Below are positions 1 through 64,000 of a stretch of 64,000 nucleotides of DNA, piece by piece. The notes beneath the pieces are model-generated. The model did no database searches. It had not been told where the DNA came from and was given only the letters and a program-made list of their open reading frames with translations. The DNA comes from Lachnospiraceae bacterium NK4A179 (GTDB lineage Bacteria > Bacillota > Clostridia > Lachnospirales > Lachnospiraceae), in assembly GCA_000421045.1 (NCBI GenBank), contig ATWC01000008.1, forward strand, positions 1 to 64,000, read 5' to 3'. The first letter of the stretch is position 1. Each line of letters begins with the position of its first letter. The translations under genes were made by a program, and so were the position numbers.

Positions 1-113
1 TGCTTTCCATGGGCATGACAGGCGATTATACTGTAGCCGTGGAGGAGGGAGCTGATTTCGTCCGAGTAGGCACAGGCATCTTTGGTGAGCGTGATTATGG
101 GGTACATGTATAA
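1..113 (+). CDS. yggS: YggS/PLPBP-family PLP homeostasis protein, C-terminal end only
   Basis: The window opens inside this gene. Codons from base 3 to the TAA at 111-113 encode the last 36 residues, including the family signatures LSMGMTGDY and [13 protein letters not shown], which belong to the end of the pyridoxal-phosphate-binding TIM-barrel protein YggS. YggS-family proteins bind PLP without a known catalytic reaction and help keep PLP and amino-acid pools balanced. The gene commonly sits just upstream of sepF in Firmicutes, as here. The last four residues (GVHV) go a little past the usual end, and the frame beyond the stop resembles a different protein (see the 114-173 entry). Confidence 0.85.
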
Positions 114-173
114 TTCAAAGTAACAGGTAAGAAGAATTTTACGGGCTATGTAACTTTGACAGCAGAAAAATAG
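114..173 (+). pseudogene. Possible remnant of an Ig-like surface-protein repeat, in frame after the yggS stop
   Basis: The 19 codons directly after the yggS TAA, in the same frame and closed by TAG at 171-173, contain VTGKKNFTGYVTL. This matches the repeat ending seen several times in the large exported protein at 25931-28840 (for example VTGKGDFAGTV). There is no start codon with a ribosome site, so it is not a gene. It may be the tail of a lost surface-protein gene joined to yggS by recombination. Short length makes a chance match possible. Confidence 0.4.
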
Positions 174-188
174 TAAAGCTTTAACGGG

Positions 189-228
189 AAAGTGCCAACC
201 TCGAAATATTCGGGGATGGCACTTTTTT
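189..228 (+). terminator. Rho-independent terminator after yggS
   Basis: AAGTGCCA (189-196) pairs with TGGCACTT (217-224). An inner stem CCTCGAA/TTCGGGG, with one G-T pair, closes a three-base loop. The right arm runs into a T tract ending at about 229. Confidence 0.9.
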
Positions 229-239
229 TATATCGCAGA

Positions 240-350
240 GCCGCCGTAAGGAAAAATGTCAGCTAAAGCTGACCGGCGGCTCGCGGGCGAGTAGGGTGCG
301 ATTACATCTTCCCTACTCGATTACCTTCCGGCCGGGAGGGGAGAGGGGAT
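240..350 (+). other. GC-rich block of nested hairpins in the yggS-sepF gap
   Basis: Outer arms GCCGCCG (240-246) and CGGCGGC (274-280) enclose a second perfect stem, GTCAGCT (258-264) with AGCTGAC (267-273). A separate stem CGAGTAGGG (288-296) pairs perfectly with CCCTACTCG (311-319). A third, CTTCCGG/CCGGGAG, lies near 325-340. No open reading frame covers the block and no T tract follows, so these are not ordinary terminators. It could be an unannotated leader or small RNA, or a DNA structure next to the repeat array that follows. No function is assigned. Confidence 0.5.
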
Positions 351-360
351 AGAGGGAAAG

Positions 361-473
361 GTTACATAAAAATATGCAAAGTTTACATAACATATTTAGA
401 GGTTTACATAAATCAGTTTACATAAGATTGGAGGTAGGTAACATAAATTATTAACATAAAATAATGACATAAA
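361..473 (+). repeat. Phased array of seven (T)ACATAA direct repeats
   Basis: Seven copies of ACATAA start at 364, 385, 406, 420, 441, 454 and 467, so the spacings are 21, 21, 14, 21, 13 and 13 bp. Three of the copies are preceded by GTTT, giving GTTTACATAA. An eighth ACATAA (577-582) overlaps the -35 element of the sepF promoter. The 21-bp spacing is two helical turns, so several copies face the same side of the DNA. The array looks like a multi-site binding region for a protein acting on sepF. The repeats are too short and irregular for CRISPR. The rest of the gap up to sepF (474-573) is AT-rich with no other feature seen. Confidence 0.7.
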
Positions 474-573
474 TATATTATCAGGTAACCGGTATCCCGA
501 TCCTGATCGTCCAAACCCTTATGTGTACGGCTTTTATATATAAATCAGAAACAATATTTGTACAAAAAAATTG

Positions 574-602
574 TTGACATAATGGCTTCTTTAGTGCATA
601 AT
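574..602 (+). promoter_or_regulatory. sepF promoter
   Basis: TTGACA (574-579), a 17-bp spacer and CATAAT (597-602) form a near-consensus sigma-A promoter about 50 bp before the sepF start. The -35 overlaps an ACATAA motif of the kind found in the upstream array. Confidence 0.8.
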
Positions 603-652
603 GTTAACAGTTGTTGTTTTACCAATCATCGATTTTGAGGAGGATATAGGAT

Positions 653-1108
653 ATGTCGTGGATGAGCAATTTAGCTGAGAAGCTTCGCCCCGGTCAGGAC
701 GATTACTATGATGAGGACGAATACGAAGAGGAGTACGAAGAGGTAGAGAGACCGGCAAGAAAGAACGCTCAGAAGCAGAGCAAGATCTCTCCGTTCAGCA
801 AAAGAAATCAGAATGACAGCGCTTTAGTTGCAAATGAAGTTTGCACTATCTGCCCCAAGAATATGGAGGAGGTAAGGGAAGTTACAGAAAAGCTTCTTGA
901 TGGCGTTTCCGTTATTCTTAATACCGAGGCATGCACACCTGAGCTTGCCACAAGAGCTCTCGATTTCTCATGCGGCTCTATATATGCTCTTAACGGTACA
1001 TTTGGAAAGATTTCCGTTTCATCCGTTAATGCTCCCTGCGGTATCTATCTTTTCACACCCGAGGCAGTTGCCATCACCGGTGATGTGAATATGGAATCCG
1101 AAGGCTGA
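653..1108 (+). CDS. sepF: Cell division protein SepF
   Basis: This 151-residue protein has the usual SepF plan. A short N-terminal segment (MSWMSNLAEKL), likely a membrane-binding amphipathic helix, is followed by a very acidic linker rich in Asp, Glu and Tyr (residues about 17-35). A compact C-terminal SepF domain (about 62-145) carries LNGTFGKIS and the TPEAVAITG-like ending. SepF polymers bind FtsZ at the division site and tether it to the membrane. The start is supported by GAGGAGG at 637-643. The gene sits downstream of yggS but has its own promoter, and a hairpin terminator follows, so it is probably transcribed alone. Confidence 0.93.
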   Translation: MSWMSNLAEKLRPGQDDYYDEDEYEEEYEEVERPARKNAQKQSKISPFSKRNQNDSALVANEVCTICPKNMEEVREVTEKLLDGVSVILNTEACTPELATRALDFSCGSIYALNGTFGKISVSSVNAPCGIYLFTPEAVAITGDVNMESEG

Positions 1109-1137
1109 TACGAGCACAGGACCTGATCTTTATTTAT

Positions 1138-1174
1138 CGCGGGCCGCACTAATCTGCGGTTCGCGGTATTTTTT
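1138..1174 (+). terminator. Rho-independent terminator after sepF
   Basis: CGCGGGCCGCA (1138-1148) pairs with TGCGGTTCGCG (1155-1165), the two central GG/TT positions pairing as G-T. A run of T residues follows from about 1168. Confidence 0.85.
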
Positions 1175-1180
1175 TATTAA

Positions 1181-1209
1181 TTGCAAAACGGGTTTATCAA
1201 GGTTATAAT
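1181..1209 (+). promoter_or_regulatory. Promoter of the REC-GGDEF gene
   Basis: TTGCAA (1181-1186), a 17-bp spacer and a perfect TATAAT (1204-1209). The predicted transcription start near 1216 leaves about 33 bases before the ATG at 1249. Confidence 0.75.
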
Positions 1210-1248
1210 GTTTATATATTGTATTCATATGCTTTACGGAGGCTATAT

Positions 1249-2682
1249 ATGGGAAATGCTTCTCTAAAACATGTACTGATAGTCGATGATGATAATATCA
1301 ATCTGACCTGTGCCCGAACGGTTTTAAAAGGGCTTTGTAAGGTCACACCGACCATATCAGGGTCTCAGGCGCTTCACTTCCTAGAGAATAATACGCCTGA
1401 TCTGATACTGCTTGATATTAACATGCCTTTTATGGATGGATTTGAAGTCATGCGGCGTATCAGAGAGAATCCCAGGATCAAGGATATTCCAATTATCTTT
1501 CTTTCGGCCAATGCCAATGCTGTGACTGAAGCAGAATGCCTTGATATGGGCGCGATCGATTTCATCGCAAAGCCCTTTGTGCCTTCGGTACTGCTTAACC
1601 GCATTAACAAAGCGCTTGCGGTTGAAGATAAGCATAAGATACTTTCAGAGGAACTGAACGAGCGTATCAAGGAAGTGGAGGACATTAAAGACAAGTCCCA
1701 GAAAGATGCACTCACAGGTCTCTATAACAGGGTATATGCGGAAAGTCTTGTAAATAAAAAACTTTCAAGCGGTTCAGGCGGTGTCCTGTTTATGATCGAT
1801 ATGGATAACTTTAAGGCTATCAATGATAATTACGGTCATATAGCAGGTGACAGTGTGCTGAAGATGATGGCTGACAGCCTGCGTGCTACGGCAGGGCCTG
1901 ATGATGTGACCTGCAGGATAGGCGGAGACGAATTTGTTTCTTTCTATCAGGGCTTAAGCGACAGGCACGAAGTGAGTATAAAGGCGGCAGGGCTCATCAC
2001 GGACCTCTGCAGAAAGCTTGAGGCCAATAATTTCAATACCAACTCATCCATATCCGTCGGCATAGCGCAGGCACCGGATGACGGTTCAGAATTTAACAAG
2101 CTTTACAATGCCGCAGATAAGGCGCTTTACTACGTTAAACAGAACGGAAAGAATGCATATCACTTCTTCTCCGATTCATCGAGTACAGAACAATCGAGGG
2201 CAGGGCAGTTAGTGGATATAGAATATCTTAAAGAAGCAATGAACCGTTCCGATTCCGGAACCGGTGTTTACAGGATGGATTTTGATGCATTTCATCATGT
2301 ATATAATTTTATCAGCAGGATAGTTGCCAGGACAGAGACCAATGTTGAAAGCGTGCTTTTTACTCTGATGCCTGTCGAAAATACCGATCCTGATGTAACA
2401 GAATCGGAGCTTGCTATTGAAATGCTCGAGCAGGCGATATTCAACTCCTTAAGGCGTGAGGATATTTCTACAAGATATTCAAGCAGGCAGATATTTGTTA
2501 TCCTTATGGATGCCAAGGATGAGAATGTGAGAAGCATTGTGGAGAGGATCAATGACAGCTTCTTCACACTTTATATGGGCGGAAAGTTTACCATAGCGTA
2601 TGATTTTGTACGCATTGAAGGAAAGCGCTCGCCGCAGGACACGGCTTTGCTCTCGCAGGCCAGAGTCAGCGGAAGAAAATAA
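1249..2682 (+). CDS. Response regulator diguanylate cyclase (REC-GGDEF plus degenerate GGDEF-like tail)
   Basis: A soluble 477-residue signalling protein. Residues about 6-125 form a receiver domain: acidic cluster VDDDN, phospho-acceptor motif LLDINMP, and Lys in AKPF. A GGDEF domain spans about 155-315 with an intact GGDEF at residues 225-229, so it should make cyclic di-GMP from two GTP. The RxxD inhibitory site is not visible upstream of the motif. The last 150 residues resemble a second GGDEF fold whose signature has decayed (RYSSRQIFVIL). The start at 1249 is chosen over the upstream ATG at 1219 because ACGGAGGC (1236-1243) sits just before it. No adjacent histidine kinase is present. 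A related two-domain gene lies at 56563. Confidence 0.85.
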   Translation: MGNASLKHVLIVDDDNINLTCARTVLKGLCKVTPTISGSQALHFLENNTPDLILLDINMPFMDGFEVMRRIRENPRIKDIPIIFLSANANAVTEAECLDMGAIDFIAKPFVPSVLLNRINKALAVEDKHKILSEELNERIKEVEDIKDKSQKDALTGLYNRVYAESLVNKKLSSGSGGVLFMIDMDNFKAINDNYGHIAGDSVLKMMADSLRATAGPDDVTCRIGGDEFVSFYQGLSDRHEVSIKAAGLITDLCRKLEANNFNTNSSISVGIAQAPDDGSEFNKLYNAADKALYYVKQNGKNAYHFFSDSSSTEQSRAGQLVDIEYLKEAMNRSDSGTGVYRMDFDAFHHVYNFISRIVARTETNVESVLFTLMPVENTDPDVTESELAIEMLEQAIFNSLRREDISTRYSSRQIFVILMDAKDENVRSIVERINDSFFTLYMGGKFTIAYDFVRIEGKRSPQDTALLSQARVSGRK

Positions 2683-2707
2683 TTTATTACGGAGAATTTG
2701 ATTAACA

Positions 2708-3820
2708 ATGGCTGAAGTACTTACAGTGAATATGAACAGGAAGCCTGTTTATGACATACAGATTACAGACAGTTTTGATGAACTTTCGGAAAAGATAAAG
2801 AGCATAGGGCTTGAAGGCAGAAAGACCTTTGTGATAACGGATGATACTGTTGAACCGCTCTATGCGGATCCTTTAAAACAGGAACTTGCCAAGGTATGCA
2901 GTGAAGTTACCGTATATGCTTTCAAGGCAGGCGAAAAGAGCAAGAATCTTGATACGGTAAGGGATATACTCCGTGCCATGGTTGAGGCTCATATAAACAG
3001 ATCTGATTTTGTGACTGCATTAGGTGGCGGTGTCGTAGGAGATGTCGCAGGATTCTGTGCGTCCATTTTTATGAGAGGCATACCTGTCGTACAGGTCCCT
3101 ACAACGCTTCTTGCGCAGGTTGATTCTTCTGTCGGAGGAAAGACCGGCGTTGATTTTGATGATTTCAAAAATATGGTCGGAGCTTTTAAGATGCCGGCTC
3201 TTGTTTATATAAACACATCTACTCTTAATTCTCTTCCCGGAAGACTGTTTTATGCCGGCATGGGAGAGGTTTTGAAATACGGTCTGATAATGGATGCCTC
3301 ATTCTATGAGTGGCTCATTGACCATATGTATGAGATACATGATAAGGATAAGGCTGTTCTTAATGAAATGGTACTTACCTGCTGCTCATGCAAGCAGAAG
3401 ATCGTTGAGCGTGATCCGTTTGAAACAGGGGACAGAGCACTTCTTAATTTCGGTCATACTATCGGTCATGCCATAGAAAAATACAAGGGATTTGAACTGC
3501 TTCACGGAGAATGCGTTGCGCTTGGCTGCGTGGCTGCAGCTTTCATCTCATGGAAGAAGGATAAGCTTTCAATGGATGAGTTTTATGAGATACGTGACAT
3601 GTTCGTTCCTTTCAATCTTCCTATCTCTGTTGATGATCTTGATCCTGAAAAGATCCTTGAACTGACCAGGTCAGACAAAAAGAATACTACGGATGAAGGC
3701 GTAAGATTCATTCTTTTGAAGAAGGTCGGAAAGGCTTATATCGACAAGAATGTTAGTGATGATGAGATACTGGCCGCAATAGAAGAGATCAACTTTACGG
3801 AAGAGGACAGAAAGGCATGA
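2708..3820 (+). CDS. aroB: 3-dehydroquinate synthase
   Basis: Second step of the shikimate pathway: converts DAHP to 3-dehydroquinate with NAD+ and a divalent metal. The 370-residue length is normal. The NAD-binding stretch ALGGGVVGDVAGF, the PTTLLAQVDSSVGGKTGVD block with catalytic Lys, and the metal-binding histidines in NFGHTIGHAIE and LLHGECVALG are all present. A weak ACGGAGA lies upstream. The stop overlaps the lspA start (ATGA), so aroB, lspA, gltX and yitT form one tightly coupled operon. The aroC gene for the last shikimate step is at 13673 on the other strand. Confidence 0.95.
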   Translation: MAEVLTVNMNRKPVYDIQITDSFDELSEKIKSIGLEGRKTFVITDDTVEPLYADPLKQELAKVCSEVTVYAFKAGEKSKNLDTVRDILRAMVEAHINRSDFVTALGGGVVGDVAGFCASIFMRGIPVVQVPTTLLAQVDSSVGGKTGVDFDDFKNMVGAFKMPALVYINTSTLNSLPGRLFYAGMGEVLKYGLIMDASFYEWLIDHMYEIHDKDKAVLNEMVLTCCSCKQKIVERDPFETGDRALLNFGHTIGHAIEKYKGFELLHGECVALGCVAAAFISWKKDKLSMDEFYEIRDMFVPFNLPISVDDLDPEKILELTRSDKKNTTDEGVRFILLKKVGKAYIDKNVSDDEILAAIEEINFTEEDRKA

Positions 3821-4440
3821 CAAGTATTGCGTATTTAGCTGTCATTCCTGTTTTTGTCTATCTCCTGATCGTGCTTGCGGTTTCGATATTTTTCAGGAAG
3901 GATGATCCTTCAAAGCTTAAGAAGTGGTTTGTTATTGATTCACTGCAGATAATCCTTGCTTCGCTTTATGTGGATTTTTTCAGCAAGGCATGGATCAGGG
4001 ATACATATGATCTGCACGAAGGCAAGCCGCTTATAGACGGAGTGCTCGAACTCTGTTATATAGAGAATACCGGAGCTGTCTTTGGCCTTATGGCAGGACA
4101 GACCGTACTCTTTCTTGTATTCACTACAATAATACTTGTCGGTTGTGTTGCTGTATTTTACAGAATACCTGCTGAGAAAAAGTATTCATGGCTTATAGCA
4201 TGCATATCACTTATAGTATCAGGTGCCATCGGTAACGCGATAGACCGCGTCTGGAAGCAGCAGGTCACTGATTTTATCTATGTTTCCCTGATCGATTTCC
4301 CCATTTTTAATTTTGCGGATATCTGTGTTGTTGTAGGAGTATTCGTACTCATGTTTTTGGCAATCTTTGTATATAAGGATAAAGATTTTGAATTTTTAAA
4401 TTTTAAACAGAAGAAGAGTGTTGAGGAGAAAAACAAATGA
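3817..4440 (+). CDS. lspA: Lipoprotein signal peptidase (signal peptidase II), long form
   Basis: Membrane aspartyl protease that removes signal peptides from diacylglyceryl-modified prolipoproteins. Conserved segments are [16 protein letters not shown] (first catalytic Asp) and [11 protein letters not shown] (second catalytic Asp). At 207 residues it is longer than the usual 150-170, because an extra hydrophobic N-terminal segment (about residues 5-25) precedes the conserved core. It starts in the ATGA overlap with aroB and ends in a second ATGA overlap with gltX. Candidate substrates in the window include the lipobox proteins at 16532 and 41685. Confidence 0.9.
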
Positions 4441-5888
4441 AGATCAGAACAAGATTTGCGCCCAGTCCCACAGGAAGAATGCACGTCGGCAATTTGAGAA
4501 CGGCGCTTTATTCATACTTAATAGCAAAGCATGAAGGTGGAGATTTTATACTTCGTATAGAGGATACCGATCAGGAACGTGAGATGGAGGGTGCTGTTGA
4601 TATCATCAACAGGACACTTGAAGATACAGGCCTTAAACATGATGAAGGTCCCGATAAAGACGGCGGTGTGGGTCCTTATGTACAGAGTGAGAGACAGGCT
4701 GCAGGCCTTTATCTTGAGTATGCGAAAAAGCTCATAGATAAGGGTGAAGCATATTACTGCTTCTGTGACAAGGAGAGACTGGCTTCATTAAAAACAGCTA
4801 TTGGCGAAGATGGTAAAGAGATAACGGTATATGACAAGCACTGCCTGTCACTTTCAAAGGAAGAAGTGGAAGCAAATCTTGCCTCAGGCAAGCCTTATGT
4901 TATAAGACAGAACAATCCCAGGGAAGGTGTTACTTCCTTCCATGACGAAATATACGGAGATATCAGCGTTGACAATTCAGAGCTTGATGATATGATTCTC
5001 ATCAAGTCTGACGGATTCCCTACTTACAATTTTGCAAATGTAGTTGATGATCATCTGATGGGCATCACACATGTTGTAAGAGGAAATGAATATCTTAGCT
5101 CATCTCCCAAATACAACAGACTTTATGCGGCTTTTGGCTGGGAGCCTCCTATCTATGTTCATTGCCCGCTCATCACGGATGAGGAGCACAAGAAACTTTC
5201 AAAGAGAAGCGGACATTCATCATTCGAAGATCTGATCGAACAGGGCTTCCTTGCTGAGGCTGTTGTCAATTTTGTGGCGCTTCTTGGCTGGTCACCCGAG
5301 GATGACAGAGAGATATTTACTCTTTCAGAGCTTGTGGAAGCATTTGATTTCCACAGGATCAACAAGTCTCCTTCAGTATTCGATTTCTGCAAGCTCAAGT
5401 GGATGAACGGCGAGTATATCAAAGCGATGGATATGGATCGTTTCATGGAGCTTGCAGGCCCTTATCTTGAGAAGTATCTTAAGCCCGGACTCGATAAGGC
5501 AAAGATTGCTGCAATGGTAAAGACCAGGATAGAGATATTCCCTGACATTGAGGAGTTAGTTGATTTCTTCAATGAGCTTCCCGAGTATGATACTGAAATG
5601 TACTGCCATAAGAAGATGAAGACCGATAAAGAGAGTTCTCTTAAGGTTCTTAAGGAGCTGCTTCCAATTCTTGAGGCTCATGAGGATTATACCAATGATT
5701 CGCTTTATGCATTATTCCAGCAGTTTGCAGCTGACAATGGATATAAGAACGGCTACGTTTTATGGCCCGTACGTACAGCTCTTTCCGGTAAGCAGATGAC
5801 TCCTGCAGGTGCCACCGAGATAATGGAAGTGATCGGTAAAGAAGAGTCACTTGCAAGGATCAGAAAGGGTATTGAGCTTTTAGGATGA
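4437..5888 (+). CDS. gltX: Glutamate--tRNA ligase
   Basis: Class I aminoacyl-tRNA synthetase of 483 residues that charges tRNA-Glu, and often tRNA-Gln in Firmicutes that use the amidotransferase route. The HIGH-type motif appears as [11 protein letters not shown] near the N-terminus and the KMSKS-type motif as KKLSKRSG at about residue 250. The C-terminal anticodon-binding helical domain follows. The start is fixed by the ATGA overlap with lspA and the stop overlaps yitT by the same ATGA arrangement. Confidence 0.95.
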
Positions 5889-6754
5889 AAAAGTATTCAT
5901 GGGCAGAGATACGTTCAAATGCATTAGAGATGATCATGATATTCGCAGGGGCGGTCATTGCCGCCTTTGCGATAGAAGAGTTTTTAAGCCCTAATCGTAT
6001 CTTTGACGGCGGAGTGACAGGTATATCCATGATACTTGTTGCAAAGCTCCCGGTGAGCCTGTCCTTGTTTGTCATTCTTTTGAATATACCATTCTTTATC
6101 GTCGCATCTAAAAAGATAGGCAAAGTATTCCTGATCAAATCTTTGATCGCCATTGTCACATTTTCTGTTTCGATCGGATTGTTTGAGCATATGCAGCAGA
6201 TCACCAGGGACTCGCTGCTTGCAACCGTATTCGGCGGTGTTATGCTGGGTATTGGCGTGGGTCTGGTTCTTCGCGGCGGCGGCTGCCTTGACGGCACCGA
6301 GGTCGTGGGAATACTCATTAGCCGCAAAACTGCGTTTTCTGTAGGCCGCGTTGTGCTTCTTATAAATGTTGTAATATACTTTGCTGCAGGCCTTGTTTTC
6401 GGAATAGACAGCGGCATGTATTCCATGCTAATGTACTTTATCACTTCAAAAGTTATCGATATTGTAGAACGCGGTCTGGAGCAGGCCAAGGCTGTTATGA
6501 TAGTCACCGCCGAAGGTGAAGTGCTCGCGCAGGAAATATATGACAGGCTTGGACGCACGGCTACTCTCATGCCCGGCCGTGGCCTGGTTTCCGATAAGGA
6601 AATGGATGTGATATACTGCGTTGTAACCCGTGCGGAGATATCTGAAATCCGCGCTATTGTACGTTCTATGAAGGACAGTTCTTTCACAACTATCTCGGAT
6701 GTTTCCGAGATAATTGGCACTCATATCAAAAAAGTTCAGACTTCAGAGCAGTAA
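5885..6754 (+). CDS. YitT family membrane protein (DUF161 + DUF2179)
   Basis: A 289-residue integral membrane protein. The first 190 residues hold about five hydrophobic helices with the family motif [17 protein letters not shown] and a Gly-rich [13 protein letters not shown] segment. The C-terminal 90 residues form the soluble DUF2179 domain, beginning near KAVMIVT and ending with [14 protein letters not shown]. The family is widespread in Firmicutes and its transport substrate is not established. It is the last gene of the aroB-lspA-gltX-yitT chain, overlapping gltX by ATGA. Its stop directly abuts the palindromic element at 6755. Confidence 0.85.
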
Positions 6755-7028
6755 TTCCAATTTATTTACCGAAACTTCTGGCACCGCGTAGCCCTCTCTG
6801 ACGGTGGTACCGTTCGCCAAGCAGTTCTTACGAAAATGCCTGGGGTTTTTGCTTTTTCCGGAACCGCTCACACGCCACATCCGTGTGGCGTTGTTCGCAT
6901 CGGTCCGCCATCCGTGGCGGCCCGTTCCTGCTGTATCTATGCATTTTCGAGAACTGCTAAGGCTCACTTTAATACCGTCAGATAAGGCTGCGCGGCGTCG
7001 GAAGTTAGCTGTGTATAACTAGTTGGAA
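6755..7028 (+). repeat. 274-bp imperfect palindrome with two UCCG-loop hairpins (MITE-like or structured RNA)
   Basis: This fills the gap of just over 300 bp between yitT and the helicase gene. Ends are TTCCAA (6755-6760) and TTGGAA (7023-7028). Arm 6775-6805 pairs with 6974-7004 at 25 of 31 positions, and three of the six exceptions are G-T pairs on this strand. A second stem, 6820-6839 with 6941-6958, is perfect apart from a two-base bulge. GGAAC (6860-6864) pairs with GTTCC (6924-6928). At the tip are two perfect hairpins, ACGCCACA/TGTGGCGT (6872-6891) and CCGCCA/TGGCGG (6905-6920), both with a TCCG loop. The short frames crossing it show no protein features. It could be a non-autonomous transposable element, an extragenic palindrome family or a folded RNA. 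Confidence 0.75.
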
Positions 7029-7066
7029 GTTTTAGTTAGTTTAATCAATTCAGAAAGGCGAAGTTT

Positions 7067-8890
7067 ATGGGAGAAGATATTAATCCCGGACAGCGGCTTG
7101 CAATTGACCACCATGACGGTCCAATGATGGTCATTGCAGGCCCCGGTTCGGGTAAGACTTTTGTTATCACAAGACGTATTAAGAAACTTATTGAAAGCGG
7201 TATACCACCGGAAGAAATATTGGTGATCACTTTCACCAAAGCCGCGGCCCTCGGGATGCAGTCCCGCTTCAGGGAACTGATGAGCGATGAGGCATCCTCC
7301 GTTACATTCGGAACATTTCATGCGATCTATTATCACATCATTAAGCAGTCATACCATTTCGGTCAGGACAGCATAATAACAGCAAAAGAAAAGAAACAAT
7401 ATATGAAAATGGTGCTCTCGTCATATCCAAAAGTAGATGACGACGACAGTACGATACAGTATCTGCTTGCAGAGTTTTCCAGGATGAAAAATGAAGGTGG
7501 CTCTGTGAGGGAGCAGAAAACAACGGACAATCTAATAGAGCGTTCGGATTTTGAAGGCATATACAGAGAATATGAAGATATGTTAAGAGAGGCACGCAAA
7601 CTGGATTTTGATGATATGGTGCTTCTTTGCAGAGACTTATTCATAAGCCGTCCGGATGTGCTTGAGATCTGGAGAGACAGATTTAAATACATACTCATCG
7701 ATGAATTTCAGGATATCAATCCAATGCAGTATGAAGTCGTTAAGATGCTTGCAGCCCCGCTTAATAATCTTTTTATCGTAGGGGATGATGATCAGTCCAT
7801 ATATGGATTCAGAGGTTCCTGTCCCGGTATAATGCTTGGTTTTCCAAAAGAGTTTCCTGAATGTAAAAATGTTTGTCTTAAGAATAATTACAGATCTACC
7901 AAGGGGATCGTGGATGATGCCTGCAGGCTGATCGCTCACAACAAGAGCCGTTTTGATAAAAAGCTCGAGGCAGGAAAGTTTGGAACTGACGATGTGATAC
8001 ATCTGGAATTTGCAAATGCTGAGGAAGAAGCAAGGGCTGTGACCGAACTGGTCATGGGTGCAGCTGAACACATGAAGCTTAGTGAGACTGCTGTTATAGT
8101 CAGGACAAACAGATCGGTTTCGGAATATGCTTCCGTATTTGCAAAGAAGCGTATCCCTTTCAGGATGCGAGAAAAGACTGCGAGTATCTTTGCTTCGGAA
8201 ACTGCAAGGGATATACTTGCCGTCCTTGCTTTTGCAGAAGGCGACCACAGCAGGGAAAACTTCCTTCGTTTTATGAATAAGCCGGTCAGATATATAAGAC
8301 GTGCCGATCTGGGTGCAAGAGGCAGGGTCGAACTCTCTGCATTGTTATCAGATCCTTATCTGAAACCTTATGTAAAAAAGAATGTTAAGGCGCTTCAGTA
8401 CGACTTGTGCAGAATAGCAGGAATGCTGCCTCTGCAGGCAGTCAATTATTTCAGAAAAGCGATGGGGTATGAATCATATTGTGTAACGGAAGGCCGAAAG
8501 AGAGGCAAGCCAAGAGATGAAGTGTTAGCTGAGCTTGATACGATAATGCGTTCGGCTGCAGGTATGGAAAGCTTTAAACAATGGCTTGAAAACATAGAGG
8601 ATTATGAGGCAGAGCTTTCACATATCTCATCCGAAGAAGAGGATAAGGATGGTGTATGGCTGATCACGATGCATGCGTCAAAAGGCCTCGAATATAACAC
8701 AGTGATACTTCCGGATCTGATCGAAGGAAATGTACCTCAAAAGCAGGCGGGCAGCCCTGAAGAGATAGAGGAGGAACGAAGAGTTTTTTATGTCGCCATG
8801 ACAAGGGCAAAAGAAAAATTGATCCTTTGTTCCCTGAAAAAAGAGCCCGGATCAAAGATAACACCAAGTCGGTTTTTGAAAGAGTTTTAA
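7067..8890 (+). CDS. UvrD/PcrA-type ATP-dependent DNA helicase, short form
   Basis: Superfamily 1A helicase that unwinds DNA 3' to 5' in repair or replication restart. Motifs in order: Walker A AGPGSGKT, VITFTKAAA (Ia), Walker B DEFQDINPMQ, GDDDQSIYGFRG (III), NNYRST (IV), TMHASKGLEY (V) and VAMTRAKEKL (VI). With 607 residues it is shorter than typical UvrD/PcrA (over 700), and the missing part is in the C-terminal tail and the inserted 2B region. It has no visible extra nuclease domain. GAAAGGCG precedes the start. It stands alone between the palindromic element and a strong hairpin. Confidence 0.9.
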   Translation: MGEDINPGQRLAIDHHDGPMMVIAGPGSGKTFVITRRIKKLIESGIPPEEILVITFTKAAALGMQSRFRELMSDEASSVTFGTFHAIYYHIIKQSYHFGQDSIITAKEKKQYMKMVLSSYPKVDDDDSTIQYLLAEFSRMKNEGGSVREQKTTDNLIERSDFEGIYREYEDMLREARKLDFDDMVLLCRDLFISRPDVLEIWRDRFKYILIDEFQDINPMQYEVVKMLAAPLNNLFIVGDDDQSIYGFRGSCPGIMLGFPKEFPECKNVCLKNNYRSTKGIVDDACRLIAHNKSRFDKKLEAGKFGTDDVIHLEFANAEEEARAVTELVMGAAEHMKLSETAVIVRTNRSVSEYASVFAKKRIPFRMREKTASIFASETARDILAVLAFAEGDHSRENFLRFMNKPVRYIRRADLGARGRVELSALLSDPYLKPYVKKNVKALQYDLCRIAGMLPLQAVNYFRKAMGYESYCVTEGRKRGKPRDEVLAELDTIMRSAAGMESFKQWLENIEDYEAELSHISSEEEDKDGVWLITMHASKGLEYNTVILPDLIEGNVPQKQAGSPEEIEEERRVFYVAMTRAKEKLILCSLKKEPGSKITPSRFLKEF

Positions 8891-8898
8891 AATACGAA

Positions 8899-8926
8899 GA
8901 AACGCCCGGGCGAACCCGGGCGTTTC
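8899..8926 (+). terminator. Strong hairpin after the helicase gene
   Basis: GAAACGCCCGGG (8899-8910) pairs perfectly with CCCGGGCGTTTC (8915-8926) around a CGAA loop. There is no clear T tract, so termination is likely but the element may also act as an mRNA-stabilising 3' structure. Confidence 0.7.
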
Positions 8927-9087
8927 GTTATGAGGGGGGAGATAGAATTTCTCTATCTGCCATGATAATACATCATCGTAATAAAAAAGACAAGTGCATT
9001 TTAGTTAAAAAATGTATTTATTTGGAGACAAATTAGAGACATTTATGTTAAAAACGCATACTTCTGGATTACATAACAGAAAGAAGT

Positions 9088-9396
9088 TTATACTATATCG
9101 TTAAATTCTTCGTTATCTAAGTATTCATCAAAGGCATCAGAAGCTGCTTCGTATTCGTCTGTGTCATCGATATATTCAAGACTCGGATTGCCGTCCTTAT
9201 CCTCATTATGCCTGTAGATCCAGACTTCTCCGTCTTTGTTCTCACCCTTTTTGTCGAGAGGGAGAAGGGCGATATAGTCTCTGCCATTGCATTCAAATAT
9301 AGTGACTATCTGACAGGTGACCTTTCCATCATCAAGATCTATATCTACATACATTTCGGTATCATTTTCATCATTGTTCTTATTCTTATTGCCCAT
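9088..9396 (-). CDS. DUF1292 domain protein (YrzB-like)
   Basis: A small acidic protein of 102 residues. The core, about residues 15-75, reads as a DUF1292 fold: an acidic MYVDIDLDDG start, TIFECNGRDYIALLPLD, then VWIYRHNEDKDG. The tail is Asp/Glu rich. In Firmicutes such proteins often sit in the yrrL-yrzB cluster, and their function is unknown. I start it at the ATG at 9396 because GGAGGTG (9409-9403) lies six bases upstream; the GTG at 9405 falls inside that ribosome site. It is transcribed divergently from the DUF5662 gene. Confidence 0.8.
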   Translation of the reverse strand: MGNKNKNNDENDTEMYVDIDLDDGKVTCQIVTIFECNGRDYIALLPLDKKGENKDGEVWIYRHNEDKDGNPSLEYIDDTDEYEAASDAFDEYLDNEEFNDIV

Positions 9397-9422
9397 GGCG
9401 CTCACCTCCGTTATTTTTCTTC

Positions 9423-9451
9423 ATGATAGCATTACATCAAATACCTGTAAA
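9423..9451 (-). promoter_or_regulatory. Promoter of the DUF1292 gene
   Basis: On the minus strand: TTTACA (9451-9446), a 17-bp spacer and TATCAT (9428-9423), with TGC directly upstream of the hexamer as an extended -10. Confidence 0.65.
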
Positions 9452-9484
9452 TTGGTTACCGTGCTTTTATCACTCGGCTTTTTG

Positions 9485-9493
9485 TGATAGAAT
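9485..9493 (+). promoter_or_regulatory. Extended -10 promoter of the DUF5662 gene
   Basis: TGATAGAAT (9485-9493) is an extended -10 element with little -35 match. The same nine bases recur before the genes at 14966 and 45815. Confidence 0.6.
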
Positions 9494-9513
9494 AACACAG
9501 TTACGGAGGCAAT

Positions 9514-10140
9514 ATGGATTTTTTCGGACATCTGAAGACCATCACATATCACAGGATCCTGGTCTGCAAGGGCTGTTTCAGAATAGGTCTCTACCGGCAG
9601 GGGCTTACGCATGATCTGTCAAAGTATGAACCTGTCGAATTTCTAAACGGAATTAAGTATTATCAGGGATACAGATCGCCCAATAATGCAGAGCGTGAAG
9701 ACAAAGGATATTCGGCTGCCTGGCTTCATCATAAGGGCAGGAACAGACATCATTTTGAATACTGGATCGATTTTGCGGGTGATGGATTCGGAGGCAAGGC
9801 TGAGCTTAAACCTATCCGTATGCCGGACAATTATATTGCCGAGATGTTCATTGACCGTGTATCTGCTTCGAAGGTATATAAGGGAAATGAATATAATGAC
9901 GGATGTCCGTATGCATATTATAAGTACGGTGATATAAGTCACCTGCTTCATCCGTATACGCAGACGCTTCTCGAGGCATGGCTTATCATGCTCGCAAAGA
10001 AGGGGGAAGCTTATACTTTCAGGTATATTAAGCGCTTCCTGCGTCTCCCCAGGGAGAAAAGAGACAGGATAGCGGTAAAGATGCTCCATGGCGGTGTGAC
10101 AAAGGAGCAGCTTTTTTCAAGAATAGATTATAAAAAATAA
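9514..10140 (+). CDS. DUF5662 family protein
   Basis: A 208-residue protein of the DUF5662 type. Conserved features are an HDLSKYEPVEF motif (residues about 31-41) and a His-rich stretch, AWLHHKGRNRHHFEYWID (about 68-86), that could bind a metal. The second half carries MPDNYIAEMFIDR and the helical YTFRYIKRFLRLP. No signal peptide or membrane segment is seen. Its biochemical role is not known. GGAGG at 9505-9509 supports the start. It is divergent from DUF1292 and followed by trpS after 24 bases, so the two may be co-transcribed. Confidence 0.8.
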   Translation: MDFFGHLKTITYHRILVCKGCFRIGLYRQGLTHDLSKYEPVEFLNGIKYYQGYRSPNNAEREDKGYSAAWLHHKGRNRHHFEYWIDFAGDGFGGKAELKPIRMPDNYIAEMFIDRVSASKVYKGNEYNDGCPYAYYKYGDISHLLHPYTQTLLEAWLIMLAKKGEAYTFRYIKRFLRLPREKRDRIAVKMLHGGVTKEQLFSRIDYKK

Positions 10141-10164
10141 TTCTTCACACCAGGAGGTTCTACT

Positions 10165-11169
10165 ATGAGAGACGGAAAAAAAGTATTATTCAGCGGAATG
10201 CAGGCTACGGGAAATCTTACTCTGGGCAATTATCTGGGAGCGCTGAAAAACTGGGTAAGCCTTTCGGATGAGTATGAGTGCTTTTATTCGGTTGTTGACG
10301 AGCATTCAATTACGGTCAGACAGGATCCTTCGGTATTGAGACAGCGTGCAAGAAAGCTTTTCGCTCTTTATATTGCAGCAGGTCTTGATCCTGAGAAAAA
10401 CTGCATATATTACCAGTCACATGTCAGCTGCCATGCAGAGCTTGCATGGATACTCAACTGCTTTACATATATGGGTGAGCTTCAGAGAATGACCCAGTTC
10501 AAGGATAAGTCGAGCAAGCATGCTGACAATATCAATGCCGGTCTTTTCACTTATCCGGTACTGATGGCTGCCGATATACTTCTTTACCAGACTGATGTGG
10601 TTCCGGTTGGAAAGGATCAGCTGCAGCATCTTGAATTAACAAGAGATATCGCACAGCGTTTCAATGCGATATACGGCGATGTGTTTACGATCCCCGAGCC
10701 TTATCTCGGTAAGGCAGGTGCAAAGATCATGAGTCTTCAGGATCCTTCAAAGAAGATGTCAAAGTCTGATGAAAATGAAAACGCATCTATCTATCTTATG
10801 GATGATCCGGATACTATAATGCGCAAGTTTAAGCGTGCGGTGACCGATTCAGAAGCTTCGGTAAGGTATCGCGAGGAACAGCCGGGCATCAGGAATCTTA
10901 TCGATATCTACAGTGCATGCACAGGTAAGACACCTGAGGAGATAGAAAAGGAATTTGACGGCAAGGGTTACGGAGAGTTCAAGCCGGCAGTCGGAGAAGC
11001 TGTAGTATCGATATTAAAACCGTTGCAGGATAGATGTGCCGATCTTGAGAAGAATAAGGATTATATCGATCAGGCTATCAAGAACAATGCGGAGAAAGCT
11101 GAATACTTTGCACAGAAAACCCTCCGCAAGGTACAGAAGAAAGTCGGATTCCCCGAGAAGATACGCTAA
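10165..11169 (+). CDS. trpS: Tryptophan--tRNA ligase
   Basis: Class I synthetase of 334 residues, the normal bacterial length, charging tRNA-Trp. The HIGH-type motif is in QATGNLTLGNYLGAL near the start and the KMSKS motif is intact as KKMSKSDENEN at about residue 194. GMQATG and the DIAQRFN region are typical of TrpRS. CAGGAGG precedes the ATG. Only 24 bases separate it from the upstream gene, so there is no room for a T-box leader here. Confidence 0.95.
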   Translation: MRDGKKVLFSGMQATGNLTLGNYLGALKNWVSLSDEYECFYSVVDEHSITVRQDPSVLRQRARKLFALYIAAGLDPEKNCIYYQSHVSCHAELAWILNCFTYMGELQRMTQFKDKSSKHADNINAGLFTYPVLMAADILLYQTDVVPVGKDQLQHLELTRDIAQRFNAIYGDVFTIPEPYLGKAGAKIMSLQDPSKKMSKSDENENASIYLMDDPDTIMRKFKRAVTDSEASVRYREEQPGIRNLIDIYSACTGKTPEEIEKEFDGKGYGEFKPAVGEAVVSILKPLQDRCADLEKNKDYIDQAIKNNAEKAEYFAQKTLRKVQKKVGFPEKIR

Positions 11170-11187
11170 AGAAGGAGAATATTACGT

Positions 11188-12567
11188 ATGGCTAAAAGCA
11201 GCATGATGGAACTTGCCGAGAATAGAAATGATATGTTCAATGAGCTGGTCAAATACTGCATGGTTTCAGGTGAGATAGACCAGAGTCTTTATCTTGAATA
11301 TGATGTAAAAAGAGGTCTCAGAGATTCTAACGGAAAAGGTGTACTTACCGGTCTTACCGAGATTTCCGATGTAAACGGAACGAGGGTTGTAGACGGAGTG
11401 AAAGTACCTGCTGAGGGTAAATTGTTTTATCAGGGATATGATGTTAATGACCTGGTAAAGGGAACAGCCGGAAAACGCTATGGTTTTGAAGAGATCACAT
11501 ATCTTCTTCTTTTCGGTGAGCTTCCGAACAAAAAACAGTTTGAGTCGTTCAAGGCTATACTTACAGATCTCCAGGAGCTTTCAGCAGATTTTGTCAGGGA
11601 TGTTATCCTTCATAATCCCAGCCGCAATATCATGAACTCGCTTCAGAAGGCTATTCTTTCGCTTTATTCATATGATGATAATCCGGAAGATGTTGCAGTG
11701 CAGAATGTCCTCAGACAGTGCCTTCAGCTTATAGGCAAAATGCCGCTTATGAGTGTTTACGGCTATCACGGCTACAGACATTTCATACTTAACAAGAATC
11801 TTGTCATCAGGACACCGAAGAAGGAGTTTTCCACAGCCGAGAATATCCTTAATATGTTAAGACCTGACGGTGAGTTCACAGAGCTTGAGGCTCAGGTGCT
11901 TGATACGGCGCTTATACTCCATGCTGAGCATGGCGGCGGTAACAACTCGACATTTACTACACATGTGGTAACTTCCACAGGTACTGATACTTACTCTGCG
12001 ATGGCTGCTGCTATTGCATCTCTTAAGGGCCCCAGACACGGTGGTGCCAATCTTAAGGTTCAGAGAATGTTCTCGGATCTTAAGGGTAATGTTCCTGACT
12101 GGAAGGATGAAGGTGCGATAAGAGATTATCTTTCAAAGATACTTGATAAAGAGGCCTTTGATAAGAGCGGACTTATCTACGGTATGGGACATGCGGTATA
12201 TACGCTTTCGGATCCCAGAAAAGTCATACTCAAGGAATCAGCGCAGAGGCTTGCCGAAAGCAAGGATAAGATGGATGAGTTTGAACTCTTTGACAGGGTT
12301 GAGCGTATTGCGAGTGAACTGATAACCGAAAGACGCAGGGTATTTAAGCCTGTATGTGCAAATGTAGATTTTTACAGCGGATTCTTATATTCAATGCTCA
12401 GTATACCGGAGGAGCTGTTCACACCTATATTTGCAATAGCACGTATCTCCGGCTGGAGCTCACACAGGCTTGAAGAGCTGGTAAATAAGGGCAAGATAAT
12501 TCGTCCGGCATATAAGTATGTCGGCTCTCATAAGGAATACTATCCGATAGAAGAACGTTTTTGGTGA
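11188..12567 (+). CDS. gltA: Citrate synthase
   Basis: Condenses acetyl-CoA with oxaloacetate to citrate. The 459-residue length matches the longer citrate synthases of Clostridia. Recognisable segments include KLFYQGYDVNDLV, the catalytic-His region LHAEHGGGNNSTF, SLKGPRHGGAN, GMGHAVYTLSDPR and, near the end, SGFLYSMLSIPEELFTPIFAI. AAGGAGA lies before the start. It follows trpS by 18 bases and precedes a lactonase gene by 18 bases, an apparent operon. No aconitase or isocitrate dehydrogenase gene is adjacent; the leuB at 18721 is a related enzyme of another pathway. Confidence 0.93.
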   Translation: MAKSSMMELAENRNDMFNELVKYCMVSGEIDQSLYLEYDVKRGLRDSNGKGVLTGLTEISDVNGTRVVDGVKVPAEGKLFYQGYDVNDLVKGTAGKRYGFEEITYLLLFGELPNKKQFESFKAILTDLQELSADFVRDVILHNPSRNIMNSLQKAILSLYSYDDNPEDVAVQNVLRQCLQLIGKMPLMSVYGYHGYRHFILNKNLVIRTPKKEFSTAENILNMLRPDGEFTELEAQVLDTALILHAEHGGGNNSTFTTHVVTSTGTDTYSAMAAAIASLKGPRHGGANLKVQRMFSDLKGNVPDWKDEGAIRDYLSKILDKEAFDKSGLIYGMGHAVYTLSDPRKVILKESAQRLAESKDKMDEFELFDRVERIASELITERRRVFKPVCANVDFYSGFLYSMLSIPEELFTPIFAIARISGWSSHRLEELVNKGKIIRPAYKYVGSHKEYYPIEERFW

Positions 12568-12585
12568 TCCGGAGGGTTTACGGTT

Positions 12586-13665
12586 ATGAAGGCAGAGAAT
12601 CAGGAAAAGTATGTTGCTTATGTTTCATGCTACACGCAGGGAAGCAAGGTAGGCATAAGAGTATACGATGTTGATTTAGAAAAGGGTACTTTCACGGAAA
12701 AGGATAAGATTGAGATATCAAACTCTTCCTATATGTGCATTTCGCATAACGGAAAGTATCTTTATTCAATAACCGATTATGGTGTTGAATCTTATAACAT
12801 AAAGGATGACGGAACTCTTGAAACAGCATCTGCTGCTTCTATCAACGGCATGCGCGGATGTTATCTTTCGACTGATTATACTGACAGGTTCCTTTTTGTT
12901 GCCGGATATCATGACGGAAAGATAACAGTGCTTTCCATAAATGAGGACGGCACTCTCGGCAAGATCACCGATGAAGTTTATCATAAGGGAATAGGAAGTA
13001 TAATCGACCGCAACTTCAGACCTCATGTAAACTGTGTGAAAATGACAAGGGATAATAAGTATCTGCTTGCTGCCGATCTGGGTATCGATCAGACCAAGGT
13101 TTATCAGTTTGATCATGAAACAGGGAAGCTGCGCATGATAGATATCATCCATTCAGAGCAGTATTCGGGACCGAGACATATAAAAATTTCCAAAGATGGA
13201 AGATTTATATATATCATCCACGAAGAGAAGAGCTATATAGCTGTTTATAATTATGCAGAGCGTAAGGTTGGCGATCCGTCATTTGATCTGATAGAGACTG
13301 TTCCGACCATTAATGAGTATCATTCCGAAGATACAGCCGCAAGTGCGCTTAATCTGTCAGCTGATTATAAATATCTCATCACGACAAATGTAGGCGACAA
13401 TTCTGCAGCTATATTCAAGATAGACAGGGATAAGGGAACTCTTTCAAAGATACTCTGTCTTCCGATAAGCGGATCGTATCCTAAAGATGCGGCCCTGTTC
13501 CCAGATAACAAGCATCTGGTATCTTTGAATCATGAAAATAATACAATGACATTCTTTGCAGTTGATCTTTCAAAGGGAACACTTGCGATGAATGCAAAAG
13601 AAATAAAGATCGATCAGCCAAACTGCGTGATCTTCCATGCGTTAGGCAATCGACAGGATGATTAA
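12586..13665 (+). CDS. Lactonase family protein (6-phosphogluconolactonase-like seven-bladed propeller)
   Basis: A 359-residue cytosolic beta-propeller of the YbhE/Pgl type. Diagnostic segments are GCYLSTDYTDRFLFVAGYHDGKITVLSINEDG split over blades, FRPHVNCVKMTRDNKYLLAADLG, and SGPRHIKISKDG. These match the family that hydrolyses 6-phosphogluconolactone or related sugar lactones. The exact substrate cannot be read from sequence. CGGAGGG precedes the ATG. It ends only seven bases before the stop of the convergent aroC gene, leaving no room for a terminator. Confidence 0.85.
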   Translation: MKAENQEKYVAYVSCYTQGSKVGIRVYDVDLEKGTFTEKDKIEISNSSYMCISHNGKYLYSITDYGVESYNIKDDGTLETASAASINGMRGCYLSTDYTDRFLFVAGYHDGKITVLSINEDGTLGKITDEVYHKGIGSIIDRNFRPHVNCVKMTRDNKYLLAADLGIDQTKVYQFDHETGKLRMIDIIHSEQYSGPRHIKISKDGRFIYIIHEEKSYIAVYNYAERKVGDPSFDLIETVPTINEYHSEDTAASALNLSADYKYLITTNVGDNSAAIFKIDRDKGTLSKILCLPISGSYPKDAALFPDNKHLVSLNHENNTMTFFAVDLSKGTLAMNAKEIKIDQPNCVIFHALGNRQDD

Positions 13666-13672
13666 GTAAAGA

Positions 13673-14791
13673 TCATCTTTCGTATATTCTCTTCAGATAA
13701 GAAAGTTTTGATGTGGTATTGTCCATAAGGGCATCGAGGATCGTGAGTGCTGTCATGCATTCAACAACCACAACGGCTCTGGGAACGATGACAGGGTCGT
13801 GGCGGCCTTCGATGGTAAGCTCGGTATTCTTGATCCTTCCGTCAAAGCTTGAAACAGTCTTCTGTGTCTGATAGATAGAAGGTGTGGGTTTGAAATAAGC
13901 CTTTATCCTTATCGGCGCTCCGGAGGTGAGACCTCCGAGTATGCCACCGGCATGGTTTGACTTGAATTCTATATTTTTCCCGCGTGCGCGCATCGCATCA
14001 TTATTCTCTGAACCACGCTTTAATGAGGCGGATATTCCGTCTCCGATCTCTACAGCTTTCACTGCACCGATAGAAAAGAGTGCATGTGAGATAGTAGCAT
14101 CAAGTTTGTCGAATACAGGCTCTCCGATGCCTGCAGGAAGTCCGGTAACTTCACAGAATACGGAGCCTCCTATCGAATCCTTTTCTTCACGATATTTTTT
14201 GATGAGCTTTTCAGCCTCTGCGGCTGCCGTGCTGTCAGGCATCACAACAGTATTTGAAAGTGAAGTAAGTACCATTTCATCAGTGATGGTATCAATGTTT
14301 AAGATGATATCTCCGATGGAAGATGTTACTGCATGAACGGATATTCCCAGTTCTTCGAGAATTTTAATGGCAACGGCACCCGCAGCAACTCTTGCTGCTG
14401 TTTCACGTCCGGAAGAACGACCGCCGCCTCTGTAATCCCTGAAACCGTATTTTGCGTCATATCCCATATCAGCGTGTCCGGGTCTGTAACAGTTCATCAA
14501 ATGACTGTAATCGGACGAACGCTGTGAAGTGTTCCTTATCATCAGAGATATGGGGGTGCCCTCGGTCATATTTTCAAACACGCCCGAGAGTATTTCGACT
14601 TTGTCATCTTCTTTCCTGGATGTTGTAACGGCAGATGTGCCGGGCTTTCTTCTGTCAAGAAAAGCCTGTATGTCTTCTTCTGATAAACGCAGGCCTGAGG
14701 GACAGCCGTCAATAACTGCACCTAATGCAGCTCCGTGAGATTCGCCCCATGTGGTGACTCTGAAGTTTTTTCCGAAAGTAGATCCTGCCAT
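13673..14791 (-). CDS. aroC: Chorismate synthase
   Basis: Last step of the shikimate pathway: removes phosphate from EPSP to give chorismate, using reduced FMN. The 372-residue protein has the expected signatures: GKNFRVTTWGESHG at the N-terminus, YRPGHADMGYDAKYG, DYRGGGRSSGRETAARVAAGA, and the C-terminal GRHDPVIVPRAVVVVE. CGGAGG lies upstream of the ATG at 14791. It is the only chorismate-pathway gene on this strand; aroB is at 2708. Its 3' end nearly meets the lactonase gene. Confidence 0.95.
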   Translation of the reverse strand: MAGSTFGKNFRVTTWGESHGAALGAVIDGCPSGLRLSEEDIQAFLDRRKPGTSAVTTSRKEDDKVEILSGVFENMTEGTPISLMIRNTSQRSSDYSHLMNCYRPGHADMGYDAKYGFRDYRGGGRSSGRETAARVAAGAVAIKILEELGISVHAVTSSIGDIILNIDTITDEMVLTSLSNTVVMPDSTAAAEAEKLIKKYREEKDSIGGSVFCEVTGLPAGIGEPVFDKLDATISHALFSIGAVKAVEIGDGISASLKRGSENNDAMRARGKNIEFKSNHAGGILGGLTSGAPIRIKAYFKPTPSIYQTQKTVSSFDGRIKNTELTIEGRHDPVIVPRAVVVVECMTALTILDALMDNTTSKLSYLKRIYER

Positions 14792-14826
14792 TATGTAGTC
14801 CTCCGTTTATCTCAGCAATGGATTTC

Positions 14827-14855
14827 ATTATAGTACTTCCGATTTTCATTGGCAA
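14827..14855 (-). promoter_or_regulatory. aroC promoter
   Basis: On the minus strand: TTGCCA (14855-14850), a 17-bp spacer and TATAAT (14832-14827), about 35 bases before the aroC start. Confidence 0.75.
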
Positions 14856-14898
14856 ACCCTGTTATGAGGGCAACACTGTTTTTGTGGAAGAGAAAGTA

Positions 14899-14907
14899 TG
14901 ATAGAAT
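14899..14907 (+). promoter_or_regulatory. Extended -10 promoter of the thioesterase-tgt pair
   Basis: TGATAGAAT (14899-14907), identical to the elements at 9485 and 45768. No good -35 at 17 bp. Confidence 0.6.
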
Positions 14908-14965
14908 ACCCAATTGGATATTTTGAGATATATGGAACTGTTCTTAAAAAACGCAGGAGACTGAA

Positions 14966-15391
14966 ATGAAAACTTGTACGCATAAGGTTGCATATTATGA
15001 AACTGACAGGATGGGGATCACTCATCATTCGAATTATATAAGATGGATGGAAGAGGCAAGAGTTGCCTTTCTTGAAAAGATTGGCTGGAGTTATGCCAGG
15101 ATGGAAGAAAACGGTCTTCTCTCCCCGGTTACTAAGGTTTGCTGTGATTACAGGAAATCCACCACATTCAATGATACGGTAGATATCTATGTTGAAGTCA
15201 GAAAGGTTTCGCATGTTAAAGCGGACCTTTCATATGTTATGAAAAATACCTTGACCGGAGAAGTGGTTGCTAAAGGTTCGTCCTGCCATGGCTTTATCAC
15301 AAAAGACGGAAAGCCTGTTGTTATAGACCGTGAAATGCCTGAATTCTATTCGGTCATGAAGAAGTTGGAAAGTGAAGGAACAGATCAATGA
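14966..15391 (+). CDS. Acyl-CoA thioesterase, YbgC/4HBT hot-dog family
   Basis: A 141-residue single hot-dog domain. The N-terminal YETDRMGITHHSNYIRWMEEAR is the family signature (listed here in two halves: YETDRMGITH and HSNYIRWMEEAR), with the conserved Asp and the helix that forms the acyl-CoA site. Related enzymes hydrolyse short or medium acyl-CoA or hydroxybenzoyl-CoA, and the substrate here is unknown. CAGGAGA precedes the ATG. It is divergent from aroC and its stop overlaps the tgt start (ATGA), indicating translational coupling. Confidence 0.85.
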   Translation: MKTCTHKVAYYETDRMGITHHSNYIRWMEEARVAFLEKIGWSYARMEENGLLSPVTKVCCDYRKSTTFNDTVDIYVEVRKVSHVKADLSYVMKNTLTGEVVAKGSSCHGFITKDGKPVVIDREMPEFYSVMKKLESEGTDQ

Positions 15392-16524
15392 AGTATGAGG
15401 TTATTGCAAAAGACGGTCTTGCCAAGCGCGCTCATATGGAGACGGTGCACGGTGTTATCGAGACGCCTGTGTTCATGAATGTCGGTACCGTAGGCGCGAT
15501 AAAGGGCGCAGTTTCCACTGAGGATCTTGAGAATATAGGTACACAGGTGGAATTGTCCAATACATACCATCTGCATGTCAGAACAGGTGATGAGACTATA
15601 AAGAAACTCGGCGGGCTTCATAAGTTCATGAGCTGGAACAGACCGATACTTACCGACTCCGGCGGCTTTCAGGTGTTTTCGCTCGCAGGACTCAGAAAGA
15701 TAAAGGAAAAGGGTGTGACTTTCCAGTCGCATATTGACGGCAGACGTATATTCATGGGCCCGGAGGAGAGCATGCAGATCCAGTCAAATCTTGGATCCAC
15801 CATTGCAATGGCATTTGATGAATGTCCGCCTGCGCTTGCTGAACGTGAATATGTTAAGCCCTCTGTTGAGCGCACTACCAGATGGCTCATCAGATGCAAA
15901 AAGGAGATGGACAGACTCAATTCCCTGGAGGATACGGTAAACAGGGAACAGCTTCTGTTCGGTATCAATCAGGGTGCTGTATATGCTGATATAAGGATCG
16001 AACACGCCAAACGCATTGCGGAGCTGGATCTGCCCGGATATGCCGTGGGCGGTCTGGCTGTGGGTGAGAGTCATGAGCAGATGTACTATATCCTTGATGA
16101 GGTAGTGCCGTACCTTCCTTCTGAAAAACCTGTATATCTTATGGGTGTAGGAACTCCGGCAAATATTCTTGAGGCTGTGGACAGAGGTGTGGATTTTTTT
16201 GACTGTGTTTATCCTACAAGAAACGGCAGACATGCGCATCTTTATACAGGCCACGGAAAGATCAATCTTATGAATGCTAAGTATGAACTGGATGACAGGC
16301 CGATAGAGGAAGGATGCGGATGTCCCGCATGCAAAAGATATTCAAGGGCTTATATCAGACATCTGCTTAAAGCTAAAGAGATGCTCGGCATGCGACTTTG
16401 CGTTTTGCATAATCTTTATTTTTACAATCATCTGATGAAAGAGATAAGAGATGCCATAGACTGCGGATGTTATTCACTGTATAAGAAAAACAAGCTTGCT
16501 GCCATGTCAGAGGGTGAGGAATAA
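15388..16524 (+). CDS. tgt: Queuine tRNA-ribosyltransferase (tRNA-guanine transglycosylase)
   Basis: Exchanges guanine 34 of GUN-anticodon tRNAs for a queuosine precursor. The 378-residue protein carries DSGGFQVFSL, the nucleophile region DCVYPTRNGRHAHLYT, and the zinc site CGCPACKRYSRAYI with the downstream HNLYFYNHL. These are all standard for bacterial Tgt. The start overlaps the thioesterase stop by ATGA. No queuosine biosynthesis genes (queA, queC-F) are in the window. The next gene, a lipoprotein, begins just after the stop and may be in the same transcript. Confidence 0.95.
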   Translation: MKYEVIAKDGLAKRAHMETVHGVIETPVFMNVGTVGAIKGAVSTEDLENIGTQVELSNTYHLHVRTGDETIKKLGGLHKFMSWNRPILTDSGGFQVFSLAGLRKIKEKGVTFQSHIDGRRIFMGPEESMQIQSNLGSTIAMAFDECPPALAEREYVKPSVERTTRWLIRCKKEMDRLNSLEDTVNREQLLFGINQGAVYADIRIEHAKRIAELDLPGYAVGGLAVGESHEQMYYILDEVVPYLPSEKPVYLMGVGTPANILEAVDRGVDFFDCVYPTRNGRHAHLYTGHGKINLMNAKYELDDRPIEEGCGCPACKRYSRAYIRHLLKAKEMLGMRLCVLHNLYFYNHLMKEIRDAIDCGCYSLYKKNKLAAMSEGEE

Positions 16525-16531
16525 TTTGATC

Positions 16532-18217
16532 ATGAGATCAGGGATAAAATTATATTTCATATTATTATCAGCATTATTCATTTTGATCTTTTCGGGGTGC
16601 GGTAAGGCAGATCCTTCTCTTGAATCGGAAGTTGAAGAAACATTTGCGGACGCAGCTGTTTCTGTTTCTGATCCTGATGCGTCTTCCGTATCTGCAGATA
16701 CTTCAGCAGAGGATGAGGCGGCAGAACAGTTACCGGCTGAGAAAAAGAAAGAAGAAAGTTTCATTACGGTCAGTAACTGCACCTGTATTGTATCGGGTAA
16801 AAGCAAAAACACCGTAGAGATCTCATATTCCCAGATAAACCTTCCGGAGTCCATGAAAAGAAGTTATCCGGATCTGACCGCCTCGGTTTCGGATCTTAAT
16901 GCCGAAGTTATGAGAGACGTAGCCGAACTGTATTATGCCCCTCATGATGCAACCTATATGGATGGAGAAGAAGCTGCAAATGAAACCTATGAACGTTATA
17001 TGTCTGTTGTCAGATATGACGATAAGTCTTTTGGCGTGAAGATGCTTTCGACAGATAATAATGATTCATGGCCGCACGGATATTATGAAGAGCATTATTA
17101 TTTTTATGATCTTGAAAGCGGCAAGGCTCTTAAATGCTCAGATATCGTAAGCGACAATTCGGCACTGGCTCCTTTGATGATCGATTATTTTCAGGAATTT
17201 TATTCCGAAGGACTCAGTTCTTTTGACAGAGATTCGGTCGAGAAGTCGTTAAAAAGATATTATCTTGATAAGAACGATCTTAACTGCATTATCTATGACG
17301 GCAAATTTGTCGCGATCCTGGATAACCATTTGCTGGCGATGAGCGTTCCAAGTGCCCAGATGTATATTGATGCCGAGATCAGTGTATCCGATAACAGGCC
17401 GGTCTTTAAAGATGAGTATGCGTTTGATCGCTCCGGAGATCTTTCGGAAAAGGTCAGATATGTGGAAATGAATGTTCCCGATTATCTGATAACAGATGCA
17501 TCTTCTGTTGAAGAAGAGGGTGGAAATAAAGGCTCGGACAAAAAGAGTCATACTGTTACGGTGGCAAGGCTCAATCTGTCACAGGGCCTGTATTATGGTG
17601 ATATGCCGGCCAATACGTCGCCCATAAATTTAAAACTCAAGAATGAAGATATCGGCAAGGTCAAGAATAAGGAAAGCTGGAAAAAAGAAGTAGGATATAC
17701 AGAAGAAAAGAATGTGACGATCACGGGCTTAAAAGCGATCGTCCGTGATGAGTCAGGGGTGGTAACTACCTATGATTTTAAGAATAACGCATTCTCATGT
17801 GACAGCCCCGGTATAGAGGAAAAAAGACTGGGAGAAAAATCTATCAAATATGCCGTGGTCAGTAACGGAGTGCTGTATGTTGAACTGACACATGACAGTT
17901 ATGCCGATGTAAGCGGGAACATAAATGCCAATATCATAGCGATAGATCTTTATACAGAGCAGGTCATCTGGAATTCATGGCCGCTTGTTGCCAATGCGGG
18001 TAATTTTGTGACACTTCCCGAAGACGGAGTGCTGATCTGCGGTTACGGCTTCAGTGACAGCAAAAACTATATATACCAGATTGATATGCTTAACGGCGGA
18101 GTGCTTGCCCAGACAAGGATACAGAATCCGCCCGAAAATATCTATTATGATGAAGAAACATCCATGTTTTATGTGCTTGCATATGACAGAAGCTATACAT
18201 ATGAAGCCGTTCGTTGA
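16532..18217 (+). CDS. Lipoprotein with DUF3298/RsiV-like region and C-terminal propeller-like segment
   Basis: A 561-residue exported protein. A hydrophobic signal peptide ends in the lipobox FSGC, so it should be lipid-anchored on the outer face. A low-complexity acidic/Ser linker (about residues 25-70) follows. The segment YYEEHYYFYDLESGKALKCSDIV resembles the DUF3298 domain of RsiV and PdaC (written here as YYEEHYYFYDL and ESGKALKCSDIV). The last 130 residues (VLYVELTHDSY, IIAIDLYTEQVIW, GVLICGYGFSD) look like beta-propeller or PQQ-type blades. AGGGTGAGG (16511-16519) fits either the ATG at 16532 or an in-frame TTG at 16526. Function unknown. Confidence 0.75.
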   Translation: MRSGIKLYFILLSALFILIFSGCGKADPSLESEVEETFADAAVSVSDPDASSVSADTSAEDEAAEQLPAEKKKEESFITVSNCTCIVSGKSKNTVEISYSQINLPESMKRSYPDLTASVSDLNAEVMRDVAELYYAPHDATYMDGEEAANETYERYMSVVRYDDKSFGVKMLSTDNNDSWPHGYYEEHYYFYDLESGKALKCSDIVSDNSALAPLMIDYFQEFYSEGLSSFDRDSVEKSLKRYYLDKNDLNCIIYDGKFVAILDNHLLAMSVPSAQMYIDAEISVSDNRPVFKDEYAFDRSGDLSEKVRYVEMNVPDYLITDASSVEEEGGNKGSDKKSHTVTVARLNLSQGLYYGDMPANTSPINLKLKNEDIGKVKNKESWKKEVGYTEEKNVTITGLKAIVRDESGVVTTYDFKNNAFSCDSPGIEEKRLGEKSIKYAVVSNGVLYVELTHDSYADVSGNINANIIAIDLYTEQVIWNSWPLVANAGNFVTLPEDGVLICGYGFSDSKNYIYQIDMLNGGVLAQTRIQNPPENIYYDEETSMFYVLAYDRSYTYEAVR

Positions 18218-18233
18218 ATACAAATTATAAAAC

Positions 18234-18262
18234 TTGAACAGGGTGAGGGGTTGTTGTATGAT
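18234..18262 (+). promoter_or_regulatory. yajC promoter
   Basis: TTGAAC (18234-18239), a 17-bp spacer and TATGAT (18257-18262), with TG at 18254-18255 giving an extended -10. Confidence 0.75.
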
Positions 18263-18328
18263 ATTTAGATGTCGCTGATCCCTGCCCTTTTAAGGTGCAG
18301 AATATAATTATTTTAAGGAGATTTAACT

Positions 18329-18709
18329 ATGGAATTCGCATTATTACTTACCGGTACAGCAAACGCAGCTGATCCTGCGGCATCACCTTTAGGCGGAATG
18401 GGTTATTCTTATCTCATTTCCCTGGTGCTGATGGTCGTAATCTTTTACTTCCTTCTTATCAGACCTCAGAGGAAAGAGCAGAAGAAGACACAGGATATGC
18501 TTCAGAGCATGGAAGTAGGTGATGTTGTTGTTACGACAAGCGGTTTCTACGGTGTGCTTATAGATATCACTGAAGATGATGTTATAGTTGAGTTCGGAAG
18601 CAACAAGAACTGCCGTATCCCCATGAGAAAGAGTGCTATAGCTCAGGTTGAGAAGGCTGATGACGGTACTTCTTCTTCCGATGATTCTTCAAAGAAAGAA
18701 AAGAAGTGA
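18329..18709 (+). CDS. yajC: Preprotein translocase subunit YajC
   Basis: A 126-residue membrane protein with one transmembrane helix (about residues 25-48: YLISLVLMVVIFYFLLI) followed directly by the family motif RPQRKEQKK and the compact cytosolic YajC domain (MEVGDVVVTTSGFYGVLIDI). It associates with SecDF and assists Sec-dependent export. AAGGAGA precedes the ATG. It has its own promoter and lies 11 bases before leuB, an unusual partner; secD and secF are not in the window. The Ser/Lys-rich tail (SSSDDSSKKEKK) is poorly conserved in the family. Confidence 0.92.
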   Translation: MEFALLLTGTANAADPAASPLGGMGYSYLISLVLMVVIFYFLLIRPQRKEQKKTQDMLQSMEVGDVVVTTSGFYGVLIDITEDDVIVEFGSNKNCRIPMRKSAIAQVEKADDGTSSSDDSSKKEKK

Positions 18710-18720
18710 GGCAGTGACTG

Positions 18721-19806
18721 ATGGATCTTAATATCGTTTGTATACCGGGTGACGGCATAGGCCCGGAGATAGTCAGAGAAGCAAAGAAAGTGCTCGATAA
18801 GACGGCTTCTGTCTATGGGCACAATATAAAATATACCGATATCCTGATGGGGGGAGCATCTATCGATGTTCATGGCGTGCCTCTTACCGATGAGGCGATC
18901 GCTACGGCAAAGGCTGCCGATGCAGTGCTTATGGGATCTATCGGCGGTGATACCAACACATCTCCCTGGTATAAGCTTCCTCCCGAAAAGAGACCGGAGG
19001 CAGGACTTCTTAAGATAAGAAAAAGTCTTGGGCTTTTTGCAAATTTAAGGCCGGCTGTTCTTTATCCTGAACTTAGGGGAGCATGCCCTTTAAAGGAAGA
19101 GATTTCTGCAAAAGGTTTTGATCTGCTCATAATGAGAGAACTTACCGGCGGTCTTTACTTTGGCGAGCGAAAAACTGTTGAGGAGAACGGTCAGAAGATA
19201 GCGACCGATACTCTTACATATTCTGAGGCCGAGATCAGACGTGTTGCTGTCAAAGGCTTTGAAACAGCAATGCGCAGAAGAAAGAAACTGACAAGCGTTG
19301 ATAAAGCAAACGTGCTTGATTCATCAAGGCTCTGGAGAGCCGTAGTCAATGAAGTTGCAAAGGACTATCCGGAAGTGGAAGTGTCTCATATGCTTGTAGA
19401 CAACTGTGCTATGCAGCTTGTCCGCGATCCGTCACAGTTTGACGTGGTACTTACCGAGAATATGTTCGGTGATATCCTTTCGGATGAGGCATCCATGGTG
19501 ACCGGTTCGATCGGCATGCTTGCAAGTGCTTCTCTTAACGAGACAAAGTTCGGACTTTATGAGCCCAGCCACGGATCTGCACCGGATATTGCCGGTAAGG
19601 ATCTTGCAAATCCTATTGCGACAGTTCTTTCGGCATCCATGATGCTCAGATTTTCTTTTGATCTCGGAAAAGAAGCTGACGCCATAGATAATGCAGTATC
19701 ACAGGTGCTTAAGGATGGTTTCCGTACAGGAGACATTTATTCTGAAGGATGTACCAAAGTCGGCTGCACGGAAATGGGCAATCTTTTAGCAGAACGTATT
19801 AAATAA
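18721..19806 (+). CDS. leuB: 3-isopropylmalate dehydrogenase
   Basis: NAD-dependent oxidative decarboxylation of 3-isopropylmalate in leucine synthesis. The 361-residue protein shows [11 protein letters not shown] at the start, the substrate loop [12 protein letters not shown], the catalytic-site Lys and Tyr regions, [15 protein letters not shown], and the metal-binding [34 protein letters not shown] is typical of LeuB rather than isocitrate dehydrogenase. It opens a leuB-ilvD-ilvB group. leuA, leuC and leuD are elsewhere. Confidence 0.95.
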
Positions 19807-19821
19807 ACAGTTTTAACAGGG

Positions 19822-19862
19822 GGAGGCTCCCTTATGATGGAATTCTGTCATAAACAGCCTCC
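19822..19862 (+). other. Nested inverted repeat in the leuB-ilvD gap
   Basis: GGAGGCT (19822-19828) pairs with AGCCTCC (19856-19862). Between them ATGATGG/CTGTCAT forms an inner stem with two G-T pairs around an AATT loop. No T tract follows, and the ilvD ribosome site (AAGGAGG, 19884-19890) lies 21 bases downstream. It may be a processing or stability element, or part of a leader control. No leader peptide with branched-chain codons is seen. Confidence 0.45.
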
Positions 19863-19896
19863 TTCTTTCATACTTAAAACCACAAGGAGGCATTTT

Positions 19897-21567
19897 ATGA
19901 ACAGCGATTCAGTTTTCAGGGGGCTTCAGCAGGCTCCTCACAGAAGTCTTTTCAATGCGATCGGTCTTACCGAAGAAGAGAGAAAGCGTCCTCTTATAGG
20001 TATCATCTCTTCACAGAGTGAGATCATTCCCGGACATGTGAATATTGATAAGATCGCAGAGGCCGTTAAGCTGGGTATTGCGGAAGCAGGCGGCACTCCG
20101 ATCATCATGCCGGCTATCGCTGTATGTGACGGTATCGCAATGGGACATGTAGGAATGAAGTATTCCCTTGTCACAAGAGACCTGATCGCAGATTCAACAG
20201 AATGTCTCTTAAGAGCGCATGGCTTTGACGGTGTTGTTATGATCCCGAACTGCGACAAGAATGTTCCGGGACTCTTAATGGCTGCTGCGCGCGTAAATAT
20301 TCCCACAGTATTCTGCTCAGGCGGTCCTATGTTAGCCGGTCATGTTGACGGAAGGAAGCGTTCACTCTCATCAATGTTTGAGGCAGTTGGCTCAGTTGCT
20401 GCCGGCAAGATGACAGAAGAGAAGCTGGCCGAATATGAGGAAAAGGTTTGTCCTACCTGCGGTTCATGCTCAGGTATGTACACCGCAAATTCAATGAACT
20501 GCCTTACAGAGGCAATAGGTATGGGTCTTCGCGGAAACGGAACGATCCCTGCCGTATATTCTGCACGTATAAGACTTGCAAAGACAGCAGGATATAAGGT
20601 TATGGAGATGATAGAGAAAAATATCCGTCCCCGTGACATTATGACAAAAGATGCATTCATGAATGCTCTTGCGGTTGATATGGCACTTGGCTGCTCAACC
20701 AATACAATGCTTCATCTGCCTGCGATTGCTCATGAAGCAGGTATCGAGATCAACATGGAGATCGCAAACGAAGTTTCAGACAGAACTCCTAATCTCTGCC
20801 ATCTTGCACCTGCAGGTCCTACATATATGGAGGATCTTAATGAAGCAGGCGGAGTATATGCGGTAATGCATGAGCTTGATAAGAAAGGTCTCTTAAAGAC
20901 CGACGGCATTACGGTAACAGGCAAGACTATCGCCGAGAATATAAAGAATGCCGAGAATATGGATCCCGAAGTAATAAGACCTATCGAGAATCCGTTTATG
21001 CCTAACGGAGGTATTGCGGTTCTTAAGGGTAATCTTGCACCAGATACAGGTATAGTAAAGAGAAGCGCTGTTGTACCCGAGATGATGGTTCATGAAGGAC
21101 CTGCCCGTGTATTTGACAGTGAGGAAGATGCGATCGCTGCAATACTTGGCGGCAAGATCGTAGCCGGAGATGTGGTAGTTATCAGATATGAAGGTCCTAA
21201 GGGCGGCCCCGGAATGAGAGAAATGCTCAATCCCACATCTGCAATAGCAGGTATGGGCCTTGGATCATCTGTTGCACTTATCACTGACGGGCGTTTCTCC
21301 GGAGCATCCAGAGGCGCTTCCATCGGTCATGTTTCACCCGAGGCAGCTGTCGGCGGACCTATAGCATTCGTTAAAGAGGGTGATACGATCCTGATCGATA
21401 TACCGAATAATAAGCTTGAACTCAAGGTTTCCGATGAAGAGCTTGCAAAGCGTAAGGCTGAATGGAAGCCGGTTGAAAAGCCTGTTACAGGATACCTTGC
21501 AAGATACCGCGCAATGGTAACATCAGGCAATACAGGCGCTATACTTCGTATCCCGGGGGAGAATTGA
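19897..21567 (+). CDS. ilvD: Dihydroxy-acid dehydratase
   Basis: Fe-S enzyme that dehydrates 2,3-dihydroxy acids to the keto acids leading to valine, isoleucine and leucine. The 556-residue length is normal. Cluster-binding cysteines are visible in PNCDKNVPG and [17 protein letters not shown]. The C-terminal [12 protein letters not shown] and [11 protein letters not shown] blocks are standard. I start it at 19897, 21 codons inside the longest frame, because AAGGAGG (19884-19890) sits seven bases upstream and the product then begins MNSDSVFRG as expected. One base separates it from ilvB. Confidence 0.95.
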
Positions 21568-21568
21568 T

Positions 21569-23266
21569 ATGGCATCAAGAAAAAAGAAAGCTGAAGCCAG
21601 AGAACTCACAGGCTCACAGATTGTTATAGAGTGTCTTAAAGAACAGGGTGTTGATACGGTTTTCGGTTATCCCGGAGGTTCCATCCTCAATATATATGAT
21701 GAGCTTTATAAGCATTCAGACGAGATAAGGCATATTCTTACAAGCCATGAGCAGGGCGCTGCTCATGCGGCTGACGGTTATGCAAGAGCAACCGGTAAAG
21801 TGGGCGTATGTATGGCTACTTCAGGCCCCGGTGCAACCAATCTGGTTACAGGCATAGCAACTGCATATATGGACAGTGTTCCTCTGGTTGCTATCACGGC
21901 AAACGTAACGCTTCCCTGGCTTGGCAAAGATACTTTCCAGGAAGTTGATATAGCCGGTATCACGATGCCTATCACAAAGCATGGAACCATCGTTAAGGAT
22001 GTTAAGGATCTGGCACCTACGATACGCAGGGCTTTTGCTATCGCAAAGAGCGGCAGACCGGGTCCTGTACTTGTAGATATAACAAAGGATGTGACTGCAG
22101 CAAAATGCATGTACACACCTGAAAAGCCTTATCTTCTCGATCAGCCCGTTCAGTATGACGAGAATGATATAAAGAAGGCTGTAGAACTTATCAAAGCATC
22201 AAAGAAGCCTCTTATCTATGTCGGAGGCGGTGCTGTCATCAGCGGTGCAAATAAGGAACTTGCCGAGTTTGCAAAGAAGGCTGATGCTCCCGTATGCGGT
22301 TCGCTTATGAGCAAAGGCTCATTTGATGAGACTGATGCCAGATATACCGGAATGATCGGTATGCATGGTTCAAAGACCACAAACAAGGCAGTATGTGAAT
22401 GTGACCTTCTTATTACATTAGGTGCAAGATTCTCTGACCGTGTAGTATCGGATCCCAAGATCTTTGCATCACAGGCAAAGATACTCCATATAGATATCGA
22501 TGCTGCCGAGATCAACAAGAATATAAAGGTGACTGCAGCGGTCATCGGTGATCTGAAGGAAGTGCTTTCCAAGATAAACAGCAAGGTCGGCACACTTAAT
22601 CATTCAGAATGGATGAAGCATATTAAACAGATGAAGGCGGAGATGCCGCTTTCATACGATAAGGATACGCTTACATGTCCGTATGTGATCGAAGAGCTCT
22701 ATAAGGCAACGAAGGGTGATGCGATCATCACCACGGATGTAGGACAGCATCAGATGTGGACCGCCGAGTATTATAAATATACAAAGCCGCGTACATTCCT
22801 TACTTCGGGCGGTTTAGGTACGATGGGTTACGGCCTTGGAGCATGCATAGGCGCCAAAGTCGGGGTACCGGATAAAACAGTTGTTAATATCGGCGGTGAC
22901 GGATGTTTCCGTATGAATATGAATGAGCTTGCAACTGCTTCAAGATATAATCTTCCGATCATCCAGATAATCATAAACAACAATGTTCTCGGAATGGTAA
23001 GACAGTGGCAGACTCTGTTCTATGGTGCCCGCTATTCACAGACGGTACTCGAGGACAAGGTTGATTACGTAAAACTTGCAGAGGCTCTCGGATGTGAGGC
23101 TGTGCGAGTTACAAAGAAGGAAGAGGTAATGCCTGCCCTTAAGAAGGCACTTAAAGCAAAGGGACCTTTTGTGATCGATTGTGTGATCGCCAAGGATGAC
23201 AAGGTATTCCCTATGGTGCCCGGCGGAAAGCCGCTTGATACGGCTTTTGATGCATCGGATATGTAA
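21569..23266 (+). CDS. ilvB: Acetolactate synthase, large (catalytic) subunit
   Basis: ThDP-dependent enzyme making acetolactate or acetohydroxybutyrate, the first common step of branched-chain synthesis. The 565-residue protein has the N-terminal DTVFGYPGGSILNIYDEL, the ThDP-activating Glu in SHEQGAAHAADGYARATGK, the central FAD/adenine-binding domain, and the C-terminal ThDP/Mg2+ motif GGDGCFRMNMNEL ending in NNNVLGMVRQW. A ribosome site (GGGGGAGA) lies within the end of ilvD. No regulatory ACT-domain subunit gene (ilvN/ilvH) follows; the next gene is serC behind its own promoter. Confidence 0.95.
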   Translation: MASRKKKAEARELTGSQIVIECLKEQGVDTVFGYPGGSILNIYDELYKHSDEIRHILTSHEQGAAHAADGYARATGKVGVCMATSGPGATNLVTGIATAYMDSVPLVAITANVTLPWLGKDTFQEVDIAGITMPITKHGTIVKDVKDLAPTIRRAFAIAKSGRPGPVLVDITKDVTAAKCMYTPEKPYLLDQPVQYDENDIKKAVELIKASKKPLIYVGGGAVISGANKELAEFAKKADAPVCGSLMSKGSFDETDARYTGMIGMHGSKTTNKAVCECDLLITLGARFSDRVVSDPKIFASQAKILHIDIDAAEINKNIKVTAAVIGDLKEVLSKINSKVGTLNHSEWMKHIKQMKAEMPLSYDKDTLTCPYVIEELYKATKGDAIITTDVGQHQMWTAEYYKYTKPRTFLTSGGLGTMGYGLGACIGAKVGVPDKTVVNIGGDGCFRMNMNELATASRYNLPIIQIIINNNVLGMVRQWQTLFYGARYSQTVLEDKVDYVKLAEALGCEAVRVTKKEEVMPALKKALKAKGPFVIDCVIAKDDKVFPMVPGGKPLDTAFDASDM

Positions 23267-23411
23267 CAGGACTGTGCAGAACGAAAGAATTATGGCGATT
23301 TCAGTATATTTTATTGGTTGTTTTTATATTGACTAGGAACCGCCCTAAGTTGTAAACTTGTATAAGTCTGACAAGATTTTTTGTACAATTTTTCATAAAT
23401 GCAATGCCTGC

Positions 23412-23440
23412 TTTAGTCTACGACAGACATTTCATATAAT
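23412..23440 (+). promoter_or_regulatory. Likely serC promoter
   Basis: TTTAGT (23412-23417), a 17-bp spacer and a perfect TATAAT (23435-23440), about 30 bases before the GTG. The 200-base gap upstream also holds palindromes ACTTGTATAAGT (23357-23368) and TTGTACAA (23381-23388) that could be operators. Confidence 0.55.
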
Positions 23441-23469
23441 AACAAGCTATCCACAAGGAGGAAAAAGAA

Positions 23470-24552
23470 GTGAGCAGAGTGTACAATTTCTCAGCAGGAC
23501 CTGCGGTTCTGCCGGAGGAAGTCTTAAAAGAGGCTGCAGATGAGATGATGGATTACCGCGGATGCGGTATGTCAGTAATGGAGATGAGCCACAGGTCAAA
23601 GGTTTATGATGAGATCATCAAGACCGCTGAGGCAGACTTCCGATCTCTGCTTGGAGTTCCTGATAATTATAAAGTGCTTTTCTTACAGGGAGGCGCACAT
23701 CTTCAGTTCGCAGCTATCCCTATGAATCTTATGAAGAATAAGGTTGCTGACTATATCGTTACAGGTCAGTGGGCTAAGAAGGCTTGGAAAGAAGCAAGTC
23801 TTTACGGTACAGCAAACAAGATCGCATCTTCAGAGGATAAGATGTTCTCATACATCCCTGACTGCTCCGATCTTCCTATATCTCCTGATGCAGATTACGT
23901 TTATATCTGCGAGAATAATACGATTTACGGAACAAAGTATAAGACTCTTCCCAACACAAAGGGCAAGACTCTCGTATCCGATGTTTCATCTTGCTTCCTT
24001 TCGGAGCCCATGGATGTTACAAAGTACGGCCTTATCTACGGCGGCGTACAGAAGAACATCGGACCTGCAGGTGTTGTTATCGTTGTGATCAGAGAAGACC
24101 TCATCACAGATGATGTTCTTCCCGGCACACCGACCATCATGAAGTATAAGACTCAGGCAGATGCTGATTCACTTTACAACACACCTCCCTGCTATGGTAT
24201 CTATATCTGTGGTAAGGTATTCAAGTGGATCCAGAAGATGGGCGGACTTGATGCAATGAAGCAGATCAACGAGGAGAAGGCTAAGGTCCTCTATGATTAT
24301 CTCGATGAGTCAAATATGTTCAAGGGAACAGTACGCAGAGAAGACAGATCTCTCATGAACGTTCCTTTCGTAACAGATTCAGAGGAGCTTAATGCTAAGT
24401 TCATCGCTGAGTCAAAGGCTGCCGGTTTCGAGAACCTTAAGGGTCACAGATCAGTAGGCGGTATGAGAGCTTCTATCTACAACGCTATGCCTATCGAAGG
24501 TGTTAAGGCTCTTGTAGACTTCATGAAGAAGTTTGAGATGGAAAATAAATAA
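23470..24552 (+). CDS. serC: Phosphoserine aminotransferase
   Basis: PLP enzyme that transfers the amino group of glutamate to 3-phosphohydroxypyruvate in serine synthesis. The 360-residue protein begins RVYNFSAGPAVLPEEVL, a SerC hallmark, has FLQGGAHLQFAAIPMNL, and the PLP-Lys region in YGGVQKNIGPAGV. The start codon is GTG, supported by AAGGAGG (23455-23461). It is followed 29 bases later by serA. Confidence 0.95.
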   Translation: MSRVYNFSAGPAVLPEEVLKEAADEMMDYRGCGMSVMEMSHRSKVYDEIIKTAEADFRSLLGVPDNYKVLFLQGGAHLQFAAIPMNLMKNKVADYIVTGQWAKKAWKEASLYGTANKIASSEDKMFSYIPDCSDLPISPDADYVYICENNTIYGTKYKTLPNTKGKTLVSDVSSCFLSEPMDVTKYGLIYGGVQKNIGPAGVVIVVIREDLITDDVLPGTPTIMKYKTQADADSLYNTPPCYGIYICGKVFKWIQKMGGLDAMKQINEEKAKVLYDYLDESNMFKGTVRREDRSLMNVPFVTDSEELNAKFIAESKAAGFENLKGHRSVGGMRASIYNAMPIEGVKALVDFMKKFEMENK

Positions 24553-24581
24553 TCATTTTTGGAAAGGCAAGGTTAAATATT

Positions 24582-25748
24582 ATGGCATATAATTATCATT
24601 GCTTGAATCCTATCGCACAGATCGGCCTTAATGGATTCTCAGCTGATTATAACAAGACTGATGATGTAAATGATGCAGAGGCAATACTTGTCCGCAGTGC
24701 GGCAATGCATGACATGGAGCTTCCTGAGAAACTTCTTGCAGTAGCCCGTGCAGGTGCAGGTGTTAACAATATCCCTCTTGATAAGTGCGCAGAGAAAGGT
24801 ATCGTAGTTTTCAATACTCCCGGCGCAAACGCAAATGCAGTTAAGGAGCTGGTTCTCGCAGGCATGCTCATCGCATCACGTGATATCGTAGGCGGTATCG
24901 AATGGGTAAGATCTGATGCTTCAGATGAGAATGTTGCAAAAGCAGCAGAGAAGGAAAAGAAGAAGTTCGCAGGTACTGAGATACTTGGCAAGAAGCTTGG
25001 TATCATCGGTCTGGGCGCGATCGGTGTAAAGGTTGCCAATGCTGCCATAGCTCTTGGCATGGAAGTTTACGGCTATGATCCTTATCTTTCGGTAAAAGCT
25101 GCATGGGGACTCAATTCAAGCGTTCATCATGTTTCTGATGTAAACGATATTTATAAGCAGTGTGATTACATCACTATCCATGTTCCTCTGCTTGATTCAA
25201 CAAAGGGCATGATCAACAAGGAAGCTATCGATCAGATGAAGGAAGGTGTTATAATCCTTAACTTCGCACGTGACCTTCTTGCTGATGAGAATGCCGTTCT
25301 TGACGGTATCGCAGCAGGCAAGATCCGCAAATATGTATCTGATTTCGCTAATCCTACAACAGCAGGCAAGGATGGTGTTATCCTTCTTCCTCATCTTGGA
25401 GCTTCAACTGCTGAGGCAGAAGATAACTGTGCTGTAATGGCTGTAGAAGAAATTCGTAATTTCATCGAAAACGGCAATATCATCAACTCGGTTAACTATC
25501 CTAATGTTGATTCGGGTGTTTGCCAGACAGCTGCACGTATCACCATCTGCCATAAGAATCTTGCAAACATGATCACTAAGTTCACTGCAATCTTTGGCGA
25601 TCAGGGAATCAATATCTCCAACATGGTCAACAAGTCAAAGGGTGATTATGCTTACACTATGATCGATACCGATTCTGCTTCCACAGATGATATCGTAAAG
25701 AAGCTTGAAGCTATCGATGATGTTATCAAGGTAAGAGTAATAAAATAA
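24582..25748 (+). CDS. serA: D-3-phosphoglycerate dehydrogenase with ACT domain
   Basis: First enzyme of serine synthesis: NAD-dependent oxidation of 3-phosphoglycerate. The 388-residue protein has a Rossmann fold with GLGAIGVKVANAA (about residue 145), the FNTPGANANAVKELV segment and the catalytic-His region LLPHLGASTAEAEDN. The last 70 residues form an ACT domain, suggesting serine feedback. It begins with AYNYHCLNPIAQIGL rather than the short leader of E. coli SerA, as in other Clostridia. GGAAAGG lies upstream. A strong terminator follows. Confidence 0.93.
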   Translation: MAYNYHCLNPIAQIGLNGFSADYNKTDDVNDAEAILVRSAAMHDMELPEKLLAVARAGAGVNNIPLDKCAEKGIVVFNTPGANANAVKELVLAGMLIASRDIVGGIEWVRSDASDENVAKAAEKEKKKFAGTEILGKKLGIIGLGAIGVKVANAAIALGMEVYGYDPYLSVKAAWGLNSSVHHVSDVNDIYKQCDYITIHVPLLDSTKGMINKEAIDQMKEGVIILNFARDLLADENAVLDGIAAGKIRKYVSDFANPTTAGKDGVILLPHLGASTAEAEDNCAVMAVEEIRNFIENGNIINSVNYPNVDSGVCQTAARITICHKNLANMITKFTAIFGDQGINISNMVNKSKGDYAYTMIDTDSASTDDIVKKLEAIDDVIKVRVIK

Positions 25749-25767
25749 AACTTTGCCGATACGCATT

Positions 25768-25800
25768 AAAACCACGGGTACTGCCCGTGGTTTTTTTTTA
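25768..25800 (+). terminator. Rho-independent terminator after serA
   Basis: AACCACGGG (25770-25778) pairs perfectly with CCCGTGGTT (25784-25792) around a five-base loop and continues into a nine-base T tract. Confidence 0.95.
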
Positions 25801-25876
25801 TCGCAGGGGCTGAAAACTTAAGAATAATGCCTTTTATGCCGATATCATATATGGTGAATTATGCCCGGAATCGTTG

Positions 25877-25882
25877 TATAAT
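25877..25882 (+). promoter_or_regulatory. Likely -10 of the exported-repeat-protein gene
   Basis: A perfect TATAAT at 25877-25882, 48 bases before the ATG. The -35 at 17 bp is poor, so recognition may need an activator. Confidence 0.45.
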
Positions 25883-25930
25883 ATTCAAAGAATGAGCGAA
25901 GCAGCGTAGCAGCGCAGAATGGAGGATTTT

Positions 25931-28840
25931 ATGAAAAAATCCGGATACGGCAAACTGTTTACAGTTCTTATGACGATCCTTCTGATCTTTACAGATCTGT
26001 CAGGAGGACTTGTTTCGATATGTAAGCTGCTTACGCCTATGGAAAGCGTGTATGCGGCCGATGCCAGCGCTAATTACTATATCAGATATAAGACTCGGTA
26101 TGGAAACGGTACCATGGCTTCCCAGAACTGTGTTGTGGGACAGCCTGTAAAGATCAGAAACTGCGGCTTTACCCGAAGCGGATATGATTTTGAGTATTGG
26201 AGAGAGGCCAGTGCAAACGGTACCGAGATAAAGCATTATCCTTATGACAGGGTTACCAGGACGACTATGCCTGAAGGCGGTGTGGTCGAGTACGAAGCTG
26301 TCTGGAAGCTCAAGCAGAGCAATCCCGGCCCGAATCTTAATAATACAAAACGCATATTATTCTATAAAAACGTTGAGGGCGATTACACCCGTCCAAATGT
26401 ACAAAACGTAAGCTACCCTAATACGGTCAATCTGGATACAAACAGCTTTGTCAGAAAAGGATATATTTTTGATTCATGGAATACTAAACCTGATGGTTCG
26501 GGAACGACATTTGATGACAGGCAGGTCCTTTATCCAAATGATTATAAAAATGGACTGACACTTTATGCGCAGTGGCTCACTGTTGAACGCAGCATCTCAT
26601 TTAACAGCGTATCTCTAAATCTCTTCCCTGACGGAAAGGCTGTTCTTGTAAGTGCTGAATTTGCACCTGAACAGGAAGTGCCCGTCATACCTGAATGGAG
26701 CAGTTCAGACGAAGCAGTTGTTACAGTCAGCGGATGTGAGATAACGAAGAATTCTTATGTTTTTAATGCATTAGTTACGCCGCTTTCGGAAGGAACGGCT
26801 ACTATTACTGTATCTGCTTTAGGCTGCAGTGACACGCTTTCTGTCAGTGTCAATGATCCTTCGAATGATGCTCCGGATCCGGATTATAATCCTAAAGCAC
26901 AGGATGAGTATAACGAAGAGGATGATGATGTTTCCGACGATCTTACCAGGCGCGATCTTGCGCTTTTTGCCGGCGGAAAGATTCCTGACGGTATATGGAT
27001 AGCGGGCCTTGCTCCGACATATAAATATAACGGTTCAAAGATATGTCCTGTCGTGCGTGTTTATAATCGTGATGAAAGACTCACCGAGAAAGTGGATTAT
27101 CTCATAAAGTACAGGAATAATGTCCAAGCGGGGGATAAGTCATATCAGAACGGTCCTAAGATCATAATAACCATGAGAGGCAATTTCTCGGGAACAAAGA
27201 CAGTTGGATTTACCATTTCACCTGTTGATCTTTCGGAATGCGAAGTTTATGACCGCGTAAGGAAGTATTCCTCCGGGGACCTTAAACTCTGCAATCCCGT
27301 AGTGACCTATAAAAAGAAGGTCCTGGTATATGGAGTTGACTATATCACCGATCAGGAACACAGGTATATGTCTGCTACACCGAAGGAAGGGACTGAAGTG
27401 CGGCTTGACGGACTCGGTAATTTTACCGGTTCGGTAAAGGCCAGGGTGACTATCTATCCCGATATCATACCTATATCAAAGGCCAAGATAAAAGTTAAGG
27501 CAAAGAATCTGGTTTATGATGAAGATATGGTAAAACGCCTTGGCGGGATGCAGCTTGATCCTGCAAAAGGCGAGATTTCCGTAAAATATTTCAGAAAGAA
27601 TCTTGTTCAGGGAAAAGATTATACACTCACATATATCAATAATGCCTCCGCAGGGAAGGCTACGGTTATCGTTACCGGCAAGGGTGATTTTGCCGGAACC
27701 GTAAGACGTGATTTCAGGATAAAGAGCGCATACCGCTTCAGGATGGCAAATATCAAAGCAAGATCATTCTATCTTGATGGTACGCCATATACCGATTATT
27801 ACCGTGTGCATTATACAGGCAGACGTGTCCGTCCTGTAGTGAGCCGTATATTGGTTGATGGTGAGGAACTTAAGGAAGGTGTTGACTATACGGTCAGCTA
27901 CAGTAATAATCTTAAGCGCGGCACCGGTCATGTGATCGTCAAAGGCATAGGAAGATGCAGCGGAAAAAAGGTCCTGAATTTCAAGATCCTTCCCGTGAAC
28001 CTTGAATTTGAGGATGTATCACTTTCGTTCGCATCAGGCACGGATAAATATGTATTTGTCAAAGGCGGTGTTAAGCCTGCGATGAAGGTTACCATGAATG
28101 AGAATGGTAAGATCCTTGTTGAAGGAAGAGATTACAAGCTTCTGTATTCCAGGAGCACGAAACTCGGCAAGGCAAAGGTTACCGTAAAAGGCATGGGCAA
28201 TTACATGGGAAAACTCCATGCATATTATGAGGTACTGCCGCAGACAGATCCTTCGGCTGCAGTGCTTTCGGCTATACCTGATACCTGTAGTGATGCACCC
28301 GGAAAATGGAAGGCTCAGTTAAAGATAGTAGACAGGTTCAGCGGAAAGACGATGATCGCCGGTAAAGACTATCTGCTGTCCACAAGAAAAGACAGAGACA
28401 TATGGGGTAATGTTATCTCTGAAAATGCAGCTCTCCGCGTAGGAACGGAAGTGTTTGTTACGGTAGAGGGAAGCGGTGCTTATGAAGGTCTTCTTATAAG
28501 CGGAAGCTATAAGATCGCTGAACAGAGCATAATGAGTGCAACTGTTACGTTTGATTCAAACGGATATGCTGAAGACGGTGATCCGACTTTTACATATACG
28601 GGTTCCAATATCGTGCCGGATCCAAATGCGGGACAGATCATCGTAAAGTACGGCGATAAAGTGCTTGATTACGGTACGGATTATTACGTGGTCTACAATC
28701 AGGCAGTAAACAGAATAAATAAAGGCAGTTACGATATCAGTATCGTTGGACTGGGATCATACAGCGGTATAAAGACCGTGAAGTATACGATTTCCACACG
28801 TTCAACCAAAGATTACTGGTACGGAAATGCTGAAAAATAA
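25931..28840 (+). CDS. Large exported repeat protein (InlB-type and Ig-like repeats)
   Basis: A 969-residue protein with an N-terminal signal (basic MKKSGYGK, then hydrophobic LFTVLMTILLIFT). Two Listeria-Bacteroides (InlB B-type) repeats follow: about 45-135 (ending YEAVWK) and about 138-217 (RKGYIFDSWNTKPDGSGT, ending LYAQW). Next is a Big_2-like Ig domain (about 225-310) and an acidic linker. At least five further repeats each end in a motif like GKGDFAGTV or GMGNYMGK after VDY-TVSY-type strands. No LPXTG motif, S-layer domain or C-terminal membrane helix is visible, so anchoring is unclear. GGAGG at 25921-25925 sets the start at 25931. It separates serA from the DUF1015 gene, with its own terminator-promoter boundary. 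Confidence 0.8.
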   Translation: MKKSGYGKLFTVLMTILLIFTDLSGGLVSICKLLTPMESVYAADASANYYIRYKTRYGNGTMASQNCVVGQPVKIRNCGFTRSGYDFEYWREASANGTEIKHYPYDRVTRTTMPEGGVVEYEAVWKLKQSNPGPNLNNTKRILFYKNVEGDYTRPNVQNVSYPNTVNLDTNSFVRKGYIFDSWNTKPDGSGTTFDDRQVLYPNDYKNGLTLYAQWLTVERSISFNSVSLNLFPDGKAVLVSAEFAPEQEVPVIPEWSSSDEAVVTVSGCEITKNSYVFNALVTPLSEGTATITVSALGCSDTLSVSVNDPSNDAPDPDYNPKAQDEYNEEDDDVSDDLTRRDLALFAGGKIPDGIWIAGLAPTYKYNGSKICPVVRVYNRDERLTEKVDYLIKYRNNVQAGDKSYQNGPKIIITMRGNFSGTKTVGFTISPVDLSECEVYDRVRKYSSGDLKLCNPVVTYKKKVLVYGVDYITDQEHRYMSATPKEGTEVRLDGLGNFTGSVKARVTIYPDIIPISKAKIKVKAKNLVYDEDMVKRLGGMQLDPAKGEISVKYFRKNLVQGKDYTLTYINNASAGKATVIVTGKGDFAGTVRRDFRIKSAYRFRMANIKARSFYLDGTPYTDYYRVHYTGRRVRPVVSRILVDGEELKEGVDYTVSYSNNLKRGTGHVIVKGIGRCSGKKVLNFKILPVNLEFEDVSLSFASGTDKYVFVKGGVKPAMKVTMNENGKILVEGRDYKLLYSRSTKLGKAKVTVKGMGNYMGKLHAYYEVLPQTDPSAAVLSAIPDTCSDAPGKWKAQLKIVDRFSGKTMIAGKDYLLSTRKDRDIWGNVISENAALRVGTEVFVTVEGSGAYEGLLISGSYKIAEQSIMSATVTFDSNGYAEDGDPTFTYTGSNIVPDPNAGQIIVKYGDKVLDYGTDYYVVYNQAVNRINKGSYDISIVGLGSYSGIKTVKYTISTRSTKDYWYGNAEK

Positions 28841-28854
28841 AGGAGAGAAAAAAG

Positions 28855-30090
28855 ATGGCAGTAATAAGACCTTTTACGGCTGTAAGGCCGAAGGCAGGAA
28901 TGGAAGCAAAGATAGCAGCGCTTCCGTATGACGTTTATGACAGAGCTGAAGCAAAGGAAGTGGTAGCGGCAAATCCGGATTCCTTTCTTGCTATAGACAG
29001 AGCGGAAACACAGTTTTCAGATGATGTTGATACATATGCTGACTGTGTATATGAAAAAGCAGCACAGATGCTTAAAGAGAGGATTGCAAAAGGCGATTAC
29101 ATTCAGGAGAAGAAAGCTGCATATTATATCTATGAGCTAACGATGGACGGCCGTACACAGACAGGTATTACAGCATGTGCATCCATTGATGATTATCAGA
29201 ACCAGATAATCAAAAAGCATGAGAATACCAGAGCCGATAAAGAGGAAGACCGTATCAGACACGTTGATACATGTTCTGCCCAGACAGGCCCTATATTCCT
29301 TGCATACAGGGAAGACAGTGCCATAAGCAGTATTGTTGACCGTGTAAAACAGGGCACAGCCCTTTATGATTTTGTATCCGATGACGGTATCAGACACAGA
29401 GTATTTGTTATAGATTCCGATAATGATATAAATACTATCCGCGAGCGTTTTGCAGGCATGGATTCCATCTACATCGCAGACGGTCATCACAGATGCGCTT
29501 CAGCTGTAAAGGTTGGTCTTAAACGCAGAGCCGAGAATCCCGGATACACAGGAGAGGAAGAATTCAATTACTTCCTTTCGGTACTTTTCCCTGACAATGA
29601 GCTTATGATCATGGATTACAACAGAGTAATGCATGATAAGAACGGAATGAGCCTTGATGAGATTATAAACAAAGCTTCTGAATATTTTGAGATCAAAGAA
29701 TACGGAACAGATGCTTACAAGCCTGCTTCCAAAGGAACATTTGGAATGTATGCCGATAAGAAGTGGTATGAGCTTAAGATAAAGGATGAATTCAAGAGCG
29801 ACGATCCGGTTGACGGTCTTGATGTTTCGATCCTTCAGAAGTATATGCTCGACGGTCTTCTTGGGATCAAAGATCCTAAGACAGACAAACGTATAGAGTT
29901 TGTTGGCGGTATCAGGGGACTTAAGGAACTTGAAACGAGAGCTGATAAGTATGATGGTCTCGCATTTTCGATGTATCCGACTTCTATCGGTGAACTTTTT
30001 GCCGTTGCAGATGCCGGAAGGCTTATGCCTCCTAAGTCTACATGGTTTGAGCCGAAACTCAGAAGCGGTATCTTCATCCATCTTATCTGA
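28855..30090 (+). CDS. DUF1015 family protein
   Basis: A 411-residue cytosolic protein recognised by the DUF1015 opening VIRPFTAVRPKAG, ALPYDVYDRAEAKE, the central KHENTRADKEEDRIRH, the metal-like YIADGHHRCASAVK (about residue 205) and the tail RLMPPKSTWFEPKLRSG. The family's activity is not established. In related Clostridia the gene commonly lies beside serC and serA, which hints at a link to serine or phosphoserine metabolism. Here it is five kilobases from serC with the large exported protein gene between. AGGAGAG precedes the ATG. Confidence 0.88.
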   Translation: MAVIRPFTAVRPKAGMEAKIAALPYDVYDRAEAKEVVAANPDSFLAIDRAETQFSDDVDTYADCVYEKAAQMLKERIAKGDYIQEKKAAYYIYELTMDGRTQTGITACASIDDYQNQIIKKHENTRADKEEDRIRHVDTCSAQTGPIFLAYREDSAISSIVDRVKQGTALYDFVSDDGIRHRVFVIDSDNDINTIRERFAGMDSIYIADGHHRCASAVKVGLKRRAENPGYTGEEEFNYFLSVLFPDNELMIMDYNRVMHDKNGMSLDEIINKASEYFEIKEYGTDAYKPASKGTFGMYADKKWYELKIKDEFKSDDPVDGLDVSILQKYMLDGLLGIKDPKTDKRIEFVGGIRGLKELETRADKYDGLAFSMYPTSIGELFAVADAGRLMPPKSTWFEPKLRSGIFIHLI

Positions 30091-30130
30091 TATAAATTTC
30101 TAAAAAAAAATACAGGGCGGGTTATCTTTA

Positions 30131-32509
30131 ATGAATAAGAAACTATATAATCTCATGGATTGGGCGCGTATAGAGGAAGTTGTATACGGCGAATGCGACA
30201 GACCATCTGATTTTCTGGGCGCGCATACTGCCGGTCGCCAGGTCCTTGTACAGTGTTTTTTCCCGGGGGCTGTATCATGCAGCCTCCAGATCATTGACAG
30301 CAAAGCTTCGAAAGGACGCAGTGTAAAAGAAGAGATAGCTATGGAGATGGCTGATGAGGCCGGTTTTTTTGCTGCGCTCATTTCACCTGCTCAGGCAAAA
30401 GACTACAGGTATCATGTTGTCAAAGATGACGGGGAAAGAGTTGTCAGGGAGATATATAACAAAGGCGTCCTGCTTTCTCCGGATGATGAGGACAGACTTA
30501 TGTCCGGCGGAGAAAGAAAAGCCTATGAGTATATGGGAGCTCATAAGAAGACGGTTTCCGGAGTAAGAGGAGCAGTCTTCAGGGTATATGCTCCCGAGGC
30601 AGTCAGAGTGAGCGTTGTTTGTGAGAGTAATGACTGGAACGGACTTGAGTCTCAGATGGACCGTATATCTGAGAGTGGTATATTTGAACTTTTCCTTCCC
30701 GGTTTTGAAGAAGGCGACAGTTATAAATATGAGATCGTGATGAGAGGCGGAGTAAAGATATGCAAGTGCGATCCGTTCTGCTTCTCACTTAAAGACGGCA
30801 ATTCAGTGCTTACTGCTCCTGATCATTACAAGTGGCAGGATAAGGCATGGATGGAGAAGAGAGAGGCAAAGACTCTTTCAATATATGAAGTGCCGCTTTT
30901 TGCATGCCGTGATGAAGATGGGACTCCGGTCAATATAAAGAGTATAGCCTCTGACATGGCTGAATATGTAAAGCGTATGGGATTTACGCATGTTATGCTC
31001 ATGCCTTTCTTAGAGTATCCCGATGAGAGATCGGCAGGGTTTCATACATCGCTTTTCTTCGCACCGGCTTCGCGATTCGGAGAAGCTGAGGATTATCAGG
31101 CCTTCGTTGATATCATGCATGAAAACGGCATAGGAGTAATTGCGGAATGGAACTTCTATGATTTTAATAATATGGGTGACGGGCTTGGTTCTTTTGATGG
31201 TTCTGCTTTGTTTGAATACCCTGATGTCAGACGTGGCATAGATCCGGCTGACGGTATGCTGGTGTTTAATCTGAAGGATCGTTTTGTTAAGGAATATCTG
31301 CTTTCCTCATTGGATAATCTTGTAAGGAATTTCCATATAGACGGTTTTGAATTCACTGATGTTACAAAGGCTTTATATCTGGATTATTACAGGAAGCCGG
31401 GAGAGTGGGTACCCAATATCTACGGTGGTGTAGAGAATCTTGAAACCATTGATTTCCTTAAAGAAGCCAATGCTTTTCTGCATAAGTCACACAAGGGTGT
31501 ATTCACTATCGCAGAGGATACCAGCGCTTATTCAAGAGTTACCGGGGAAGGTGATGACTCACTGGGCTTCGATTACAAGTCGGATCCTGATCTGGCGGGT
31601 GCATATGCGGATTATCTTTCGCATGATCCCATAGAAAGAAAATTTCATCATCACGAACTTACGGATTCTGCATTTTATCAATACTGTGAATCTTACATTC
31701 ATCCGGTGAGCCATTCTCATACAGATAATTCACAGGGCGGCCTTTATACAAGGATGTTCGGAGATGAGATACGCAAGCGTGAAAATCTTAAACTCCTTTA
31801 TGCGATGTTGAAATTTCATGTTGGAAGCACTTCGGTCATCATGGGACAGGAGATCGGAGACAAAGCATCCTTTGATGCTGTCTCTCCCATAAATCTTCTT
31901 CCTTCTGAAGGTATGGAAGTGTTCAGGGATTATATATGTGCACTCAACCGGTTCGCAGTTCAGCACCCTGCACTTCTTCCCGATACGGAATTTGAATGGA
32001 TAAATGAGAATGGCGCCGATCGGAATGTTCTCTCATTTGTAAGGAAGTGTGATAAGGAAACTCTGCTTTTTATATTTAATTTTGCAGATACAACTTATGG
32101 CAGATTTGAATCGGGAGTTCCCTACGATGGTAAGTATGAGATGATCTTTGACACATCCGCCGAAGAGTTTGGCGGTGAAGATTCTGCAGCATGCCTTTAT
32201 CTTGCAAGAGATGAAAAATGCGACGGACGGGATGAGTCAATATGCGTAAGTCTGAAACCTTTGAGCGCGGCAGTATTTTCTTATATCCCTTATTCAAAGG
32301 ATGAAAGAGAGCTTATAGAGAAGCGCAAGGCTGAAAAGATAAGACTTAGGAAAGAGGAACAGGAGAGGCGGTCAAGGATCAACGATGCCAAGGAAAAGAT
32401 CAGGCAGGATCTGAAGGCTGAACTTGAAAAGAAGATATTCGAAGCTGAAGAGGCGATAGCTTCAGGCAGCGAGTATAAGAAAAAAGCAGGCGGTAAAAGA
32501 AATAAATGA
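30131..32509 (+). CDS. Glycogen-branching-enzyme homologue lacking catalytic residues (GH13 pseudoenzyme)
   Basis: A 792-residue protein with the GlgB layout: an N1 domain (about 1-135), a CBM48-type N2 domain (about 136-235, with GVRGAVFRVYAPEAVRVSV), a GH13 barrel (about 250-600) and a C-domain. A highly charged Lys/Glu/Arg-rich helical tail (about 715-792) is extra. The barrel motifs are altered. Region I reads AEWNFYDF, where GlgB has a D-x-V-P-x-H-F-type motif. Region II reads DGFEFTDV, with Thr409 where the nucleophile Asp is expected and Glu407 for the Arg. Region IV reads VSHSHTD, with Ser529 for the SHDE aspartate. The region III Glu (Glu462) remains. It probably binds glucan without branching it. 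It overlaps mscS by four bases. Confidence 0.8.
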   Translation: MNKKLYNLMDWARIEEVVYGECDRPSDFLGAHTAGRQVLVQCFFPGAVSCSLQIIDSKASKGRSVKEEIAMEMADEAGFFAALISPAQAKDYRYHVVKDDGERVVREIYNKGVLLSPDDEDRLMSGGERKAYEYMGAHKKTVSGVRGAVFRVYAPEAVRVSVVCESNDWNGLESQMDRISESGIFELFLPGFEEGDSYKYEIVMRGGVKICKCDPFCFSLKDGNSVLTAPDHYKWQDKAWMEKREAKTLSIYEVPLFACRDEDGTPVNIKSIASDMAEYVKRMGFTHVMLMPFLEYPDERSAGFHTSLFFAPASRFGEAEDYQAFVDIMHENGIGVIAEWNFYDFNNMGDGLGSFDGSALFEYPDVRRGIDPADGMLVFNLKDRFVKEYLLSSLDNLVRNFHIDGFEFTDVTKALYLDYYRKPGEWVPNIYGGVENLETIDFLKEANAFLHKSHKGVFTIAEDTSAYSRVTGEGDDSLGFDYKSDPDLAGAYADYLSHDPIERKFHHHELTDSAFYQYCESYIHPVSHSHTDNSQGGLYTRMFGDEIRKRENLKLLYAMLKFHVGSTSVIMGQEIGDKASFDAVSPINLLPSEGMEVFRDYICALNRFAVQHPALLPDTEFEWINENGADRNVLSFVRKCDKETLLFIFNFADTTYGRFESGVPYDGKYEMIFDTSAEEFGGEDSAACLYLARDEKCDGRDESICVSLKPLSAAVFSYIPYSKDERELIEKRKAEKIRLRKEEQERRSRINDAKEKIRQDLKAELEKKIFEAEEAIASGSEYKKKAGGKRNK

Positions 32510-33495
32510 TAGATTTTTCAACATATGTAAATAATGCTTTGACGGTGATGGCGGAGGAGGCGGAGAGCACGTCGGTGTCATCTGCATCAGCCGATTCGGT
32601 TTCGGCAGGTTCAGTAAGCGTATCAACCGTTTCTCAGGCTGCAGCTGAAAGCGTAGCCCAGATATCTGAAGATATAGGAGAGTTTCAGGCGTTTCTGCAG
32701 GCTCTTCCTTCAAAGATCACAGCTTTTGGTATCAAAGCTGCTTTTGCGATCATCATTTTTATCGGCGGTATATGGCTGATAAAAGTTATAAGACATATTC
32801 TTAAAAAGTCCATGGAAAAAGGAAAGGCTGATAAATCGATCAGCCATTTTGTCGATTCCCTGGTCAAGGTCGTGCTTTATGCCGTCCTCGTTATATGGAT
32901 AGCTTCATATTTTGGAGTCGAGACTACCAGCCTTGTGGCATTACTTGGTTCGGCCGGTGTTACCGTAGCTCTTGCTATCCAGGGAAGCTTATCCAATCTT
33001 ACGGGCGGTATCCTGATCCTTCTTCTCAAACCTTTTAAACTGGGAGACTATATCCATGAGGATAATAAGGGCAATGAGGGAACCGTTAATGAGATCGGTC
33101 TTTTCTATACAAAACTCTATACGATCGATGGAAGAACAGTAGTGCTTCCTAACGGAACTCTTGCCAATACGTCTTTGATCAATGTCAATATGACGCCGAT
33201 CAGACAGCTGATACTGAGTTTCGGGATCTCTTATTCGGCAGACATAGATAAGGCTAAAGATATCATACATGAAACGGTAGATGCCGAGAGCCGTATACTG
33301 TCCGACAAGACCGTGAAGATATATGTTGATTCCCTTGATTCTTCATGCGTAACGATCGGTTTAAGGGCTTTTGTTAATAACGAGGACTATTTCGATGTCA
33401 AATGGGCTCTTACCGAGAATGTGAAGAAAGCCTTTGATAAGAACGGCATAGAGATACCTTTTGATCAGATCGATGTTCACATGAAAGAGGGATAG
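32506..33495 (+). CDS. MscS-family mechanosensitive ion channel
   Basis: A 329-residue membrane protein. After a Ser/Ala/Val-rich N-terminal stretch (residues about 15-50, many codons of SVS type), there are transmembrane helices at about 72-95, 120-140 and the pore helix (SLVALLGSAGVTVALAIQGSLSNLTGGI). The cytoplasmic beta domain follows, with the MscS signature VNEIGLFYTKLYTIDGRTVVLPNG (split here as VNEIGLFYTKLY and TIDGRTVVLPNG). It opens under membrane tension to release solutes. The ATGA overlap couples it to the branching-enzyme homologue. The Ser-rich N-terminus is not typical. Confidence 0.9.
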   Translation: MIDFSTYVNNALTVMAEEAESTSVSSASADSVSAGSVSVSTVSQAAAESVAQISEDIGEFQAFLQALPSKITAFGIKAAFAIIIFIGGIWLIKVIRHILKKSMEKGKADKSISHFVDSLVKVVLYAVLVIWIASYFGVETTSLVALLGSAGVTVALAIQGSLSNLTGGILILLLKPFKLGDYIHEDNKGNEGTVNEIGLFYTKLYTIDGRTVVLPNGTLANTSLINVNMTPIRQLILSFGISYSADIDKAKDIIHETVDAESRILSDKTVKIYVDSLDSSCVTIGLRAFVNNEDYFDVKWALTENVKKAFDKNGIEIPFDQIDVHMKEG

Positions 33496-33506
33496 TCATT
33501 TTCCAC

Positions 33507-33535
33507 TTGATAATCTTAAGTGCTGCCTTTATAAT
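33507..33535 (+). promoter_or_regulatory. tRNA-Thr promoter
   Basis: TTGATA (33507-33512), a 17-bp spacer and TATAAT (33530-33535). It lies ten bases before the mature tRNA 5' end. Confidence 0.85.
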
Positions 33536-33545
33536 GGCTATTGCT

Positions 33546-33618
33546 GCTGAAATAGCTCAGCCGGTAGAGCACTTCACTCGTAATGAAGGGGTCGTGGGTT
33601 CGAGTCCCATTTTCAGCT
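33546..33618 (+). tRNA. tRNA-Thr (anticodon CGT)
   Basis: Full cloverleaf: acceptor GCTGAAA (33546-33552) with TTTCAGC (33611-33617), D-stem GCTC/GAGC, anticodon stem CTTCA/TGAAG with the seven-base loop CTCGTAA giving anticodon CGT, T-stem GTGGG/CCCAT and loop TTCGAGT. It reads the ACG codon. CCA is not encoded. Confidence 0.95.
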
Positions 33619-33619
33619 T

Positions 33620-33650
33620 AAATCCTTTCCCTGAGCGGAAGGGATTTTTT
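33620..33650 (+). terminator. Terminator after tRNA-Thr
   Basis: ATCCTTTCC (33622-33630) pairs with GGAAGGGAT (33637-33645), one G-T pair, then a T tract to about 33650. Confidence 0.85.
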
Positions 33651-33690
33651 GTAGGAATGATCATACTTTTAATTTGAGAGGTTTTCAGAG

Positions 33691-36345
33691 ATGAAAAAGT
33701 ACGGAGTAAATGAACTCAGAAAGATGTTCCTTGAGTATTTTGAGGAAAAGGGACACCTGAAAATGAACAGCTTTTCGCTTGTTCCGCATAATGATAATTC
33801 ACTTCTTATCATCAATTCAGGTATGGCTCCTTTAAAGCCTTATTTCACAGGGCAGGAGATACCTCCCAGAACGCGCGTGACAACATGTCAGAAGTGCGTC
33901 CGTACAGGTGATATAGATAATGTAGGAAAGACCGCACGTCATGGTACTTTCTTTGAGATGCTCGGAAACTTCTCTTTTGGTGATTACTTTAAGAAAGAAG
34001 CTATTCCCTGGGCATGGGAATTTCTTACAGAGCGTGTAGGACTTGATCCTGACAGGCTTTATCCTTCGGTTTATGTTGATGATGATGAGGCTTTCAAGAT
34101 CTGGAATGAAGATATGAAGATCCCTGCTGAGAGAATTTTCAAGTTCGGCAAGGAAGATAATTTCTGGGAGCATGGTTCCGGTCCCTGCGGTCCCTGCACC
34201 GAGATCTATTATGATAGAGGTGAGAAGTACGGCTGCGGAAAGCCTGACTGCAAAGTAGGTTGTGATTGCGACAGATATATGGAAGTATGGAATGTCGTTT
34301 TCTCACAGTTTGATAATGACGGTAAGGGAAATTATACAGACCTTATCCAGAAGAATATCGATACCGGTATGGGTCTTGAAAGACTTGCTGTTGCAGTTCA
34401 GGATGTTGATTCCATATTTGATGTTGATACTCTTAAGAATTTAAGAGAAGCTGTATGCGCTCTTGCGGGCAAGAAGTATCACGAATCAGATGCACATGAT
34501 GTTTCGATCAGAGTTATCACAGATCATATCCGTTCTGCGACATTTATGATCTCTGACGGTATCATGCCTTCCAATACAGGACGCGGTTATGTGCTCAGGC
34601 GTATCATAAGAAGAGCATGCAGACACGGAAAGCTTCTCGGTATAGACGGAGCTTTTATGACAAAGCTTGCCGATACGGTTATTGAGGATTCAAAGGACGG
34701 ATATCCTGAGCTTATTGAGAAGCGTTCGTTTATCATCAACGTAATAAGTGAAGAGGAAGACAAGTTCGAGAAGACCATCAATCAGGGTCTTGATATCCTT
34801 GATGATATGATAAAGAACCTTGGTCCCGACAAGACTCTTTCAGGTGAAGACGGATTCAAGCTTTTCGATACATTTGGATTCCCGGTTGATCTTACAAAGG
34901 AGATCCTTGAGGAAAAGGGCCTTTCACTTGATGAGGACGGCTTTGAGAAAGCTGCAAAGGAACATAAGGAAAAGGCTAAGGGCTCATGGAAGAAGACCAA
35001 TTATATGGGTGCTGCTTCCACAGTATATGAAGATCTTGATGCTGCATGGGGATCTGAATTTATCGGTTATGATACCCTTAGATCAGATGAGGATATAAAG
35101 GCATTATGCCTCCTTCATCCCGAGGGAGATGAGGAAGATTCCGTTGCAGAGGCTCTTTCTGAAGGTGAGCATGGCGCAGTTATATGCGAGAAGACTCCTT
35201 TCTACGGAACCATGGGCGGACAGGTAGGCGATACCGGTGTCATCGAGACAAAGGACGGAAGCTTTAAGGTAACCGAGACCATTCATGTGGCCGGTTCAAA
35301 GATAGCTCATGTGGGTTTTGTTACCAAGGGAATGATCAAAAAGGGTGACAAGGCAACACTTAAGGTTGATGAAGCCGGACGTGCTTCAACATGCCGTAAT
35401 CATTCCGCAACTCATCTTTTGCAGAAGGCATTAAGAGAGGTTCTTGGTTCTCATGTTGAGCAGAAGGGTTCTTATCAGGATCCTGACAAGACAAGATTCG
35501 ACTTCTCTCATTTTAAGGCAATGACTCCTGATGAGATAAAGAAGGTTGAAGATATCGTAAATAAAGAGATCGCTGCTGCACTTACCGTTGAAACAAAGGT
35601 AATGGATATCGAGGAAGCAAAGAAAACCGGTGCAATGGCTCTCTTTGGAGAGAAGTACGGTGAAAAGGTAAGAGTTGTCAGCATGGGAGATTTTTCCGTA
35701 GAATTCTGCGGTGGTACTCATGTTAAGAATACAAACAGCATCGTACAGTTCAAGATACTTTCAGAGAGCGGCGTATCAGCAGGTGTAAGACGTATCGAAG
35801 CTATTACAGGTGATAATGTAAGAAAGTATTACGAGAGCCTTGAGGCTGAACTGAATAATGTTGCGGCACTCTTAAAGACTTCTCCTTCAGAACTTACTTC
35901 TCATATAAAGAAGCTTCAGGAAGAGATGAAAGCTCTCAAGAGTGAGAATGAGTCACTCAAGAGCAAGGCTGCTTCAGGACAGCTTTCCGGAGTAATGGAT
36001 AAGGTGACTGAGATAAAGGGCGTGAAATTCCTCCCTGTGTCAGTTGATAATGTAGATATGAACGGTTTAAGAGACCTTGGCGACAGTCTTAAGGAAAAGC
36101 TTGGAAGCGGTGTTGTGCTTTTAGCTTCTGCCAAGGACGGCAAGGTAAATCTTGTTGCAATGGCAACTGATGATGCACTTTCAAAGGGGGCACATGCAGG
36201 TAACCTTATCAAAGGTGTTGCTCCGATCGTTGGCGGTGGCGGCGGCGGAAGACCCAATATGGCTCAGGCCGGCGGTAAAGATCCGTCAGGCATTGAGAAG
36301 GCATTGGCAGAGGCTGCAACTGTGCTTGAGGGACAGATAAAATAA
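33691..36345 (+). CDS. alaS: Alanine--tRNA ligase
   Basis: Class II synthetase of 884 residues with editing activity. N-terminal catalytic core: FFEEKGH-type start (EYFEEKGHLKMNSFSLVP), GMAPLKPYFTG and TARHGTFFEMLGNFSFGDYFK. The editing domain has HSATHLLQKALREVLG and CGGTHVKNTNS, whose His and Cys bind zinc. The C-Ala region ends with GGGGGGRPNMAQAGG, as usual. GAGAGG precedes the start. It follows the tRNA-Thr terminator and has no obvious T-box in the 40-base gap. Confidence 0.95.
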   Translation: MKKYGVNELRKMFLEYFEEKGHLKMNSFSLVPHNDNSLLIINSGMAPLKPYFTGQEIPPRTRVTTCQKCVRTGDIDNVGKTARHGTFFEMLGNFSFGDYFKKEAIPWAWEFLTERVGLDPDRLYPSVYVDDDEAFKIWNEDMKIPAERIFKFGKEDNFWEHGSGPCGPCTEIYYDRGEKYGCGKPDCKVGCDCDRYMEVWNVVFSQFDNDGKGNYTDLIQKNIDTGMGLERLAVAVQDVDSIFDVDTLKNLREAVCALAGKKYHESDAHDVSIRVITDHIRSATFMISDGIMPSNTGRGYVLRRIIRRACRHGKLLGIDGAFMTKLADTVIEDSKDGYPELIEKRSFIINVISEEEDKFEKTINQGLDILDDMIKNLGPDKTLSGEDGFKLFDTFGFPVDLTKEILEEKGLSLDEDGFEKAAKEHKEKAKGSWKKTNYMGAASTVYEDLDAAWGSEFIGYDTLRSDEDIKALCLLHPEGDEEDSVAEALSEGEHGAVICEKTPFYGTMGGQVGDTGVIETKDGSFKVTETIHVAGSKIAHVGFVTKGMIKKGDKATLKVDEAGRASTCRNHSATHLLQKALREVLGSHVEQKGSYQDPDKTRFDFSHFKAMTPDEIKKVEDIVNKEIAAALTVETKVMDIEEAKKTGAMALFGEKYGEKVRVVSMGDFSVEFCGGTHVKNTNSIVQFKILSESGVSAGVRRIEAITGDNVRKYYESLEAELNNVAALLKTSPSELTSHIKKLQEEMKALKSENESLKSKAASGQLSGVMDKVTEIKGVKFLPVSVDNVDMNGLRDLGDSLKEKLGSGVVLLASAKDGKVNLVAMATDDALSKGAHAGNLIKGVAPIVGGGGGGRPNMAQAGGKDPSGIEKALAEAATVLEGQIK

Positions 36346-36427
36346 ATTAATAGTAAGTACGATCAGTAAGTGCGTTTACTATAACACTCCGTGAGGAGAA
36401 TAAAACTTTTGAATGCGAGGAATCATA

Positions 36428-37213
36428 ATGGACGGAAATTTTAACAACAACAACAATAACAACGGTGCTTCTAACGATAATCTGTTTTCTGGCGGACAGA
36501 ATACCGGAAACCAGAATCAGTACATGGGAAATACACAGTACACAAACCCCGGTCAGTATAATAACAACCAGTTCAATAACCAGTACAACCAGGGATATCA
36601 GAATTACAATAATGTTCCAAGGTCGGATGGTGCAAGCAGTTCCGGGACAGCTTCTCTTGTACTTGGTATACTGGGGCTTCTTTCAGGCGGCGGATTATTT
36701 TCCATCATCGGACTGTTTCTTGCTTCGTCTGCTAAAAAGAAGGGCGATACAAGCGGTGTCAGAAAGGCCGGTTTTATAACAAGCCTTATAGGTCTTATAT
36801 TCTTTATTCTTATAATTGTTTTGGTTGTTATATCAATTGGTCTGGGAATGATGCTTCCTGCTACGATGGCTTATACGATGAAATCACAGGATGCTAATGC
36901 AAAACAGACTGCAACATCCGTACAGACGGCGGTTTCCATGGCAGTGCTCGAGCCTGAGGCAATACATGCAGATGACTATGCAGATGCAATGGTAATGCTT
37001 GATAATGGTGTTTACATGAGCGATATGTCGAAAGGTGAAAATACCGTATATGATCTGATATTTGAGTCTCTAGATATCAGCGATTCTTCCGAGATCATTG
37101 ATAAAGTTAAAAATGTAGGCGGTACGGATATTTATATCGATTATGATGTAATGGATAATACCTGCGTGGTTGATATAGTAGGAACAGATATTTCAGTAGG
37201 TGATGATGATTAA
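36428..37213 (+). CDS. Asn/Gln-rich membrane protein with DUF4190-like segment
   Basis: A 261-residue protein of unknown function. Residues 1-60 are almost entirely Asn, Gln, Tyr and Gly. A DUF4190-like membrane region (about 68-130) follows: [20 protein letters not shown], a basic [14 protein letters not shown] loop, then a second hydrophobic helix. After it comes [20 protein letters not shown], pilin-like in style, and an acidic extracytoplasmic tail. I start it at the ATG at 36428 (GCGAGGA upstream), not 36413, because the product then begins MDGNF, like the related gene at 63796 (MDGNGF). Confidence 0.7.
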
Positions 37214-37218
37214 AGTCC

Positions 37219-37248
37219 TTGACTTGGATCATGCTTTACGGTTATAAT
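37219..37248 (+). promoter_or_regulatory. rpsU promoter
   Basis: TTGACT (37219-37224), an 18-bp spacer and TATAAT (37243-37248). Its position rules out long upstream starts for the S21 frame. Confidence 0.8.
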
Positions 37249-37317
37249 AATGCCCGTGCACGAAAAAACTTTCAGTCAGTGCGCGATATTATGGCTGAGA
37301 GGGAGGTTGAACAGACA

Positions 37318-37494
37318 GTGGCAAAAATCGAAGTTAAGCCCGGTGAGGATCTTGAGAGCGCTCTTAGACGTTTTAAGAGGAGCTGTGCCAAGGCTGGTAT
37401 CCAGCAGGAGATCCGCAAGCGTGAGCATTATGAGAAGCCCAGCGTAAAGAGAAAGAAAAAGTCTGAGGCTGCAAGAAAGCGCAAGTATAACTGA
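37318..37494 (+). CDS. rpsU: 30S ribosomal protein S21
   Basis: A 58-residue, very basic ribosomal protein. The sequence [21 protein letters not shown] and the tail [20 protein letters not shown] are diagnostic (each shown only in part). S21 sits on the 30S platform near the anti-Shine-Dalgarno end of 16S rRNA. The longest frame opens at 37219, but that lies on the -35 element. The GTG at 37318 with GGGAGG (37301-37306) gives exactly the family length. A strong terminator follows, so the gene is monocistronic. Confidence 0.93.
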
Positions 37495-37506
37495 TAAGAA
37501 AAATGG

Positions 37507-37537
37507 CCGCCCGGAGTTTCTGCTCCGGGCGGTTTTT
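37507..37537 (+). terminator. Rho-independent terminator after rpsU
   Basis: CCGCCCGGAG (37507-37516) pairs perfectly with CTCCGGGCGG (37523-37532) and is followed by TTTTT. Confidence 0.95.
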
Positions 37538-37578
37538 ATACGTAACCTTTTTATTATTACAGATATGAGGAACTATCT

Positions 37579-38448
37579 ATGGTATTAATCCCGGCAGCTT
37601 TAGCGGCATGCACCACTTTTTTTTCAGGTGTGATCTTAAGCGATATCACCAATTTCAAAGTTAAGCATTACAGACTTAAAGGCAACAATCTGAAGAAATC
37701 TGTGCGCTTTGTTCAGATATCGGATCTTCATGGGATAAGTTATGGAGAAGGTAATAAAAGACTGATCGAGGCTGTTAATAAGCTGCATCCTGATTTTGTG
37801 ATCATGTCTGGCGATATCATGTCTGCCGATGTGCTCCTTGCAAAGCATATGCCTAAATCCGTGGATGTAGCGGAATCTCTTATTTCAGGGCTTTCACTCC
37901 ATCATAAGATCTATTTCGGCCTTGGTAATCATGAACAGAAGCCGGAATGGTTTCCTGATGAATTTGGCGTTCATTTTGATGTGATGATGGAGCGTTTCAG
38001 TAAAGCCGGTGCGGTTATCCTTGATAATTCCACCGTTTACAGGGAGGCTGAGGGAATAAGCATAAGCGGACTTTCTCTTCCCAGAAAGAATTATCAGAAA
38101 TTTGACCGTATACAGCTGAGTTTAGATGAAATGGAAGACATTCTTGAGAGGCCTTCCGAAAAATATTATAAGATACTCATCGCACATAATCCCGAATATA
38201 TTGATATTTATTCGGATTGGGGTGCTGATCTGACACTCAGCGGGCATTATCACGGTGGTATCATGCAGCTGCCCGGAGGCAAAGGTGTAGTTTCTCCGCG
38301 CCTTGAGATATTCCCGGACCATACAGGTGGATATTATCATACAGGCGGTCATGACCAGATAGTCAGCCGAGGCCTGGGCTATCATACTTTACCCGTAAGA
38401 GTCTTTAATCCCGGGGAACTGGTATGTGTTGATGTTGTTTGCTCTTGA
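37579..38448 (+). CDS. Metallophosphoesterase (YkuE/YaeI-like)
   Basis: A 289-residue calcineurin-type phosphoesterase. Metal ligands appear in order: QISDLHG (D and H), VIMSGDIMSAD, GLGNHEQ, LIAHNPEY and LSGHYHGG. A hydrophobic N-terminus (MVLIPAALAACTTFFSG) probably anchors it in the membrane with the enzyme domain outside. Related enzymes act on UDP-diacylglucosamine or phospholipid-linked substrates; the substrate here is unknown. Only GAGGA supports the start. It stands alone between rpsU and scpA. Confidence 0.85.
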   Translation: MVLIPAALAACTTFFSGVILSDITNFKVKHYRLKGNNLKKSVRFVQISDLHGISYGEGNKRLIEAVNKLHPDFVIMSGDIMSADVLLAKHMPKSVDVAESLISGLSLHHKIYFGLGNHEQKPEWFPDEFGVHFDVMMERFSKAGAVILDNSTVYREAEGISISGLSLPRKNYQKFDRIQLSLDEMEDILERPSEKYYKILIAHNPEYIDIYSDWGADLTLSGHYHGGIMQLPGGKGVVSPRLEIFPDHTGGYYHTGGHDQIVSRGLGYHTLPVRVFNPGELVCVDVVCS

Positions 38449-38490
38449 TCTGATATCATGTTATGTAATCTTTTTTCTCCCAACATCTTG

Positions 38491-38499
38491 TGATATAAT
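38491..38499 (+). promoter_or_regulatory. Extended -10 promoter of scpA-scpB
   Basis: TGATATAAT (38491-38499): TGA directly before TATAAT. It lies 43 bases before the scpA ATG, inside the longer scpA reading frame, and supports the shorter start. Confidence 0.7.
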
Positions 38500-38542
38500 C
38501 CTGTCGTTGCGACTAAATATAGGCAAAGGCAGGATATTACCC

Positions 38543-39328
38543 ATGGAAGTGACATTAAAACTTGAAGCTTTTGAAGGTCCTTTAGATCTTCTTCTTCATC
38601 TTATCGAAAAGAATAAAGTGGATATCTATGATATTCCCATAGCTGAGATAACAGATCAGTATATGGCTTGTCTTCATGAGGCCGAAAACAGGGATATGAA
38701 TATAATGAGTGAATTCCTTGTTATGGCAGCAACGCTGATAGATATCAAGTGCCGTATGCTACTTCCCAAGGATGAGGAAAATAAAGAAGAAGAGGGCGAT
38801 CCCAGAGATGAACTTGTTGCCAAGCTTCTTGAATATAAGATGTATAAATACATGTCTTATGAGCTGAAAGACAGATTTGTGGATGCGGGGCGAAGCGTAT
38901 ACAAGGAGCCGACTCTTCCGAGAGAGGTTTCGGAATACAGGCAGCCGCTTGATTACAAAGATCTGATGGAAGATCTTAATCTTAAGAAGCTTAATGATAT
39001 TTTCAATGGTATCATGAAACGTGCTCAGGACAGGATCGATCCCATAAGAAGCCGCTTCGGAAATATAACTAAGGATGAGATCTCAATGGATTCAAAGTTT
39101 AATGAGATCATTACCTATCTCAATGAACATGAGTATTGTTCTTTCACGGAGCTGCTTACAAAGCAGAGCAGCAAGCTTGAGATAATCGTTACGTTCCTTG
39201 TGGTACTTGAACTTATGAAGACCGGAATGGTAACTATCAGGCAGGATGGCCTTTTCGATGACATATTTATCCAGAAGTCGCCCGATACCGGCGAGATCCA
39301 GCTCGAAGAAGGCTTTGCGATAGTTTAA
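38543..39328 (+). CDS. scpA: Segregation and condensation protein A
   Basis: Kleisin subunit of the SMC-ScpAB condensin. The 261-residue protein begins MEVTLKLEAFEGPLDLLLHL, the ScpA signature, continues with NIMSEFLVMAATLIDIKCRMLLP, and ends with the winged-helix TELLTKQSSKLEIIVTFLVVLELMK (shown as segments TELLTKQSSKLE and IIVTFLVVLELMK). The frame extends 39 codons upstream, but GGCAGGA just before 38543 and the promoter at 38491 fix the start. scpB follows after 43 bases. Confidence 0.93.
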   Translation: MEVTLKLEAFEGPLDLLLHLIEKNKVDIYDIPIAEITDQYMACLHEAENRDMNIMSEFLVMAATLIDIKCRMLLPKDEENKEEEGDPRDELVAKLLEYKMYKYMSYELKDRFVDAGRSVYKEPTLPREVSEYRQPLDYKDLMEDLNLKKLNDIFNGIMKRAQDRIDPIRSRFGNITKDEISMDSKFNEIITYLNEHEYCSFTELLTKQSSKLEIIVTFLVVLELMKTGMVTIRQDGLFDDIFIQKSPDTGEIQLEEGFAIV

Positions 39329-39371
39329 GATTTTTGCACCGGATTAAAATACAGAAAGATGGTTTGGTTGT

Positions 39372-40157
39372 ATGTCAGAAGAAATTAAAGATGAGATAAA
39401 TGAAGAATTCAATGAAGAAAAAACAGAGGAGATCTCTGAAACGGTAAATGAGGAAAATGCTGAAGAGACTGAAGAAATCTCTGAAGCAGTTGAAGAAAAA
39501 GAAGAAGAAAATACAGAAGAAACCGATTCGGATGAATCGGTTCCTGCATCGGAAAAGCCTGCACATCCCGAAGCAGCGATCGAGGCTATTCTTTTTGCAT
39601 ATGGAAATTCTGTTTCATCGGAAAGATTATGTGAAGTTCTCTGTCTTACTCCTGAAGAACTTGAGGCTGCAATTAAGAATCTTGAGGAGAATTATGCATC
39701 TGAAGGCAGAGGTATAACAATAACAAGGCTTGAAGATTCTTATCAGCTTGGCACAAAGGCTGAATATTATGATCCTCTTATAAGGCTTGCCAAGCATCCC
39801 AAACGTTACACGTTGTCTGATACGGTCATTGAGACTCTTTCGATAATTGCATATAAACAGCCTGTTACCAAGGCCGAGATCGAAAGGATCAGGGGCGTAA
39901 GTTCCGATCATGCAATAAACAGACTTCTGGAATATGAGCTTGTTGAAGAAGTAGGAAGACTTGATGCACCCGGCAGGCCGCTTCTTTTCGGAACGACTGA
40001 ACAGTTCCTCAGGGCCTTTGGCGTATCGTCCTTAAGTGAACTTCCCGAGATGAGCGAGGAACTTAAGGAAGAGTTCAGGGAACAGGCCATCAAAGAGGCT
40101 TCAGAGGGTGACGGGACCGATACGGATGACGATGAAAGAGTCACTGTAGAGGTTTAA
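39372..40157 (+). CDS. scpB: Segregation and condensation protein B with acidic N-terminal extension
   Basis: Partner of ScpA in the SMC complex. The 261-residue product has a conserved core from about residue 65: AAIEAILFAYGNSVSSERL, then YTLSDTVIETLSIIAYKQPV-type winged helix (in parts YTLSDTVIETLSII and AYKQPVTKAEIERIRGV) and LLFGTTEQFLRAFGV. The first 60 residues are an unusual run of Glu, Thr and Ser, and the tail is acidic too. Typical ScpB is near 190 residues. The ribosome site is weak (AAAGATGG). An in-frame start nearer the core is not evident. Confidence 0.9.
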   Translation: MSEEIKDEINEEFNEEKTEEISETVNEENAEETEEISEAVEEKEEENTEETDSDESVPASEKPAHPEAAIEAILFAYGNSVSSERLCEVLCLTPEELEAAIKNLEENYASEGRGITITRLEDSYQLGTKAEYYDPLIRLAKHPKRYTLSDTVIETLSIIAYKQPVTKAEIERIRGVSSDHAINRLLEYELVEEVGRLDAPGRPLLFGTTEQFLRAFGVSSLSELPEMSEELKEEFREQAIKEASEGDGTDTDDDERVTVEV

Positions 40158-40196
40158 AAAAATAGCAAGTTTTTGCTGTTATTTGCCATGCCCTTA

Positions 40197-40205
40197 TGTT
40201 ATAAT
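40197..40205 (+). promoter_or_regulatory. Extended -10 promoter of the decarboxylase cluster
   Basis: TGTTATAAT (40197-40205): TG, one base, TATAAT. The leader to the ATG at 40274 contains AAAAGGG/CCCTTTT (about 40219-40241), a small hairpin that could affect read-through. Confidence 0.7.
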
Positions 40206-40273
40206 CTATTTCGTCTGTAAAAGGGGATTTTATGCCCTTTTAAAATATTTAAAGTTTAAGCGGAGGTAAAAGA

Positions 40274-41662
40274 ATGAGTAGTTCAACAGGCTCGGCGAGC
40301 GAACGCATAAACGCATTGCTCGATGAAAAAAGTTTCGTTGAGATCGGCGCGCAGGTGACCGCGCGTTCTACTGATTTCAATCTGAAACAAAAGACGGCCC
40401 CTTCTGACGGTGTAGTAACCGGCTACGGCAGCATAAATGGAAGACCCGTTTATGTATACAGCCAGGATCCGTCTGTTCTGGGCGGCAGCATCGGTGAGAT
40501 GCATGCCAAGAAGATCGTTAAGATCTACGATCTTGCGATGAAGACAGGTACTCCCGTTATCGGTCTCATCGATTCCACAGGACTCAGACTCGAAGAGTCT
40601 ACAGATGCCCTTAATGCACTTAGCGAAGTGTATTTCAAGCAGGCTCTTGCAAAAGGCGTGGTACTTCAGATCACTGCAGTTTTCGGAAACTGTGGCGGCG
40701 GTCTCGCGCTTGTTCCTGCAATGAGCGATTTCTCTTTTATAGAAGAGAAGAACGGAAAGCTCTTTGTAAATTCTCCTAATGCAATAGATGGAAATTATAC
40801 AGAGAAGTGTGATACCTCCGATGCAAAGTTCCAGTGCGGCGAGGCAGGCAATGCTGATTTCTCAGGCGATGCGGATTCTATTTATGAAGGCATCCGTGAA
40901 CTTGTAAGCATGCTTCCTTCAAACAATGATGATATCGCTGTTGACGAAGCTTCTGATGATCTTAACAGAAAGCTTCCTGATCTTGCTGCTTATGCGGGCG
41001 ATACAGCTGCACTTCTTGCAAATATTGCCGATGACAGCAATTTCGTTGAGATCAAGAAGGATTATGCCAAGGATATGGTTACAGGATTCCTTCGCCTTGA
41101 CGGTATCACCGTAGGATGCGTTGCCAATCGTACCGAAGTTCTGGGAGAGGATGGTAAGGCTGCAGAGAAGTTTGACAGCGTACTTTCACCTAACGGACTT
41201 TCAAAAGCTTCTGATTTCGTATATTTCTGTGATGCTTTCGGCATCCCTATTCTTACAGTAACAAATGTTACAGGATTCAAGGCTTGCAAGTGTGCAGAGA
41301 AGAGAATTGCTGCCGAAGCCGCTGAACTTACTCATGCATTTGCAAACTGTGATGTTCCCAGAGTAAACCTTATAGTTGGTAAGGCTTTTGGTTCAGCTTA
41401 TTCGATCATGAATTCAAAGGGACTCGGCTGTGATCTTACATACTGCTGGCCTGATGCCCAGATCGGTCCTATGGATGCAAAGCTTGCTGCTAAGGTTATG
41501 TGCGGTGATAATGCTGCTGAAGCTGATAAGGCTGCTAAGGAATTTGCTGATCTTCAGAACAGTGCTGATTCAGCTGCAAAGAGAGGCTATGTTGATGCAG
41601 TGATCGAGCCGGAGGATACCAGAAAGCATCTTGTATATGCATTTGAAATGCTGTTTGCATAA
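40274..41662 (+). CDS. Acyl-CoA carboxyltransferase subunit (MmdA / transcarboxylase-12S type)
   Basis: A 462-residue crotonase-fold carboxyltransferase with N- and C-terminal halves. N half: GVVTGYGSINGRPVYVYSQD and the oxyanion segment VFGNCGGGLALVPAMSDF. C half: GFLRLDGITVGCVANRTEVLG, ASDFVYFCDAFGIPILTVTNVTGF, KAFGSAYSIMNSKG and WPDAQIGPMDA. It should move CO2 between an acyl-CoA (methylmalonyl-, glutaconyl- or malonyl-type) and biotin. It is shorter than MmdA (about 510). It leads a cluster with an OadG-like subunit, a biotin carrier, OadB and an OadA-type carboxyltransferase. CGGAGG supports the start. Confidence 0.85.
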   Translation: MSSSTGSASERINALLDEKSFVEIGAQVTARSTDFNLKQKTAPSDGVVTGYGSINGRPVYVYSQDPSVLGGSIGEMHAKKIVKIYDLAMKTGTPVIGLIDSTGLRLEESTDALNALSEVYFKQALAKGVVLQITAVFGNCGGGLALVPAMSDFSFIEEKNGKLFVNSPNAIDGNYTEKCDTSDAKFQCGEAGNADFSGDADSIYEGIRELVSMLPSNNDDIAVDEASDDLNRKLPDLAAYAGDTAALLANIADDSNFVEIKKDYAKDMVTGFLRLDGITVGCVANRTEVLGEDGKAAEKFDSVLSPNGLSKASDFVYFCDAFGIPILTVTNVTGFKACKCAEKRIAAEAAELTHAFANCDVPRVNLIVGKAFGSAYSIMNSKGLGCDLTYCWPDAQIGPMDAKLAAKVMCGDNAAEADKAAKEFADLQNSADSAAKRGYVDAVIEPEDTRKHLVYAFEMLFA

Positions 41663-41684
41663 ATCGTAAGGAGAGTTTTCAGTC

Positions 41685-42503
41685 ATGAGAAAAAAATTGA
41701 TATTAACTGCACTCACGCTGATCTGTCTCATCGGTCTTACTGCTTGCGGCGCTAAGACACCTACAAGATTGCAGTCTGTGGAGTCTAAAATGCTCATACT
41801 TCAGAATGCCGATCTTTTCTATAATATGGTTTCTGATCCTGAGATGGCTTCGCCTGAAAGCATGGAACAGATAAGCAATTTTACTGATGATGAGTCCGTA
41901 ATGATAGGTCAGACCTATCTTCAGAAAACAGGGCTTTATCTGGATGGAAAGACTATTGCGAAGGCAGTTGATTCCTATAACGGATCGGTTGCGGACATTG
42001 GCAATCCCAGACGTGCTATCGGTGAAGACGGAATGCCGGTAGTCAATATTGAACAGAAAGCTGATGAAGTTATTGTGAACATGCCTCTTGAGGGTGATGT
42101 GCACAACGGAAGCGTCGAGATGATCGTCGATAGAAACTTCCATGTTACAAGCATAACAACAAATGTTGATCTTACGGTTCGCGAATCCCTGCAGAAAGCA
42201 GGCATAAATACTGCGATCGGTATGGGTACGGTTTTCGTAATGCTCATAGTCATCTCCTTTATAATATCGGCTATGTCTGTTATCCCTAAATTAATGGAGC
42301 CTTCAGAGAAGAAAAAGTCTGAAGAAACAGAGAAAGCCGTTGATAAGACAATTGCCAATATTGTTGAAAGAGAAGAGAGTGAAGAGAGCGAAGAAACTGA
42401 TGATACAGAACTTGCCGCTGTTATCGCTGCTGCAGTTGCTGCATTTGAAGGATCTTCATCAAGTGACGGTTTCGTTGTAAGAAGCATAAGAAGGATCAGA
42501 TAA
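41685..42503 (+). CDS. OadG-like subunit with lipoprotein signal and extracytoplasmic domain
   Basis: A 272-residue membrane protein. It opens with a signal ending in the lipobox LTAC (Cys at about residue 21). About 140 residues of extracytoplasmic domain follow, then one transmembrane helix (GMGTVFVMLIVISFIISAMSV) and a charged Glu/Lys-rich cytosolic tail. OadG-type gamma subunits of Na+-pumping decarboxylases have just the helix and tail, in about 80 residues. Position between the carboxyltransferase and biotin-carrier genes supports that role. The ectodomain is not recognised. AAGGAGAG precedes the ATG. Confidence 0.7.
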   Translation: MRKKLILTALTLICLIGLTACGAKTPTRLQSVESKMLILQNADLFYNMVSDPEMASPESMEQISNFTDDESVMIGQTYLQKTGLYLDGKTIAKAVDSYNGSVADIGNPRRAIGEDGMPVVNIEQKADEVIVNMPLEGDVHNGSVEMIVDRNFHVTSITTNVDLTVRESLQKAGINTAIGMGTVFVMLIVISFIISAMSVIPKLMEPSEKKKSEETEKAVDKTIANIVEREESEESEETDDTELAAVIAAAVAAFEGSSSSDGFVVRSIRRIR

Positions 42504-42540
42504 GATCATTAAGAATAATCCCCAAGGAGGAATTTAAGAA

Positions 42541-42906
42541 ATGAAAAACTATACAATTACCGTAAACGGAAACGTATACGATGTTACAGTTGAAGAAGGC
42601 GCAGGCGGAGCAGCATCCGCAGCACCTAAGGCAGCACCCAAGGCCGCTCCTAAGGCAGCACCCAAGGCTGCAGCTAAGTCAGCAGGCGCAGGCAGCATTA
42701 AGATCGAGGCCGGTGCAGCAGGAAAGGTATTCAAGATCGAAAAGAAGGTCGGTGATTCTGTAAAGAAGGGCGATGCAGTTCTTATCGTAGAAGCTATGAA
42801 GATGGAGATCCCTCAGGTAGCTCCCGAGGACGGAACTGTTGCAAGCATTGACTGCGCAGTAGGCGATGCTGTTGAAGCAGGTGCTGTTCTTGCAACTTTA
42901 AACTGA
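42541..42906 (+). CDS. Biotin carrier protein of the decarboxylase complex
   Basis: A 121-residue biotinyl carrier. The N-terminal MKNYTITVNGNVYDVTVEE strand region is followed by an Ala/Pro/Lys linker encoded by repeated CCTAAGGCAGCA-like units (about residues 27-48). The biotinyl domain contains EAMKMEIPQ, whose Lys carries biotin. This matches MmdC/GcdC and the 1.3S subunit of transcarboxylase. It probably swings between carboxyltransferase and the OadB pump. AAGGAGG lies upstream. It is the only biotin acceptor in the cluster. Confidence 0.92.
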   Translation: MKNYTITVNGNVYDVTVEEGAGGAASAAPKAAPKAAPKAAPKAAAKSAGAGSIKIEAGAAGKVFKIEKKVGDSVKKGDAVLIVEAMKMEIPQVAPEDGTVASIDCAVGDAVEAGAVLATLN

Positions 42907-42943
42907 CGGATAAGTCAAATAACGCAGGAGGTTAGTAAATCCA

Positions 42944-44110
42944 ATGGGTGAGATACTTGAAAATCTGCTGAACCAGATGGCGTTCATGAACCCTGATTTC
43001 TCGTATAAGAATGTGATCATGATCGCTGTAGCTCTTCTCCTTATGTATCTTGCTATCCGTCATGATTTTGAACCGCTTTTGCTTGTGCCTATCTCTTTCG
43101 GCATGCTGCTGGTCAATATCTATCCGGATATCATGTTGAGCATAGAGGATTCCCCGAATGGTGTCGGCGGATTGCTTTATTATTTCTATATGCTTGATGA
43201 GTGGGCTATATTGCCGTCACTTATCTTTATGGGTGTAGGCGCGATGACCGATTTCGGTCCGCTTATTGCCAACCCTAAGAGCTTCCTTTTGGGAGCTGCT
43301 GCTCAGTTTGGTATTTTTGCAGCTTACTTCGGTGCTCTTTTTGCCGGAGCTATGGGCTGGGCTGATTTCAATGACAAGGCTGCCGCTGCGATTTCCATCA
43401 TCGGAGGAGCAGACGGACCTACATCTATTTTCCTTGCAGGTAAGCTTGGTCAGACAAAATACTTAGGACCTATCGCAGTTGCGGCATATTCATATATGTC
43501 ACTGGTTCCTATCATTCAGCCTCCTATCATGAAGCTTTTTACCACTAAGAAGGAAAGAGCTATAAAGATGGGACAGTTAAGACCTGTTACAAAGCTTGAG
43601 AAGATCCTTTTCCCGATCATCATCACTATTGTAGTAAGCTTTGTTCTTCCTACAACAGCTCCTCTTGTAGGTATGCTGATGCTCGGAAACCTCTTCCGTG
43701 AGTCAGGAGTTGTCAGACAGCTCACAGAAACAGCATCAAATGCTCTTATGTACATTGTTGTTATCATTCTCGGTACATCCGTAGGTGCTACAACAAGTGC
43801 TGAGGCATTCCTTAACACAGACACACTGTTCATCGTTATCCTCGGTCTTGTGGCATTCGCATTCGGAACCATGGCCGGTGTACTTTTCGGAAAGATCATG
43901 TGTGTTGCAACCGGCGGTAAGGTTAATCCGCTTATCGGATCGGCCGGAGTTTCCGCAGTGCCTATGGCTGCCCGTGTTTCACAGAGAGTCGGAGCTGAGG
44001 CAGATCCTACAAACTTCCTTCTCATGCATGCTATGGGACCGAACGTTGCAGGCGTTATCGGTACAGCAGTTGCTGCCGGTACATTTATGGCTATATTCGG
44101 TGTCTTCTAA
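42944..44110 (+). CDS. Na+-transporting decarboxylase beta subunit (OadB/MmdB/GcdB)
   Basis: Membrane pump subunit of 388 residues with about nine to ten hydrophobic helices. It decarboxylates carboxybiotin and exports Na+. Conserved blocks are MGVGAMTDFGPLIANPK, AAISIIGGADGPTSIFLAGKLG (with the Asp essential for Na+ in GGADGPT) and, in the C half, GSAGVSAVPMAARVSQ and LLMHAMGPNVAGVIG. AGGAGG precedes the start. Its neighbours supply both carboxyltransferases and the biotin carrier. Confidence 0.92.
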   Translation: MGEILENLLNQMAFMNPDFSYKNVIMIAVALLLMYLAIRHDFEPLLLVPISFGMLLVNIYPDIMLSIEDSPNGVGGLLYYFYMLDEWAILPSLIFMGVGAMTDFGPLIANPKSFLLGAAAQFGIFAAYFGALFAGAMGWADFNDKAAAAISIIGGADGPTSIFLAGKLGQTKYLGPIAVAAYSYMSLVPIIQPPIMKLFTTKKERAIKMGQLRPVTKLEKILFPIIITIVVSFVLPTTAPLVGMLMLGNLFRESGVVRQLTETASNALMYIVVIILGTSVGATTSAEAFLNTDTLFIVILGLVAFAFGTMAGVLFGKIMCVATGGKVNPLIGSAGVSAVPMAARVSQRVGAEADPTNFLLMHAMGPNVAGVIGTAVAAGTFMAIFGVF

Positions 44111-44167
44111 AGAGAAGGTGCCTACTTAAAGTCAGATCAATCATCAAATTAACAGGAGGAATTAATA

Positions 44168-45604
44168 ATGGCTGATACAGCAAAAAAGCCTGTAGGGATA
44201 ACAGAGACTGTCCTTCGTGATGCACATCAGTCCCTGATAGCTACAAGAATGCCGACAGAAGAGATGCTTCCTATTCTGGACAAGCTCGACAAGGTTGGTT
44301 ATCACTCAATTGAGTGCTGGGGAGGTGCTACATTCGATGCATCACTCCGTTTCCTTAAGGAAGATCCCTGGGAAAGACTCAGAAAGCTTCGTGACGGTCT
44401 TAAGAATACAAAGACACAGATGCTTTTCAGAGGTCAGAATATCTTAGGTTATCGTCCTTATGCTGATGACGTGGTTTATGCTTTCGTTGAGAAGTCTATT
44501 TCTAACGGTATTGATATAATACGTATCTTTGACTGCTTAAACGATATCAGAAACCTTCAGGCAGCGGTAGATGCTACAAACAAGATCAAAAAGCAGGAAG
44601 GCAGAGGAGAGGCACAGGTTGCTCTTTCTTATACACTTGGTGATGCCTATACACTTGATTACTGGGCAGACATGGCTAAGAAGATCGAGGAAATGGGTGC
44701 TGATTCTATCTGCATAAAGGATATGGCAGGACTTCTTCTTCCTTACAAGGCTGCAGAGCTTATTAAATCCATGAAGGAGAATACAAAGCTTCCTATCCAG
44801 CTTCATACTCATTACACATCAGGTGTTGCATCAATGACATACTTAAAGGCTGTTGAGGCCGGTGTTGATGTTATTGACTGTGCTATAAGCCCGTTTGCAA
44901 TGGGAACCAGCCAGCCCGCTACTGAGGTTATGGTTGAGACCTTCAAGGGTACGCCTTATGACACAGGCTATGACCAGAATCTCCTTGCCGAGATCGCTAA
45001 CTACTTTGCACCTTATCGTGAGGAGTGCTTAAAGAGCGGTCTTATGAGCACAAAGGTTCTTGGTGTTAATATCAAGACTCTTCTTTATCAGGTTCCCGGC
45101 GGAATGCTTTCAAACATGGTATCCCAGCTTAAGGAACAGCATGCTGAAGACAAGTTCCAGGAAGTGCTTGAGGAAATCCCCAGAGTTCGTAAGGACTGCG
45201 GTGAGCCCCCTCTTGTTACACCTTCTTCACAGATCGTCGGAACACAGGCTATCTTCAATGTCCTTATGGGCGAGCGTTACAAGATGGCTACAGGCGAGTT
45301 CAAGGATCTGCTTCGTGGTAATTACGGCCAGACCGTTAAGCCTATGAACCAGGAGATCATCGATAAGGTTATCCCCGGTGAGAAGAGATCCACTGCACGT
45401 TCTGCAGAAGCTACCGGACGTACAGAACCCGAGCTTCCTACACTTGAGTCAGAGATGAAGCAGTACAAGCAGCAGGAAGAGGATGTGCTTTCATATGCAC
45501 TCTTCCCTCAGGTTGCTACAGACTTCTTCAAATATCGTGAAGCCCAGCAGACAAAGATGGATGCCAAGAAGGCAGATGCTGATAACAAGGCATATCCTGT
45601 CTGA
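44168..45604 (+). CDS. Pyruvate/oxaloacetate carboxyltransferase subunit (OadA / transcarboxylase-5S type)
   Basis: A 478-residue TIM-barrel carboxyltransferase. The start ITETVLRDAHQSLIATRM, ECWGGATFDASLRFL, the carboxylated-Lys region DSICIKDMAGLL and the metal-binding LHTHYTSG are diagnostic of the pyruvate carboxylase/OadA family. It lacks the C-terminal biotin domain of enterobacterial OadA, so it relies on the separate carrier at 42541. It should interconvert oxaloacetate and pyruvate with carboxybiotin. CAGGAGG precedes the ATG. It ends the cluster before a strong terminator. Confidence 0.92.
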   Translation: MADTAKKPVGITETVLRDAHQSLIATRMPTEEMLPILDKLDKVGYHSIECWGGATFDASLRFLKEDPWERLRKLRDGLKNTKTQMLFRGQNILGYRPYADDVVYAFVEKSISNGIDIIRIFDCLNDIRNLQAAVDATNKIKKQEGRGEAQVALSYTLGDAYTLDYWADMAKKIEEMGADSICIKDMAGLLLPYKAAELIKSMKENTKLPIQLHTHYTSGVASMTYLKAVEAGVDVIDCAISPFAMGTSQPATEVMVETFKGTPYDTGYDQNLLAEIANYFAPYREECLKSGLMSTKVLGVNIKTLLYQVPGGMLSNMVSQLKEQHAEDKFQEVLEEIPRVRKDCGEPPLVTPSSQIVGTQAIFNVLMGERYKMATGEFKDLLRGNYGQTVKPMNQEIIDKVIPGEKRSTARSAEATGRTEPELPTLESEMKQYKQQEEDVLSYALFPQVATDFFKYREAQQTKMDAKKADADNKAYPV

Positions 45605-45632
45605 ATAGACTTTCACATCTGAAAGAACATCT

Positions 45633-45665
45633 CACCCGCAGGAATTTCCCTGCGGGTGTTTTTAT
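45633..45665 (+). terminator. Terminator after the decarboxylase cluster
   Basis: CACCCGCAGG (45633-45642) pairs perfectly with CCTGCGGGTG (45649-45658), followed by TTTTTATTT. Confidence 0.95.
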
Positions 45666-45767
45666 TTGATGTGCTGCATTTTTGCATTGTGTTGCAGAGT
45701 TTAGAATACGGCGCGTCCTGTCCGCGATAACTGTTTACAACTTTGTTCAGTCTTAACCACTGTTTTG

Positions 45768-45776
45768 TGATAGAAT
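45768..45776 (+). promoter_or_regulatory. Extended -10 promoter of the rpiR-flavoprotein pair
   Basis: TGATAGAAT (45768-45776), within the longer string TTTTGTGATAGAAT; TTTGTGATAGAAT is shared with the promoter at 9485. Confidence 0.65.
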
Positions 45777-45814
45777 GCATAACAGTACGTATTTGAAATG
45801 AGCAGGAGATTTTT

Positions 45815-46678
45815 ATGATAGAAGAGATCAATGATGCCTATAAGGATATGAGTAAGTCACAGCGTAAGATCGCTGATTATATTCTGGAGCATCAGGAAAA
45901 TGCACCTTTTCTTACGGCTGCAAAGCTCGGTGCCGAATGCGGTATCAGCGAGTCAACGGTGGTGCGTTTTGCCATGATGATGGGATATGAAGGTTACAGT
46001 GATTTTCAGAGAGCGCTGGCAAATGATATACAGCAGAAGCTGATCAATAAGACTGAATCCAGGACTACCCATTACAGGGAGAATAAGAATGAGATACTTA
46101 AGAGCGTTTTGGTTACGGATGCTCAGAATATAGTTGATACGATACATCTGGTCGATTCAGCTTCTTATGATATGGCACTTGATCTCATTATGAAGGCGAG
46201 AAATGTATATGTTGTAGGTATCAGAACGTGTGCTCCTCTTGCATCATATCTTGGCTTTTATCTCAATATGATCAGGTCTGATGTTAAGGTCATCGACAGC
46301 ATGAATATCAATGAGATATATGAGCAGCTTTTCTGGCTCGATCATGAAGATCTGCTGATAGGTATCAGTTTCCCGAGATATTCCATGAGAACACTTAAGG
46401 CAATGGAATATGCAAATGAGAAACGTGCAAGCCTCATAGCTGTAACGGATTCGGAATATTCACCCATGAATATGTATTCCACATGCAGTCTGTGGGCAAA
46501 GTCAGATATGATAACCATTGCAGATTCGCTTGTTGCACCAATGAGTATCATCAATGCGCTGGTGGTCGGTCTTTATATAAGAAATGAGAACAGCGTCCGT
46601 GATAATCTCGGACGTATGGAGGATCTCTGGAATAATCTTCAGACATACAGAGGAGATGAATTCACTGATGGAGTATGA
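45815..46678 (+). CDS. MurR/RpiR family transcriptional regulator
   Basis: A 287-residue regulator. The N-terminal HTH_6 domain (about 1-77) has MSKSQRKIADYIL, FLTAAKLGAECGISESTVVRFAMMMGY and the GYSDFQRAL helix. The C-terminal SIS domain (about 125-250) would bind a phosphosugar as effector: VYVVGIRTCAPLASYLGFYL and GISFPRYSMRTLKAMEYA. Targets are unknown; no sugar genes adjoin. GCAGGAG lies before the ATG. It overlaps the downstream flavoprotein gene by 11 bases. Confidence 0.88.
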   Translation: MIEEINDAYKDMSKSQRKIADYILEHQENAPFLTAAKLGAECGISESTVVRFAMMMGYEGYSDFQRALANDIQQKLINKTESRTTHYRENKNEILKSVLVTDAQNIVDTIHLVDSASYDMALDLIMKARNVYVVGIRTCAPLASYLGFYLNMIRSDVKVIDSMNINEIYEQLFWLDHEDLLIGISFPRYSMRTLKAMEYANEKRASLIAVTDSEYSPMNMYSTCSLWAKSDMITIADSLVAPMSIINALVVGLYIRNENSVRDNLGRMEDLWNNLQTYRGDEFTDGV

Positions 46679-48041
46679 TGTTGCAGTTATAGGCGGCGGT
46701 GCTGCCGGGATGATGGCGGCTATAACTGCAGCGCAGGCAGGTGCTCATACTGTTCTGATCGAAGGCGGTGAACGTCTGGGAAAAAAACTATTTATCACAG
46801 GCAAGGGAAGATGCAATCTTACTAATGCCTGCGATACTGCAGAGTTCTTTGATCATGTAAATGCCAATCCAAGATTTCTATACAGTCCCATATATGATTT
46901 TGATGCGGCTGCAGTGATGCAGTTTGTTGAATCACTCGGATGCCCGTTAAAAACGGAACGCGGAGAACGTGTTTTTCCGGTCAGCGACAGATCGGCAGAT
47001 GTTATCAATGCTCTTGAAAGAGCTTTAAGAAAATATGGCGTTGATGTAAAGAAAAACACTAAGGCTGCAGGATTGTTAAGAGAAAGTGCTGCAGAAGAAA
47101 ATCCCAAAAAGTACAGAGTGACGGGCGTATTTTTAGATAACGGTGATAAGATAAGCGCAAAGGCTGTCATTGCGGCAACAGGTGGTGTATCGTATTCGAG
47201 TACGGGTTCTGACGGATCTTTTTTTCAGAGCCTTATGACGCTTGGGCATACTGTAACAGCGCTCCATCCGGCACTTGTTCCGCTTGTCTTAAAAGAGGAA
47301 ACAGCCTCGCAGATGATGGGGCTTTCGCTTAAAAATGTAAGCGTAACTTTAAAATGCGAAAAAAAGAAGTATAAGGAAGGTCCGGGAGAAATGCTTTTTA
47401 CTCATTTTGGCGTAAGCGGTCCTCTTATACTTACTCTTTCTTCTATATACAGCAGGAATTACGGCGGCAGATCGAACATGCTGACTGAAAGCTTCAGTAT
47501 AAAGAAGGAATATGCAAAAAAGTTTGATAAGGAAAACGATTTCGGACATAACCTAAAGAATTATGTTGAAGGGAAAGAGGCTGATCTGTATATAGATCTA
47601 AAGCCCGGCATGACAGAAGAGGAGATCGATGCAAGACTTATCCGTGAGATCTCTGAAAACAGAAAAAAGAATTATTCCAATCTGATATCTTCTTTTGTTC
47701 CCGGACAGATGAAGGACGTGTTTCCGATCATAGCCGGGATCGATCCGTCAAAGAAAGCTGATCAGATTTCCAGAGAAGAGCGCAGGATCACGGCAGAAAC
47801 TCTTAAAAAGATGCATTTTACCGTGATCGGTACAAGAGATTTTAATGAGGCTATAGTTACAAGCGGCGGGATCAATGTGAAGGAAGTGGATCCTTCAACT
47901 ATGCAGTCCAAGCTTGCAGATGGTCTTTATATATGCGGGGAGATGCTTGATACTGATGCACAGACAGGCGGATATAATCTGCAGACGGCCTGGTCGACCG
48001 GACATTTGGCCGGCTTGTGTGCAGCAGGTGCAGATATGTGA
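46668..48041 (+). CDS. HI0933/BaiN-type NAD(P)/FAD-dependent oxidoreductase
   Basis: A 457-residue flavoprotein of the HI0933 family. The FAD-binding GGGAAGMMAAITAAQAG is at the very N-terminus, followed by LGKKLFITGKGRCNLTN, a family hallmark, and near the end GLYICGEMLDTDAQTGGYNLQ and the final AWSTGHLAG. Substrates of most members are unknown; some reduce bile-acid or other enones. The frame extends 28 codons upstream, but the ATG at 46668 gives the standard start (MEYDVAVIGGG). AGAGGAGA (46650-46656) is its ribosome site, inside rpiR. Confidence 0.88.
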   Translation: MEYDVAVIGGGAAGMMAAITAAQAGAHTVLIEGGERLGKKLFITGKGRCNLTNACDTAEFFDHVNANPRFLYSPIYDFDAAAVMQFVESLGCPLKTERGERVFPVSDRSADVINALERALRKYGVDVKKNTKAAGLLRESAAEENPKKYRVTGVFLDNGDKISAKAVIAATGGVSYSSTGSDGSFFQSLMTLGHTVTALHPALVPLVLKEETASQMMGLSLKNVSVTLKCEKKKYKEGPGEMLFTHFGVSGPLILTLSSIYSRNYGGRSNMLTESFSIKKEYAKKFDKENDFGHNLKNYVEGKEADLYIDLKPGMTEEEIDARLIREISENRKKNYSNLISSFVPGQMKDVFPIIAGIDPSKKADQISREERRITAETLKKMHFTVIGTRDFNEAIVTSGGINVKEVDPSTMQSKLADGLYICGEMLDTDAQTGGYNLQTAWSTGHLAGLCAAGADM

Positions 48042-48058
48042 ATGATGTACGGGAATAT

Positions 48059-48088
48059 TGATCGTAACTGATCATAACTGATCATATC
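48059..48088 (+). repeat. Three tandem 10-bp repeats (TGATCATAAC)
   Basis: TGATCGTAAC (48059-48068), TGATCATAAC (48069-48078) and TGATCATATC (48079-48088) are head to tail, one helical turn each, and a fourth GATCAT lies at about 48092. They sit in the AT-rich 157-base gap before cmk, which otherwise shows only a purine-rich tract and the cmk ribosome site. Confidence 0.6.
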
Positions 48089-48198
48089 CAAGATCATGAA
48101 AATATAGAAAAAGAATAAGAGAATATAGATAATATACATCTTAGAATAAAGAAAAAAATTAAGGGATAATGAAGATAATTCCGGAAGGAGACAGGTAA

Positions 48199-48879
48199 AT
48201 GTCAGAAAAAGTATTTGCGGTAGCTATCGACGGACCTGCAGGAGCAGGCAAGAGCACAATAGCCAAGGAACTTTCAAAGAAGCTTGGCGTTATCTATGTT
48301 GATACAGGCGCTATGTATCGTGCAATGGCTCTGTTTCTGATAAGACAGGGAATAAAGAGCAGCGAGACAGAGGAGATAAGCCAAAAATGTGAAGAAGCGG
48401 ATATCTCTATCTCTTTTGAAAACGGTCAGCAGGTGGTGACCTTAAACGGAGAAAACGTTAACGGCCTTATCCGTACCGAAGAGGTAGGAAACATGGCGAG
48501 CGCATCAAGTCCTAATCCTGATGTGAGAAAGAAACTTGTGGCTCTTCAGCGAAAACTTGCTTCCGAAAAAAGCGTAGTTATGGATGGCAGGGATATCGGA
48601 ACGGTAGTGCTTCCGAACGCAAAGGTTAAGATCTATCTTACCGCATCATCAGCTGTACGAGCTAAAAGAAGATACGATGAACTTACTGCTAAGGGCGAGA
48701 GCTGCGATATAGAAAAGATAGAAGCTGATATAATCGAACGTGACCACAGGGATATGACAAGAGAAATATCCCCCCTCAGACAGGCAGATGATGCAGTGCT
48801 CGTTGATACTTCCGATATGAGTATTGCGGAAGTTCAGGAAAGACTTCTTAACATCTGCAGAGAAAAAGGCTGCATTTAA
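48199..48879 (+). CDS. cmk: (d)CMP kinase
   Basis: Phosphorylates CMP and dCMP with ATP. The 226-residue protein opens with the P-loop DGPAGAGKSTIAKEL, followed by YVDTGAMYRAMAL, the NMP-binding DGRDIGTVVLPNA and the LID RRYDELTAKG with ERDHRDMTRE. GAAGGAGA precedes the ATG. It runs into ispH after 10 bases. The cmk-ispH-rpsA order is a common Clostridial arrangement. Confidence 0.95.
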   Translation: MSEKVFAVAIDGPAGAGKSTIAKELSKKLGVIYVDTGAMYRAMALFLIRQGIKSSETEEISQKCEEADISISFENGQQVVTLNGENVNGLIRTEEVGNMASASSPNPDVRKKLVALQRKLASEKSVVMDGRDIGTVVLPNAKVKIYLTASSAVRAKRRYDELTAKGESCDIEKIEADIIERDHRDMTREISPLRQADDAVLVDTSDMSIAEVQERLLNICREKGCI

Positions 48880-48889
48880 GGAGAGATCG

Positions 48890-49738
48890 ATGGCAAAGGT
48901 TATCACAGCAAAAACTGCGGGTTTCTGTTTCGGAGTAAAAAGGGCAGTGGATAAGGCTTTTGAATTGTCCGAGAGCGGAGGCGAGATCTATACCTTCGGA
49001 CCTGTTATACATAATGACGAAGTGGTTGGCAAACTTAAGGAAAAAGGCGTTAAAGTCCTTAATACGGAAGAGGAACTTGCTGCCGTGAAGTCCGGCACTG
49101 TTATACTCAGGTCGCATGGTGTATCAAGACATATTATAGAGCTTCTTGAAAGTAATGGGATCGATTATGTTGATGTTACCTGTCCGTTTGTGAAACGCAT
49201 CCATGACATTGTGGACAAAGAAAGCCTGACCAGACAGATCATTATAGTAGGAAATCCCGATCATCCCGAGGTGCAGGGCATTATGGGATGGTGCAGGAGC
49301 AAAACTCATGTGATCAGAGATGTGGCTGATGCCGCTGATTTTAAAGGAGAAGAAGGGGTATCTTACTGTCTTGTGAGCCAGACTACCTTCAACTATAAGA
49401 AATTTGAAGAAATTGTTGAAATCTTAAATGAAAAATTGTACAATACCCTTATTGTGAATACTATCTGCAATGCGACAGAAAAGCATCAGGCGGAAGCACG
49501 TGAAATTGCGTCGATGGTTGACACGATGATCGTTATCGGTGATGTTAAGAGTTCCAACAGCAGAAAACTCTTTGAGATATGCAGGGAACAGTGTGACCAG
49601 ACTTATTTCATTCAGACTCTGAAGGATCTCAGACTTCCGGGGGGCACATCAGTCGGTTCGGTAGGAATTACAGCGGGGGCTTCCACCCCGAATAATATTA
49701 TTGAGGAGGTTCAAAATTATGTCCGAGATGACATTTGA
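48890..49738 (+). CDS. ispH: 4-hydroxy-3-methylbut-2-enyl diphosphate reductase
   Basis: Last step of the MEP isoprenoid pathway, an Fe-S enzyme giving IPP and DMAPP. The 282-residue protein has the three cluster cysteines in AGFCFGVKRAV, VDVTCPFVKRIH and VNTICNATEKHQ, plus substrate-binding HSNSRK-type residues (KSSNSRKLFEIC) and GITAGASTPN. The frame opens 22 codons upstream, but AAGGAGAGA (48878-48886) points to the ATG at 48890. Its last 20 bases overlap the S1-domain gene. In many Clostridia the two are one fused protein. Confidence 0.95.
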   Translation: MAKVITAKTAGFCFGVKRAVDKAFELSESGGEIYTFGPVIHNDEVVGKLKEKGVKVLNTEEELAAVKSGTVILRSHGVSRHIIELLESNGIDYVDVTCPFVKRIHDIVDKESLTRQIIIVGNPDHPEVQGIMGWCRSKTHVIRDVADAADFKGEEGVSYCLVSQTTFNYKKFEEIVEILNEKLYNTLIVNTICNATEKHQAEAREIASMVDTMIVIGDVKSSNSRKLFEICREQCDQTYFIQTLKDLRLPGGTSVGSVGITAGASTPNNIIEEVQNYVRDDI

Positions 49739-50825
49739 ACAGATGCTGGAAGATTCTTTTAAAAATATCCATTCAGGGGATATCCTTGACGGAACCGTGA
49801 TCTCCGTTACACCGACTGAGATAGCTGTTAACATCGGGTACAAGTCCGACGGTATCGTAACAAAAAGCGAGTATTCAAACGATGCATCTATCGATCTTAC
49901 AGAGGCAGTAAAGGCCGGAGATACTATCACAGTTAAGGTTCTTAAGCTTAACGATGGTGATGGTCAGGTCGTTCTTTCTCACAAGAGGATCGCTTCAGAA
50001 AAGGTAAGCAAGGTTCTTGAGGATGCTTTCAATGAGCATACAGTTCTCAAGGCTAAGGTATCAGAGGTTGTTAAGGGTGGTCTTGTTGCTACAGTTGATG
50101 AGGTTCCCGTATTCATCCCTGCAAGCCTTGCTTCAGATACATTTACCAAGAATCTTAACGTATTCGCTGACAAGGAGATCGAGTTCTACATGAGCGAGTT
50201 CAATCCTTCAAAGCGCAGATATATCGGTGATTGCAAGACACTTCTTAAAGAGCGCAGAGATGCAGCTAAGGAAGATGCTCTTCAGAAGATCAAGGAAGGC
50301 GATGTTGTTGAAGGCGTTGTAAAGAACGTTACAAGCTTTGGTGCTTTCGTTGATATCGGAGGAATCGACGGACTTCTTCATATCTCAGAGATGAGCTGGG
50401 GTCGTATCGACTATCCTCAGAACGTTTACAAGAAAGGCGATACCGTTAAGGTTATCGTTAAGGAGATAAAGGGCGATAAGATCGCACTTTCAGCTAAGTT
50501 CGATGAGAACAACCCCTGGCTTGGTGCTGAGGAGAAGTTCCCTGTAGGAGCTGTTGTAAAGGGCAAGGTTGCCAGAATGACTGACTTCGGTGCATTCGTA
50601 CAGCTTTCTGAAGGTGTTGATGCACTTCTTCATGTATCACAGATCAGCCGCAAGCGTATCGAGAAGCCTTCTGATGCACTTTCAGTAGGTGATGAGATCG
50701 AGGCTAAGATCGTTGACGTTAATATTTCCGAGCATAAGATCTCTCTTTCAATGAAAGAGCTTATGGCTGAGGAAGATGAAGCTGAGGAAGTTCCTCAGGA
50801 AGGTGCGGATCAGGCGAATGAGTGA
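49719..50825 (+). CDS. S1 RNA-binding domain protein (RpsA-like)
   Basis: A 368-residue protein with four S1 repeats at about 16-84, 101-165, 188-256 and 273-342. The last two are the clearest (VVEGVVKNVTSFGAFVDIGG and AVVKGKVARMTDFGAFVQLS). The short acidic tail is followed directly by cheR. It resembles the Firmicute S1 homologue that supports translation, here with fewer repeats than the six of E. coli. TTGAGGAGG (49701-49709) sets the start at 49719, inside the end of ispH. Confidence 0.88.
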   Translation: MSEMTFEQMLEDSFKNIHSGDILDGTVISVTPTEIAVNIGYKSDGIVTKSEYSNDASIDLTEAVKAGDTITVKVLKLNDGDGQVVLSHKRIASEKVSKVLEDAFNEHTVLKAKVSEVVKGGLVATVDEVPVFIPASLASDTFTKNLNVFADKEIEFYMSEFNPSKRRYIGDCKTLLKERRDAAKEDALQKIKEGDVVEGVVKNVTSFGAFVDIGGIDGLLHISEMSWGRIDYPQNVYKKGDTVKVIVKEIKGDKIALSAKFDENNPWLGAEEKFPVGAVVKGKVARMTDFGAFVQLSEGVDALLHVSQISRKRIEKPSDALSVGDEIEAKIVDVNISEHKISLSMKELMAEEDEAEEVPQEGADQANE

Positions 50826-51603
50826 TGTCGGTACTGATTACGAATATCTGAAGAAAAAGATACTTGCGATCACCGGCGTTGACTTAAATGCATACAAAGA
50901 AAACCAGATGAAGCGCCGTCTGGATACACTTATCAGGAAGCACGGGTTCAAGGATTATGTTGAATACTGTGAATGCGTGCGGACTGATAAGGACATAAAG
51001 GAAGAATTTCTCGGATACATGACTATAAATGTATCCGAGTTTTATAGAAACCCCGATCAGTGGGAGTTCCTGGATAAGACAGTTATCCCGGAACTCATTA
51101 AAAGATTCGGAAAGAATCTGAAGATCTGGTCAGCTGCCTGTTCTACAGGCGATGAACCATATTCTCTGGTCATGGCGCTGTCACGGCATTTACCTCTTAA
51201 TATGATTAAGATCTATGCCACGGATATTGATAATCAGATCCTTGCGCAGGCAAAGAATGGAATATACTCAGACAAATCTATAAAAGGTGTTCCTGCGGAT
51301 CTTCTTGAAAAGTATTTTGAGAAGGTTGGTACATCATATAAGATCAAGGATGAGATCAAATCAAGGGTTGAGTTTAAACAGGCCAATCTTCTTGATAATA
51401 ACTATCCTAAGGGTTTTAATATGATAGTTTGCAGGAATGTGCTTATATATTTTACTGAAGAAGCCAAGGATAATGTTTTCAGACGTTTCCATGACTCACT
51501 TGTTCCAAACGGTGTGCTGTTTATAGGAAGCACTGAACAGATAGTCAATTACAGAGATCTGGATTATTCCAGAAAGAATTCTTTCTTCTATGAAAGAAAT
51601 TGA
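50818..51603 (+). CDS. cheR: CheR-type protein-glutamate O-methyltransferase
   Basis: A 261-residue SAM-dependent methyltransferase that methylates chemoreceptor glutamates. The N-terminal helical domain (about 5-75, MKRRLDTLIRKHGFKDYVEY) is followed by the methyltransferase core: FYRNPDQWEFL, WSAACSTGDEPYSLVMAL (SAM loop) and FNMIVCRNVLIYFTEEAKD. The start overlaps the S1 gene stop by eight bases. No other chemotaxis gene (cheA, cheB, receptors) is in the window, so the coupling with ispH and S1 is odd. A bidirectional terminator follows. Confidence 0.9.
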   Translation: MSDVGTDYEYLKKKILAITGVDLNAYKENQMKRRLDTLIRKHGFKDYVEYCECVRTDKDIKEEFLGYMTINVSEFYRNPDQWEFLDKTVIPELIKRFGKNLKIWSAACSTGDEPYSLVMALSRHLPLNMIKIYATDIDNQILAQAKNGIYSDKSIKGVPADLLEKYFEKVGTSYKIKDEIKSRVEFKQANLLDNNYPKGFNMIVCRNVLIYFTEEAKDNVFRRFHDSLVPNGVLFIGSTEQIVNYRDLDYSRKNSFFYERN

Positions 51604-51626
51604 TCTGATTCATTTAATAAAATAAT

Positions 51627-51667
51627 AAAGCACCATAAGATTTATTGATCTTAATGGTGCTTTTTTA
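51627..51667 (+). terminator. Bidirectional terminator between cheR and the exonuclease gene
   Basis: AAAGCACCAT (51627-51636) pairs with ATGGTGCTTT (51654-51663), and the stem extends through AAGAT/ATCTT inside. T tract on the + strand at 51661-51666; on the minus strand the run of T opposite 51618-51629 is shorter. It can serve both convergent genes. Confidence 0.9.
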
Positions 51668-51673
51668 GTTGAT

Positions 51674-52795
51674 TTATTTCCTGCCAAATTCAAACATTGA
51701 AGAGAGCACATGCTCAGCATACATATTGAAGCCGGAACGGCTTGTCTTGAATTCGTCTGTCAGTTCAAAGAATAGCTCTGATGATTTGTATTCGCGTTTG
51801 TAGAAGGGAGTGAAAAGTACATCCCATTCAGGCAGGAAGAATGATTTCTTTCTGGTGTAGCAATTGGATGCTGTGGCCTGTACACGATGCTCCTTGTCTA
51901 CAAAAGTAGCTATGGATTTGTGTATGGCGATATCTTCGGCAGGGAGATAATAATAATCCCTGTAGTTGGCATAAAAGTATTTCATCTCTTCTTCATAAAG
52001 AGGAACCTTCAGGGCACCGTCAGTACCGCTTCCGGAGAAATAGCAGCCCAAGCCTCTGAAAGAAATAGGGGCAGGGAGAGGAGCAGAAAAGCGGAGTCTC
52101 ATGATGATCTCCTGAGCACGCTTCTTCTTGCTGTCTTCAAAGTAGTTTGCTTTAACACCCATAACTCTGATGGGTTTTAAAAACATGTCGGGATAAGCAA
52201 GCATCTGGATCACATAAAGCATTCCCTTTAAATCTTCCCTGTTATGGAAGATAAGCTCTGTCAGAAGCTTTTCGTCACCATAGCATACATAGTCGTGGTA
52301 CTTGCTGATAAGCTCGCCGCCGGTATATTCATCATCTCTGTTGATGCCCATGAATTCTTCAACGGTGCGCTGCTTAACATCAGCGAGTCCGAGAAGATCA
52401 CGGTATCCTGAAATACGCTTGTATATATCTACACCGTCAAACTCCGTAAGATCAAAGGGAAGTTCATACTGTGCACATTTTTTTGTGAGATAAGGCAGAT
52501 CAAAACGATTGCCGTTGTAATGTATGAGAAAGTGATAATTCTTTGCAAACTCGGTAAATTCTTTGAGTATCTGCAGTTCTTCTTCGTATTTCTCGGCGAA
52601 GAATTGTGTGTAATGCCAGCAATCCTCACTATAAGAAACACAGCCTATAAGATAAAGATCTGAATTGGCGGGAGTAAGTCCTGTGGTCTCTATATCAAGG
52701 AAGAGCACATCACTTAAACTTCTGCCTTCGGGAAGCAGGCTCTCTATCGGATACGCCGGTTTAATATCTGTAAAATCCCCTTTTAAAACTTTCAT
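51674..52795 (-). CDS. YprB-like RNase H-fold exonuclease domain protein
   Basis: A 373-residue protein with a DEDD-type 3'-5' exonuclease fold. Metal-binding acids appear in FLDIETTGL (about residue 33), HYNGNRFDLPYL (about 118) and the later FHNREDLKGM (about 190). This matches YprB-type 'ribonuclease H-like' proteins. The C-terminal 150 residues (SAPLPAPISFRGLGCYFSG onward) are outside the nuclease domain and are not recognised. GAAAGGAAA is upstream of the ATG at 52795. It is divergent from the degenerate GH25 gene and convergent with cheR. Confidence 0.82.
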   Translation of the reverse strand: MKVLKGDFTDIKPAYPIESLLPEGRSLSDVLFLDIETTGLTPANSDLYLIGCVSYSEDCWHYTQFFAEKYEEELQILKEFTEFAKNYHFLIHYNGNRFDLPYLTKKCAQYELPFDLTEFDGVDIYKRISGYRDLLGLADVKQRTVEEFMGINRDDEYTGGELISKYHDYVCYGDEKLLTELIFHNREDLKGMLYVIQMLAYPDMFLKPIRVMGVKANYFEDSKKKRAQEIIMRLRFSAPLPAPISFRGLGCYFSGSGTDGALKVPLYEEEMKYFYANYRDYYYLPAEDIAIHKSIATFVDKEHRVQATASNCYTRKKSFFLPEWDVLFTPFYKREYKSSELFFELTDEFKTSRSGFNMYAEHVLSSMFEFGRK

Positions 52796-52870
52796 AAAGT
52801 TTCCTTTCAGAAAATCCTTTCAGATTTTATAAGCCCAAACCTTATATATTTTAGCATATATTCTCGCAGT

Positions 52871-52899
52871 TTCCAAAAATATTTTATATGTGTTATCAT
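52871..52899 (+). promoter_or_regulatory. Promoter of the degenerate GH25 gene (leaderless layout)
   Basis: TTCCAA (52871-52876), a 17-bp spacer and TATCAT (52894-52899), with TG at 52891-52892 making an extended -10. The expected start of transcription (about 52906) is within two bases of the ATG at 52908. Confidence 0.55.
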
Positions 52900-52907
52900 C
52901 CAATATT

Positions 52908-54065
52908 ATGAGATTAAATGATTATGATGATGACAATGATATAAATGATGACGAGATACGTTTCCGGAAGGAAGCTAAGGTAAGGAGTGTACGTACTACA
53001 GCTATGATAGTAAGCGTTTTTCTTCTTACAACACTTGCTATTATCTTTTTTGCGCAGGAGGGAGCAAAGACTCCTTTTAAACGCGGAAATAAACCTTCCG
53101 TATCTTCTCAGATGATCGAGTCCAAAGCTGCGGCTAAAAGCAGAAGTGAGGTGGATGAACTTGTCGGGCAGAGTACGCTGACGGCTGATGATCTTGATTT
53201 CTGGGATGATTATCCCGTAGAAAAACCTGAAGAAAAGGAAAAGCCGGCCGTTCCCACTGATGCGGCTCCGCTCCCGCAGGTAAAAGAGGATCCTGCTACT
53301 GACGGAAAGCACACTCTTATAAAGCACAAAGACGGTTCGGAAGAATGGGCAGAGATAAATCCTTATCTGCAAAAATGTCCCTATGAAGCAGCCGGTTTTG
53401 TATATCAGACTCCGTTTATGCGTTACTATGAAAATAACAAGAAAAAAAGCATGAACGGGGTTACGTTATCCAAAGAGGATGAGTATGTTGATTTTATACG
53501 TCTTAAGGATGCCGGAGTAGATTATGTCATGCTGAAACTCGGTCAGCGTGGCTATACGACAGGAACTATTTCGATGGATGAGGCTTTTCCCGATAATGCA
53601 AAAAGAGCGGCTGATGCCGGACTGAAAGTCGGTGTTTACTTTGTTTCGGCTGCAGTAAATACTGATGAAGCTTATGAAGAGGCAAATTTTGTTTTAAAGA
53701 CTCTAAGCGAGAACAGTGTTTCAGTGAACTTTCCGGTTGCTGTTTCCACGGAAAAGGAGGGCGGCGGCACAAGCAGGCTTGATGCAGTTGAAAAGATCCC
53801 CAGGACTAATGCAGCCATAACCTTTATGCGCGCCATTGAGGTGGCAGGGCTTTGCCCGGTTCTTTACGGAACGAAGGAAACTCTTATAAAAAAGTATTCA
53901 CTTGGTTCCATGACCGGCTATGAAATATGGCTTGATGAAGATGAAGACCTTCCTACATATCCGTATACTTTTTCGATGTGGGAATATGATGATGCGGGAA
54001 CTGTTGATGGCATCGCAGGCGGAGCAAGGATGAGCATCAGTTTTGAAGATTATTCGTTAAGATAA
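52908..54065 (+). CDS. Membrane-anchored GH25-like protein with altered active site
   Basis: A 385-residue protein. A short Asp-rich cytosolic tail precedes one membrane helix (about 30-50, AMIVSVFLLTTLAIIFFA). A Pro/Glu/Lys-rich linker follows, then a GH25 lysozyme-like barrel (about 180-380): AGVDYVMLKLGQRGY, NAKRAADAGLKVGVYFVSAAV and a FSMWEYDDAGTVDGIAGG ending. The GIDVS aspartate position is Thr186 (GVTLS) and the DxE pair reads VSTE (Ser280, Glu282), so lysozyme activity is doubtful. No ribosome site precedes the ATG. It may bind peptidoglycan. It overlaps the AP2 gene by 16 bases, convergently. Confidence 0.72.
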   Translation: MRLNDYDDDNDINDDEIRFRKEAKVRSVRTTAMIVSVFLLTTLAIIFFAQEGAKTPFKRGNKPSVSSQMIESKAAAKSRSEVDELVGQSTLTADDLDFWDDYPVEKPEEKEKPAVPTDAAPLPQVKEDPATDGKHTLIKHKDGSEEWAEINPYLQKCPYEAAGFVYQTPFMRYYENNKKKSMNGVTLSKEDEYVDFIRLKDAGVDYVMLKLGQRGYTTGTISMDEAFPDNAKRAADAGLKVGVYFVSAAVNTDEAYEEANFVLKTLSENSVSVNFPVAVSTEKEGGGTSRLDAVEKIPRTNAAITFMRAIEVAGLCPVLYGTKETLIKKYSLGSMTGYEIWLDEDEDLPTYPYTFSMWEYDDAGTVDGIAGGARMSISFEDYSLR

Positions 54066-54874
54066 ATTTCGGTACGGAAAAGCTTTTTTGATATTTTTAT
54101 GCTTTTGTAAAGCTCCTTATATGATCCTTCGTCCAGCTCGGCAATGTCATTTCTGAAGAAGTTCTTTTTCAGACCCAGAGCATTAAGTGTATCGGCGGCT
54201 TTGTTATATGCAACTGCAGCGGTCAGTTCGTCTTCGTAATCACCGACGATAAAATCTCCGTTTATATGTATTACTGTGCGGCAGAGATCCCTGCCGCCTT
54301 TTTTTATACGGCGAACTCCGGTAAAGCGGTTTATTATCTCCAGATTTGCTGAACGAAAATCAGTACGGTCACCGTTAATGAAACGGTAATCCCGTCCCTC
54401 AACGGCATAGTTCTTGATCCCTACACGGTTAAGTACATTAACCTGAAGACCGGTATCCGCGGCAAAATAATGCCCTCCGCGTTTCATGATCTTGTGGGAT
54501 GAGAAATAAAAGAAAAGATCAGAGTCAAATTTAAGGATCTCTCTGGAACTCATATAATACTCGATCATTTTCTTCCTGATGTATATGGGATTCGGAGAGT
54601 AAAGCTTATTGTCGCGTACATTTATGATAGTCACTCTCTTTTCAAAAGGGAGGACTTCATTGCGCTGGTGGTCGATTATGCTGATAGATGGGTCGTTTAG
54701 TAAAAGCTGTGCTTCCGTGTAGGCTTTATGAGCATCGGCCTCGGTTTCATAGCTCCCCAGGCTTATATGTTTCCCGAATTTTGTGAGTGAAGCGCGATAA
54801 TATACGGTACCGTCCTTTTTTACGGCTACGTATACACCGGGAAGAAGTTTCATTTTTTCTTTGGATATTTCCAT
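54050..54874 (-). CDS. AP2-HNH-like-AP2 protein, probable DNA-binding protein
   Basis: A 274-residue protein with two AP2/ERF-like domains. The first (about 12-57) has LPGVYVAVKKDG, YYRASLTKFGKHISLGSYET and EADAHKAY. The second (about 184-240) has FTGVRRIKKGGRD, INGDFIVGDYED and ELTAAVAYNKAADTL. Between them, DYRFINGDRTDFRSANLEI (162-180) matches the end of HNH homing endonucleases fused to AP2, but Phe165 and Phe173 replace the usual His and Asn, so nuclease activity is unlikely. The middle (about 80-130) is unrecognised. No intron, phage or transposase gene is nearby. It lacks a ribosome site, and a promoter abuts the ATG. Best reading: a domesticated homing-endonuclease relative acting as a regulator. 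Confidence 0.65.
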   Translation of the reverse strand: MEISKEKMKLLPGVYVAVKKDGTVYYRASLTKFGKHISLGSYETEADAHKAYTEAQLLLNDPSISIIDHQRNEVLPFEKRVTIINVRDNKLYSPNPIYIRKKMIEYYMSSREILKFDSDLFFYFSSHKIMKRGGHYFAADTGLQVNVLNRVGIKNYAVEGRDYRFINGDRTDFRSANLEIINRFTGVRRIKKGGRDLCRTVIHINGDFIVGDYEDELTAAVAYNKAADTLNALGLKKNFFRNDIAELDEGSYKELYKSIKISKKLFRTEIYLNE

Positions 54875-54880
54875 AAAAGA

Positions 54881-54889
54881 AGTATATCA
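54881..54889 (-). promoter_or_regulatory. Extended -10 abutting the AP2 gene start
   Basis: On the minus strand TGATATACT (54889-54881). The ATG at 54874 begins at the seventh base after the hexamer, where transcription itself should start. No Shine-Dalgarno sequence is present. Confidence 0.55.
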
Positions 54890-54919
54890 CAGAGCACGCT
54901 TTTTCAGTCTTGTTTTTAA

Positions 54920-54948
54920 TTGAAAGAGCACTCCGATTATGCTATATT
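54920..54948 (+). promoter_or_regulatory. thrC promoter
   Basis: TTGAAA (54920-54925), a 17-bp spacer and TATATT (54943-54948), with TG at 54940-54941 as an extended -10. About 37 bases precede the thrC ATG. Confidence 0.8.
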
Positions 54949-54984
54949 TACAACTGTATGTGAAAAATTAAGGCGGAGAATGAA

Positions 54985-56514
54985 ATGAAAAATATCTTAT
55001 ACCACAGCACAAGAAACAATAATGACAAACTCAAGGCTTCTGAGGCCGTATTAAAGGGACTTGCCGATGACGGCGGATTATTTGTACCCGAAGAGCTTCC
55101 GAAGCTTGATATCAGCTTTGATGAACTTAAGAAGCTTGATTATAAAGGCGTTGCTTATGAAGTGATGAAGCTCTTCCTTACGGATTATACCGAAGAAGAA
55201 CTTAAATTCTGCATAGAGCATGCTTATGATTCAAAGTTTGACACTGAAGAGATCGCACCTCTCGTATATGCTGACGGTGCATATTATCTTGAACTGTTTC
55301 ATGGCAAGACTATAGCATTCAAGGATATGGCTCTTTCCATACTGCCTTATCTTATGACTACTGCTGCCCGTAAGAACGATCTTAAAGAGGAGATTGTTAT
55401 CCTTACAGCTACAAGCGGTGATACCGGAAAGGCTGCGCTTGCAGGTTTTGCAGATGTGCCCGGTACCAGGATCGCTGTGTTTTATCCCAAGAACGGTGTT
55501 TCTCCTGTTCAGGAAAAACAGATGGTTACGCAGAAGGGATCAAATGTAAAGGTTATAGGTATTACAGGTAACTTTGATGATGCCCAGACCGGCGTTAAGA
55601 AGATGTTCAATGATGCAGCATTAAAGGCAGAACTTAAGGAGAAAGGCTTTGTATTTTCATCAGCCAATTCCATCAATATAGGACGCCTTGTGCCGCAGGT
55701 TGTTTATTATGTATATGCTTATGTTACGCTTTTAAAGAACGGAAAGGTTACTCCGGAAGATTCGATCAATGTGACTGTTCCGACAGGAAACTTCGGAAAC
55801 ATTCTTGCAGCGTATTATGCCAAGAATCTTGGGGTTCCCATTGCAAAACTTATCTGCGCATCAAATACAAACCGTGTGCTTTATGATTTCTTTACAACGG
55901 GTACCTATGACAAGACTAAGGAGCTTAATCTTTCGGATGGAAAGTTTGATGCAGAAAGAAAGTTTACGCTGACCGGTTCTCCTTCAATGGATATACTTAT
56001 CTCAAGTAATCTGGAGAGACTCATATATCTTAGCTGCGGCTCTGATGATAAGAAAGACAGCTCGCTCATGAAGGATCTTAATGAGAAAGGCAGCTATACG
56101 CTTGATGATAATGCCAAGAGCTTCCTTAAGGATTTTGAATGCGGTTTTGCTGATGAGATAAAGACAGAAGACAAGATCAAGAAGCTTTATAAGGATACAG
56201 GCTATATCATTGATACACATACTGCGGTTGCTGCGGCTGTATATGATGATTACAAAGCCCGCACCAATGACGATACAGTTACGGTCATTGCATCAACAGC
56301 AAGTCCTTATAAGTTTGCGAAGACTGTTATGGGAGCTATTGATGATGCGAATAAATCAAAGGATGATTTTGCTCTGATCGATGAGCTTAACAGACTTTCG
56401 GGGGTAGACATCCCGCAGGCAATAGAAGATATAAGAAGTGCTGCTGTTCTTCATGATACAGTATGCGATAAAGAAGATATGGTTTCTGAAGTGAAGAAAT
56501 TCCTTAATATCTAA
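54985..56514 (+). CDS. thrC: Threonine synthase
   Basis: PLP enzyme that converts O-phosphohomoserine to threonine. The 509-residue protein begins NILYHSTRNNNDKLKASEAV, carries ADDGGLFVPEELP, the PLP-Lys motif HGKTIAFKDMALSILP (about residue 112) and the phosphate-binding TATSGDTGKAALAGF. VTVPTGNFGNILAAYYAK is the conserved C-half block. GGCGGAGAATG gives the ribosome site. Its length fits the long bacterial/fungal class. It stands alone with its own promoter; hom and thrB are not present. Confidence 0.95.
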   Translation: MKNILYHSTRNNNDKLKASEAVLKGLADDGGLFVPEELPKLDISFDELKKLDYKGVAYEVMKLFLTDYTEEELKFCIEHAYDSKFDTEEIAPLVYADGAYYLELFHGKTIAFKDMALSILPYLMTTAARKNDLKEEIVILTATSGDTGKAALAGFADVPGTRIAVFYPKNGVSPVQEKQMVTQKGSNVKVIGITGNFDDAQTGVKKMFNDAALKAELKEKGFVFSSANSINIGRLVPQVVYYVYAYVTLLKNGKVTPEDSINVTVPTGNFGNILAAYYAKNLGVPIAKLICASNTNRVLYDFFTTGTYDKTKELNLSDGKFDAERKFTLTGSPSMDILISSNLERLIYLSCGSDDKKDSSLMKDLNEKGSYTLDDNAKSFLKDFECGFADEIKTEDKIKKLYKDTGYIIDTHTAVAAAVYDDYKARTNDDTVTVIASTASPYKFAKTVMGAIDDANKSKDDFALIDELNRLSGVDIPQAIEDIRSAAVLHDTVCDKEDMVSEVKKFLNI

Positions 56515-56521
56515 TAGTTTA

Positions 56522-56546
56522 GAGAAACCGCATACGCGGATTTCTC
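56522..56546 (+). terminator. Hairpin between thrC and the second REC gene
   Basis: GAGAAACCGC (56522-56531) pairs with GCGGATTTCTC (56536-56546) around ATAC, one bulged A. No T tract follows, and the ribosome site of the next gene lies just after it, so it could regulate translation rather than terminate. Confidence 0.5.
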
Positions 56547-56562
56547 CTCGTGGAGTATCAAT

Positions 56563-57447
56563 ATGAAACACATCCTTATGGTTGATGATGTTACAACTAA
56601 TCTGAAAAGTGCTGCAGAGGTCCTGCAGCCTTTTTACCATCTGTCGATGGCCAAATCAGGCAAGCAGGCGCTTAACTTCCTAAAGAAGAACAGACCTGAT
56701 CTGATCCTTCTCGATATCATGATGCCGGAAATGGACGGCTATGATACCATGGAACAGATCAAGCTGAATCCGCGAACAGCCAACATACCTATCATTTTCC
56801 TTACTGCCGATACTGAGCAGGAGAGTGAGATAAGAGGTATGAAGATGGGGGCGATGGATTTCATCACAAAACCTTTTGAGGCAGAGGCGATGCTCGGCCG
56901 TATAGAAAAGGTTCTCCAGATGGAAGACATGCGTAAAAACATCTTAAGTTCCGCAAAGCGAGATCTTCTTACCGATCTTTGGAAGGCTGAGTATCTCGAA
57001 CCGGAGATCGACTCAAGACTCAAACATATCTCAGATACCGGTGCAACAATGCTTCTTATCGATTTTGATGATTTCAAGAGCTTTGCCGCAGGCGGAAGGA
57101 CTAACAATGCGGATGGCGTGATCATACGTTTCTGTGAGAGTTTAAGAAAGATAGTACCCGCCGATACTTTGCTGGGACGCATTGGTAAGGATCGCTTCCT
57201 GTTATTCATTCCTTACGGACTTAATGAAATAGAGCTCATGGGCTTATGTACAGATATAAGGGATGTTTCTCTAAGAGAGGCTAACAATGCTTCTTCTGCT
57301 GACACTACACTTACCGTTTCCATATCCATTGCTCTTGCTCCGCAGCATGGACTTGATTATGCATCGCTTACGGCAAAGTTAGATATGGCAATGTATTATA
57401 TTAAACAGACAGGCAAGGATCAGATACATATTTACAGAGGTGCCTGA
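56563..57447 (+). CDS. Response regulator with degenerate GGDEF domain
   Basis: A 294-residue REC-GGDEF protein. Receiver domain at about 3-120: MVDDVTTNLKS, the phospho-acceptor LLDIMMPEMDGY and TKPFEAEAML. The second domain (about 135-290) has the GGDEF fold, but the signature is GKDRF (in LLGRIGKDRFLLFIP), so cyclase activity is unlikely. It may bind GTP or cyclic di-GMP as an effector or act through dimerisation. It resembles the first REC-GGDEF protein (1249) closely in the receiver. GTGGAG lies upstream. It is followed 27 bases later by the M24 peptidase gene. Confidence 0.82.
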   Translation: MKHILMVDDVTTNLKSAAEVLQPFYHLSMAKSGKQALNFLKKNRPDLILLDIMMPEMDGYDTMEQIKLNPRTANIPIIFLTADTEQESEIRGMKMGAMDFITKPFEAEAMLGRIEKVLQMEDMRKNILSSAKRDLLTDLWKAEYLEPEIDSRLKHISDTGATMLLIDFDDFKSFAAGGRTNNADGVIIRFCESLRKIVPADTLLGRIGKDRFLLFIPYGLNEIELMGLCTDIRDVSLREANNASSADTTLTVSISIALAPQHGLDYASLTAKLDMAMYYIKQTGKDQIHIYRGA

Positions 57448-57474
57448 ATTTGTACCAGCGGAGGTTTTTCTTAA

Positions 57475-59277
57475 TTGAAACCAGGAGAGATCAAAAACAG
57501 ACTTGAAGCACTCAGAAATGTGATGAAGGCCAGACAGGCCGATCATTATCTGATGATCACATCAGATCCGCACGGTTCTGAGTATATCAATGCGTGTTAT
57601 AAGGAAAGAGAATACTTTTCGGGCTTTACCGGTTCTAACGGTGATCTGCTTGTGAGCCTGGATGAAGCACTGTTATGGACTGACGGCAGGTATTTTGTAC
57701 AGGCTGAAGAGGAACTTGAAGGCAGTGGCATTAAGCTCATGCGCATTGGACAGAGTGGCGTGCCCACTCTTGTCGATTACATAAAGGAACACGCCAGAGC
57801 AGGAGAACATTTCATGATGGATGGAAGACTGTGTGATTCCGATCTGGGAATACGCATCATGGATGTGCTCAAGACAAAACGCGTGCTTCTTATTTCCGAC
57901 TCCGATCTTACTCTTGATGTATGGACAGACAGACCGGCGGACAGTGCCGAGAAAATACGTATCATTCCGGATGAACTTTCCGGAAAAAATGCATCTGCCA
58001 AGATCAAAGCCCTGATAAGCAGGATAAAAGAATACGGAGCGTCTTCACATATCATTTCCGGTCTTGATGATCAGATGTGGCTTTTTAACATAAGGGGCAA
58101 TGATATCAAATGCAATCCCGTTGCATATGCTTACACGGTAATAAACGGACGGGAGGTAAGTGTTTATCTCAAGAATTCGTCCGTAAGTGCCGAACTGTCC
58201 GATCATTTCAGACATCTGGAAGTAAATGTAAAGGATTATGATTCTTTCTATGATGATCTTGAAAGGATGAATCTGCAGGCGCCTGTACTCATCGATCCAA
58301 AGAGTATCAATTATCGTATCTATCAGATACTCAGGATGAAAGGGAAGCTCATAGAACGTACAAATCCCACAGCGCTTATGAAGGCTGTCAAAAATCAGAC
58401 AGAAATAAAGCTTCTGAAGGATGTGTATATAAAAGACAGCGTTGTACTTACAAGATTCCTGCATTTTATGAAAGAAAATGCTGCAGCCAAGGGGATTGAT
58501 GAGTATACGGCAGGATTCATGCTCGATCGTATGCGTTCAGAGATAAAAGGCTTCAACGATCTTTCTTTTCCTACTATAAGTGCCTTTGGAAGCAATGCGG
58601 CAAAGATGCATTATGAAGCAGAAAAAGGAAACTGTGCAAAGATCACTGAAGGAAGCTTTTATCTCGTTGACTCGGGCGGACAGTATGATGGCGGCACAAC
58701 TGATGTCACCAGGACAATACTGATAGGAGATGTCGGACGAAAACTCAAGAGGCATTACACACGGGTTGTGACTGCGATGCTGAGGCTGCAGAATACAATA
58801 TTCATGCAGGGCTGCACAGGTGAGAATCTTGATATTATCGCAAGGGAACCTATCTGGGAAATGGGAATGGATTATAAGTGCGGAACCGGTCATGGTATCG
58901 GTTATATGCTGAACGTCCACGAAGGACCGGCTGCCATAAGATGGCGCATTAAGGAAAAAAGCGATCCTGTGCCCATACTTCCCGGAATGCTGCTTTCCGA
59001 TGAGCCCGGTGTATATGTTGCGGGAAGCCATGGTATCCGTATTGAAAATATTATTCTCTGTGAAGAGATAGAAACCAATGATGACGGTACGTTCCTTCAC
59101 TTTGTACCGCTTACGTATGTGCCTATAGATCCGGATGGCATACTTGTTGATGAAATGGAGCCTTCTGACTTAAGACGGCTTAATGATTATCAGGCTGCCG
59201 TGTGTGATACGCTCATCCCGTTCATGGAGGGAGATGATGTGACTTGGCTAAAGAGAGTCACCAGAGAGCTTGGATAA
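57475..59277 (+). CDS. Xaa-Pro aminopeptidase (M24 family, long form)
   Basis: A 600-residue metallopeptidase with the layout of eukaryotic-type aminopeptidase P: two creatinase-N-like domains (about 1-300), a pita-bread catalytic domain (about 305-530) and a C-terminal extension. Dinuclear metal ligands are visible: DSGGQYDGGTTDVTRTI (two Asp), GTGHGIGYMLNVHEGP (His), SDEPGVYVAG (Glu) and RIENIILCEE (Glu). It removes N-terminal residues before proline. The start codon is TTG at 57475, supported by GCGGAGG (57458-57464). Confidence 0.92.
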   Translation: MKPGEIKNRLEALRNVMKARQADHYLMITSDPHGSEYINACYKEREYFSGFTGSNGDLLVSLDEALLWTDGRYFVQAEEELEGSGIKLMRIGQSGVPTLVDYIKEHARAGEHFMMDGRLCDSDLGIRIMDVLKTKRVLLISDSDLTLDVWTDRPADSAEKIRIIPDELSGKNASAKIKALISRIKEYGASSHIISGLDDQMWLFNIRGNDIKCNPVAYAYTVINGREVSVYLKNSSVSAELSDHFRHLEVNVKDYDSFYDDLERMNLQAPVLIDPKSINYRIYQILRMKGKLIERTNPTALMKAVKNQTEIKLLKDVYIKDSVVLTRFLHFMKENAAAKGIDEYTAGFMLDRMRSEIKGFNDLSFPTISAFGSNAAKMHYEAEKGNCAKITEGSFYLVDSGGQYDGGTTDVTRTILIGDVGRKLKRHYTRVVTAMLRLQNTIFMQGCTGENLDIIAREPIWEMGMDYKCGTGHGIGYMLNVHEGPAAIRWRIKEKSDPVPILPGMLLSDEPGVYVAGSHGIRIENIILCEEIETNDDGTFLHFVPLTYVPIDPDGILVDEMEPSDLRRLNDYQAAVCDTLIPFMEGDDVTWLKRVTRELG

Positions 59278-59282
59278 AATGC

Positions 59283-59311
59283 TTGACATAATATAGGCGG
59301 TTTGATAATAT
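59283..59311 (+). promoter_or_regulatory. Promoter of the rplU operon
   Basis: TTGACA (59283-59288), a 17-bp spacer and TAATAT (59306-59311), just upstream of the L21 leader. Confidence 0.7.
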
Positions 59312-59315
59312 ATTC

Positions 59316-59389
59316 GGGTATGCCGCACGGTGGGGCTTAAGTCCGTATAATACGGCGCCAAAGCCGGCGAGTCTCTTTAAGAAGGAGGT
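59316..59389 (+). ncRNA. Ribosomal protein L21 leader
   Basis: The leader between promoter and rplU has a conserved Firmicute-type sequence: CACGGTGGGGCTTAAG, then CCGTATAATACGG (a perfect stem), GCCAAAGCCGGC and GTCTCTTTAAGAAGGAGG. This matches my memory of the L21 leader, thought to bind L21 for autogenous control. Identification is from position and motif, not a covariance search. Confidence 0.7.
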
Positions 59390-59395
59390 GTGTCT

Positions 59396-59701
59396 ATGTA
59401 CGCAATAATAGCAACAGGCGGAAAGCAGTACAAGGTTTCAGAAGGTGATCTGATCAAGGTTGAGAAGCTCACAGCTGCTGAAGGTGATACTGTTACTTTC
59501 GATGATGTTATTGCCGTTTCTGACGGAAGTCTGAAGGTTGGCAAGGACGTATCCGGCGCAAAGGTTAATGCAACCGTTGTAGCTCAGGGCAGAGATCGTA
59601 AAGTTGTTGTTTACAAGTACAAGCCGAAGTCCGGTTATCACAAGAAGAACGGTCACAGGCAGTACTTTACACAGGTTAAGATCGATTCCATCAACGCTTG
59701 A
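59396..59701 (+). CDS. rplU: 50S ribosomal protein L21
   Basis: A 101-residue ribosomal protein that starts [18 protein letters not shown] and ends [16 protein letters not shown], the full L21 domain, with basic [17 protein letters not shown] at the rRNA-binding end. The frame could open at a GTG at 59390, but that lies in the ribosome site AAGGAGGTG (59382-59390); the ATG at 59396 is the standard start. First gene of the L21-Prp-L27-Obg operon. Confidence 0.97.
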
Positions 59702-59704
59702 TCC

Positions 59705-60028
59705 ATGATAAAGATCAGTGTGGCAAAGAAAAATGGTGTCTACAGGAGCTTTAAATGTTCCGGACATGCAGGCTTTGCTGAATATGGAAACGATGTGGTC
59801 TGCGCTGCTGTATCGATGCTTGTCATCAATACGGTAAATGCAATAGATGAACTTACCGGATGCTGTGTTTCATTGGATGAAAATGACAGTGAGAACGGGA
59901 AGCTGGCGATCAGTTTTCCTGACGGTACGGATGAAAAAGCAGGACTTCTTATGGATGCCATGCTTTTAGGCATAAAACAGGTTGCAGAAGACCACGATGA
60001 ATATGTAAGTTTAAATATCGAAGATTGA
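59705..60028 (+). CDS. prp: Ribosomal-processing cysteine protease Prp
   Basis: A 107-residue YsxB-type protease that trims the N-terminal extension of ribosomal protein L27. The catalytic dyad is visible in SGHAGFAEYGNDVVCAAVSML (His at about 22 and Cys at about 34; shown as GHAGFAEYGND and VVCAAVSML). Position between rplU and rpmA is standard in Firmicutes. The matching cleavable leader is present in the next gene, which supports the call. Confidence 0.93.
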   Translation: MIKISVAKKNGVYRSFKCSGHAGFAEYGNDVVCAAVSMLVINTVNAIDELTGCCVSLDENDSENGKLAISFPDGTDEKAGLLMDAMLLGIKQVAEDHDEYVSLNIED

Positions 60029-60059
60029 TTCAGAGTTTAGAGGATAGGAGGCGAAACAA

Positions 60060-60347
60060 ATGCTTAGATTAGACCTTCAGTTCTTTGCTCATAAGAAGGG
60101 TGTCGGATCTACCAAGAACGGCAGAGATTCCGAGTCCAAGAGATTAGGAGCTAAGAGAGCAGACGGACAGTTCGTTAAAGCCGGAAATATCATATACAGA
60201 CAGCGCGGCACTAAGATCCATCCGGGTCTCAATGTCGGCAGAGGCGGTGATGATACATTGTTTGCAACAGCAGACGGAGTGCTCAGATTTGAGCGCCTTG
60301 GCCGCGATCGCAAGCAGGCTAGTGTATATCCCAAGGCTGCAGAATAA
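60060..60347 (+). CDS. rpmA: 50S ribosomal protein L27 with Prp-cleaved leader
   Basis: A 95-residue L27 precursor. It begins [19 protein letters not shown], whose [11 protein letters not shown] junction is the Prp cleavage site in Firmicutes; cleavage after FF would expose the functional AHKKG terminus that reaches the peptidyl-transferase centre. The rest ([37 protein letters not shown]) is standard. AGGAGG is upstream. A GC-rich hairpin follows before obg. Confidence 0.97.
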
Positions 60348-60366
60348 TAAACCGTATATGGAATGA

Positions 60367-61770
<1,404 letters not shown>

Positions 61771-61796
61771 TTTGGTATTATTAAGAGAGGTATGTT

Positions 61797-62123
61797 ATGG
61801 AACTTAGCAGTAAACAGAGAGCCTATCTGAGAAGTCTCGCATCTGATGTGGATCCAGTATTTTCCATAGGAAAATCAGGTCTCACACCTGAAGTGACGGC
61901 GGCCGTTTCAGAGGCTTTCGCAAATAAAGAGCTAATAAAGATCAATATCCAGAAAAATCTTTCTGACACAGAAGACAGAGAGGAACTATTCAAAATGGGC
62001 GAAGTGCTTGCTGAACGCACAAGATCTGTCTTTGTTTGTCTTATAGGGAGGAAACTTGTCTTTTATAAACCTTTTTCAGGGGAGAAAGCAAAAAGGGACG
62101 ATCGAATCCGTCTCCCAAAATAA
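61797..62123 (+). CDS. yhbY: YhbY family RNA-binding protein (CRM domain)
   Basis: A 108-residue CRM-domain protein that associates with pre-50S ribosomes. Motifs are LSSKQRAYLRSLA at the start, SIGKSGLTPEVTAAVSEA, and VCLIGRKLVFYKP near the end. AGAGAGG lies upstream of the ATG. Its last 68 bases overlap the beginning of nadD. Confidence 0.92.
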   Translation: MELSSKQRAYLRSLASDVDPVFSIGKSGLTPEVTAAVSEAFANKELIKINIQKNLSDTEDREELFKMGEVLAERTRSVFVCLIGRKLVFYKPFSGEKAKRDDRIRLPK

Positions 62124-62802
62124 AGCAAGAAAAGAAAGAGTCTGTCTTTTTGGCGGAACGTTCGATCCAATTCATCTGGGGCATTTAAGAATGGCTGATG
62201 CCGCATGCAGGAATTTTTCGCTCGATCGGATGATATTTATGCCATGCGGTAATCCATATCTGAAAAAGGGTGTTAGTCCGGATGAAGACAGGCTTGAATT
62301 AACAAGGCTTTCCGTTGAGGAGTTTAAAGAAAAAACATCAAATGCCGTATGGGAAGTTTCCGATATGGAGATCCGGCGTGAAGGTGATACTTATACTTTT
62401 GAGACGATAGCTGCACTTAAGGATATATATCCTAACGCTGAATTGTATTTTCTTGTCGGAGAGGATTCACTGAGATATATGGAAAATTGGGTAAATCCTC
62501 AGCTTATTTTTGCCGACTGCATAGTTATCGCTGCGGCAAGACCTTCGAGAAAGCATCAGACTTTTGATGCCGGTGGTCATGAGATGCATACCGGATCTGA
62601 GTCTTCGGGTACAGAAGAACGTATAGAAGATCTTCAGGCGAGACTCATGAAAATGTTTCCGGCCGAGATACATATAATGCGTTTTGATGATCCGCTTTCC
62701 GCATCCGATATCAGAAAAGCAGTTTCGGAAGGTAAGGATATAAATGGTATGGTCACTGAACATGCCGGAAAATATATAACAGAAAAAGGAATGTACATAT
62801 AA
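62056..62802 (+). CDS. nadD: Nicotinate-nucleotide adenylyltransferase
   Basis: Makes deamido-NAD+ from NaMN and ATP. The 248-residue protein has the nucleotidyltransferase motif FGGTFDPIHLGHLRMADAA and the C-terminal ISASDIR-like LSASDIRKAVSEGKDI; YFLVGEDSLRYMENW is also typical. The only plausible start is TTG at 62056, with GGGAGG (62046-62051) four bases upstream. This overlaps yhbY by 68 bases and gives about 30 residues before the core, because no ATG, GTG or TTG lies between. An insertion of about 20 residues (TGSESSGTEERIEDL) precedes the C-terminus. Confidence 0.9.
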   Translation: MSFINLFQGRKQKGTIESVSQNKARKERVCLFGGTFDPIHLGHLRMADAACRNFSLDRMIFMPCGNPYLKKGVSPDEDRLELTRLSVEEFKEKTSNAVWEVSDMEIRREGDTYTFETIAALKDIYPNAELYFLVGEDSLRYMENWVNPQLIFADCIVIAAARPSRKHQTFDAGGHEMHTGSESSGTEERIEDLQARLMKMFPAEIHIMRFDDPLSASDIRKAVSEGKDINGMVTEHAGKYITEKGMYI

Positions 62803-63416
62803 TGCCCTCTCAGAATGAAATTTATGATTTTGACAGGATGAAGAGCAGGCTTGCAAAGAAGATAGATCCCAAGCGTTATGAGCATTCAATGGGCGTGGCC
62901 TATACAGGGGCTGCACTTGCTATGGCTCATGATGCAGATATAATAAAAGCATATACGGCAGGAGTGCTGCATGACTGCGCAAAATGTCTTGAAGATGAAA
63001 AGCGCGAAGCTTTATGCTCAAAGTATAAGGTTGAACTTACTGATATGGAAAAGAAGCACCCTTTTCTTATACATGCAAAACTCGGAGCGGTGCTGGCAAA
63101 AGAAAAATACGGCGTGAAAGATGAAGAGATTCTTTCTGCCATCAGATACCATACTACCGGGAAGCCGGAGATGACAAAGCTTGAAGCTATCGTGTTTTCG
63201 GCAGATTTCATTGAACCCGGGAGAAAAACCTTAGAATGCCTTCCGCTTATAAGAAAAGTGATATATACGGATCTTGACAGGGCAGTCTATCTGATACTTA
63301 AGCATACACTCATACATCTTAAGCATAAAAGGCAGGCTATTGATGAGAACTCAGTCGCTGCCTATGAATATTATAAAAGATTCGCTACCAAAGAAGATCT
63401 GAAAACGGAGGTTTAA
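62802..63416 (+). CDS. yqeK: HD-domain diadenosine tetraphosphatase YqeK
   Basis: A 204-residue HD hydrolase that splits Ap4A symmetrically to ADP. The metal ligands appear in RYEHSMGVAYTG (His), AGVLHDCAKC (HD) and IRYHTTG, with DLDRAVYLIL in the C-part. It follows nadD with a one-base overlap (TAATG) and precedes rsfS directly, the usual nadD-yqeK-rsfS order of Firmicutes. Confidence 0.93.
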   Translation: MPSQNEIYDFDRMKSRLAKKIDPKRYEHSMGVAYTGAALAMAHDADIIKAYTAGVLHDCAKCLEDEKREALCSKYKVELTDMEKKHPFLIHAKLGAVLAKEKYGVKDEEILSAIRYHTTGKPEMTKLEAIVFSADFIEPGRKTLECLPLIRKVIYTDLDRAVYLILKHTLIHLKHKRQAIDENSVAAYEYYKRFATKEDLKTEV

Positions 63417-63764
63417 ATGGATTCGAAGGAGATGGTGAAGCTTGCCGTTAAGGCAATGGAGGATAAAAAAGCCGAAGATATCAGAGTGATCGACATATCT
63501 GAAATATCATCGATCGGTGATTTTTTCATCATAGCAAACGGAAGTAATATCAATCAGGTTAAAACTATAGCTGATTTTATAGATGAGACACTGGGAAGAG
63601 CAGGAGCTGTTCCTAAATCATCCGAAGGATATAAAGGCGGTGCATGGGTACTTCTTGACTACGGAGATGTTATAATACATATATTCGACAGAGATAACCG
63701 TATGTTTTACAATCTCGAGCGTATCTGGAAAGACGGCCGGGATGTAGATATTGAAACGTTGTGA
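63417..63764 (+). CDS. rsfS: Ribosomal silencing factor RsfS
   Basis: A 115-residue Iojap/RsfS protein that binds L14 and blocks 30S-50S joining during starvation. The core reads EDIRVIDISEISSIGDFFIIANGSN (in part DISEISSIGDFFIIANGS), then WVLLDYGDVIIHIFDRDNRMFYNLERIW in the second half (shown as LLDYGDVIIHIFD and YNLERIW). CGGAGG overlaps the yqeK end. It closes the L21-to-RsfS run. Confidence 0.95.
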   Translation: MDSKEMVKLAVKAMEDKKAEDIRVIDISEISSIGDFFIIANGSNINQVKTIADFIDETLGRAGAVPKSSEGYKGGAWVLLDYGDVIIHIFDRDNRMFYNLERIWKDGRDVDIETL

Positions 63765-63795
63765 GGGCAGAAAAAACATGAGGGGAGAATGAATT

Positions 63796-64000
63796 ATGGA
63801 TGGAAACGGATTTACTAACGGGAATGACAATTCAAATCTTTTTGGAAATCCTGTCGGAATGAACACGTCAGTATCGGGGATGAATTCTTTTGGTACTGAT
63901 ATGACAGGTTCAACAGCCGGTATTGGTGGGGTGCCAGGACAGCCTGCCATGGATTTTGGTCAGCCGGTAACTCCGGTAACAATGCAGCCTGCAGATGTGC
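63796..64000 (+). CDS. Asn/Gly-rich protein, N-terminal part (cut by window end)
   Basis: The frame from ATG 63796, with AGGGGAGAA upstream, runs off the window. Its 68 visible residues start MDGNGFTNGNDNSNLFGNP and are rich in Asn, Gly, Thr, Pro and Gln. The opening resembles the gene at 36428 (MDGNFNNNN, then NLFSGGQN), so a DUF4190-like membrane region may follow outside the window. Function unknown. Confidence 0.6.
   Translation, partial: MDGNGFTNGNDNSNLFGNPVGMNTSVSGMNSFGTDMTGSTAGIGGVPGQPAMDFGQPVTPVTMQPADV

Follow-up and report, generated by a model that had tools for sequence, protein, structure and literature searches.

A conserved AP2-HNH-AP2 protein with a degenerate nuclease centre is a candidate motility-associated regulator in Lachnospirales

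Results

An AP2-HNH-AP2 gene beside thrC

The DNA analyzed here is a 64,000-nucleotide stretch (the window) of contig ATWC01000008.1 from Lachnospiraceae bacterium NK4A179. A reverse-strand open reading frame at 54050-54874, with its start ATG at 54874 and its stop codon at 54050-54052, encodes a protein in which two AP2 domains flank an HNH-endonuclease fold. The genome carries one copy of the gene. The features of the locus are as follows.

54050..54874, (-) strand: gene for the AP2-(putatively dead HNH)-AP2 protein, 274 aa plus stop codon, predicted pI 9.3
54695..54841, (-) strand: first AP2 domain (residues 12-60), composed of three strands plus one helix (profiles, AlphaFold model)
54323..54691, (-) strand: middle segment with an HNH-endonuclease fold, residues 62-184 (Foldseek search with an AlphaFold model of just this segment)
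54341..54391, (-) strand: relic HNH motif DYRFINGDRTDFRSANL, residues 162-178 (alignment, profile comparison)
54167..54325, (-) strand: second AP2 domain, residues 184-236 (AlphaFold model, profile comparisons, family alignment)
54053..54166, (-) strand: C-terminal helical tail, residues 237-274 (AlphaFold model)
54881..54889, (-) strand: extended -10 element TGATATACT, separated from the ATG by a 6-nt spacer (54875-54880)
54985..56514, (+) strand: thrC, divergent neighbor (context)
52890..54065, (+) strand: gene for a membrane-anchored GH25-like protein, convergent, with a 16 bp overlap with the end of the AP2 gene (context)
50776..51603, (+) strand: cheR, for a chemotaxis methyltransferase, part of this gene block (context)
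56563..57447, (+) strand: response regulator with a GGDEF domain, past thrC (context)

Two AP2 domains

The first-pass annotation of this DNA proposed two AP2 domains around an HNH-like stretch. In searches with the single protein, the AP2 and HNH_3 signals were present and both lay under the Pfam cut-offs: AP2 (PF00847) matched residues 32-55 weakly (E 0.005; 17.6 bits against a curated cut-off of 33.3), and HNH_3 matched residues 165-182 (E 0.025). An NCBIfam search with the single protein gave no match. Among 60 related genomes no match passed the PF00847 cut-off, and 13 of 36 family members matched this profile under it, with a best E of 1e-6. Because the proteins score under Pfam's AP2 cut-off, routine annotation overlooks the family. 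PHROG_99 ('HNH endonuclease') matched the single protein (E 7e-12) and all 36 members.

Profile and structure comparisons support both AP2 domains. The 36-member family profile matches the two AP2 domains of WRI1, a plant factor of solved structure (7wq5), with an E of 3e-7, and a profile-profile comparison with a phage-type HNH-AP2 protein recovered both copies with probabilities of 96.9 and 94.3. The AlphaFold model (mean pLDDT 91.9) has the three-strand-plus-helix AP2 pattern at residues 14-60 and 187-232, and the two copies have the three-stranded sheet on a C-terminal helix and the LG and AAxAY motifs of the PF00847 fold. When the whole model was searched with Foldseek, the top PDB matches were the AP2 factors WRI1 and TEM1, at weak E values of 0.01-0.09, and viral HNH/AP2 endonucleases were matched with E values down to 2e-11. 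A PDB sequence search also returned de novo designed TIM barrels, which were discarded because all of these matches come from one 25-residue stretch that is repeated in the designs. Residues K19, K20, R27, K35 and G40 are conserved in the first AP2 domain, and the AAxAYNKA helix of the second is almost invariant across the family. The family is basic, with a pI of about 8.6-9.6 (5th-95th percentile of 36 aligned members).

A degenerate HNH centre

Residues 62-184 were modelled alone, without either AP2 domain, so that the AP2 parts cannot carry an HNH match. The best viral matches to this model are HNH homing endonucleases (Foldseek E 1e-6 to 1e-4, TM 0.5-0.58), in agreement with the HNH-like stretch described earlier. 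A sequence-only profile comparison of the segment with two HNH-AP2 proteins aligned the correct motif, with a score inside the shuffled range. The catalytic positions were located by alignment with L181, a prophage-type relative from outside the order (genome G761), in which the intact motif reads VDHINLNRLDNRRSNL and the window protein has DYRFINGDRTDFRSANL. The longer alignment sets MHR...VDHINLNRLDNRRSNLRLAT in L181 against LNR...DYRFINGDRTDFRSANLEIIN in the window protein. The His of the motif is replaced by Phe165, the Asn by Phe173 and the Asp preceding the His by Arg164; the two Phe residues are those named by the first-pass annotation. The 'MHR' His is replaced by N149.

In a count across 174 non-identical members of the family, 168 have Phe at position 165 and three (L221, L227 and L228) have His there. 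Asn is never found at position 173, which is occupied by F, L, Y, M or W, and His is never found at position 149. Asp precedes the His position (164) in four members. The counts indicate a nuclease centre that is dead across the family, as had been proposed for the window protein. The three members with His (and no Asn) support the homology of the motif; they read HINGD there and lack the remainder of the HNH site, and their His may be a relic or a reversion. D162, N177 and Y106 are invariant and 30 positions are at least 97% identical, which argues for strong selection for something besides cutting.

Distribution in Lachnospirales

Of 392 genomes of the order, 111 carry the family. They fall into 49 of 174 genera, and a sensitive family profile recovered the identical 111 genomes. 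Each positive genome has one copy; in two entries the gene is split. In the window's genus the gene was found in 33 of 35 genomes (32 of 34 sampled relatives and the window's own genome). In G001, the thrC contig stops at the expected position of the gene. Members share 33-61% identity and have conserved surroundings. Relatives are encoded at 545 or more genome loci, and the 80 matches listed come almost entirely from MAGs of Lachnospiraceae or Clostridiales and from named species, among them Parablautia muri and Anaerosporobacter faecicola. Outside the order, the class sample gave just three weak partial matches, two of which (L181 and L183) are ordinary HNH-AP2 proteins with an intact motif.

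A plasmid search found no family members, and a search of 2.9 million viral contigs gave one match. Three 'Bacteriophage sp.' records match the family, and their phage origin is unverified. One of them, MT836856.1 (L265), was rejected as a phage copy: it carries thrC, citrate synthase and a CheX-like gene together with the family member, and thrC and citrate synthase mark it as a mislabelled bacterial contig. The family is therefore conserved, single-copy and chromosomal, and has no verified phage or plasmid copy. The suggestion that the gene lies away from phages and introns thus holds for its homologs, which are chromosomal genes with a degenerate motif and not prophage genes. One family member lies on a contig binned as Anaerolineaceae (L209, SHOH01000113.1), likely a mis-binned Lachnospiraceae contig. 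In family f2 (L064, L152-L163) the proteins have about 340-375 residues and an apparent third, C-terminal AP2 domain; their genes often have a transketolase gene as the divergent neighbor and a gene for an ATP-grasp protein as the convergent one.

Gene neighborhood

Outside the window's genus, neighborhoods were counted at 62 loci of other, non-f2 genera. A divergent neighbor is present at 57 of them. thrC is divergent at position -1 or -2 in 41 and lies within three genes in 47, and a SleB-like hydrolase gene is nearby in 27. In the window's genus the convergent GH25 gene adjoins the AP2 gene at 22 of 31 loci. Genes for chemotaxis are a recurrent feature of the surroundings: the window has cheR and the response regulator-GGDEF gene, and in other genera a CheY-like and CheX-like pair adjoins thrC and the AP2 gene. 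Among the loci examined, no flagellar operon contains the gene.

The homolog survey thus found thrC recurrently, but in other lineages the divergent neighbor is azlCD (with ilvC convergent), transketolase or parE-parC. In addition, thrC is retained in 20 of 22 genomes that lack the gene, and the thrC-sleB and thrC-leuD-leuC orders persist where the gene has been lost. The persistence of thrC and its gene order without the family suggests that the association is old synteny rather than dependence. The earlier idea that thrC or the GH25 gene is the specific target is thus not supported.

A predicted leaderless promoter

The promoter in the window reads TGATATACT-TCTTTT-ATG. In 23 of 31 members of the window's genus, a -10 box (at least five of the six positions of TATAAT) lies 5-7 nt, nearly always 6, before the ATG, and these members have no strong Shine-Dalgarno sequence. 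The same placement is seen for 17 of 308 other genes in these loci and for six of 57 in other genera, where ribosome-binding sites are usual for the AP2 genes. The placement of the box predicts that in the window's genus the AP2 transcript is leaderless, with a 5' end that coincides with or adjoins the A of the ATG. Leaderless-type promoters are thought to be rare in Firmicutes.

A by-eye comparison of the AP2 upstream regions found no conserved element beyond the promoters. The flgB operon promoter, located between codY and flgB, is conserved (about 17 genomes; L387-L403) and across genera reads CTTGTnTTTTTT...TATAAT, with a T-rich stretch after an atypical -35. Because G408, which is flagellated and lacks the gene, has the same promoter, no AP2-specific site was recognized before flgB, a result that counts neither for nor against control of this operon by the AP2 protein. 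Flagellin upstream regions were too mixed for a site comparison.

Association with flagella

A functional clue that is stronger than the neighborhood, and that the first-pass annotation did not include, is the near-perfect restriction of the family to flagellated genomes. FlhA, encoded by the single-copy export gate gene, is found in 110 of 111 family-positive and 127 of 281 family-negative genomes of the order (Fisher p 8e-29, without phylogenetic correction). The sole positive genome without it, G238, is a 75% complete MAG. We also compared 32 positive and 20 negative complete genomes from the taxonomic family of the window. Flagellin is present in all 32 positive and in five negative genomes of this panel. 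A link to sporulation was rejected, since SpoIVA shows the opposite trend (14 of 32 positive, 17 of 20 negative).

The gene and flagella are also lost together on independent branches. On a ThrC tree of 76 rows, a single gene tree, pairs joined by non-overlapping, well-supported paths differ in flagella and gene in the same direction in six cases and in opposite directions in none, which is modestly significant (p 0.031). With a first tree of 90 rows, built by a quicker method, three to four pairs had the same direction and none the opposite one, which is not significant (p 0.125). Joint loss of the gene and flagella occurred within genera g31 (G327, G335) and g58 (G365). On the ThrC tree, G137 is the non-flagellated relative closest to the window's genus; its version of the block has lost the AP2 gene, the GH25 gene and cheR and retains thrC and the exonuclease and S1 genes.

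Flagellin is present throughout the window's genus (35 of 35 genomes), also in the two genomes that did not yield the gene. At least 12 genomes of the window's taxonomic family are flagellated and lack the gene, and it is also absent from several other flagellated families of the order, such as f5, f11 and f17. Therefore, the gene is unnecessary for flagella as such. It implies flagella and not the reverse, which fits a regulator or an accessory protein rather than a structural part, and its near confinement to flagellated species makes it a probable, undescribed regulator with a link to swimming.

In the window's own genome, fliM is apparently split by an inserted element (L366, about 5816-7808; G000:C21, about 21816-23808), in which integrase-like and zinc-type transposase-like ORFs were identified by eye. 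The strain may be freshly non-motile with its AP2 gene intact.

Discussion

Our study revealed the domain anatomy of the family, its lack of the catalytic residues, its single-copy inheritance, its restriction to flagellated genomes and its loss together with flagella. The explanation that we favor, with about even confidence, is that the family is a domesticated, nuclease-dead HNH/AP2 protein that serves as a motility-associated DNA-binding regulator, with DNA binding and targets that are putative. An HNH-AP2 protein of the homing-endonuclease type would have become a fixed chromosomal gene in Lachnospirales, and recruitment of such a relative to the chromosome, suggested earlier, agrees with the AP2 and HNH folds and the single-copy inheritance. 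The nuclease chemistry would have been lost and the HNH scaffold retained as a spacer between the two AP2 folds. The AP2 domains most likely bind a bipartite DNA site, and the genes under control may be those for the motile state, such as flagellar, chemotaxis or co-regulated envelope genes.

The protein may instead be a structural, nucleoid-type DNA-binding protein or a DNA-bending accessory factor that merely tracks the motile lifestyle. We consider this unlikely, although the protein is basic, has two folds of the DNA-binding type, lacks a ligand or catalytic domain and has no fixed neighbor, and its AP2 domains are similar to the arm-binding domains of integrases. Architectural proteins are usually abundant and would not be expected to disappear along with one organelle, and the promoter in the window's genus suggests a special mode of expression.

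Local control of the divergent neighbor, either thrC or a SleB/GH25 cell-wall hydrolase gene, appears quite improbable. A divergent gene and nearby thrC are common, and cell-wall hydrolase genes (SleB-like, 3D, GH25, YkuD) repeatedly adjoin the gene. However, thrC and its order with sleB or leuCD outlast the gene, azlC, transketolase or parE takes its place elsewhere, and such a role leaves the flagellar tie unexplained.

It is very improbable that the family is still an active nuclease, cutting or nicking DNA with a rebuilt catalytic site. The near-invariance of D162, N177, R174 and D172 in the motif and the three members with His165 could be read in this way, but the retained residues fit a purely structural role too. 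Moreover, Asn173 and His149 are missing from every member and the Asp before the His is rare, and signs of homing are absent, the gene being fixed at one copy per genome with no intron and no mobility. A decaying or selfish prophage or intron leftover without host function, for which an ancestry from phage-type HNH-AP2 proteins would speak, is hardly credible given the strong sequence conservation, the single copy over 49 sampled genera, the conserved promoter spacing and the bacterial nature of MT836856, the one 'phage' record with gene context.

Three known systems come closest to the family. The phage and prophage HNH-AP2 homing endonucleases (PHROG_99, PHROG_953, Pfam HNH_3 and AP2) have been named IPA-HNH (PMC10448857). 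Like these, the family combines an HNH fold and an AP2 fold in one small protein and has the HNH-then-AP2 order in its C-terminal two thirds. It differs by an extra N-terminal AP2 domain (and in f2 also the third, C-terminal one), by the loss of the catalytic residues and by its fixed chromosomal copy in flagellated hosts of one order. WRINKLED1 (7wq5), a plant AP2/ERF factor of the two-AP2 type, shares the two AP2 domains that the family profile matches, whereas the family is bacterial, still has the HNH scaffold between its AP2 domains and has a putative regulatory function. Plant AP2 factors have been proposed to originate from HNH-AP2 proteins (Magnani 2004, as cited in PMC10448857). If the family is a regulator, its recruitment is separate from that of the plant AP2/ERF factors. 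CapR, as outlined in PMC10448857, is a phage-satellite repressor built from the DNA-binding domain of a homing endonuclease, and is a precedent for such a conversion; its source is the T5orf172 endonucleases and it works for phage satellites, whereas the family is AP2-HNH and chromosomal. The use of homing-endonuclease parts as regulators is thus already known, and what is surprising here is the tie to flagella.

AP2 factors are regulators in plants and apicomplexans, with a presumed descent from homing endonucleases of bacteria. We are aware of no report of a bacterial lineage with AP2 factors as its own regulators. In the papers searched, we found no description of the family, in line with the first-pass suggestion that it is undescribed, and none of a bacterial lineage with a native AP2-type regulator; a search for annotated AP2 proteins in Lachnospiraceae also found none. 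A fuller account, which we hold tentatively and at somewhat less than even confidence, is that the whole order, in a step separate from that in plants, converted an HNH-AP2 homing endonuclease to a dedicated AP2-type transcription regulator of motility, with a dead nuclease fold as the spacer between two heads that read DNA and, at the level of the genus, a leaderless mRNA.

The hosts of the family, with one copy each, number in the hundreds and are Lachnospiraceae and their relatives from gut and rumen. Lachnospiraceae flagellins are major gut antigens. Little is known about how these bacteria control motility, and the family is a candidate for this control; if our explanation is correct, it would be a free-standing bacterial AP2 regulator that is testable in cultured gut species.
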